Program-made: the position numbers and the translations under genes | The notes under the pieces: model-generated | Databases searched by the model: none | The model's input: only the letters and a program-made list of their open reading frames with translations | Told to the model about the DNA's origin: nothing | In this document: positions 1 through 32,619 of the stretch, in pieces | Numbering within the stretch: the first letter of the stretch is position 1 | Layout: each line of letters opens with the position of its first letter | Assembly (NCBI GenBank): GCA_903642325.1 | Contig: CAHJWM010000054.1 | Coordinates: forward strand, 1-32,619 | Source: Myxococcales bacterium | Lineage (GTDB): Bacteria > Myxococcota_A > Polyangia > Polyangiales > Polyangiaceae | Reading direction: 5' to 3' | Length of the DNA stretch: 32,619 bases

Positions 1-567
1 CCACGGACCGCCGCCGGTATCGCCAGCGCAGCACCGCTCGTCGACGCGCCGCTCGCCGCGGCTACGAGCAGCGCCGTGCCCGAAGCTGCGAGCGCCGCGC
101 CTCGGGGCCCGACGCCCGCGGTGAATGCTGGGTCAGGCAGCGCCGTGAAGATGATACCCCCTCCCAAAATCACGACCGGTGGAGAACCGACGAACGGGCC
201 AGAAGTGGCGCCGGCCAAACCCGACGACGCTACCGCTTCCGATGTCGCTCCCCCGGCGACGGAAGGACGTTCAGCCGCCGAGCCCGCCACGCCCGGCACC
301 GAATTCGATCGCGGCGCCGCCATCGGCGCGCTCAGGTCTGCGGCGGCCGAGGCCTCGGCGTGCCGCAAAGAAGGCGACCCCTCCGGCACTGCCACGCTCA
401 CGATCACCTTCGCCGAATCCGGCCGGGTGACGACAGCCACCATTCAAGGCCCTCCGTTTGCCGGCACGGCTACCGGCGGCTGCATCGCGAGCACGATGCG
501 GCGAGCGCAGATACCCGCCTTCGACGGCGACCGCGTCACCGTCACGAAGACGGTCGTGATCGAGTAG
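1..567 (+). CDS. C-terminal part of a protein with a TonB-like C-terminal domain (5' end outside window)
   Basis: The frame is open from base 1 to the TAG at 565-567, so this is the last 188 residues of a longer protein; the GTG at 76 is probably internal. The first ~100 residues are Ala/Pro/Thr-rich and low-complexity, a flexible linker. The last ~85 residues begin at FDRGAAIGAL and form a compact domain with two cysteines (ACRKEG and GGCIAS) and a TonB/AgmX-PglI-like pattern: TLTITFAESGRVTTATI, then PPFAG, then AQIPAFDGDRVTV. In Polyangia this domain often ends Ser/Thr kinases, FecR-like and other envelope-signalling proteins, but the N-terminal domain that would decide the function is not in the window. 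A related domain ends the FecR-like protein at 15439-16611. Confidence 0.7.
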   Translation, partial: PRTAAGIASAAPLVDAPLAAATSSAVPEAASAAPRGPTPAVNAGSGSAVKMIPPPKITTGGEPTNGPEVAPAKPDDATASDVAPPATEGRSAAEPATPGTEFDRGAAIGALRSAAAEASACRKEGDPSGTATLTITFAESGRVTTATIQGPPFAGTATGGCIASTMRRAQIPAFDGDRVTVTKTVVIE

Positions 568-674
568 CAGCGTTGCTCGTTCTTGGAGGACGTCCGGCTT
601 CAACCTCTCGGCCCTAACGTTTACGCTGGGTCGCGCGCGAGGGCCGTTCGAGGGGTGCTTGCGCTAAGGCAAAC
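568..674. terminator. convergent intergenic gap with a possible bidirectional hairpin
   Basis: This 107-bp gap separates two converging genes. CGGCCCT at 609-615 pairs perfectly with AGGGCCG at 640-646 across a 24-nt loop. There is no T-tract on either side, so a terminator role is inferred from position only. Confidence 0.25.
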
Positions 675-3600
675 CTACGGCGCAGTCGGACCCACCGACG
701 CGCTCGGCTTACCCGTCAGATCGGTGGGTGGGAAGTCATGGGCTGCCACGCGTGAGGCTTGCGTCAGGATATCGGGATTGGGGGAGATATCCGCTTCGTA
801 GCCGCTCAACGAGCCGTGGCAGCCGGCGCACAGTCCGTTGAAGAGCGGTCTCGGGAAGCCTTGGCGTACGATCTCGCCTGGGTAAAACTGCATTTCTTCT
901 CGTTGAAAATGGTCTGTCACGGCCGCGTCCGCGGCGAGCTGCACGCGTGTCTGGAGCACGAGCGGCATGCCCCCGCGGATGGTCACGCTGGCTGAGCCAT
1001 CATCGTAGAGAGTGGGCGAGCCGAGCAGCGCGCGACGAACGTACACTTTGCCGTAATCGTCGGTGAACACAGAGCCGGCGCTGGCAGAAGCGAAGCCGAT
1101 GACACCGGTCTCCGGCGGTAAGTCCTCCCAGAAGGACAAGGAGAAGCCAGCATTCGGGGGCACGGTGCGGCCGGTGCGCGTGTTTTGGAAGACCAAGCTC
1201 GACAGCAGCGGCGCGTCCAAGATCGTGATTTGGGCCCGCTGGGCGTGCTCGGCGTCGTCGAACACTTGCGTCGCGCCGTTGGGCTCGTCCAGACGCGACG
1301 CGAATTGGCGCAAATTGTAGCGCGGGGCGAGCGCGACTGGCCAGAGCTCGTCGTTCGGGCCGCTGACCAGTGGGGTCCGCGCACCGGTATTAGTGTCGAC
1401 CTCTACGATATCGAAGTTGCCCTGAAACTCCGCGAGAGACACCACGTTGGCGGCATAGCTTGCGAGCAAATTCTGAGTCGGTAGAGGCGACGGGCTACGA
1501 TAGGCACCTTGCGTACCGGCGAGCTTGCCGGTGGCCGCGGGGTCGAGCAGGCGCAGCGAATGCTGAAAAAAGCTGGGGTTCGGCCAGCTGATGGCGGCGG
1601 GATTCTGCGCGTAATCCGCGGCCGTGGTGCTCAGTTGGTCGACGCCGACACTGCGATTGATGATGGCCAAGGTGCCGGCGCCGTGGGCCGCGCCCTGGTC
1701 ACTCAAGATGGCCGCGAAGTTTTTGTCCGCGAGCTCGACCACGTCCGTCAATTGATCGAAGCCAATCGTGTCGCGCTGACCGAACAAGGGATGATAGTCC
1801 CCACCGTCCAAGTTCATGCGCCGACCGGCGAGCTGATAAAACCCAGGTGCGCGCTTTTCGGTTACGAAAATGAGCCGACCGTCGCGCATGAAGGCCGGTG
1901 ACAACTCTTGATTGAGCAGGAACGTGAGCTGACGCACCGCACCTCGCTGCAGCACGTATAAGTTTGCGTTGAGTCGCGACGGATCGGCGGGCGTGCGCTG
2001 CGGCCCGTGGTACGCGAAAGCTCCTGCGTTCTTGGTGTTGCCGCGGGTAGACGCGAATACGATGCTGCCATCCGGGGCAAAGGCAGGATCGAAGTTGTGC
2101 ACGAGCTCACCGTTGTCGGTGAAGGCGCCGTCATCGGGGCTCGGTTGGGCGTCGATCGTGGGCTCGACCGCGCACTTGCCGTTTTCGAGCACGTACACGC
2201 GAAATGCCGTCTTGGCCGAGGAGCGGGCGGAAAACGCAATTTTCGCCGCATCCCAGGAAACGGCGGGCCGGCGCGCGTCCGTGCTCGCTACGGGCAGGTT
2301 GCACACAGCAGACAAGCTTGCTTCGTCACCAACGGTCACGTGGCCCGTCGCGTCGAGCGAGGCCGCAATCTGCATGACCTCCGCGCCCGGCGCGTAAGTT
2401 TCGAAGCTCTGTGGTGTATCCGGCAACGGCGCTGGCGGACGGCGTACGAAGACGAGGCCGGTCAAGGTCGGTGGCGTCGGAAAGCGCGCGGCTCGTTCCT
2501 TCTGAAACCAGGCCTTGATCACACAATAGGGAGCCTGATCGTCGAGCTCCGCGCTGCTGTCGGCGGCGGCGGCCAGCTCCTTTTCCGTACATTCGTGCTG
2601 CTCGGTGAAGAGGGGCCCGCCGCGGTGCAGTAACCCGCCGTACTCCGCGACTGGCGGAAGGTTTTTCCGAACCAGGCGGCTGGCATTCAAGTCGTCTGAC
2701 TCGAGCGCCAATTGCTCCAGTGTAAAAGCGTAGTTCTTGCGTGTGGCCGGTAGCCCGAAGTGGCCGCCGCTGCCGCCGCGTAGCCGGTAGTCGTGAAACA
2801 TCGTGCCCGAGTGGCAGTTGAGCATCATACAGCCGCGTTTGACGAGCATCGGTTGCACCCGGTTGGCGAAGAACAACAAGCCATCGTCTTTGCCCGGCAC
2901 GGCTCGATCGGTGGGGCCGCCCTTCTCGGTCGCCCAGGCTACGAGCGACTTGTAGTCTGCGTCGTTCGTGGAACCGAAGACTGTACCCCCCTCGTGATAC
3001 ACCCCGCCCACGGATGGAGAGAGCGCTCGCCGCAAAATTTCACTCGTGCCCGTGTCGACCGAAACGTAATCTCTAATCGCAAAGTAGTTCCAGCGTGTGG
3101 CCTCTGGAGTGGTACCGCAGGTGAGATAGAGGGAATTGGCGGCGGACCCGTGACAGTTTCCCGCAGCGCAGCGTTTGCCGATGACGGGGTTCACGGTGGC
3201 CGTGAAAGTTTTGAAGTCGGGAGCCGTCGAATCCGCGTTCGGCTCGAATTCAGGGTCGGTGCCGAGCACGTTCGAGCACGGAGTTTGCTCGAGCACGGGA
3301 TCGGCTAAAGGCGCGTTATTGACGGCAAAACCGTTGGAGATCCAAGTGTCCAACAAAGTAAATGAGGGGCTCGTCAGATCGAGCAGCTGGCCGCCGACGT
3401 GCGCAATGTCGGTCGTGATCAGCGTGGGTTTGGCGCTCTGCCAAGTCGTGATCGCGATCGGATAGGGCTTGGCGACTTTGAGTAGCAGGGCCGGCAGCCC
3501 GTAGGGGCCATAGCGCAAGAGCAGATCCTTGCGCTTGGTCAATGATTCGTAGCTCGTCACGTTCAGATTTCCGAGCGCATTGCCGCGGTCGTCTGCGGCC

Positions 3601-3797
3601 ACATGGCAGCCAGACTTGGTAGGGCTCTGGGCACACGATTGCTGGAGCACGACGCCTATCTTGCGCTCGTAGTAAGTACTCCGGGCCGAGTCTTCGTCAC
3701 GCCTGCAGGCGCCGCTGGTGATCGCCAAACCGAGAGCCAGCGCCCCAATCGAGCCTGCTTGGCCGATCTGGAACATGGCTTTGCGCGCGCGGATCAC
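675..3797 (-). CDS. PD40 beta-propeller lipoprotein with haem-c-like motifs, hydrazine synthase alpha-like
   Basis: Large secreted lipoprotein of ~1040 residues. The GTG at 3797 gives an n-region MIRARKAMF, a hydrophobic stretch and a weak lipobox (ITSGAC); the frame continues to a TTG at 3818 and an ATG lies at 3776. The N-terminal third has three Cys-His clusters resembling cytochrome c attachment sites: C-x8-CH at 3603-3635, CAAGNCH at 3150-3170 and CMMLNCH at 2811-2831 (both CX4CH). The middle has PD40/WD40-like blades (VSWDAAKIAFSA, FAPDGSIVFASTRG, FMRDGRLIFVTEKR). The tail has a canonical CXXCH (CAGCH, 816-830). The order propeller then haem site, and the motif YRSPSPLP, match the protein at 4857-7217 and recall the hydrazine synthase alpha family. 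It is the last gene of a three-gene operon. No substrate can be named; a surface redox or oxidoreductase-like role is inference. Confidence 0.75.
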   Translation of the reverse strand: MIRARKAMFQIGQAGSIGALALGLAITSGACRRDEDSARSTYYERKIGVVLQQSCAQSPTKSGCHVAADDRGNALGNLNVTSYESLTKRKDLLLRYGPYGLPALLLKVAKPYPIAITTWQSAKPTLITTDIAHVGGQLLDLTSPSFTLLDTWISNGFAVNNAPLADPVLEQTPCSNVLGTDPEFEPNADSTAPDFKTFTATVNPVIGKRCAAGNCHGSAANSLYLTCGTTPEATRWNYFAIRDYVSVDTGTSEILRRALSPSVGGVYHEGGTVFGSTNDADYKSLVAWATEKGGPTDRAVPGKDDGLLFFANRVQPMLVKRGCMMLNCHSGTMFHDYRLRGGSGGHFGLPATRKNYAFTLEQLALESDDLNASRLVRKNLPPVAEYGGLLHRGGPLFTEQHECTEKELAAAADSSAELDDQAPYCVIKAWFQKERAARFPTPPTLTGLVFVRRPPAPLPDTPQSFETYAPGAEVMQIAASLDATGHVTVGDEASLSAVCNLPVASTDARRPAVSWDAAKIAFSARSSAKTAFRVYVLENGKCAVEPTIDAQPSPDDGAFTDNGELVHNFDPAFAPDGSIVFASTRGNTKNAGAFAYHGPQRTPADPSRLNANLYVLQRGAVRQLTFLLNQELSPAFMRDGRLIFVTEKRAPGFYQLAGRRMNLDGGDYHPLFGQRDTIGFDQLTDVVELADKNFAAILSDQGAAHGAGTLAIINRSVGVDQLSTTAADYAQNPAAISWPNPSFFQHSLRLLDPAATGKLAGTQGAYRSPSPLPTQNLLASYAANVVSLAEFQGNFDIVEVDTNTGARTPLVSGPNDELWPVALAPRYNLRQFASRLDEPNGATQVFDDAEHAQRAQITILDAPLLSSLVFQNTRTGRTVPPNAGFSLSFWEDLPPETGVIGFASASAGSVFTDDYGKVYVRRALLGSPTLYDDGSASVTIRGGMPLVLQTRVQLAADAAVTDHFQREEMQFYPGEIVRQGFPRPLFNGLCAGCHGSLSGYEADISPNPDILTQASRVAAHDFPPTDLTGKPSASVGPTAP

Positions 3798-3906
3798 GAC
3801 TTCAACTTTAAGCCACAACGCGCTCCGCGCAAAAACTATCGGCGTCGGCGCGCCGGCTTCCCGAGCGAGCTCTGCCGTGTCTTCGACGCGCTTGCGCTTC
3901 GCAAGC

Positions 3907-4845
3907 TCAGAGCCGAATCAGAGCCACTGTTGCCGCGTCCCTCACCCCCGAATCGACGTCGGTTTGCGCAGCCAGGGCGGCTTCGCGCGCCGCTGGGTCA
4001 CCAATCTGCCCGAGGGCCCACACCGCCGCGGAACGTACGCCCGCATCGGGCTCGGTGTCGGCAGAGGTGAGAGCCATCAAACCCATGACGGAATCCGCGC
4101 TCCGAAGCGCGCCCAAGGTTTGGGCCGCGCGCCGCCGCACCAGAGGCGAGGCGTCACTGATCATGCCGACTACCGCATCCACGTTGCTGAACACGTTGAT
4201 CTGGGTCACGCCGCTGAGCGCGGCCAACCGCACTTCCTCGTCACCGTCCGTCAGCGCGCTTGCGAGCTCGGCATTCGGCCCCTGGTCGTTCAGGCGAACG
4301 AGGGCATTGGCGGCGGCTAGACGCACCATCGGGGAACGGTCTTTTACTAGCGCCGTAGCTACCGGAGCGATGCCGGCTCCCTCCAAGAACTCGCCCAGGG
4401 CGCTGGCCGCATACGCGCGCGTGAGCTCCGACTTCGACTGATCGCTGACTGCGTCGACCGTCTGCTCGTATGCCTCGCCCTTGCCGAAGACACCGAAGAT
4501 GCGCCGCCGGAGCCACCACGCGCTGATCTCGCGCGTCTTCGGGCTAGACGCATAGAGCAGCTTCGAGACGTACGGAATGCAGCTCAGACACTCCACCCGC
4601 TCGCCGTGCTCGAGCATGGCCCAGATTGCCGTCGGCGCGGAGCTGTCGGGGGCCTCGACCAAGGCCAAGATCGAATCCGGGGTACTCACGGCCTCGAGCG
4701 AGCTCGTGCTCAAGTTTCGATACACGCTCGAGCGACCAGGGTGCGTGAGGTCGGGGGCGTCCGCGGCGCTCGACACCGACACCAACGCCGTCGCCGCCAA
4801 GCCGAGGGAGACGCTCGAAAAGCGACGAATTTTATCGGTCATCAT
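3907..4845 (-). CDS. secreted HEAT-repeat protein
   Basis: About 312 residues from the ATG at 4845; the frame also has a TTG at 4854 and a second ATG at 4842. A GAGG lies upstream at usual spacing, overlapping the end of the preceding gene. A Sec signal peptide (hydrophobic SVSLGLAATALVSVSSA) is followed by an N-terminal domain with IWAMLEHGERVECLSCIPYV, then at least four HEAT/PBS-lyase-like helical repeats (for example MVRLAAANALVRL, EVRLAALSGV, LVRRRAAQTLGAL, GVRSAAVWALGQIGD). HEAT arrays are protein-binding scaffolds. Its position, starting within 12 nt of the end of the haem-protein gene upstream and followed by a second one, suggests a structural or assembly partner of these lipoproteins. 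The CLSC pair lacks the histidine of a haem-c site. Confidence 0.8.
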   Translation of the reverse strand: MMTDKIRRFSSVSLGLAATALVSVSSAADAPDLTHPGRSSVYRNLSTSSLEAVSTPDSILALVEAPDSSAPTAIWAMLEHGERVECLSCIPYVSKLLYASSPKTREISAWWLRRRIFGVFGKGEAYEQTVDAVSDQSKSELTRAYAASALGEFLEGAGIAPVATALVKDRSPMVRLAAANALVRLNDQGPNAELASALTDGDEEVRLAALSGVTQINVFSNVDAVVGMISDASPLVRRRAAQTLGALRSADSVMGLMALTSADTEPDAGVRSAAVWALGQIGDPAAREAALAAQTDVDSGVRDAATVALIRL

Positions 4846-4856
4846 CTTCTTCAACC

Positions 4857-7217
4857 TCAGTAGTTGTTGCCGGTGCCCGCGACCGGATCGGCGTCGACGA
4901 ACGCTTTGAAGTCCGAGTTCTGGCGGGCGTAATACTGACCTCCCAAGTCGATGCTGCGGATGAGCTTCACCAGCTCGTCCCGCGTGAGCCCGGCGAGCTT
5001 CGCGTGGTCGGTGCGCGTCGCACCGGCCACGTCGGCGTTGCTGAAGGCTTTACCGAGCGGCCAAGCGTAGGTCTTGCCGTCCAGTGCAGAAGTCACGTTC
5101 AGCTTCTCGATCAACAAGCTGTTCCGCGCATCGCTCGGGATAGCCCATTTGGGCGGCACGGTGCCAGAGGTGACCTTGGAGCCTTTCGCCATGTTCATCG
5201 CCATCACCGCCGGATAGAAGAGCGAGACGTACGAGGCGGGCCAGGTGGCAATGCGCTTGTCGTAGTACACGGTGATCGGCGTATCGCTCAGATCCATGCG
5301 AGCGATCTTGTAATTGGTGGTCGTGCTCGAGACCGCGTCGCTCATCGTCACGGTGTAAAATTGCTGAGCCTTGTCGCCGTTCGTCGTGCCGTTGTGGCAG
5401 GAGACGCACTTGGCGGTGAGCAGCGCCTGGATCTGGTTCGGGTTGTCCGCGTTCGTGGCATTCGCCCAGGGGTACTCCGTACGCTTGTCGATGGGCAGCA
5501 TGAAATTTTCCGCGTGTCGCCCGGCCGCGATGGTCGCCTGTCCGGTGCCGGCATTCGGCAAATTCGCCTTATTACGATCCTCGTGGCATCCGCCGCAGAC
5601 ACGGCTCTCACCCGGCATGCCTTGGATCCAGGTCGTCTGACTGCGTATCGAGAGATCGAACTCGTCGATCGGTTGCAGATGGATGGGCACGTACGGCGGC
5701 AGATCGGCGAGCCAAGAGCCGTCCGCTTCGATCTTGGCTTCGCCCAGAATCGCAGCGCCTTCCGCCATGGTCAGACCGAACATGGTGTGATTGGGCGAGC
5801 CCTCGGTGGAAAACCCTTCGATGATGCGCACGCGAGTGGCTTTGAGCAGCGCTTGATCGGTCGGCGTACTGGTCGTGAACTCGGCCCCGGATACGGCGTC
5901 CCCATGCCGCAACGCGAGCGACGTCTCGTGTATGTTCTCGGAGCCGAAGCGCGTGGGCAGCGAGGCATCGGACGAAGTCTGCCGCGACGGGATGATCGGC
6001 GGCTCTGAGCGCGAGCTTATCGCGTGCGCATAAAGCTCCCAGCTGCCCTCGTGGTTGATCACTAGGTCATTGACGCGGTTGGCCGCGTCGTAGAGGTACA
6101 GCCCGTAGTCTGGCGGGGTGAGACTGAGCTCGTTCGACTGGTTCACTGCGCCGTCCGCCCATGACACGAGCACGCGGCCATCCGGCAAGCTGGTCGGCGA
6201 ACGATAGCGCCCCACCGGTGACGGCTCGTCCCCGCGCGGCACGGAGGGCGTCAGCACGGTGTAGGCTTCTTCCTCGCTCTTCTCTTCGTCGAACTGTCCG
6301 ACATTTTCCGGATTCGCCGAGCGCGCGTCGAGCTTCACCAGAGCCCCCGCTTGAATCGTGTTTTCTCGGTTCGTGACGATTCCGTAAAACACATTGTCGG
6401 TGGGACTCTCGCTGACTTGCACCATCGAGTTCCCGGGTTTGCCGTGCTGACCGCTGAGCGCGACGATTTGCGTGCAGTCCGGGTTCATCGCGAAGAGCTT
6501 CACGTCGTTCACGTTCTCCAAGTGCTCCCAGCGGGAGAAGCCGACGCGGCCGTCATGCATCGAAAATAGCGTCACGACGTGGGAGAGATTTTGAGAGCAG
6601 AGCTTGCGATCCGCATCGCCCCCCGTAAGCGTAATGGTCGCCAGCTGCGTGACGGCGCGCGCGTGATTGTATTCGTCCGCGCGCGTGCCCATGGCCGTGT
6701 AGGCTTGATTAGTGGTAAAGACGATGCGACCGCCGGGCGAGAAGATCGCGTTTTGATCGTCATAGGGCCCAAAGGTGAGCTTGGTGACGGCAAACTTGCC
6801 ATCCGCGCCGCGGTCAACGCCTGCCCAATACACGTGGTAAGTGTCGTGCGCGTCTGCTTTCATCGTGAACACGACCTTGGTGCCATCGAAGCTCGTATCC
6901 ACGCTCGACACGTCCGCGGTTGGATAGTCTTCGATGAGGTTGGCCTGAACCTCACGCGACTTCAGATCGTATATCTCGAGCCGCCCGCCGGGCTCGTAGC
7001 GCCCGTAATCCATGACTTGGCCCATGCCGCCCGCCACGTCGATGCTGACCGTGCCATCCGCTGCGACCGCTGTGTGCTGGCGGACCGCGTACACGATCCT
7101 CGACACGTTCCCGTTTTCGGTATCCGAAGCGGTGCTCGAACAGGCGCTGAGCAGCGCCGCCGAGGCGAGCAATGCCCACGAGCCCGAGTGGCAAGGGTCG
7201 AACAGCGGATGAGGCAT
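4857..7217 (-). CDS. hydrazine synthase alpha-like lipoprotein with two CXXCH haem-c motifs
   Basis: 786 residues from an ATG preceded by AGGA at 9-nt spacing. The N-terminus has a clear lipobox (ALLSAC), so the mature protein is a surface lipoprotein. A beta-propeller of PD40-like blades fills roughly residues 40-480 (FDGTKVVFTMKAD, FSPGGRIVFTTNQ, HDGRVGFSRWE). Near residue 340 is YRSPTSLPDGRVLVSWADG, a motif shared with the protein at 675-3797, followed by a WELYA segment. Two canonical haem-c sites follow: CGGCH (residues 541-545) and CVSCH (604-608). Propeller plus C-terminal c-type haems is the architecture of the hydrazine synthase alpha subunit and its wider family. No beta/gamma partner genes are nearby, so hydrazine synthesis itself is unlikely; another redox chemistry is inferred. 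First gene of the operon. Confidence 0.8.
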   Translation of the reverse strand: MPHPLFDPCHSGSWALLASAALLSACSSTASDTENGNVSRIVYAVRQHTAVAADGTVSIDVAGGMGQVMDYGRYEPGGRLEIYDLKSREVQANLIEDYPTADVSSVDTSFDGTKVVFTMKADAHDTYHVYWAGVDRGADGKFAVTKLTFGPYDDQNAIFSPGGRIVFTTNQAYTAMGTRADEYNHARAVTQLATITLTGGDADRKLCSQNLSHVVTLFSMHDGRVGFSRWEHLENVNDVKLFAMNPDCTQIVALSGQHGKPGNSMVQVSESPTDNVFYGIVTNRENTIQAGALVKLDARSANPENVGQFDEEKSEEEAYTVLTPSVPRGDEPSPVGRYRSPTSLPDGRVLVSWADGAVNQSNELSLTPPDYGLYLYDAANRVNDLVINHEGSWELYAHAISSRSEPPIIPSRQTSSDASLPTRFGSENIHETSLALRHGDAVSGAEFTTSTPTDQALLKATRVRIIEGFSTEGSPNHTMFGLTMAEGAAILGEAKIEADGSWLADLPPYVPIHLQPIDEFDLSIRSQTTWIQGMPGESRVCGGCHEDRNKANLPNAGTGQATIAAGRHAENFMLPIDKRTEYPWANATNADNPNQIQALLTAKCVSCHNGTTNGDKAQQFYTVTMSDAVSSTTTNYKIARMDLSDTPITVYYDKRIATWPASYVSLFYPAVMAMNMAKGSKVTSGTVPPKWAIPSDARNSLLIEKLNVTSALDGKTYAWPLGKAFSNADVAGATRTDHAKLAGLTRDELVKLIRSIDLGGQYYARQNSDFKAFVDADPVAGTGNNY

Positions 7218-7497
7218 GCGAGGTTTTCCTAACGATTCGACGCGAAAATCGCGCGTCTCCTAGCGGTTGTCGAAGCAGGAACTGCGCCACCTATAAACGT
7301 CATGAATATTGATAACTTAACTTCTACTTTCGGGGCGTGCGGACCCATTCCGAAGCGTTTGCGGGGCCCCTCGCCCCCAAGCGTCCGCATTGCCTGCAAT
7401 CGTCGACGCAGGCGATGACGGGCGAACCAATGCTAGGTAGCGGTGGGCGGCGCGTCAAAACGTGCGCTCGTGTCGGTACAGGAGCCACCTGCGCAGA
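7218..7497. promoter_or_regulatory. divergent promoter region with an AT-rich island
   Basis: The 280-bp gap separates the divergent haem-lipoprotein operon and hisIE. The run at 7291-7326 (TATAAACGTC, then GAATATTGATAACTTAAC) is very AT-rich for this genome and is the most promoter-like stretch; on the minus strand it offers TATAGG as a possible -10. Downstream on the minus strand, GACGCG and CGCGTC form a short hairpin around AAAATCG in the presumed leader. Exact promoter elements cannot be fixed by eye. Confidence 0.35.
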
Positions 7498-8154
7498 ATG
7501 CAACTTCAGCTCAACGAACAGGGATTGATCCCAGCAGTCGCTCAAGACCGCTTCGACGGCCAGATCCGAATGGTGGCTTGGATGAGCCAAGAATCGCTGG
7601 CACAGACCTTAGCCACGGGGCAGGCCACGTTTTTCAGCCGCTCGCGGGGCAAGCTGTGGCTGAAGGGCGAGAGCAGCGGAAATGTGCTGCGCGTGCACTC
7701 GGTGACCGCCGACTGCGATGCCGACACGTTACTGCTGTTGGTCGAGCCCGCGGGGCCCTCGTGCCACACGGGTCGTCCGAGCTGCTTCTTTCAGCGCATC
7801 GCCGCCGACGGAACACTGCACGAAGAGCCCTACGAAATGACCCCATTTCTGGGCGAGCTCGAGCGCACGATCGAGGAGCGGCAAGCGAGCACGGCAGACA
7901 AAAGCTACACCCGCAGCCTGCTCGACGGCGGAATCACGAAAATCGGCGGCAAAATTAGGGAAGAAGCGGGCGAGCTCGTGGAAGCGCTGGCCAATGAAAG
8001 CGATCAGCGCGTCCTCAGCGAATCAGCCGACCTGCTGTTCCACGTGTTGGTTGGCCTGCGCGCGCGCGGCCTGGGCCTACGCGAAGTCGTCCGGACCCTG
8101 GCCGACCGCGCGCAACAGAGTGGTCACGCGGAAAAATCCAGCCGTAAGGCTTGA
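7498..8154 (+). CDS. hisIE: bifunctional phosphoribosyl-AMP cyclohydrolase / phosphoribosyl-ATP pyrophosphatase
   Basis: HisIE carries out the second and third steps of histidine synthesis, hydrolysing PR-ATP to PR-AMP and opening its purine ring. The HisI part (residues ~5-105) shows FFSRSRGKLWLKGESSGN, the metal-binding DCDAD (72-76) and GPSCHTG followed by SCFF, all diagnostic. The HisE part (~115-205) shows SYTRSLL (136-142), KIREEAGEL and ESADLLFH, the metal-binding acidic motifs of the MazG-like fold. I chose the ATG at 7498 (MQLQLNEQGL), 218 residues, over the in-frame ATG at 7462 because the extra 12 residues (RSCRYRSHLRR) look non-coding. The AGGAG upstream is ~13 nt away, rather far. 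It stands alone, away from other his genes. Confidence 0.95.
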   Translation: MQLQLNEQGLIPAVAQDRFDGQIRMVAWMSQESLAQTLATGQATFFSRSRGKLWLKGESSGNVLRVHSVTADCDADTLLLLVEPAGPSCHTGRPSCFFQRIAADGTLHEEPYEMTPFLGELERTIEERQASTADKSYTRSLLDGGITKIGGKIREEAGELVEALANESDQRVLSESADLLFHVLVGLRARGLGLREVVRTLADRAQQSGHAEKSSRKA

Positions 8155-8255
8155 GCAGTCTCCGGCCGAACCCGGGGTGCGTTTCACGACGGACGACGCC
8201 AAAGTCGAAGGCCCGGCTTTTAGGCCGTCCGGGGTAGGGCATTCGCTTTAGGAGG

Positions 8256-8275
8256 GGCCGCGAGCACCCGCGGCC
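8256..8275 (+). terminator. possible hisIE terminator hairpin
   Basis: GGCCGCG (8256-8262) and CGCGGCC (8269-8275) form a perfect 7-bp GC stem with a 6-nt loop about 100 bp after the hisIE stop. There is no T-tract, so intrinsic termination is uncertain. Confidence 0.3.
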
Positions 8276-8283
8276 GATGTGGT

Positions 8284-8312
8284 TTGACCCTCTCCGAAGC
8301 GCTCGTTATCGT
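8284..8312 (+). promoter_or_regulatory. sigma70-type promoter candidate for the FrzS-like gene
   Basis: TTGACC (8284-8289) and TATCGT (8307-8312) are separated by exactly 17 bp, a good match to the housekeeping consensus. They lie ~60 bp before the ATG at 8375, which has only a weak GAGCG ribosome site. Confidence 0.45.
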
Positions 8313-8374
8313 GCGCTTTCTCGTTTCCGCGCCCGAGCAACCCGCCAGGGCGCCCTCCCAACGAGCGACCGCTG

Positions 8375-10846
8375 ATGCCCACCAAGATCCTGGTTTTCGA
8401 AAGTGACGCTGGGTTTGCCGAACAGTTGAAGAGCGGTTTTGCCAGGCTCGGCTGCCCGACCACCGTGGTCGACGACGCGAACATCGGCCTGCAAGCGGCG
8501 TCTCGTGAACCGCCCGATTTGATTCTGCTTTCGATCGAGCTGCCGCGCATGAACGGGTTTTCGGTGTGTAACAAGTTGAAGCGCGACCCGGCGCTCAAAG
8601 ACGTGCCTCTGATCATCATGAGCTCGGATTCCACCGAGGAGACGTTCGAGCAGCATCGGCGGCTGCGCACCCGAGCCGAAGATTACGTGCATAAGCCGAT
8701 CAGCTTCGACGATCTGTTGCTGCGGATTCAACCGTTCGTAAGCGTAGGCCTTCCCGCGGACGCGGACCCAGAATCCGAGAGCTTCGACGAGGCGATCGTG
8801 CTCGATGATGACATCGAGATCGACGAGGACGAGCTGGTCGAAGACACGATCGAACCGGCGCCTTTGCTTCGCGAAAACATGGTCGACGAGGACGTGAATG
8901 ATTTCGCTGACCAAGCATTTGGTGCGCTGGAGGTCCCGGCGCCGCCGAGCGCGCCGCTGGACAGCGAGCTCGCCCTAGAGGAAACCGAGCCAGCTGACTC
9001 AGAGCCAACCGAGTCAACCGAGCTCGAGCGCACTGACCCGGACGTTTCGAGAGAGAGCCTTCCGGAGTCGACCGCAGAGAGCGCTGACCCGACGAGCACC
9101 GAGGATTTTTCGCGGCCCAGCCTCGAGCCAGGGCGAATCACGCAGCCGAGCGAGACGGAAATCTCCGAGGTCGACGAAGCCGAGCTGTCCGAAGCTCCAG
9201 TCTCGCTCGCTGGTATCGAACCGCCCTACATTCCCGCGCCGGCGCCGGTTGCCCGCTCCTCGGCGCGCATTCCTTCGCCGCGCCCATCCAACCTGCCGCG
9301 CGCGGTGGATCTCGGCGATACCAGCCGCTACCGCGAAGAGGCCGAACGCCTGCGCGCGCGGATCAAGGAGCTCGAGGACGAAGCGCGCGCCGCGCATGCC
9401 GAGAACGCCGAGCTGGAGGACGCGCTGAAAAGGGGCGGAGCCAAGGACAGCGAGGTGCAGCGCCTGCAGCGCGAGCTGGACGACGTCAAAGCCAAAGCCG
9501 CCGGCCCCGCGAGGGGCGCCGGTACCGCACGCGAATTTTTGGATTTGCGCGAGCAGCTGAATAAAAAAGACAAGGAGACCCTCGAGACGCGCGATCAGCT
9601 GTCGCACAAAGACAAAGAACTGATCGGACTGCGCGAGAGCGCGATCGCTTTGGAGCGCGAGAAAGCCGACCTACACGACCGCATTGCCGAGCTCGAAAAG
9701 CAGGCCGTCGACCTACAGCGGGCGACGGATGCCGCCAAGAGCGACAAAGATCAGGCCAACAAACGCGCCGACGATTTCAAGCGGAAAGCCGAGAAAAACA
9801 AGGCGGATCTGGACGCCAGGGTCGCCGAGTTGGGAGAAGCACGCGCCCAGCACGAAGCGGACCTGAGCGCCCACGAGGCGCATCACGCGGCGCTCATCGG
9901 CGATCATCAGGCTGAGCTCGCACAAGCCGCCGAATCGCGAGCGGCGGCCATTTCGGCCGCCCAAGAGGAGGGCCGCGCGCTTGCCGAGCAATCGGCGAAC
10001 CACGCCCGCGCCGCTGCGGAAACCCAGCACGCAGAGGCGCTGTTGGGGCAGCAGGAAGCGGCCGCCAGCGCGCAACAGATCGCCATCCGGGCGCGCGAAA
10101 CCGAGCTCAAACGCGAGCATGACAGCAGGCTCGCCTCGCTGCACCGCGCCAACGAAGACGCCATGAATCGCCTGCGCGCGGAGCACACGCAGGACATGAC
10201 CGACGCCGAAGTCGCGGCGCGCCGTTTCCTCGCCGACCGCGAGGAGGAGCTCGGTCAGGCCCATGAAGGAGCGCTGGAGCAGCTGCGCGGGGAGAAGGAG
10301 CAGAGCGAGGCCCTGCGCGATGCCCGACACGCCGCCGTGATTGGAGACTTGATCACGACCCACGAGGCAGCGCGCGCGCAATTCACGGAAAAACAGAGCG
10401 CGGCCGAGGCGGAGGTGAACGCGCGCACCCAAGAGCTCGCGGCGGCCCACGATTCAATCACTGCCAAGGATCGTGCGTTCGAGGACTTGGAAGCCAATTT
10501 GCTGACAACCAGCGAAGAGCTCAGCGAGGTTCGCGCCACGCTCACCGCCCATGCCTCGAGCATCCAAAGCTTAGAAAGCCAACTGCACAGTGCCAAATCC
10601 GAGCTGGCCACGGCCAAGAGCACGATCAGTGACGATGAAGCAAAGCTTGCGCAAGGAGAGGCCGCGCTCGCCGCAGCCCAAGACGACTTGAGCGCACTGC
10701 AGAGCTCACTCAGCGCAGAGGCGGCTCGGGTGAGCCGGGCGCAAGCGAAGTGGTCCGAAGATCGCAGCTCACTCGAGCGCGCCAAAGCCGCGCTCGGCGC
10801 CGCGCTCGCCCAGATCGAAGAGACCGAAAACCGCTCGCTGGACTGA
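8375..10846 (+). CDS. FrzS/AglZ-like pseudo-receiver coiled-coil protein
   Basis: 823 residues. Residues 1-125 form a response-regulator receiver fold (KILVFESDAGFAEQL start, LIIMSSDS strand, DYVHKPISFDDLL end with Lys107). The phospho-acceptor Asp is replaced by Ser53 (LILLSIELPRMNG), with Glu55 two residues on, so this is a pseudo-receiver. The segment FEQHRRLRTRAEDYV resembles FrzS of Myxococcus, including a His and a Tyr ten residues apart (His94, Tyr104). Residues ~125-310 are an acidic, Pro/Ser-rich linker. From ~315 to the end is almost continuous Glu/Ala/Lys/Arg coiled coil. FrzS and AglZ have this architecture and control cell polarity and gliding or type IV pilus motility, so a polar scaffold role is inferred. 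No frz or agl gene is adjacent. The high Glu/Ala content could also mislead homology, but the receiver is clear. Confidence 0.8.
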   Translation: MPTKILVFESDAGFAEQLKSGFARLGCPTTVVDDANIGLQAASREPPDLILLSIELPRMNGFSVCNKLKRDPALKDVPLIIMSSDSTEETFEQHRRLRTRAEDYVHKPISFDDLLLRIQPFVSVGLPADADPESESFDEAIVLDDDIEIDEDELVEDTIEPAPLLRENMVDEDVNDFADQAFGALEVPAPPSAPLDSELALEETEPADSEPTESTELERTDPDVSRESLPESTAESADPTSTEDFSRPSLEPGRITQPSETEISEVDEAELSEAPVSLAGIEPPYIPAPAPVARSSARIPSPRPSNLPRAVDLGDTSRYREEAERLRARIKELEDEARAAHAENAELEDALKRGGAKDSEVQRLQRELDDVKAKAAGPARGAGTAREFLDLREQLNKKDKETLETRDQLSHKDKELIGLRESAIALEREKADLHDRIAELEKQAVDLQRATDAAKSDKDQANKRADDFKRKAEKNKADLDARVAELGEARAQHEADLSAHEAHHAALIGDHQAELAQAAESRAAAISAAQEEGRALAEQSANHARAAAETQHAEALLGQQEAAASAQQIAIRARETELKREHDSRLASLHRANEDAMNRLRAEHTQDMTDAEVAARRFLADREEELGQAHEGALEQLRGEKEQSEALRDARHAAVIGDLITTHEAARAQFTEKQSAAEAEVNARTQELAAAHDSITAKDRAFEDLEANLLTTSEELSEVRATLTAHASSIQSLESQLHSAKSELATAKSTISDDEAKLAQGEAALAAAQDDLSALQSSLSAEAARVSRAQAKWSEDRSSLERAKAALGAALAQIEETENRSLD

Positions 10847-10890
10847 ACGACCTCGCTTAGCTCGGCCCTTTCGTGTTCAATGAGCGCCCG

Positions 10891-12135
10891 ATGAACGAGC
10901 GCGGAGCGGACCGTTATTCCGCCTGGGGGCTGACCTGGCTCGCGTACGCGAGCTACTACTTCGGGCGCAAGGGTTTCAGTGTCGTGAAGTCGACGTTGCG
11001 CCATGCGCTCGGGTTGAGCGAAAGGGCGCTCGGTGTGGTCGATACGCTGTACCTCGCCGCTTATGCAATCGGCCTATTTTTCAGCGGTTATCTTGGGGAC
11101 CGCGTCGGCGCGCGGCGTTTGATCGGCTATGGGCTAGGCGTGTCGGCCGCGTGCTGCGCCGCGTTTGGCAGCACCAGCGGGGCCGTGGCTTTTGGCGCTC
11201 TGTTCTTCGTGAACGGCCTTGCGCAATCGACAGGTTGGCCGGGCACCACTCGCGCGATGGCCGAGTGGACCAGCCCGCGGAATCGCGGCACGGTCATGGC
11301 CTTCTGGTGCACCTGCTACCAGGTGGGCAGCATCGTGGCCAGTGACTTCGCCGCCTACTTGTTGCGCCATCACGGCTGGCGCTGGGCCTTCTTCGGTCCC
11401 TCGCTGTGGATGCTGGGTGTCGCGGCGTTGATTTTGGTTTTCCTGAAGAGCCGGCGGATTGCGCGCGACCCAACGCTCGGCGATCGATCGCCCGAGAGCG
11501 ACCAGCTCGAGGCCCGCCGCGCGCAACGCGCTGCGCTCCGTAGTCCAGTGCTGTGGGCGTTCGGGGTCAGCTATTTTTTTATCAAGTACGTGCGCTACGC
11601 GCTGCTCTTTTGGCTGCCGTACTATCTGGCCGGCACGCTCGGCTACGCGGTCGATCGCGCCGCTTACGTATCGAATGCTTTCGAGGCGGGCGGCATCGCG
11701 GGCGTGATCCTGCTGGGCGTCTTATCGGATCGCATGCGCCGGGTGTCGCGTGCATCGCTGTCGATCGTGAGCTTGCTGGCATTGACGCTGGCCCTGCTCG
11801 CTTGCGCGAGGTTCCGCGAGCACGGGCCGCTGTTCACGATCACGGCGTTGGCTTTGGTCGGCGCGGCCTTATTCGGTCCGGACGCGCTGCTTTCGGGCGC
11901 GGCGGCTCAGGACGTGGGTGGAGCGGCGGCGGCCGCCACCGCTACCGGCTTGGTGAACGGGGTTGGCTCCCTTGGGGGCATATTGGAGGGCCTCACGCTG
12001 CCGGCGCTCAGCACGCGCTTCGGCTGGCCGGTGATGTTTCCACTGCTTGCCGGCCTCGCGCTGTGCAGCGCCCTAGCGTTGATCCCCGCCGCGCGCAGAC
12101 CGGATACGCCCGCGAGCGCCGCAATCGCCTCCTGA
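10891..12135 (+). CDS. MFS transporter, organophosphate:phosphate antiporter (GlpT/UhpT-like) family
   Basis: About 414 residues with some twelve membrane-spanning segments. Diagnostic of the OPA family are the N-terminal WLAYASYYFGRKGFSVVK (Tyr-Tyr-x-x-Arg-Lys near the substrate-binding arginine), the GDRVGARR loop between helices 2 and 3, and helix 4-5 NGLAQSTGWPGTTRAMAEW with NRGTVMAFW. Family members exchange glycerol-3-phosphate, hexose phosphates or phosphoglycerates for phosphate across the inner membrane; the substrate here cannot be told from sequence. A GTG at 10873 would add six residues; I prefer the ATG at 10891. It starts 44 bp after the FrzS-like gene and converges on bpt with a 9-bp gap. 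Confidence 0.85.
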   Translation: MNERGADRYSAWGLTWLAYASYYFGRKGFSVVKSTLRHALGLSERALGVVDTLYLAAYAIGLFFSGYLGDRVGARRLIGYGLGVSAACCAAFGSTSGAVAFGALFFVNGLAQSTGWPGTTRAMAEWTSPRNRGTVMAFWCTCYQVGSIVASDFAAYLLRHHGWRWAFFGPSLWMLGVAALILVFLKSRRIARDPTLGDRSPESDQLEARRAQRAALRSPVLWAFGVSYFFIKYVRYALLFWLPYYLAGTLGYAVDRAAYVSNAFEAGGIAGVILLGVLSDRMRRVSRASLSIVSLLALTLALLACARFREHGPLFTITALALVGAALFGPDALLSGAAAQDVGGAAAAATATGLVNGVGSLGGILEGLTLPALSTRFGWPVMFPLLAGLALCSALALIPAARRPDTPASAAIAS

Positions 12136-12144
12136 GGCACTTTC

Positions 12145-12900
12145 TCAAAACCGGCGCTCGAAGGTCTGCCATTGACCGTCGATCCGCCGCTGGTGCGGCA
12201 GAAAATGGGCTTTGTAACGCATGCGCTCGGAATCGGAAATGTACAGGCCGAGGTACAAATAACGAAGGCCCCAAGCTCTACAGAGCTCGATCTGTTTCAA
12301 CACGGAAAAAGTACCGACGCTGAGCTTCTCGTACGCAGGGTCGTAGTAGCAGTAGACCGCGGATAGCGCGTCCTCGCTGCGGTCGACGAGCGCCACGCCA
12401 ATCAATTGGCCGCCGACTCTGTAGCGCAGCTCGAAGCTTTCGCAGCAGCTCACGACCAGGAACTCTCGATAGCCCTCAAGATCGATGCCGTCGCGGTCAC
12501 TCGACAGGCCGCGCAGCTCTTTATGTCGATTGTAGAGCTCCACGCGCGTAGCGTCCGCGATGGGGTCGCCCACCTCTACCGTGATGCGTGAACTGCCGCG
12601 CTCGAGCGCACGCCGCTGCGAGCGATTGGCGGTGAAGCTCGCGACGTCGATGCGAATCGGCTCGCAGGCGCGGCAGCCCGGGCATGAGGTTCGGTACAAG
12701 AAAATGCCCTGCCGGCGATCGCCAGTCTCCAAGCGTTGCTCGAGCTCGCTGCGATGCAAGAGGCGCGCGGGGATGCGCAGCGGCATGCGCGCGACGCGGT
12801 CGGGAAGGTACGGGCATGGCTGCAGTCGGTCGTACACAATCAGCTCGGGCGGCTCGCCCGGGACCACGCGGTCGTGCGGTAAGGGGCGCGGCTTGGTCAT
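12145..12900 (-). CDS. bpt: aspartate/glutamate leucyltransferase (Bpt, N-end rule)
   Basis: 251 residues, normal for the family. Bpt transfers leucine from Leu-tRNA to proteins with N-terminal Asp or Glu, marking them for ClpS/ClpAP degradation. Family signatures are the N-terminal CPYLPDRVARMPLRIP, the cysteine motif YRTSCPGCRACEPIRID (Cys-x2-Cys-x2-Cys), FTANRSQRRAL, and the C-terminal GNAT-like part with VYCYYDPAY, LGTF-like SVGTFSVLKQIE, LYLGLYISDSERMRYK and the end F-P-H style HFLPHQRRIDG. Its ATG overlaps the stop of cdd by 4 nt (ATGA), so translation is probably coupled. It is the last gene of a punA-cdd-bpt operon. Confidence 0.93.
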   Translation of the reverse strand: MTKPRPLPHDRVVPGEPPELIVYDRLQPCPYLPDRVARMPLRIPARLLHRSELEQRLETGDRRQGIFLYRTSCPGCRACEPIRIDVASFTANRSQRRALERGSSRITVEVGDPIADATRVELYNRHKELRGLSSDRDGIDLEGYREFLVVSCCESFELRYRVGGQLIGVALVDRSEDALSAVYCYYDPAYEKLSVGTFSVLKQIELCRAWGLRYLYLGLYISDSERMRYKAHFLPHQRRIDGQWQTFERRF

Positions 12901-13295
12901 CTGGAGAGCCGGAATGGCTCCGGAAAGAGCTCGGCGAATGGCAGCACCCGGTGCTGACGCGGATTGGCGACGATCACGAGCGCGTCATGCTGGAACTCGG
13001 ACATGACTTGGCGACATGAGCCGCAGGGCATGGCCAGCGTTTCTGCGTCCGTGAACACTGCGAGAGATATTATGGAGCTTTGGCCCGCGGCGACCATGGC
13101 CAAAATCGCGGACCGCTCGGCGCAGATGGTGGCGCCGTAGCTGGCATTTTCCACGTTGCACCCCATGAACAGCTGGCCGTTGCCCGCGCGCAGGGCCGAG
13201 CCGACGCGAAAGGACGAATACGGAGCGTAAGCGTGTTCGCGAACGGCGCGCGCTGCGTCGATCAGTGCGTGCTGTTCGGATGACAGCGTGCTCAA
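12897..13295 (-). CDS. cdd: cytidine deaminase, tetrameric type
   Basis: 132 residues, the usual length of the short homotetrameric class. It deaminates cytidine and deoxycytidine to uridine forms in pyrimidine salvage. The substrate loop GCNVENASYG, catalytic CAE (zinc ligand Cys58, proton shuttle Glu60) and the second zinc site PCGSC (Cys91, Cys94) are all intact. The start is TTG at 13295, which overlaps the punA stop in a TTGA arrangement; the protein begins MSTLSSEQHAL. Both neighbours overlap it by 4 nt, so the three genes are almost certainly one transcript. Confidence 0.95.
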   Translation of the reverse strand: MSTLSSEQHALIDAARAVREHAYAPYSSFRVGSALRAGNGQLFMGCNVENASYGATICAERSAILAMVAAGQSSIISLAVFTDAETLAMPCGSCRQVMSEFQHDALVIVANPRQHRVLPFAELFPEPFRLSR

Positions 13296-14128
13296 GCACC
13301 CACCGTACCAGCCAAAGCGACCCAGCGTGACAGCACTCGACCAAAGGCGTTCCGGCTTCGGCGCGCGGTCGCCTCTACGTCAGCGTGATTGAGCGGCTGA
13401 CTGGATAGGCCCGCAGCCAAATTAGTGATGCAACTGATCGCGCCCACCCGTACCGCCATTTGCCGCAGCGCGATCACCTCCGGAACCGTGCTCATGCCCA
13501 CCGCGTCCGCCCCTAGAGTGCGCAACATCCGAATTTCCGCGGGTGTTTCATAGCTCGGCCCGAGCATCGCCGCGTACACGCCCTCGCGCAGCGTCACGCC
13601 CGAAGCGCGCGCGGCCTCGCGCGCGAAAGCAAGAAGCTCGAGATCGTACGCCTGACCGAGATCGGGAAAACGAGGGCCGTCGGCGTAATTGGGTCCGCGT
13701 AGCGGATTGTCCCCCATCAGGTTCAGATGGTCGGTGAGCAGCATCAGATCGCCGGCCTCGAAGCTCACGTGAATGCCGCCTGCCGCATTGCTGAGAAGCA
13801 CCACTGTGCAGCCCAGCTCCGCCAGCAGCCGCGCGCCAAAGACCACGCTCTCTTGGCTGTGTCCTTCGTAAAGATGAGAACGGCCTTGGAGGCACACGAC
13901 CGGCACACCGGACACGATCCCCGAGCAGAGATTGCCGGCGTGGCCGATGACCAGCGGACGGGGCATGTCCGGGATCTCCGCGTAGGGAATGCGCACGAGC
14001 TCCGCGAGGTCATCGGCGAACTCCCCCAGGCCCGAGCCGAGCACCAAGCCCACGCAAGGCCGCTGCCGTAAGCGCGGGGCCACGGATGCGGCCGCGCGCT
14101 TCACACGCTGATGTTGACCATCGCGCAC
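13292..14128 (-). CDS. punA: purine nucleoside phosphorylase, trimeric type
   Basis: 278 residues. It splits inosine and guanosine (and deoxy forms) with phosphate into base and ribose-1-phosphate. Visible motifs: phosphate loop GSGLG (31-35), GHAG (62-65), GRSHLYEGH (82-90), SNAAGGI (113-119), the PSYETPAE loop (191-198), the GMSTVPE helix (211-217) and CITNLAAG with Asn236 for purine recognition. The start is uncertain: GTG at 14128 has GGAG directly abutting it, and GTG at 14104 is an in-frame alternative with no better site. The upstream frame is closed by a TAA just before 14128. It heads the operon with cdd and bpt. Confidence 0.94.
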   Translation of the reverse strand: MRDGQHQRVKRAAASVAPRLRQRPCVGLVLGSGLGEFADDLAELVRIPYAEIPDMPRPLVIGHAGNLCSGIVSGVPVVCLQGRSHLYEGHSQESVVFGARLLAELGCTVVLLSNAAGGIHVSFEAGDLMLLTDHLNLMGDNPLRGPNYADGPRFPDLGQAYDLELLAFAREAARASGVTLREGVYAAMLGPSYETPAEIRMLRTLGADAVGMSTVPEVIALRQMAVRVGAISCITNLAAGLSSQPLNHADVEATARRSRNAFGRVLSRWVALAGTVGA

Positions 14129-14296
14129 CTCCGCACCTTATCATTGGCGCGGCACGGCGCGCGCGGCGGGACTTTTCAAGCTGCTGGGCACCCGCCCCGC
14201 CGGAAAAAGGGTGTACGGGCAGCTTTTTCGCAAAACCCGGAGCTCGGGCTCGTGGCTGGACGGTGGCCGCGCTTCGAGCTAGGCTGCGCGCCCTAA
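14129..14296. promoter_or_regulatory. divergent intergenic region with an inverted repeat
   Basis: The gap lies between punA (minus) and the small basic protein (plus). AAGCTGC (14178-14184) and GCAGCTT (14219-14225) are perfect 7-bp inverted arms 34 bp apart, each flanked by a T-run. An operator or hairpin role is possible but not shown. Confidence 0.3.
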
Positions 14297-14626
14297 ATGG
14301 CCACCAAGTTCGCTCAGTTCCTTCAGGACAATCAGATTGACCCGCGTCGCATCCTCATCGCTTCCGCCGAGCTCGAGCGGTTGCGACCCGAGGATCGGAA
14401 GCTGCGCTTGCAGAAGCGCGCGGCCAAAAAGGCCGGCACCAAACCGGCCGAGGGCGAGAAGCCGGCCAAGCCGCGCACCGGTCGCGCCGTCACGCCGCGC
14501 TTGGTCGAAGCCGTGAGCGTCGGCAAGCCCGTATCGGGGCCGGCGAAAACGCGCCTACTGCGCGCGCTGAATGCCGTGCTCGTGACGAAAAAGAAGACGG
14601 CGGTCGATCTCAAAGCCCTATTCTGA
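14297..14626 (+). CDS. small basic protein of unknown function
   Basis: 109 residues, strongly basic. It has an N-terminal helical part (MATKFAQFLQDNQIDPRRIL, LERLRPEDR), a Lys/Ala/Pro-rich middle (roughly 38-65) and a conserved-looking C-terminal part (AVTPRLVEAV, then GPAKTRLLRALNAVL, ending TAVDLKALF). The pattern suggests a nucleic-acid-binding protein, with the C-terminal portion reminiscent of a small helical DNA-binding unit. I recognise similar small proteins in Polyangia but know no function for them. Base use is like its neighbours, and the reading frame is clean from ATG to TGA. Confidence 0.65.
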   Translation: MATKFAQFLQDNQIDPRRILIASAELERLRPEDRKLRLQKRAAKKAGTKPAEGEKPAKPRTGRAVTPRLVEAVSVGKPVSGPAKTRLLRALNAVLVTKKKTAVDLKALF

Positions 14627-14702
14627 GGTCGTTTCCCCACAAGCGGAGGCGCGGTCACCGCGGCCGGTCGACAGCAACAGCGGGCGACGAGCGAAATGAA
14701 AA

Positions 14703-14723
14703 AGATGCGAGTGTGGCGCATCT
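14703..14723 (-). terminator. hairpin with T-tract on the minus strand
   Basis: AGATGCG (14703-14709) and CGCATCT (14717-14723) form a 7-bp stem with a 7-nt loop. Read on the minus strand the stem is followed by TTTTTCATTTC, the form of an intrinsic terminator. No minus-strand gene ends here, so it may limit antisense transcription into the small basic-protein gene, or be chance. Confidence 0.35.
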
Positions 14724-14827
14724 GACTGGTCGTGGTCGCCGCGCTTTACATCGGTCAAGCTTCGTGGTTGACGAATCTCGACCCGGATCGTCGGCAAGAG
14801 CGTCCGGTAAGGGCTAAGCTAGCAGCC

Positions 14828-15442
14828 GTGACAGAGCTCACGGAACTGATCGAACGCTGCAAAGCGGGAGACGGCTTGGCGTTCCGCGAGGTGTTCCGCA
14901 ATCATCGCGCCGACGTCGCGCGCCTCGTACTGCGCATGACCGGTCGTCCCGGTGATTTGGAAGACTTGGTGCAGGACGTTTTCTTGCAGGTCTATCGCAG
15001 TATCAAGGACTTTCGCGGGCAGTCACGCTTTTCTACGTGGCTTTACCGGGTGACGGTCAACGTGGTCTTGATGCAACGGCGTGCCGCCAAAAGCCGCCCC
15101 GTTCTTCAGGAAATGCCCGATGAAGGGGTCGGCAACGACGCCCGGGACTTGCCGGACGATCAGGTGGCGCGCGGTCGCCGCGTGGCTGCGTTTTACCGCC
15201 TGCTCGATCGGCTGAGCGACAAGAAGCGCGCAGTGTTCGTGCTGCACGAGCTCGAAGGGCTATCGCCTGCGGAGGTCGCGAAAGTGGTGAGCGCGCCCGT
15301 GCTCACCGTCCGCACGCGGCTGTTCTACGCCCGGCGTGAGCTACTGGAAATGCTACGTGAAGAGCCGGCTTTGAAGGTGGTCGCCAAGGAAATGATGGCA
15401 GAGGCAGGTGCGGGGCCCCTAGGCGAGACGGAGTCGACGTGA
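14828..15442 (+). CDS. ECF-type RNA polymerase sigma factor
   Basis: About 204 residues from the GTG at 14828 (MTELTELIERCKAGD); an earlier in-frame start at 14732 would add a 32-residue tail unlike the family. Region 2 is seen at LVLRMTGRPGDLEDLVQDVF with the core-binding and -10-recognition stretch FRGQSRFSTWLYRVTVNV. Region 4 is LDRLSDKKRAVFVLHELEG followed by the helix-turn-helix SPAEVAKVVSAPVLTVRTRL. It lacks regions 1 and 3, as ECF factors do. The last codons overlap the start of the FecR-like gene (GTGA), so sigma factor and putative anti-sigma or sensor are co-translated. Autoregulation is typical of such pairs, but I could not fix a promoter. Confidence 0.88.
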   Translation: MTELTELIERCKAGDGLAFREVFRNHRADVARLVLRMTGRPGDLEDLVQDVFLQVYRSIKDFRGQSRFSTWLYRVTVNVVLMQRRAAKSRPVLQEMPDEGVGNDARDLPDDQVARGRRVAAFYRLLDRLSDKKRAVFVLHELEGLSPAEVAKVVSAPVLTVRTRLFYARRELLEMLREEPALKVVAKEMMAEAGAGPLGETEST

Positions 15443-16611
15443 ACGGCGAGCACGAACCCGAAGAAGCCCTCGATCGCCTGGTGTCGGAGCTGCGCGCGGA
15501 GTCGGCACCCAAGCTCGACTGGCAGCGGCTCGAGGCACGGCTCATGCGTGAGCCGTATGCCAAGCCGCCGTCCATCCGTGAGCGCGTTTTCCGTGGTTTG
15601 CGTGTGCCGGCGATGGTCCTGGTCGCGACGGGAGCGCTAGCGCTCATCGTCGTGCGACGCCGCCCTGTCCCGGCCCGATTGGGGGCCGCTCCCAGCAAGT
15701 CGCTCATGGCGCGTGTGGCGAGCGGGCCACTCGATGGGAACAAGCTGGCGCTCGGCACGCACGTGACTGCAGGCAACCAGAACGTCGTCATCGAACACGC
15801 GGGCCGCGCGCGCTGGACGCTCGAGCCGCATGCCACCGCGGTCGTGGCCAATTCAGGCGAGGACCTCACGCTGCGGCTCGAGAGCGGCGCGCTATCGGCT
15901 ATCGTCGTACCAAGCAGCAAGCCCGAAACGTTTGCCGTCGAAGCCGGCAACACTCGAGTCGCCGTGCATGGCACTGCATTCCGCGTCGAACGCAGCGGCG
16001 AGCGCGTGCTCGTGCAAGTGAGCGAAGGCACCGTAGCCGTCGAGCCCACTCAGGCCCACTCGGACCCGTCGTTCCTGCTGCGCCGTGATTCGCGCGGCAA
16101 CTTCGGGCTGGACGGTCGAAGCGGTAGCATCGAGGGCAACGCCTCCGTCATCCTGCGAGACACGCGCGGCCAATCGCGCCGAGAGATCATGCCCTCGGAC
16201 GGCGCGCGGCTTCCCACCCCTCGGCTTTCCTCTCATTCGGCGTTGGGCGCGCGCGCCGCCCTGAACGGCGCGCGCGTTGGAAGCGCGCATACGCCGTCCA
16301 CGCTCGAGAAAGCGGCCGGGCAGCCACCGCTGCAGCCTTGCATCTCCGATATAGAAAACGGCGTGACCTCGGCGATTGAGCTCCTGAACGGCTGCTTCCG
16401 CGGCAAGACCCAATCGGCAAGCAACCGGGTCAGCGTGAGCACCGGCATGAGCCTCAGTGTGGCGCCGGATGGCTCCGTACGAACGGTCACCTTCAGTCCG
16501 CCCCTGGGGCCGACAGTCGAAGACTGCGCAGTGATCGGCCTTCGAAAGCTGGTCTTCACCCGTTCCATCGAAGGCGTGAGCTTCACGCGCATCCTCGAAT
16601 TGACGCGCTGA
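15439..16611 (+). CDS. FecR-like membrane protein, putative anti-sigma partner
   Basis: 390 residues starting at a GTG that overlaps the sigma-factor stop by 4 nt. Cytoplasmic N-terminal ~54 residues (with LDWQRLEARL) are followed by one membrane helix (PAMVLVATGALALIVV, ~56-72). Residues ~85-205 form a FecR domain: ALGTHVTAGNQNVVIEH, a GEDLTLRLESGAL strand, then VAVHGTAFRVERSGERVLVQVSEGTVAVEP, which is the diagnostic core. The C-terminal ~95 residues hold a TonB-like domain with three cysteines (CISDIENG, GCFRG, DCAVIG) and a LSVAPDGSVRTVTF strand. The family senses periplasmic signals and controls an ECF sigma factor through the N-terminal tail. No TonB receptor gene is next to it, unlike classic iron-starvation systems. 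Confidence 0.8.
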   Translation: MNGEHEPEEALDRLVSELRAESAPKLDWQRLEARLMREPYAKPPSIRERVFRGLRVPAMVLVATGALALIVVRRRPVPARLGAAPSKSLMARVASGPLDGNKLALGTHVTAGNQNVVIEHAGRARWTLEPHATAVVANSGEDLTLRLESGALSAIVVPSSKPETFAVEAGNTRVAVHGTAFRVERSGERVLVQVSEGTVAVEPTQAHSDPSFLLRRDSRGNFGLDGRSGSIEGNASVILRDTRGQSRREIMPSDGARLPTPRLSSHSALGARAALNGARVGSAHTPSTLEKAAGQPPLQPCISDIENGVTSAIELLNGCFRGKTQSASNRVSVSTGMSLSVAPDGSVRTVTFSPPLGPTVEDCAVIGLRKLVFTRSIEGVSFTRILELTR

Positions 16612-16752
16612 CGCCGCGCGTGACCTTCATCCGCAACGCACTGGCGCATGCGAGCCACTTCGGGGCGACCCCCCAAATGTCAAAGCTAGTCCGCGCCTCA
16701 TAGCGAGCTCAGTGCTTCGAGGCTCCAAGCGGCAAGACCGTCGGCGCGCGCT

Positions 16753-17214
16753 TCACTGCTCGCGGCGCAACACGACCGCTCGATGATCGCCGATCATGAA
16801 GCGCAGGCGGCTCTCCTCGTCGAGCTTGAAGCTCGCGGTGTCGACGGCGCCATCGCTGCGCGTGACAGCGAGCTCTACGTCGTTGTCGTGAACGCTGGCG
16901 ACTGTGTACTTGCCGCTGCGCGGCTCCTCGGCGGGTACGGCAACCGTAAGGCGCGCGCCCGAGAACTCGAGGCTCAACCCGCGCGCCCAACCGGTCGCGA
17001 CGGCCATGTCTTTCGTGTCGAAATTTTCGACGCTTTCGCCGAGCCAGCGCCCTTCGAGCTTGCGCTGGACGGCATTGCCGCAGCCGCCGAGCACCAGAGC
17101 CAAGGTTAAAGTCAGGGCCAGGCGCACGGCGCGCGGGCCGACGCAGAAAAGTCCGCAAATCCGGGATGCTTTCGGAAGAGGCGTCATCGGAAACGAAGCG
17201 TACCGACATGTCAT
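16753..17214 (-). CDS. small lipoprotein, unknown function
   Basis: 153 residues from the ATG at 17214, or 144 from an in-frame ATG at 17187. The signal region VRLALTLTLALVLGGC ends in a canonical lipobox LGGC. The mature ~105 residues are beta-rich (GRWLGESVENFD, LSLEFSGARLTVAV, SGKYTVASVHDNDVELAV, RLRFMIGDHRAVVLRRE), a pattern suggesting a small lipocalin-like or META-like barrel, but no family is certain. It follows the SUMF1-like lipoprotein on the same strand after 82 bp and converges with the FecR-like gene. The 141-bp convergent gap at 16612-16752 holds no clear terminator. Confidence 0.75.
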   Translation of the reverse strand: MTCRYASFPMTPLPKASRICGLFCVGPRAVRLALTLTLALVLGGCGNAVQRKLEGRWLGESVENFDTKDMAVATGWARGLSLEFSGARLTVAVPAEEPRSGKYTVASVHDNDVELAVTRSDGAVDTASFKLDEESRLRFMIGDHRAVVLRREQ

Positions 17215-17296
17215 ACAGAAGCCTACATTTAGGCATTGTCGGCCCTGGGGCCGCCGACGTCTAGCGCGGATGATCGGGCTGCATGAAGCGCCCGGA

Positions 17297-18259
17297 TCAT
17301 CTGCAGCAGCGCGTACCCAAGCTGTAATCGAAATAAGCGCGCGGATGGCTGCTCACTTTGGCGTCGCAGCCCTCGCGCGTGCTGCGCGCGTAAAATCCGC
17401 CCAGGAACGCGCCGCGATCGGCCGTGACCCATTCGTCCAAGTTGCCGACCATGTCGTACGCGCCGTCGCCCCCCCAAGTGCTGCGGCAGGCAGTGGTCGC
17501 GCCCGTCTTTCGCAAGAGCGGCCCCGCCGCGCCTTCGACCAAGTTCAAGCGCGGGTCCAAGTGACCGATGGACATGTCGCCGTGCAGGATTTGCCCGGGG
17601 TGCGCTTCCCGGAACACGTTGCACACGCCTTCTTCGTACTGCGTTCCGTACGGAAACTTGCGCGCGGATTCGCCGCGGCAGGCGAGCACCCATTCGTTCT
17701 CGGTGCACAGCCGCTTGCCCGCATGAAGGCAGGCGATCTCGGCCAAGTTGCCGCTCAGGTAGCCGCTCGGTGTCACGTCGGCGCGCGATTCGGCGCGCGG
17801 CTCGAAGTCCTCGGACAGTTGGAAGTCGGCCGGCGGTGGCACCGGAAAACGTTGACCCAGCGCGGCGCGCGACCACTCTCTGAACGACGCCGCGGTTTGC
17901 GCGCGCGTCGGATGATAAAACGGCGATAGCCGCCGACCCTGCCTCTGATCGACGAGCGTCACCTCGTAGCGGTCGATGCAGAAGCGTCCGCGGACGTCGA
18001 CCATCTCGATGGGACAGCGCTGGCTCGTCGGCGGCAGGCCCGGCAAAAAGGACGGCGCTACGCCGTACTGCACGGTATCGCCACCGTCAGGCAAATAGAG
18101 CAATGCAGGCGGCCCCTCACCGACGGTCAGGGGCGCGCTCGCATCGTTTAGCCCCTTGGCAGAAGAGCTCGGGCGCTCTTGGTCGGTCGTGTCGGGCGGG
18201 CGCGAGCAGGCGAGCAGCGGCAGCAGGCAAAGCGCCGAGGCCGCTCGCGGTAGCTTCAC
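17297..18259 (-). CDS. SUMF1/formylglycine-generating-enzyme-fold lipoprotein
   Basis: 320 residues with a lipoprotein signal ending LLACS. After a linker, the fold of SUMF1/PvdO/EgtB-type proteins is seen: RGRFCIDRYEVT at the start, CLHAGKRLCTENEWVLACRG in the middle with FPYG after it, DMVGNLDEWVTADRGAFLGGFY near the end, and a final SLGTRCCR. In Polyangia such surface proteins are numerous; some modify partner proteins, many have no known activity. The lone lipoprotein signal argues against a cytoplasmic sulfatase activator. Its ATG overlaps the infA stop (ATGA), so it is translated from the infA message. Confidence 0.85.
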   Translation of the reverse strand: MKLPRAASALCLLPLLACSRPPDTTDQERPSSSAKGLNDASAPLTVGEGPPALLYLPDGGDTVQYGVAPSFLPGLPPTSQRCPIEMVDVRGRFCIDRYEVTLVDQRQGRRLSPFYHPTRAQTAASFREWSRAALGQRFPVPPPADFQLSEDFEPRAESRADVTPSGYLSGNLAEIACLHAGKRLCTENEWVLACRGESARKFPYGTQYEEGVCNVFREAHPGQILHGDMSIGHLDPRLNLVEGAAGPLLRKTGATTACRSTWGGDGAYDMVGNLDEWVTADRGAFLGGFYARSTREGCDAKVSSHPRAYFDYSLGTRCCR

Positions 18260-18477
18260 TTGCCGCGGTAGACGATCAAGCCGTGCGACAGGTCATAGGG
18301 AGATACGGCCACGCGCACGCGATCTCCGGGAAGCACTCGAATGTGATGGCGCCGCATCCGACCCGAGAGCTGAGCGCGAACGATGGCGCCGCCTTGATCG
18401 ACCTTGATGTTGTACTGGCCGCCGCCGAGAGCGTCCTGAATGACACCCTCCATTTCGAGAAGATCGCCCTTACTCAT
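18256..18477 (-). CDS. infA: translation initiation factor IF-1
   Basis: 73 residues, the standard size. IF-1 binds the 30S A site with an OB fold and helps start-site selection. Signature stretches are MSKGDLLEMEGVI at the N-terminus, QLSGRMRRHHIRVLPGDRV in the middle and VSPYDLSHGLIVYRGK at the end. Strands 2-3 are altered (GGGQYNIKVDQGGAIVRA where a typical IF-1 has NTMFRVELENGHVVTA), so it may be a second, divergent IF-1 copy. It is followed with a 4-nt overlap by a lipoprotein gene rather than the usual ribosomal-protein neighbours. Confidence 0.92.
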   Translation of the reverse strand: MSKGDLLEMEGVIQDALGGGQYNIKVDQGGAIVRAQLSGRMRRHHIRVLPGDRVRVAVSPYDLSHGLIVYRGK

Positions 18478-18534
18478 GTGTTACGACTCATTCGGTCCTT
18501 TACGGCCGCGGAACCTGACACAGCCGGCCCGCCA

Positions 18535-19344
18535 ATGCAACCGCACGCAACGCGGACCAGCGAATCTGATTGTGGTGAATTTGCCGTGATTCCTGCCAAT
18601 CCCACCGCTCTCCCGGCGCACGCCGGCGGCAAAACTCCAAGCTCGGCTACGACTTTCCCGGCCACGTTGTTCGACTACAACGGCGTGCTCGCCAACGACG
18701 AGACCGTCCACCTGGCCGCATTCCAGGATGCGCTGCTACCACTCGGGATCGCACTCACGGAAGCCGATTATTGGCAGAAGTATCTCGGCTTCGACGACGT
18801 GGGCGCCTTCAGCGCGATCTTATTGGACGCGGGCAGGCCGGCCGACGCCGCGCAAATCGCCGGCTTGGTCGAGGCCAAGCGCCCGCTCTACCGCGCGCGC
18901 GCAGAGGCGTCTTTGCCGTTATTTGCCGGCGCAGGTGAGCTGATTCGCCGGCGGGCCGCCGTGGGCCCCGTCGCGATCGTGTCGGGCGCTTTGCGTGATG
19001 AAATCGTGCTCGGGCTCAGCGCGCTCGGCGTCACGGACGTGATCGTGAGTGTGATCGCCGCCGAGGACACGCGCGCTTCCAAACCTGATCCGCACGGATA
19101 CACGTTGGGAATCGCCGCGTTGTCGAAACACATTCCGGCCGCCGACGCAGAGCGCGCGCTCGTGATCGAAGATTCACTCGCGGGTATCGAGGCGGCAAAG
19201 GCGGCGGGCTTACCGTGCGTCGCCGTCTCGCACAGCTATTCGGAAGCGGAGCTCTACGTGGCGGGAGCCGACCTCGTCGTCCGGGATCTGGAGAGCATCG
19301 ACGAGCGTACGCTGCGCGCACTGTATCAAAAGCTGTATGGCTGA
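18535..19344 (+). CDS. HAD-superfamily hydrolase with DxN motif I
   Basis: 269 residues from the ATG at 18535; the frame is open further upstream but only as antisense to infA, and a GTG at 18586 is an alternative. It is a subfamily I HAD with an alpha-helical cap, similar to beta-phosphoglucomutase/phosphatase types. Motif I is FDYNGVLAND (Asp47 nucleophile, but Asn49 in place of the second Asp), motif II IVSG (Ser150), motif III SKPDP (Lys183) and motif IV VIEDSLAGI (Glu212-Asp213). The replaced Asp is the usual acid/base, so catalysis may differ. The first ~40 residues are poorly structured. The stop overlaps the following hydrolase start by 8 nt, suggesting a coupled carbohydrate-related pair. 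Confidence 0.82.
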   Translation: MQPHATRTSESDCGEFAVIPANPTALPAHAGGKTPSSATTFPATLFDYNGVLANDETVHLAAFQDALLPLGIALTEADYWQKYLGFDDVGAFSAILLDAGRPADAAQIAGLVEAKRPLYRARAEASLPLFAGAGELIRRRAAVGPVAIVSGALRDEIVLGLSALGVTDVIVSVIAAEDTRASKPDPHGYTLGIAALSKHIPAADAERALVIEDSLAGIEAAKAAGLPCVAVSHSYSEAELYVAGADLVVRDLESIDERTLRALYQKLYG

Positions 19345-20608
19345 CGGATCACTCCGCAAGGCACGGCCCGCGACGCGGCGCGAAGCATGCACGCACGTGC
19401 GGCGCGCGCATCGCCGACTGTGCTTGTGCGCTTGGATTTTCTTTGGGGTGGGCGCTCTCTGTTCCGAGCATCGCGAGTCGCGAGCGGCGATGCGGTCGCG
19501 GCCCGCGCCGGAGCCCGCGCTGCTGGCAGCCGGCGCCGACGCATGGCGACAGGCCGGCCACGGCGCGATTCGCGGGCTCACCATCGGCCCGATCGAGAGC
19601 GCGCTCCACCCCGAACGCGGCTACGGCAGCGACGCCTTCGTGCGGACACTGCGGGAAGCCAAGAGTCTGGGCGCCACCTGGGTGAGCTTGACGCCCTTCG
19701 GGCGCGTTTACGATTTGAAAAGCACGGGCATCTCGCTCAGCTTCGAAGCTCCGTTTGCGGACAATCGCCGCGCGGTGCTGCGCGCGGTGGGCCAAGCCCA
19801 CGCCCTTGGCCTGCGCGTGCTGATCGTACCTCACTTGTGGGTGGAGACCGGGGGCTGGCGTGGCGAGCTCGACCCCGGCTCGGAAGCGGCCTGGGCGGAA
19901 TGGACCGCTAATTATCGGGCTTTTTTGCTGACTTGGGCGGAGGTCGCGCGCGATTCGCGGGCCGACATGCTGGCGGTTGGCGTCGAGCTGAGGAGCTGGC
20001 TCACCAGCACCCACGCCAAAACCTTCGCGCCCATTTTACACGCTGTGCGTCGAACGTACCCAGGGCTCCTGACCTACGCGGGCAACTGGGACGACATCGA
20101 AGACACGGTGATCTTGGGCGACTTGGATATGATCGGCTTGAATGCGTTCTTCCCACTCGCAGAAAAAGACGGCGCGACCGCGGAACAGTTGCGCGCGGGC
20201 GGCCGTCTCGTTCGCGACCGGCTCGCGAAGTTTGCCGAAGCCTGGCACAAACCAATCTTTTTCAATGAGCTTGGCTACACCACGCGAGCAAACCCCGCGG
20301 TCCGCCCCTGGGAATGGCCAGACACCATGAGCCACGTGGTCGCCGATCAGCCGGCTCAGGCCGAAGCCTATCGCGCGCTGCTCTCGGCCTTCATCGAAGA
20401 GCCTTGGTTCGCCGGCTTCTTCGTGTGGCGCGTCTACGCAGACCCTGACGACCTGTCTCAAGAAGCCGAATGGGGCTTCTCCCCGCGCGGTAAAGAAGCC
20501 GAGCTCGTGTTACGCGACGCCTTCGCCGCGCACTGGGCGAGCGACGGATTGAACGAGCTCGGGAGCGCGCTGTGGCGGGACAAAGCGCGAGGAATTGGGC
20601 GATTTTAA
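19337..20608 (+). CDS. GH113-like glycoside hydrolase, membrane-anchored or secreted
   Basis: 423 residues. A basic N-terminus is followed by a hydrophobic stretch (LCLCAWIFFGVGALC, ~29-42) that may be a signal anchor. The TIM-barrel catalytic domain begins at IRGLTIGPIESAL (~78). Characteristic strands are GLRVLIVPHLWVE, DMLAVGVELRSW with Glu217 as likely acid/base, LLTYAGNWDDIE, DLDMIGLNAFFPL and KPIFFNELGYTT with Glu311 as likely nucleophile, then the PW motif VRPWEWP. This set is that of GH113 beta-mannanase-like enzymes; the substrate is not settled by sequence. It overlaps the HAD gene upstream by 8 nt. Confidence 0.8.
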   Translation: MADGSLRKARPATRREACTHVRRAHRRLCLCAWIFFGVGALCSEHRESRAAMRSRPAPEPALLAAGADAWRQAGHGAIRGLTIGPIESALHPERGYGSDAFVRTLREAKSLGATWVSLTPFGRVYDLKSTGISLSFEAPFADNRRAVLRAVGQAHALGLRVLIVPHLWVETGGWRGELDPGSEAAWAEWTANYRAFLLTWAEVARDSRADMLAVGVELRSWLTSTHAKTFAPILHAVRRTYPGLLTYAGNWDDIEDTVILGDLDMIGLNAFFPLAEKDGATAEQLRAGGRLVRDRLAKFAEAWHKPIFFNELGYTTRANPAVRPWEWPDTMSHVVADQPAQAEAYRALLSAFIEEPWFAGFFVWRVYADPDDLSQEAEWGFSPRGKEAELVLRDAFAAHWASDGLNELGSALWRDKARGIGRF

Positions 20609-20648
20609 GCGGTCAACGCGGAGCATGAAGATGTTCTGAGCGTGCGTG

Positions 20649-20692
20649 CACGTTCGTGGAAGATAAGAGCCCACACAGACACATCGAACGTG
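20649..20692. repeat. 8-bp inverted repeat upstream of the Cys-rich lipoprotein
   Basis: CACGTTCG (20649-20656) and CGAACGTG (20685-20692) are perfect inverted arms separated by 28 bp, located just before the candidate promoter at 20715. A regulator site is possible. Confidence 0.3.
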
Positions 20693-20714
20693 AATCAGAC
20701 TCGGCGGAAGAGCC

Positions 20715-20744
20715 TTGCGACCGTGGCCCCCGTTCTCGTATAGT
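20715..20744 (+). promoter_or_regulatory. sigma70-type promoter candidate for the Cys-rich lipoprotein
   Basis: TTGCGA (20715-20720) and TATAGT (20739-20744) are 18 bp apart. Transcription would start near 20751, giving a very short leader with a strong GGAGGA ribosome site at 20757-20762, three bases before the ATG at 20766. Confidence 0.55.
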
Positions 20745-20765
20745 TGGGCTTTCATCGGAGGACCT

Positions 20766-21149
20766 ATGAGAGTTGCTTTGGTTGGTGGATCGTTGCTCGC
20801 GCTTTTGATCATCGGTGGCTGCGGCGGGTCGGATGACGGGGATTCGACCGCGGATCCGGCTTCGGCGTGCAAGGCGCTCGTGAAAGAGCTGTGCTCGAAA
20901 TTTTACGGCTGCTACTCGGACGACGAGCTCGCCGCCGCTTCTACCGCGGTGGGGAACAACGAAACCGACTGTCGCACGAAGCTCGAAGGAGAAGATTGCG
21001 GCGCAGAACAACTCAAGTGCGACTCGGGGAAAAAGTATAACTCGGACAAAGCCAGCGAATGCCTGAGCCAAGAAAAGTCGCTCAGCTGTAGCGAGTTCAA
21101 AAACTCCGCCACTGCCACCCCCGCCGCCTGCGACCAAGTCTGTCAGTAG
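20766..21149 (+). CDS. small Cys-rich lipoprotein
   Basis: 127 residues from an ATG with a near-perfect GGAGGA ribosome site. The signal VALVGGSLLALLIIGGC has a clear lipobox, with Cys19 lipidated. The mature part carries ten further cysteines (ACK, LCS, GCY, DCR, DCG, KCD, ECL, SCS, ACD, VCQ), enough for five disulfides, and is rich in Ser, Asp, Glu and Lys. This fits a small oxidised, surface-exposed protein. I recognise the type as common in Myxococcota but know no function. Strong promoter and ribosome-site features suggest high expression. Confidence 0.8.
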   Translation: MRVALVGGSLLALLIIGGCGGSDDGDSTADPASACKALVKELCSKFYGCYSDDELAAASTAVGNNETDCRTKLEGEDCGAEQLKCDSGKKYNSDKASECLSQEKSLSCSEFKNSATATPAACDQVCQ

Positions 21150-21660
21150 CCAGCTCGAGGTTTGGAACGGCCAGCGCTTGCCTTCGGCATTCTGCCGCTT
21201 CATCGAGTACTCGCTGCTGAAAATCGCTATCCACGATGCGCTTTGCGATTTTCTCGAGTGCCCTGGCTTGCGCTTGGCCGGTAAAATCGGTGTGCACGCG
21301 CCTTGCCCCGGCAGCAGGGCGACGCCGACACGAACTAGGACAATGAGGGCTGGGGGGCCGGACTCCAACACGGCCGAAAGCGATCAGACATTCCATACCA
21401 GTGCGTGCGCCCTTGCGCGTGCGCCTTCTGGCTGACCGTGCTTCGCGGCGTGCGCCGGCGGGCACCACGCGCGTTCGGAGGTGCGCGGCGGGGTCGCGTT
21501 CGCCCCCAACGAGCGCGCTAGAGCACGCGCTCTAAGAAAATTTGAATTTTGCTGCGGCCCTGGGGAGGCCGAGGTAGGGAGCGAAATGTAGCCTCTGGAG
21601 CGGCTGACCGGGCGAGTGTCTGGCCGTGCGTCGCTATGGGGCAAGTCGGGGACACACCGA
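21150..21660. promoter_or_regulatory. 511-bp non-coding leader region of the RHS gene with overlapping hairpins
   Basis: No convincing gene is seen. At 21511-21534 two mutually exclusive hairpins share a right arm: GAGCGCG (21511-21517) with CGCGCTC (21526-21532), and TAGAGC (21519-21524) with GCTCTA (21529-21534). They are followed by the AT-rich AAGAAAATTTGAATTTT, the best promoter-like or terminator-like stretch in the gap. A further small hairpin CGGCC/GGCCG around CTGGGGA lies near 21555-21571. Confidence 0.4.
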
Positions 21661-24600
21661 ATGAAGCTTTGCGTGCTGAGGTTGTTCGTACTCGGAGTTT
21701 CCGTGTGGGCCCTCCCGCTGGGCTGCTCCAGTGGGCCGAACGCCCCCATGAGCGACGCGGGCAGCGCCGAGGCTGGCGCGCCGGGCGTAACTCCCGGGGG
21801 TGATGCCGGCGCGCCGGGCGTAACTCCGGGGGGGGATGCCGGCGCGCCGGGTGATGCCGGGGTGAGCGGCACGTGCACGAACGCAACCGTCGACGACGGC
21901 AACCCATGCACCATGGATTGGTGTGATCCTTCGAGCGGGCCCGTGCACATGCCGCTAGCAGCGGGCACCGCCTGCGCGGACGAAAACGTGTGCAATGGCG
22001 CCGAAAGCTGCAATGCCGAGGGCGCGTGCGCGGCCGGCACGCCGCTCGTCGTCGACGATGGCGACGTGTGCACCACCGATACGTGCGACGTAAAGCAGGG
22101 CGTCAGCCACGCGGCGCAGCCTGGTTGCGATCGGCTGCCAAATCTGGGCGGGGGACGCTACGAAACTCGCGCCTCGCTCCTCGGCATCGTGCATTCGGCG
22201 GACGGGGCCGCGGTTTCCGGCTACGCGGTGAGCGTGCTCGAAGTGCCGGTGAGTGGAGCCGCGCGCAGCGATTTAACCGTGGTCGCCGCGAGCGATGGCT
22301 CATTTCGGGCGCGTTTGACTGGCTTTCCGGAAGTGGTGCCAGCGCACACGCCGCCTCTGCATGCGCTCGTTCGCATCACCGCAGAGGGCTTCCTGCGGGT
22401 GGAGCGTGAGGTTTACTTGCGGCCGGGTGATGCGAAAAACCTGGGCACATTGGTCATGATCCCGAGCGACTCAGCACTGACCATGATCGGGCCCGAAGGC
22501 GGCAGTGCCTCGGATTCGCGCAACTTGGTGACGGTCGAAATCCCGCCCGGGGCTCTGCCGAGCTCGATTCCGATTCGCATCACGCCGGTCCAAGCGCGGG
22601 AGCAATTCCCCTTCCCCCTGCCCGACACCACCGCGACGATGTACGGCGTGGTGCTCGAGCCGGATGACGCTAAAGGTCATATCGTGCGGGTGGCCGATGC
22701 CACGCAAGCCGGACCGACCGGTCGACAGACCACGTTCACCTGGAACGGAGACGGTCAACCGAACACGATCACTAGCCATCAGGTGCTGACCGCGTTCAGC
22801 TACGACGCTGCGACCGGAAACGTCAGCGCCAGCAGCGATATTACGGGCACGAACGGCTGGACGTACGACGCTGCAGGCAATGTCGCCAGCCGCAGCGACG
22901 CAACTACGTCGCTGACGTACACGCACGACGCAGGAAATCGGCTCACCAAGATCGTCGACGCGTTGGGCAATGCGACGACGCTCGGTTATGGCCAAGGCGC
23001 ATGCGGCTGCCCGAACGGCGAGCTACTCACTTCACTGCACACGCCCGACCTGCCCACGGACGCGCAGTGGACTTACGCCTACAACGCGGATGGCTTGCTG
23101 CAGACCGCAACCGATCCGCAAAGTGCCACGCGGAGCTTCTCGTACAACGCGACACGCGACGTCGCGTCGACCAAAGACGCGCTCGGACACGAAACACGAT
23201 TCAGCTACGACCAACTGGGGCGTCAAAAGAGCATCACCGACCCGCTTGGTCGCTTGGGCGTGTTCGCTTACCCCGTGCCGATGAGTGGCGCCATGAATGG
23301 GCCTTCCGTGTACGCGGGGAGCCCGGACGGACAAGCCGCAACAACCGACTTGGATGCGACGCTGACGGACGGGCAATACCAAGTCGGCAAAAACTTCTAC
23401 CCTCTGGCGAGCTTCCCGGCGCGGGTCGAATTCTACCGCGATGCCACGTTCGCCTTCAGCCTGGGCCGAAATTACGACAGTAACCAACGCCTGGCCAACC
23501 GCGGCGACCGCGTGGGCTTGCCCTTTTCCGGATCGCAAATTCTGCCGACCACGACGACGGCATCGCAGTATCGGGAACAGCTTTTCTCCTACATCAACAA
23601 TTACGATTGGACATCTCTATTCCAAGATACCGAGTCAGATTACATTGGTCACTACGAGTACGAATTCAATAACTACAATGCCGACCTCGACGTTACCTCG
23701 GACACGGGTTGGACCGCCGTCACCGCCAATTACACATACACGCGCGACAACGCCGGCCGAGCCACCGCCGTAGCTACTACCTTCCAAGGGCTGGATGGCA
23801 CGACAACCGAATCGTTCCCCGGCCCCGCTGCGAGCTACAATTACGACCCAACCACCGGCCGGATCACTACGCTCACGAACGGCTCGGGCACGCAGGCCTT
23901 GGCGTACGACGCACGCGGTCTGCTCAAAACGCTTGCTCTCTCTTTCGATACCGGGCAACCCACGCCGCAAGCTGAAGGCACCTTTGCGCTCTCGTACGAC
24001 CCCGTTGGCCGCAACACGCGCCTCGATTACCCAGATGGGCACTTCCGCACGCAAAGCTACGATCGCGTGGGCCGGCTCCTGTCTCGCTGCTACGACGGCT
24101 ACCCCGCTCCCGCCGTGGCTCGTTGCTACACCGCGCAATACAACGCCGTAGGCAACCCGAGCGAGCTCACTGACCCAGAAGGCAAGAGCGAAATCTCGTA
24201 CGACGCGCTCGACCGCGTGACCCAAGTCTGGCGCACCCCCACCGGCGGCCCGCGCACGTTAGATGAGGAATACAGCTACAACGCGCTCGGCGCGCTGAGC
24301 AAGAACATCGCCACTTCCGTGGACGACAAGCGCCCACTTTTGAGCGGAGGCGGCACCGCCAGCGGCGGCATTCCCGCGACCCACAGCGGGCAAGCCGTGA
24401 CGCTCGACCCCGCCGGGCAAGTCACCGGCCTCGACGGCAGCACCCTCACCTTCAACAAACGCGCCTGGCTCACCGGACTGACGCAAGCCGCCACCACCGA
24501 GTCCTACAGCTACGACGCGCAGTCGCGCCGCGTGGTGCGCCTCTCGACCGGCACCACGGGCGAATATTACTCCTACGACGGCGCGAACCTAGTCGCGGTC

Positions 24601-25665
24601 ACCAACGGCCCCGGCCTCAACATCCCCCCCGCCGTCCGACGCCGCATCCTGTACGAAGGCGTGGATCAAGCTCTATGGATGTACGACGCCACGATTGGGT
24701 CGTCGGTGTACTTCGAAGTGGACACGTTGGGCAACGTACGCCGCCTGCGCGGTGGCAAACCGCTCTCCGGGCCAGCGCTCGCGAGCGACTTTGGCGGCTA
24801 TCGCTACACGGCCTTTGGGCACCTCAACACGACGGACACGACCACGCCGTACCCCACGGTTGCGGGTCAGCGCTATGAGCAGCCGCTGCGTTGGCAGAGC
24901 CACTGGTTCTTGGATGTGGGGCCCGGATTGTATGATTTCAAAGCGCGCGTTTGGTCGCCTGATTTGGCGACGTTTTTGCAACCGGATGAGTTTGGTTATC
25001 TAACGCGGACTGGCACGCTGTGGTCGTGGCCGGGGCAGAATCCGTATCGGTGGCGAGATCCGAGTGGGCGTGACGCGGAGGAGTGGTTTCTGCGCAATGC
25101 GGACAATTTGCAAGCGGGCGCAGAGGCGGTGTCTGGCGCCGCGCTGACGCTCGCGACGGGGGGACTTGCCGGGGAGTTACTGGGATTGGGCTCGCTCGAT
25201 GCGCTCGGCCTTGGCGCGGCGTCGGGGGCGGGGGCAATCGTGGTGGACTCTGGCGCGGCGGCGACTACCGCGGTCGTGGCTGAGGCGGCGGAAAACCAGT
25301 GTTCGGCCGCGGCGGACGGGGTTGAAGCCGCCGCCGCAGAGGGGGCAGAGGCTGGTGCTGGCGCGCTCGCGAAATCCGACCTGAACATTGGAGTCCATAC
25401 TGCTGAACGCATGGCTGAGCGCGGCGTAAATGAGTCGATGGTGAGGGTCGCGCTCGAGAAGGGAACTCCATTCATCGACCCGAAGAACGGAACGATCAAC
25501 TACGTGCTCCGTGAGGGATTTGCGAGCGGAAAGGACCTTCTGGTTGGTACGAACCCATTGACCGGGAAGATCACAACGGTAATTCGGGGAAGCGATCTAA
25601 TCGCGCCGAGATTTGTTCCGCTCATTTCGGGCGGACCTCAGGTAGTCATTCCGTGGGGGCCGTGA
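21661..25665 (+). CDS. RHS/YD-repeat lipoprotein with DUF4258-like C-terminal toxin domain
   Basis: 1334 residues from the ATG at 21661 (a GTG at 21616 is in frame). A signal peptide ends at LPLGCSS, a weak lipobox. Then come an 11-residue Ala-Gly-Pro repeat linker, two Cys-rich DDGNPCTMDWCD / DDGDVCTTDTCD motifs, a carboxypeptidase-regulatory-like beta domain (~180-265) and the start of a ZU5 domain (GPEGGSASD, VEIPPGALPSS). From ~345 YD/RHS repeats follow (FSYDAATGNV, TYDAAGNVAS, FSYDQLGRQKS), then the RHS core-associated motif GLYDFKARVWSPDLATFLQPDE and NPYRWRDPSGR (Asp near 1133). After DPSGR come an Ala/Gly-rich stretch and a ~95-residue tip with HTAERMAERGVNESMV and GKITTVIRG, the signature of DUF4258 (BECR-fold RNase-like toxins). 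The RHS cage would shelter the tip. The downstream gene overlaps its stop. Confidence 0.85.
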   Translation: MKLCVLRLFVLGVSVWALPLGCSSGPNAPMSDAGSAEAGAPGVTPGGDAGAPGVTPGGDAGAPGDAGVSGTCTNATVDDGNPCTMDWCDPSSGPVHMPLAAGTACADENVCNGAESCNAEGACAAGTPLVVDDGDVCTTDTCDVKQGVSHAAQPGCDRLPNLGGGRYETRASLLGIVHSADGAAVSGYAVSVLEVPVSGAARSDLTVVAASDGSFRARLTGFPEVVPAHTPPLHALVRITAEGFLRVEREVYLRPGDAKNLGTLVMIPSDSALTMIGPEGGSASDSRNLVTVEIPPGALPSSIPIRITPVQAREQFPFPLPDTTATMYGVVLEPDDAKGHIVRVADATQAGPTGRQTTFTWNGDGQPNTITSHQVLTAFSYDAATGNVSASSDITGTNGWTYDAAGNVASRSDATTSLTYTHDAGNRLTKIVDALGNATTLGYGQGACGCPNGELLTSLHTPDLPTDAQWTYAYNADGLLQTATDPQSATRSFSYNATRDVASTKDALGHETRFSYDQLGRQKSITDPLGRLGVFAYPVPMSGAMNGPSVYAGSPDGQAATTDLDATLTDGQYQVGKNFYPLASFPARVEFYRDATFAFSLGRNYDSNQRLANRGDRVGLPFSGSQILPTTTTASQYREQLFSYINNYDWTSLFQDTESDYIGHYEYEFNNYNADLDVTSDTGWTAVTANYTYTRDNAGRATAVATTFQGLDGTTTESFPGPAASYNYDPTTGRITTLTNGSGTQALAYDARGLLKTLALSFDTGQPTPQAEGTFALSYDPVGRNTRLDYPDGHFRTQSYDRVGRLLSRCYDGYPAPAVARCYTAQYNAVGNPSELTDPEGKSEISYDALDRVTQVWRTPTGGPRTLDEEYSYNALGALSKNIATSVDDKRPLLSGGGTASGGIPATHSGQAVTLDPAGQVTGLDGSTLTFNKRAWLTGLTQAATTESYSYDAQSRRVVRLSTGTTGEYYSYDGANLVAVTNGPGLNIPPAVRRRILYEGVDQALWMYDATIGSSVYFEVDTLGNVRRLRGGKPLSGPALASDFGGYRYTAFGHLNTTDTTTPYPTVAGQRYEQPLRWQSHWFLDVGPGLYDFKARVWSPDLATFLQPDEFGYLTRTGTLWSWPGQNPYRWRDPSGRDAEEWFLRNADNLQAGAEAVSGAALTLATGGLAGELLGLGSLDALGLGAASGAGAIVVDSGAAATTAVVAEAAENQCSAAADGVEAAAAEGAEAGAGALAKSDLNIGVHTAERMAERGVNESMVRVALEKGTPFIDPKNGTINYVLREGFASGKDLLVGTNPLTGKITTVIRGSDLIAPRFVPLISGGPQVVIPWGP
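21775..21858 (+). repeat. 33-bp in-frame tandem repeat in the RHS linker
   Basis: Two 33-bp units (21775-21807, 21808-21840) and a third shortened by 15 bp (21841-21858) encode AGAPGVTPGGD-type repeats. Units begin GGCGCGCCGGG and end GATGCC. The linker length is probably variable between strains by slippage. Confidence 0.8.
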
Positions 25666-25979
25666 TCGTGGCTACCGTAGTTGACCAAGCGGTGACTCTA
25701 CTCGTCAGTGCCTTGCTTGAGCCGATGAGTCGAAAGGCGGCGGTCGCCCGCTTCCAGGCAATGATCTGGGCGGGGCGCCCGCCTGAAGTTTCAGAGGCTA
25801 TTTTTGATGTGATGCGGGAGTTGGCGCATGACCTGGACTATTTCGAACAGGATCAAAAGGTGAGGAAAGAGGATGGCTCCTATTTCGGGCACAAGCACTT
25901 GGAGGACGAGATCCGAACCTCGTTAGGTAAGTTGAATGCTTTGGGAATTGCTGTGCCGAGCGATATCAGCGTCGGATGA
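25662..25979 (+). CDS. candidate immunity protein for the RHS toxin tip
   Basis: 105 residues. The GTG at 25662 overlaps the RHS stop as GTGA; a GTG at 25653 is also in frame. The product is acidic, helical and without a signal peptide (MSRKAAVARFQAMIW, AIFDVMRELAHDLDYFEQDQ, FGHKHLEDEIRTSLGKLNALG), as expected of a cytoplasmic immunity protein. It does not match an immunity family I can name with certainty. Its GC is low: 28 of 60 bases (47%) in 25801-25860, against well over 60% in most of the window. Position, size, overlap and composition together make an immunity role likely; no binding evidence is visible in sequence. Confidence 0.65.
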   Translation: MIVATVVDQAVTLLVSALLEPMSRKAAVARFQAMIWAGRPPEVSEAIFDVMRELAHDLDYFEQDQKVRKEDGSYFGHKHLEDEIRTSLGKLNALGIAVPSDISVG

Positions 25980-26016
25980 TTGGGAATTGAATCCGTCGGG
26001 GGCCACGTCGCACTGA

Positions 26017-26047
26017 GGCCGCCGGTAGGGCGTGGCTACCGGCGGCC
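26017..26047 (+). terminator. 12-bp perfect stem after the immunity gene
   Basis: GGCCGCCGGTAG (26017-26028) and CTACCGGCGGCC (26036-26047) form a perfect 12-bp stem with a 7-nt loop, 37 nt after the immunity stop. There is no T-tract. It probably ends or stabilises the RHS-immunity transcript. Confidence 0.5.
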
Positions 26048-26139
26048 GGACCGCGCCCTCCGGGGCGGGCGGGGCTCAGTGTCGCGGAGCGCCGTGCTAG
26101 CGCCTCGCGTTGCACTGTGAGCGACATCGCGGTGATGAG

Positions 26140-26209
26140 CACGGTGTCGCCGGCGCATTGCGTTTTGCAGTCGTCTTCGCACCGCGCAGTGCGTGCCGGC
26201 GACACGGTG
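26140..26209. repeat. long imperfect inverted repeat
   Basis: CACGGTGTCGCCGGC (26140-26154) pairs with GCCGGCGACACGGTG (26195-26209) with one mismatch. Pairing continues inward through GCATTGCG and CGCAGTGC with a small bulge, leaving a loop of ~22 nt. No gene explains it. Confidence 0.6.
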
Positions 26210-26273
26210 CGCGCCGCCGAGTGCTGGAAGCCGAGCTGCGCCGAGCATGGTGAGAGCGGAGCCTGCCCGCCCG

Positions 26274-26301
26274 AGGAAACATAATGGTCGTTATGTTTAG
26301 G
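26274..26301. other. dif-like site A (11-6-11 dyad)
   Basis: An 11-bp left arm AGGAAACATAA, a 6-bp spacer TGGTCG and an 11-bp right arm TTATGTTTAGG. The inner eight bases of each arm (AAACATAA / TTATGTTT) are perfectly inverted. The right arm matches the E. coli XerD half of dif (TTATGTTAAAT) at 8 of 11 positions. A Xer/tyrosine-recombinase site is one reading; a regulator operator is another. Confidence 0.4.
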
Positions 26302-26377
26302 TCGGCTCGGGGAGCCTGCGGGCCGGGGCGTAGCGCTGGATTGTTGCTGCTTGAGCGAGTAGCCCCGGCACGCGGGC

Positions 26378-26407
26378 CGCTGCGCATAATGGCCATTATG
26401 CGCAGCG
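26378..26407. other. dif-like site B, inside a 30-bp perfect palindrome
   Basis: CGCTGCGCATAATGG (26378-26392) is followed directly by its exact reverse complement. Read as an 11-6-11 site (26379-26406), the left arm GCTGCGCATAA matches the E. coli XerC half of dif (GGTGCGCATAA) at 10 of 11, with spacer TGGCCA. Its centre is 105 bp from that of site A, which has the same CATAATGG core. Confidence 0.45.
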
Positions 26408-26570
26408 CCGAGCCGACCGACTCGGGCGGGCTGGCGGAGCGCCAGTGACGCGGAGTGCGAATCGTGAAGCGACGCCATGCGCACAAGACGAACAGTGATC
26501 GAGCTGGCCACCGTCTCGACGCTCAGTTAGCCGCAGCGCCGCGTCGAAAAGTGCACGGTCGCAACGGTTT

Positions 26571-27327
26571 TTAAGACGGGGTCGATCGGCGGGTGCGGTT
26601 GGGCCGCCCTTGATTGGCGGCTTCGAAGTGATCGTCATCGACCTTGCGGATTTCGTGCTCAAGCATGCCCTCCGAGAAGGTGCGACCACCGAGCTCGACG
26701 ACGCGGGGCGTTTCTTCTCGAACGAACGTGGCGCCGCAGGCGCGGAGCACGTCGTGGTCGGGCCAACCGAGCAGGTCATCTCCGCGGGCTTGCTGCTCGT
26801 CGGGCAGAGTGATGATGAACTCCGCACTCGCGTCGTCATCATCGTAGCCTTCTGCGTGAGCGTGGTGGAGCGCTGCTTGTCAGCGTATGTGCCACGATGA
26901 ACCAGTCTTCGTTGGCGTCTGGAGTGGTGCACCAATAAAGCTTTAGAGGGGCATAAGCAGCCCATTTCTGCTCGCTGTCCCACACGTAAAAGCCGGTGTC
27001 TTGAAGCGAGCCGTCCGGCGCCACGATGAGAATCTCGGATGTCGCATTGCGATCAAGATCGTCAGCGGGCTCATCAAGCTCGGAGAGCGATTTTAGCTCG
27101 AGTTGGTGCTCATCGGCGTCGAAGGTGACGTAGCCATCGTCTTCGGGGTCGTCACTCACGCTGAAGGAGAATTGTCTTTCGACGAGCAGCGCAGCCACAC
27201 CGGCGAGCAGCGCGTCGTGCGAAAGGAAGACACCGAGCACGAGCGGGGTGCAGTTGTCGATGTCGGTTTCGGTAACGACAAGCAGCTTTTCCGCTGGAAA
27301 TCCTGGTGGGCGAGCGATAGCGGGCAT
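26571..27327 (-). pseudogene. frameshifted gene of unknown function
   Basis: The ATG at 27327 starts a frame running to 26839 (MPAIARPPGFPAEKLLVVTE, to EDWFIVAHTL, then a basic nonsense tail SSAPPRSRRRLR). The protein-like sequence continues on the same strand in another frame: HAEGYDDDDASAEFIITLPD, GDDLLGWPDHDVLRACGA, REETPRVVELGGRTF, EGMLEHEIRKVDDDHFEAA, to a TAA at 26571. One extra base between about 26855 and 26890 explains both halves, which join to ~250 residues. The restored protein looks acidic and cytoplasmic; I do not know its family and see no HExxH motif. Its ATG shares one base with the XRE gene stop (TGATG), so it was the second gene of that operon. Confidence 0.65.
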
Positions 27328-27704
27328 CAGCCAGTCTTGCGTTTGAACTCTTCAACGATGGGGGCGAGGAACTCGACGATCCTGTCCTGCTGACGACGCG
27401 GGAGCTTGGAGACCTCATCGAAGAGCTTGCGGACTTTCCCGATTGGTCCACCGCCGCGAGGCGAGAGCGGCGATGCCGAAGCAGAAGGCGAGAGAAGCGC
27501 CTCGACAGTGACGCCGAGCACCTTGGCGAGCTTTGGCAGTACGTCGGAGCGCGGTGGTTTGTCGGTCTGCTCCCAGAAAGCGATGATCTGCTGCTTCTGG
27601 CCGACGAGGCGTCCGAGCTCGGTCTGAGTGAGGCCAGCACGCTGCCGGAGCGCAGCGAGGTGCGCACCTTGGGCGGGTCGAGACTTTCGAAGCTTTCGAG
27701 CCAT
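27327..27704 (-). CDS. XRE-family helix-turn-helix regulator
   Basis: 125 residues from the ATG at 27704. After a basic start (MARKLRKSRPAQG) comes an HTH_3 domain at ~15-70: LAALRQRAGLTQTELGRLVGQKQQIIAFWEQ, then LPKLAKVLGVTVEALL. A Ser/Ala-rich linker leads to a C-terminal helix KVRKLFDEVSKLPRRQQDRIVEFLAPIVEEFKRKTG, likely for dimerisation. It has the form of phage or toxin-antitoxin-type repressors. It is translationally coupled to the frameshifted gene. The same frame is open upstream through a truncated lipoprotein gene, so a fused product is possible if no separate start is used. Confidence 0.82.
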   Translation of the reverse strand: MARKLRKSRPAQGAHLAALRQRAGLTQTELGRLVGQKQQIIAFWEQTDKPPRSDVLPKLAKVLGVTVEALLSPSASASPLSPRGGGPIGKVRKLFDEVSKLPRRQQDRIVEFLAPIVEEFKRKTG

Positions 27705-27764
27705 AGCCCAAGGATAGGGGTGCATTTCCATGTGCCTGGGTTTTGGGGGAGCGCGAGCTTGCAC

Positions 27765-28292
27765 ATAGAACAAGAAGGCATTCTGGCTCGCTATCCAAGT
27801 CGGGCCTTCGTTGTAACCGTAGTTGTATGTGAAGGGCGCGGTGCAGATGTCCGTCGCCGGACCTTTGACCTGAGCCGGGAATGGACCGGGCGGACACGAC
27901 CATTGCTTCTTCGGGCCATTCGGGCCCCAGAACCCGACGGGACCGGAGCCAGCTGTCGCCGCTCCGTCGCCGGCCGTGCCACCTTGCGGCGTACCTGCGT
28001 ACCCTGCGCTACCGCCGCTGCCCGCGCGGCTGCCGCCGACGGCGGTGTCACCCGCGCTGCTCCCAGCACTGCCCGCGCCCGCAGGACTGCCGGCGCTAGC
28101 TTGTCCGCCACTACCAGCCGGGCCCGGCGCTTCACCGCCGATGCCTGCGGCTCCGGTGGTGCCCGAAGTTCCAGTGGGCGCCCCACCCGCAGAAAGACCG
28201 GGGGGCGACGATGTGGAGCCGCAGGCGAAAATTAGAGTGAGCGCGAGCGAGCCAACCACGGCAGGAGCTCGACTGGTTCTGTGCCTGGCCAT
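27765..28292 (-). pseudogene. truncated SMP-30/gluconolactonase-type lipoprotein gene (5' part only)
   Basis: The ATG at 28292 starts MARHRTSRAPAVVGSLALTL with a lipoprotein-type end IFACGSTSS, then ~90 residues of Gly/Ala/Ser/Thr-rich linker. The next part, WSCPPGPFPAQVKG, FTYNYGYNEGPTWIASQNAF, is the start of the SMP-30/LRE-like beta-propeller seen in many Polyangia lipoproteins. Homology stops near 27765-27774, after about one blade; the rest of the ~300-residue propeller is missing. The frame then runs without a stop through AYVQ-like filler into the XRE regulator. The gene is therefore broken by a deletion or by arrival of the XRE block. It could still make a short lipoprotein or a fusion. 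Confidence 0.65.
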
Positions 28293-28591
28293 GCCACGCG
28301 CATCTTGAAAGTTTGCAAAACACGGCGCAAGAACCGCTCTGCCCGGAGCGACCCGAACCTTGGCTGCTGATGCAACACGCTCGCCGGGCACGGGAGCGAC
28401 GAGGGCCGGCGCTTGCACTCCGACGGCTATGGCCCGATGCGGCCGTGCTTTGGCGACGCACGCACCCGCGCCGCACTCCGACCGTGACGCACCGCGCACG
28501 AGCACGACGATCCAAGCCGGCCTCTGCATCTCGCTGCCGTGCTATGCTGTTTTCATGACCAAGCGCACCGCTCGAGGAATGAGCGTTCTAG
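28293..28591. promoter_or_regulatory. intergenic region with leader mini-ORF and -10-like TATGCT
   Basis: The 299-bp gap lies between divergent genes. TATGCT (28543-28548) is a plausible -10. An ATG at 28555 opens a 15-codon frame (MTKRTARGMSVLVAE) whose stop at 28600-28602 overlaps the TTG start of the zinc-ribbon gene, so it may be a leader peptide or simply a chance frame. Confidence 0.35.
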
Positions 28592-28966
28592 TTGCCGAGT
28601 GATAATTGCGGGATCTGCGGGGGCGACGGCCGAATCGGCAACTCTTTCGGGCTTACGACGACCTGCCCAGGCTGTCACGGCTCGGGCAAGCGTTCGACGG
28701 ATACCGGCCTGTTCCGAGACGTAACGAAAACCAAGGCTTCGCATCACCGCGGCACGAACAAGACCGCAGCGGTCGAGAGGCAGACCTGGCCTTCCACGAC
28801 CGAAGGCGCTCGCCTAGCCAGCGAAATCCGCGACAACTCGAGTTGCGCGAACGAAACCAAAGCTCGCCTGACGCAAGAAATCATCGAGCATGAGTCCAGC
28901 CATGGCTCGTGTACTCAAACCTTTTTGAAGAAGATTAGAAAACAGGTGAGACCCAGTCTTCGCTAG
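28592..28966 (+). CDS. zinc-ribbon protein with DnaJ-type CxxC motifs
   Basis: 124 residues from a TTG start (MPSDNCGICGGDG). Two motifs, CGICGGDGRIG and CPGCHGSGKR, are those of the DnaJ central cysteine-rich domain, giving one zinc site and no J-domain. The rest is polar (AAVERQTWPSTTEGARLASEIRDNSS, LTQEIIEHESSHGSCTQTFLKKIRKQVRPSLR) with two more cysteines. I recognise the arrangement as a small Myxococcota protein of unknown function; the zinc ribbon may bind nucleic acid or protein. The start has no good ribosome site and is overlapped by a 15-codon leader frame, which suggests translational coupling. Confidence 0.7.
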   Translation: MPSDNCGICGGDGRIGNSFGLTTTCPGCHGSGKRSTDTGLFRDVTKTKASHHRGTNKTAAVERQTWPSTTEGARLASEIRDNSSCANETKARLTQEIIEHESSHGSCTQTFLKKIRKQVRPSLR

Positions 28967-29405
28967 CGCGACTCCACCACGCAAAAGCCCACCAAGGGCA
29001 GCCAACGGCGCGCGGTCTCTCCCTCGAGCGCTGATCGATATTCGAATCGTCTGGAGTTGGCTCCTGTCACTCCCGATGTTTGCGCGGTCGTTCGAAAGCG
29101 GCGATCGCCCGGCCGTGAGAGCTTTGCATGTTGGACACCGGCGCTAACGTGCGTCCCATCCTGTGGTTGGGAGCCGCGTTCATTAACTTTCATGTGCGTC
29201 GCGTCGCGCGGGAGCTCGTTATTGCTCGACGGCAGCGTCGTGGCTGCGGCCGCGGAGGCATTCATCGAGCTCCGAGGTGCGTTGCTGGGAATCGAGCGCC
29301 CCCTTCCGCGCGCGGACGACCCTGACGCATTCGCGTCGGTTCGAGCGTGGGCTTCACCCGAAAAGTGGTTGACCAGGTGGAATGCGCAGGGGACGCTCGC
29401 GGTGC
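28967..29405. other. 439-bp gap with one doubtful reading frame
   Basis: A plus-strand frame ending at 29464 contains a protein-like stretch from about 29189 (GSSLLLDGSVVAAAAEAFIE, RADDPDAFASVRAWASPEKW), but its N-terminal half looks random. It overlaps the next gene and matches nothing I know. A minus-strand frame here is equally unsupported. No RNA gene was seen. Confidence 0.25.
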
Positions 29406-29651
29406 GTGTCAGATCCCTCAGACGAGCATCGCACCGGTCGGTCGCACTTGCCTCCACCTCCTGAGTCTCCGGGCGGCGCGCGAGAATCGGTGCACTTTCC
29501 GCGGATGGAGCCTCCGCCATCTTCGTTGAAGTCCATGGTGCGGAGTGGCCGTCGGTCCGTGTCACGGGTTCGGGGCCCGACGTGGATCTTGGCGTTGGCG
29601 CTCGCCGCTGGCGTGGCGCTGATGGCGTATTTCTTCGGTATGCATCGCTGA
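29406..29651 (+). CDS. small single-pass membrane protein
   Basis: About 81 residues from a GTG at 29406 (MSDPSDEHRTGRSHLPPPP). A polar, proline-rich cytoplasmic part leads to a basic stretch (SGRRSVSRVRG) and one C-terminal membrane helix (TWILALALAAGVALMAYFFG). The positive-inside rule places the N-terminus in the cytoplasm, as in tail-anchored proteins. AGGGGA lies upstream but ~14 nt away. It ends 9 bp before priA and probably shares its transcript. Function unknown. Confidence 0.5.
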   Translation: MSDPSDEHRTGRSHLPPPPESPGGARESVHFPRMEPPPSSLKSMVRSGRRSVSRVRGPTWILALALAAGVALMAYFFGMHR

Positions 29652-29660
29652 GTTGGGGTC

Positions 29661-31922
29661 GTGAGCGCGTCCGAAGCCATCGTCCAGTATGCGCGCGTCG
29701 CGATCCCGGTCCCGCTCGGGCAGGCGTTCAGTTATATCGTTCCCCCGGAAGTCGCGGGCGATGTGCGGCGCGGCGCCCGCGTGCTCGTCGGATTTGGCAA
29801 GAGTCGCCGCGTACTCGGTGTGGTGATTGACGTCGGCACGGAGGCGCCTGATCTCCCGCGCTCCAAGTTGAAGCCACTGCTCGCAGTCGTGGATCCCGAG
29901 CCTGTGTTGGAGGACGAGCTGCTCGGTTTTCTGCAGGAACTGGCGCGCTATTACGTTGCGCCCATCGGCGCCGTGATCGAGCTGGCTCTGCCGGCGGTCG
30001 AACGGACGGCGGCCGAGGCGCTGGCCAAGCGCGAGGCGTTCGCCGTGAAGAATGCCCTCGGCCGCATGGTGCTCAACGTGAGCGCGGTGCCCACCATCAC
30101 TGTCTCTGAAAAGCTCAGCGAGCAGGCGCGCGCGCTGCGTTCGCATCTGCTGGCGCACGGCCCCGTAACCATTCCAGAGCTCGGTAAGACCTGGCGCAGT
30201 GCCCGCAGCATCGTGAAGCGGCTGCAAGGGCTGGGGCTCGTGACACTCGAGCGCGTCGAAGAGCGCCCCGATCCTTTTTTTGCGAAGGTCGTACGCGACA
30301 TTCCTCCTGAGCTCACCCCGCCGCAAGCCGAAGCGGTCGCGCGCCTTATTTTCGCTTTGGAAGCGCGCGAAAAGCAGAGCTTTCTCCTGGACGGCGTGAC
30401 CGCCTCGGGCAAGACCGAAGTCTACTTGCGCGCGGTCGAGCGCGCGCTTCAGCTTGGCCGCGGCGCCATCGTGCTCGTGCCCGAGATCGCGCTTACCCCG
30501 CAGCTCGTTACGCGCTTTCGGGCGCGTTTGGGCGACCGCATCGCCGTCCTGCACAGCGGGCTGACAGACAGCAATCGTCACGCCATGTGGCGCGCGTTGC
30601 GGCGCGCCGAGCTGAAGGTCGCGGTGGGGGCCCGTTCGGCGCTGTTCGCGCCCGTGCACGACCTAGGCCTGATCTGCGTCGATGAAGAGCACGACGGATC
30701 CTTCAAGCAGGAAGAGGGCGTGCGCTACCACGCCCGTGACATGGCCTTGCTTCGCGCGCACCGCGCGGGCGCAGTGTGCGTGCTGGGCTCTGCGACTCCT
30801 TCCTTGGCCAGCGTCGCGCTGGCACGGAGCGGGCGGCTCGAGATTTTGAAATTACCGGCGCGTGCCCACGCCACGGCCGTGCTTCCCAATGTGGAGATCG
30901 TAGACCTCAGGCAGATAGGTCCGGGCCCCGGGGGCGACCGACTGCTCAGTTTGACCCTGTTTCGGGCGCTGCAGGAAACCCTGAAGCGCCGGCAGCAGGC
31001 GATCCTATTTCTAAATAGACGAGGTTTCTCACCAAGCTTGATTTGCGGTTCATGTGGCCACCTGGTGCGTTGTCCCAATTGCTCGGTCTCACTCACGTTG
31101 CACCGCTCGCGCGGAGTTTCGCTGCAATGCCATTACTGCGACTACAGCACGGCTCTTCCGGAGCAATGCACGGAGTGCAAGGCCATGCGTCTGGTCGAAG
31201 AAGGATCGGGAACCGAACGCATCGAGAGTACTTTGCAGCAGGTGTTGCCCGCGGCCCGGATCGCACGGCTGGATCGGGACGTGGCGGCAGGCGCCAAGAG
31301 CGAGGCCGTGCTCGATCGCATGCGCGCCGGAGGCATCGATATTTTGGTCGGCACGCAGATGGTCACCAAGGGTCACGATTTACCGAACGTGACGCTCGTG
31401 GGTGTGCTCAATGCCGACTCGGCGCTATCGATGCCCGACTTTCGCGCCAGCGAGCGAACCTTTCATCTGCTCGTGCAAGTGGCCGGGCGTGCGGGGCGCG
31501 GTGATACTCCCGGGCGGGTGTTGATTCAGACACGCCAACCGAAGCACCCGGCCATTGCCTACGCGCTCCGCCATGACGTGCCGGGCTTCATCGAGCAGGA
31601 GCTGGGTGACCGCGAAGAGCTGCGTTTTCCACCATTTTCGAGGCTGGCGCTGATCCGCTTCGACGCGCTGGAAGAAGCGCGAGCCCTCGCCGAATGTGAA
31701 CGGATTGCCATCATCGCGAGAAACGCGGCGCCCGCCTTGGTAGAAGTGCTGGGGCCTACGCCGGCTCCGCTCGCTCGTCTGCGCAACCGCTACCGCTTTC
31801 GCTTCGTCTTGCGCGCCGTCGAGCGTAAACCGCTGCGCGACGCGCTGCTCGCCGTCGCGCGCGCCAGCGTGCACCGCCTAGTGCGTATGGCGATCGACGT
31901 AGATCCGGTAAATATGCTCTGA
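29661..31922 (+). CDS. priA: primosomal protein N' (replication restart helicase PriA)
   Basis: 753 residues from a GTG, normal for the family. PriA recognises stalled forks, unwinds the lagging arm and loads the replicative helicase. The N-terminal DNA-binding domain (VAIPVPLGQAFSYIVP) is followed by a winged-helix part. The helicase has Walker A GVTASGKT (245-252), motif Ia VPEIALTPQL, the DEEH box (VDEEHDGSFKQEE), GSATPS, and motifs V-VI (GTQMVTKGHDLPNVTLV, QVAGRAGRG). Eight zinc cysteines are intact: CGSCGHLVRCPNC and CHYC, CTEC. The usual GVTGSGKT is changed only at one non-critical Gly to Ala. Complete and expected to be functional. Confidence 0.96.
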   Translation: MSASEAIVQYARVAIPVPLGQAFSYIVPPEVAGDVRRGARVLVGFGKSRRVLGVVIDVGTEAPDLPRSKLKPLLAVVDPEPVLEDELLGFLQELARYYVAPIGAVIELALPAVERTAAEALAKREAFAVKNALGRMVLNVSAVPTITVSEKLSEQARALRSHLLAHGPVTIPELGKTWRSARSIVKRLQGLGLVTLERVEERPDPFFAKVVRDIPPELTPPQAEAVARLIFALEAREKQSFLLDGVTASGKTEVYLRAVERALQLGRGAIVLVPEIALTPQLVTRFRARLGDRIAVLHSGLTDSNRHAMWRALRRAELKVAVGARSALFAPVHDLGLICVDEEHDGSFKQEEGVRYHARDMALLRAHRAGAVCVLGSATPSLASVALARSGRLEILKLPARAHATAVLPNVEIVDLRQIGPGPGGDRLLSLTLFRALQETLKRRQQAILFLNRRGFSPSLICGSCGHLVRCPNCSVSLTLHRSRGVSLQCHYCDYSTALPEQCTECKAMRLVEEGSGTERIESTLQQVLPAARIARLDRDVAAGAKSEAVLDRMRAGGIDILVGTQMVTKGHDLPNVTLVGVLNADSALSMPDFRASERTFHLLVQVAGRAGRGDTPGRVLIQTRQPKHPAIAYALRHDVPGFIEQELGDREELRFPPFSRLALIRFDALEEARALAECERIAIIARNAAPALVEVLGPTPAPLARLRNRYRFRFVLRAVERKPLRDALLAVARASVHRLVRMAIDVDPVNML

Positions 31923-31957
31923 CGCGCCGCGGTCTCGAGCTACACTCGCCCCGGTTC

Positions 31958-32512
31958 ATGGCGCGCGGGCAAGCTCTCTCAGTCGCAGCAATCTGTCTTT
32001 CGGCCGCGCTCTTTTGGTCAACGCGCGCGCATGCCTTCGAGCGCGAATGGCACGTCGGCGGCGGCGTCGGGCTCAGCGCCTACCGGCGCTACTACTCCGC
32101 CGGGCCCGCCCTGGGCTTGCATGCGGGCTACGGGATCTCCGACGTGTTCGATTTAAAGCTCGAGCTTCTGACATCGTATCATGGCTACGACAGAGCTTCG
32201 TCGGCCAACGGCACTGAGCACGCCGCGCCGTACTCCGCCGTCGCCGGGCTCTCCTACAAGTTGGACGTGCTGCAGTGGATCCCTTATGGAGCGGTGCTCC
32301 TTGGCTATCAGCACATCGCGGGCGCACTGCCCGCAGGTGAGCCATTTCGCCGAGACGACGTGATCGGCGCGCTGGTGCTCGGTTTGGACTACGCCATGAC
32401 TCGCAATTTTGGCCTGGGTGCTTCGCTCCGTGCCGATGTTCAGCTCTCGGGCCTCATCGCGAGTGAGGCCCTCACTCCCCTATTGCGCGCAGAATATCAT
32501 TGGGGATTTTGA
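31958..32512 (+). CDS. outer-membrane beta-barrel protein
   Basis: 184 residues. A Sec signal peptide (ALSVAAICLSAALFWSTRAHA) is followed by FEREWHVGGGVGLSAYRR and alternating amphipathic strands (ALGLHAGYGISDVFDLKLELL, YSAVAGLSYKLDVLQWIPYGAVLLGYQ, VIGALVLGLDYAMTRNFGLGASLRADVQL), ending in aromatic Phe (LRAEYHWGF), the BamA recognition signal. About eight strands fit an OmpA/OmpW-size barrel. It starts 35 bp after priA, with no clear terminator between. Its stop overlaps the next lipoprotein start. Substrate or role unknown. Confidence 0.8.
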   Translation: MARGQALSVAAICLSAALFWSTRAHAFEREWHVGGGVGLSAYRRYYSAGPALGLHAGYGISDVFDLKLELLTSYHGYDRASSANGTEHAAPYSAVAGLSYKLDVLQWIPYGAVLLGYQHIAGALPAGEPFRRDDVIGALVLGLDYAMTRNFGLGASLRADVQLSGLIASEALTPLLRAEYHWGF

Positions 32513-32619
32513 GACGACTGGCTTGGGCTTGGTTGCTACTGGCAGCGTGCGACCGCGGCGCGCACGGCGCGCCAGGCAGCGCCGAGCCCAGGCTCGCCCA
32601 GGGTGCCAGCGCCGACGCG
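32509..32619 (+). CDS. start of a lipoprotein gene (3' end outside window)
   Basis: A TTG at 32509 overlaps the stop of the barrel gene (TTGA). The 37 visible residues begin MRRLAWAWLLLAACDRG, a short and canonical lipoprotein signal with lipobox LAAC, followed by an Ala/Gly/Pro-rich linker. The frame is open to the end of the window. It is probably co-translated with the barrel protein; the mature domain is not visible. Confidence 0.7.
   Translation, partial: MRRLAWAWLLLAACDRGAHGAPGSAEPRLAQGASADA

Follow-up and report, generated by a model that had tools for sequence, protein, structure and literature searches.

A conserved operon of two hydrazine synthase alpha-like haem lipoproteins and a HEAT-repeat protein in Polyangia

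The window, by which we mean the whole stretch of 32,619 nucleotides analysed (contig CAHJWM010000054.1 of a Myxococcales bacterium of the class Polyangia), contains three consecutive reverse-strand genes that we call A, H and B. Genes A and B encode proteins resembling the alpha subunit of hydrazine synthase (HZS), and H encodes a HEAT-repeat protein. Conservation in A and B is given below over alignments of 39 A and 35 B sequences (35 of 36; the B of locus L089 was left out).

675-7217, minus strand: operon A-H-B, three open reading frames
4857..7217, minus strand: gene A, HZS-alpha-like lipoprotein of 786 aa (PF18582 match, structure model, structure match to 5c2v)
5583..5597, minus strand: CGGCH, residues 541-545 of A, counterpart of the haem alphaI motif, aligned to CSGCH of 5c2v
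5580..5780, minus strand: HZS_alpha middle domain match in A
5394..5408, minus strand: CVSCH, residues 604-608 of A, counterpart of the haem alphaII motif; Cys, Cys and His invariant (39/39)
5004..5006, minus strand: His738 of A, aligned with His772, the distal ligand of haem alphaII; invariant (39/39)
3907..4854, minus strand: gene H, exported HEAT-repeat protein of 315 aa (HEAT_2, 3.2e-29), between A and B in complete loci
4579..4590, minus strand: C89-x-x-C92 of H with no His behind it; kept in 38/38
675..3818, minus strand: gene B, HZS-alpha-like lipoprotein (profile, model and structure match to 5c2v)
3603..3635, minus strand: first N-terminal haem motif of B, C62-x8-C71-H72; both Cys in 35/35, His in 34/35
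3399..3401, minus strand: His140 of B, candidate distal ligand of haem 1; His in 35/35, H-x-G-G in 23/35
3150..3170, minus strand: second haem motif of B, C217-x4-CH; 35/35
2994..2996, minus strand: His275 of B, candidate distal ligand of haem 2; His in 35/35, H-x-G-G in 34/35
2811..2831, minus strand: third haem motif of B, C330-x4-CH; 35/35
2625..2627, minus strand: His398 of B, candidate distal ligand of haem 3; His in 35/35, H-x-G-G in 34/35
816..830, minus strand: C-terminal CAGCH, residues 997-1001 of B, counterpart of the haem alphaI motif; Cys, Cys and His in 35/35

Two bases separate A from H and 88 separate H from B. Gene B has two candidate starts, a TTG giving 1047 aa and an ATG at 3776 giving 1033 aa, the latter version being used for alignment and modelling. 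Lipobox-like starts are present in A (Cys26) and B (Cys38), and by eye the start of H is signal-peptide-like. An earlier note on this DNA had described two HZS-alpha-like lipoproteins in one operon, and the open reading frames, motifs, lipobox-like starts and 5c2v matches of both proteins bear this out; H also belongs to the unit. The same note spoke of a surface redox system. A redox system is still the best general reading, but the word surface draws only on the lipobox-like starts, and anchoring that faces the periplasm is equally possible. Promoter and terminator scans yielded nothing usable (2 promoter hits against a mean of 1.1 in shuffled sequence, 8 terminator hits against 6.3), and a search for the exact double-CxxCH DNA pattern, with 0 matches across the window's genome, was uninformative.

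Hydrazine synthase is the key enzyme of anammox. By its match to Pfam family PF18582 (E 1.2e-13; 51.8 bits, over the cut-off of 26.6), A is a member of the HZS_alpha superfamily. B itself has no PF18582 match in the Pfam scan, which detected one PD40 repeat above cut-off, and several relatives of B score 22.7-26.2 bits against PF18582, under the cut-off. In profile searches of the PDB, A retrieved only 5c2v, the HZS alpha subunit of Kuenenia stuttgartiensis, up to E 1 (1.5e-17), and 5c2v_A was the best chain for B (1.9e-8). The structure model of A (pLDDT 82.6) has 5c2v as its sole whole-length solved relative (Foldseek 3.0e-29, TM 0.62-0.64; VIA Z 32.7 over 581 aligned residues, rmsd 3.2, next entry Z 26.2), and 5c2v is likewise the best solved match of the B model (pLDDT 82.4; Foldseek 1.4e-19; VIA Z 32.1 over 471 aligned residues, rmsd 3.5, next entry Z 26.8). 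The predicted folds of A and B are thus nearer to HZS alpha than to any other solved fold; we did not count the absence of a fold from the VIA lists as evidence. Profile search and structure prediction, which the earlier note had named as a check, therefore favour its assignment, with A over the Pfam cut-off and both models matching the HZS-alpha fold. TolB propellers (2hqs, 3iax and others) share the propeller fold with A and B but, unlike them, have neither haem nor an HZS_alpha middle domain.

The predicted domain order of A, a propeller followed by a middle domain and a C-terminal cytochrome domain, is that of HZS alpha, and the Kuenenia protein (5c2v chain A; PF18582; NF052339) also has in common with A its two CxxCH motifs and the distal histidine ligand of haem alphaII. 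B shares the propeller, middle domain and alphaI-type motif; compared with HZS alpha, it has three extra haem modules at its N terminus and no C-terminal alphaII domain. Lipobox-like starts also set A and B apart from HZS alpha. The propeller with C-terminal haem motifs that the earlier note described thus applies to both proteins, but for B it omitted these three atypical motifs. A further difference concerns the assembly, HZS being an alpha-beta-gamma complex, whereas the operon combines two different alpha-like proteins with a HEAT protein. A quick tree built from 61 chosen rows places the A proteins of two clades described below in one group and the B proteins of both in another (SH-aLRT 100 each).

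Conservation of the haem motifs is strict. The CGGCH of A is invariant in 39/39 except for its two x residues, and the single exception among the motif Cys and His residues is one His-to-Gln substitution in the first motif of the 35 aligned B. Because these residues are otherwise invariant, the haem motifs of A and B are not chance occurrences. The spacing of the first B motif is 8 residues in 25/35 sequences and 6 in 10/35. Profile comparison clearly relates module 2 of B to module 3 (97.2%, 3e-11); the relationship of module 1 to module 2 is weaker (76.5% over 28 columns, mainly via the H-x-G-G end), and that of module 1 to module 3 is weak (28.5%). B is, by its motifs, a predicted tetrahaem protein, and A and B together carry six predicted haems.

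We found the operon to be widely retained within the window's order, where PF18582 occurs in 50/97 genomes (49 over cut-off). Sixty stretches around these matches and the window itself gave 61 loci, 44 of which contain gene A. The earlier note had made conservation of the three genes as a unit a check on its reading, and the complete set, on one strand and in the same order, is present in 35/44. Seven of the incomplete loci stop early at a contig end, and two lack B in readable DNA: in L051 H is shortened and the contig ends about 1.7 kb beyond it, and in L055 about 8.7 kb past H contain no B. Elsewhere in both genomes, on other contigs, a strong B is present (G077:C370 for L051; G020:C224 and C184 for L055). 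Seven of the 61 stretches contain a B-like gene without A. In two of these the contig edge falls within H, in one (L086) it truncates B, three encode a distant B-like type, and in L089 neither A nor H precedes B, though the same genome also has A-H-B.

A scan of named genomes, restricted to the best 79 of 531 confirmed relatives and partly repeating genomes of the order set, gave 33 loci with A in the core clade, of which 25 are complete and five end early, and no B was seen downstream of A-H in L096, L097 and L112. Within the same best 79 of 531, a divergent clade of Kofleriaceae, Nannocystineae and further myxobacterial metagenome-assembled genomes, with identity of about 31%, has a complete A-H-B in 17/20 loci, and the other three end early. 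The 44 order loci and 20 divergent loci thus include 12 exceptions, 10 at a contig edge and two without B downstream. Sixteen long B matches from the divergent clade carry Cx6-8CH, Cx4CH, Cx4CH and CxxCH, the open reading frame being cut ahead of the last motif in two. The C-x-x-C[IVLA] of H is present in 13/19 H proteins of this clade.

Across the class, whose members are myxobacteria of soil and sediment, a count made by hand with two candidates scored per genome found B at E 1e-3 in 145/289 genomes, 111 of them below 1e-100 (hereafter strong B). H was detected at E 1e-30 in 24/282 genomes of the phylum, with eight candidates scored per genome, and all 24 belong to the window's class. Identity distances over 29 loci are correlated between A and B (r 0.94), A and H (r 0.90) and H and B (r 0.92); these correlations, computed among the three operon genes alone, are consistent with co-inheritance. 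Carriers of the operon include complete or near-complete genomes, one of them a single contig of 10,327,335 bases (G071). Assembly contamination is unlikely, since related genomes show synteny in the flanking genes. No B homologue was found on plasmids at 1e-5. When neighbours were clustered in the 44 loci, no family beyond A, H, B and shadow open reading frames occurred in more than 17, so that no fourth operon gene emerged. A hisI/hisE fusion (17/44) and a receiver/coiled-coil protein (16) are the commonest neighbours, other local synteny being lower, and these loci yielded neither a dehydrogenase nor a cytochrome partner as a conserved neighbour. The order also encodes further HZS_alpha proteins of 1057-1277 aa that form a subfamily apart from A and B (L078:7904-11101, minus strand; L079:7633-10806, plus strand; L090:6647-10480, plus strand).

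Hydrazine synthesis itself is probably not the function. At haem alphaI of HZS, Tyr591 is a ligand and the CxxCH His binds zinc, while haem alphaII is bis-His ligated, as given in PMC12607021 and PMC12758564. By alignment, position numbers in these papers equal the 5c2v chain position plus 27, which places Tyr591 at the fourth residue past the motif His. At that place none of 39 A (T, S, A, N, V, G or K) and none of 35 B (S, N, A or T) has a tyrosine. The NCBIfam equivalog NF052339, with a cut-off of 800 bits, scores A at 52.8 and B at 16.4. On the missing Tyr591 and the score far under cut-off, we reject hydrazine synthase as the function. The haem alphaII feature (CxxCH with distal His772) is present in A as judged by alignment. 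Tyr591 being absent and His738 invariant, A looks like an HZS alpha whose first haem is ordinary and whose second is intact. According to PMC12758564, His772 is missing in clade I homologues, whereas the A of this operon keeps His738 there in 39/39. Beyond the lipobox and haem sites no Cys of A is invariant (C207 and C248 occur in 29/39); the zinc-site Cys303 of HZS is described in PMC12758564 as absent from some anammox bacteria too.

HZS_alpha proteins outside anammox bacteria are already known, PMC12758564 reporting 300-1,000 GTDB matches and more than 600 Foldseek matches. The subset of RefSeq that this 2025 survey analysed was chosen mainly by a neighbouring beta-gamma gene, and its alpha homologues are attributed to a few bacteria termed obligate anaerobes. 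Homologues beside a fused beta-gamma gene (clades I-IV of that survey; our planctomycete loci L145 and L151, with a beta-gamma-like gene directly upstream) share the HZS_alpha core, and those of L145 and L151 have, like A and B, a CxGCHE without Tyr at H+4. In our tree the HZS fragment joins these two (SH-aLRT 94) and not A or B, a provisional placement given its long branch and 33% filled row. Stand-alone HZS_alpha proteins (L146-L169; Planctomycetota, Lentisphaerota, Armatimonadota, Hydrogenedentota and others) have the same core as A and B and largely share the propeller's W-E-[HY] and the haem-site G-E-x-R-x-C-x-G-C-H-E; they are single, usually larger proteins, and none of their loci contains the full A-H-B set. 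By eye, none of 29 HZS_alpha open reading frames from other phyla has a tyrosine at the Tyr591 place. Fusions to the core in other phyla involve HEAT repeats (3/30 open reading frames), LamG (6/30) and F5/8C (3/30), and the fused HEAT frames lack the C-x-x-C of H. No neighbouring family recurs in more than 3/78 cases (78 of 126 listed proteins scanned).

Single planctomycete chains join an HZS_alpha core to HEAT repeats (L154:104-4120, L154:4084-7476 and L158:3724-7479, all plus strand), and a predicted single Lentisphaerota frame joins it to a ribose/galactose isomerase (LacAB_rpiB) domain (L155:5416-8784, plus strand). A Nitrospirota metagenome-assembled genome (L144:5953-13450, plus strand) encodes an A-like lipoprotein bearing three CxxCH motifs, followed by a small lipoprotein with Cx4CH and by proteins that by eye are barrel-like, thioredoxin-like and ApbE-like, a cluster resembling an electron-transfer set.

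The earlier note had found neither beta/gamma partners nor any other anammox-type gene. This holds for the operon and the window, and no beta/gamma gene recurs beside the operon, but it fails for the genome, which encodes a beta-gamma-fusion-like protein:

L173:877-3297, corresponding to about 95,606-98,023 of contig C18 of the window's genome (G000:C18), minus strand: 806 aa protein with PKD, YVTN-propeller and di-haem parts

In NCBIfam it scores best against the HZS beta-gamma fusion, at 1.3e-23 and with 83 bits where the cut-off is 1250, and HZS gamma (9.6e-18) ranks above solved cytochrome c peroxidases; alignment to HZS gamma places Phe at gammaCys165 and Arg at gammaHis144. The protein is one of four CCP_MauG matches in the genome. 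A search with family NF052342 hit 5/289 class genomes at 1e-20 and missed the C18 protein, so we used the C18 protein itself as query and found relatives at E 1e-40 in 61/289. Strong B occurs in 32 of these 61, with about 23 expected (Fisher p 0.017, uncorrected for kinship and genome size), and 79/111 strong-B genomes lack such a relative. The copper nitrite reductase NirK is over cut-off in 31/289 genomes, 20 of which have strong B (p 0.003, likewise uncorrected for kinship and genome size), and is absent at that cut-off from 91/111 strong-B genomes and from the window's genome. The beta-gamma-like protein is thus weakly associated with A-H-B, and both it and NirK are at most optional partners.

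We tentatively propose, at a little under even confidence, that A-H-B encodes a redox complex of the HZS-alpha superfamily, anchored by lipid and carrying c-type haem, in which an alphaI-type haem performs an oxidation, H is a scaffold and electrons leave via B. The complex is probably a new one that transfers electrons, not one that makes hydrazine. A, with two haems, and B, with four, would each place an alphaI-type haem beside a TolB-like propeller, giving two candidate reaction sites; the HZS tyrosine being missing, the CxxCH His is probably the proximal ligand there. The second haem of A and the three N-terminal modules of B would be bis-His electron-transfer haems forming a wire, and the HEAT scaffold H would join A and B. 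Substrate would be oxidised at the alphaI-type haem, and electrons would most likely pass along the haem chain of B to periplasmic cytochromes. The data show the predicted fold, the haem motifs, the lipobox-like starts, conservation of the operon and the lack of the HZS tyrosine; how the haems are ligated, whether a complex forms, which way electrons flow and what class the substrate belongs to are what we infer here. HEAT repeats fused to the HZS_alpha core in other phyla make an A-H contact plausible, and the LamG and F5/8C fusions hint, by analogy with distant relatives, at surface organic substrates; an extracellular or surface organic compound seems likelier than a nitrogen compound. Retention of the four-motif layout of B at about 31% identity, together with the co-conservation of A-H-B and its co-inheritance in the tree, speaks for the proposal. 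Against it stand the A-H loci without B in readable downstream DNA (L051, L055, L096, L097 and L112), the want of a conserved dehydrogenase or cytochrome neighbour and the weak kinship of modules 1 and 3.

Six predicted haems and lipid anchors would also suit an electron conduit between the cell and an acceptor or donor beyond it (a mineral, humics or a partner cell) with no small-molecule catalysis, for which the Nitrospirota cluster offers a parallel in its A-like and Cx4CH lipoproteins beside barrel-like, thioredoxin-like and ApbE-like proteins. We consider this unlikely: no barrel or other conserved partner accompanies A-H-B in the 44 loci, and the large conserved non-haem surface of propeller and middle domain exceeds what a wire needs. 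HZS-like chemistry on nitrogen compounds (hydroxylamine, NO or ammonium), with N-N or N-O bonds formed or cleaved and with partners such as the beta-gamma-like protein encoded elsewhere, would account for the HZS-alpha fold, both haem motifs, His738 at the His772 place and the enrichment, weak for the beta-gamma-like protein and also seen for NirK, in strong-B genomes. The missing tyrosine in all A and B read, the substitutions at gammaCys165 and gammaHis144 and the many strong-B genomes without either partner make it improbable. Similarly improbable, in our estimation, is an envelope scaffold or haem-based sensor, in which the TolB-like propellers would bind envelope proteins and the haems would be structural or sensory. 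TolB entries follow HZS alpha in both VIA lists, and a HEAT partner and lipobox-like starts would fit, yet the whole-length match is to HZS alpha and not TolB, and strict conservation of six haem motifs exceeds a scaffold's needs.

We found no description of an A-H-B operon in a full-text literature search, and the word Myxococcota is absent from the main text of PMC12758564; the operon, its spread within the class and the N-terminal modules of B therefore appear to be new. With strong B in 111/289 class genomes, A-H-B pairs two alpha-type proteins with a HEAT partner of its own and does without beta-gamma, and thus bears on the older function of the HZS alpha fold. A more speculative reading, which we regard as rather doubtful, is that the redox complex proposed here is a beta/gamma-independent catalyst present in the class since early on, and that its non-tyrosinate alphaI-type haem performs the older chemistry, hydrazine synthesis having been recruited from it later in anammox bacteria. 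An hzsA-type annotation outside anammox bacteria is in any case no evidence of anammox.

Elsewhere in the window, positions 21616-25665 (plus strand) encode a secreted RHS/YD-repeat-like protein of 1349 aa (by eye), and an open reading frame at 27327-28529 (minus strand), which may be chimeric or a broken gene, seems by eye to combine a lipoprotein-like N-terminal part with a C-terminal part that is helix-turn-helix-like.
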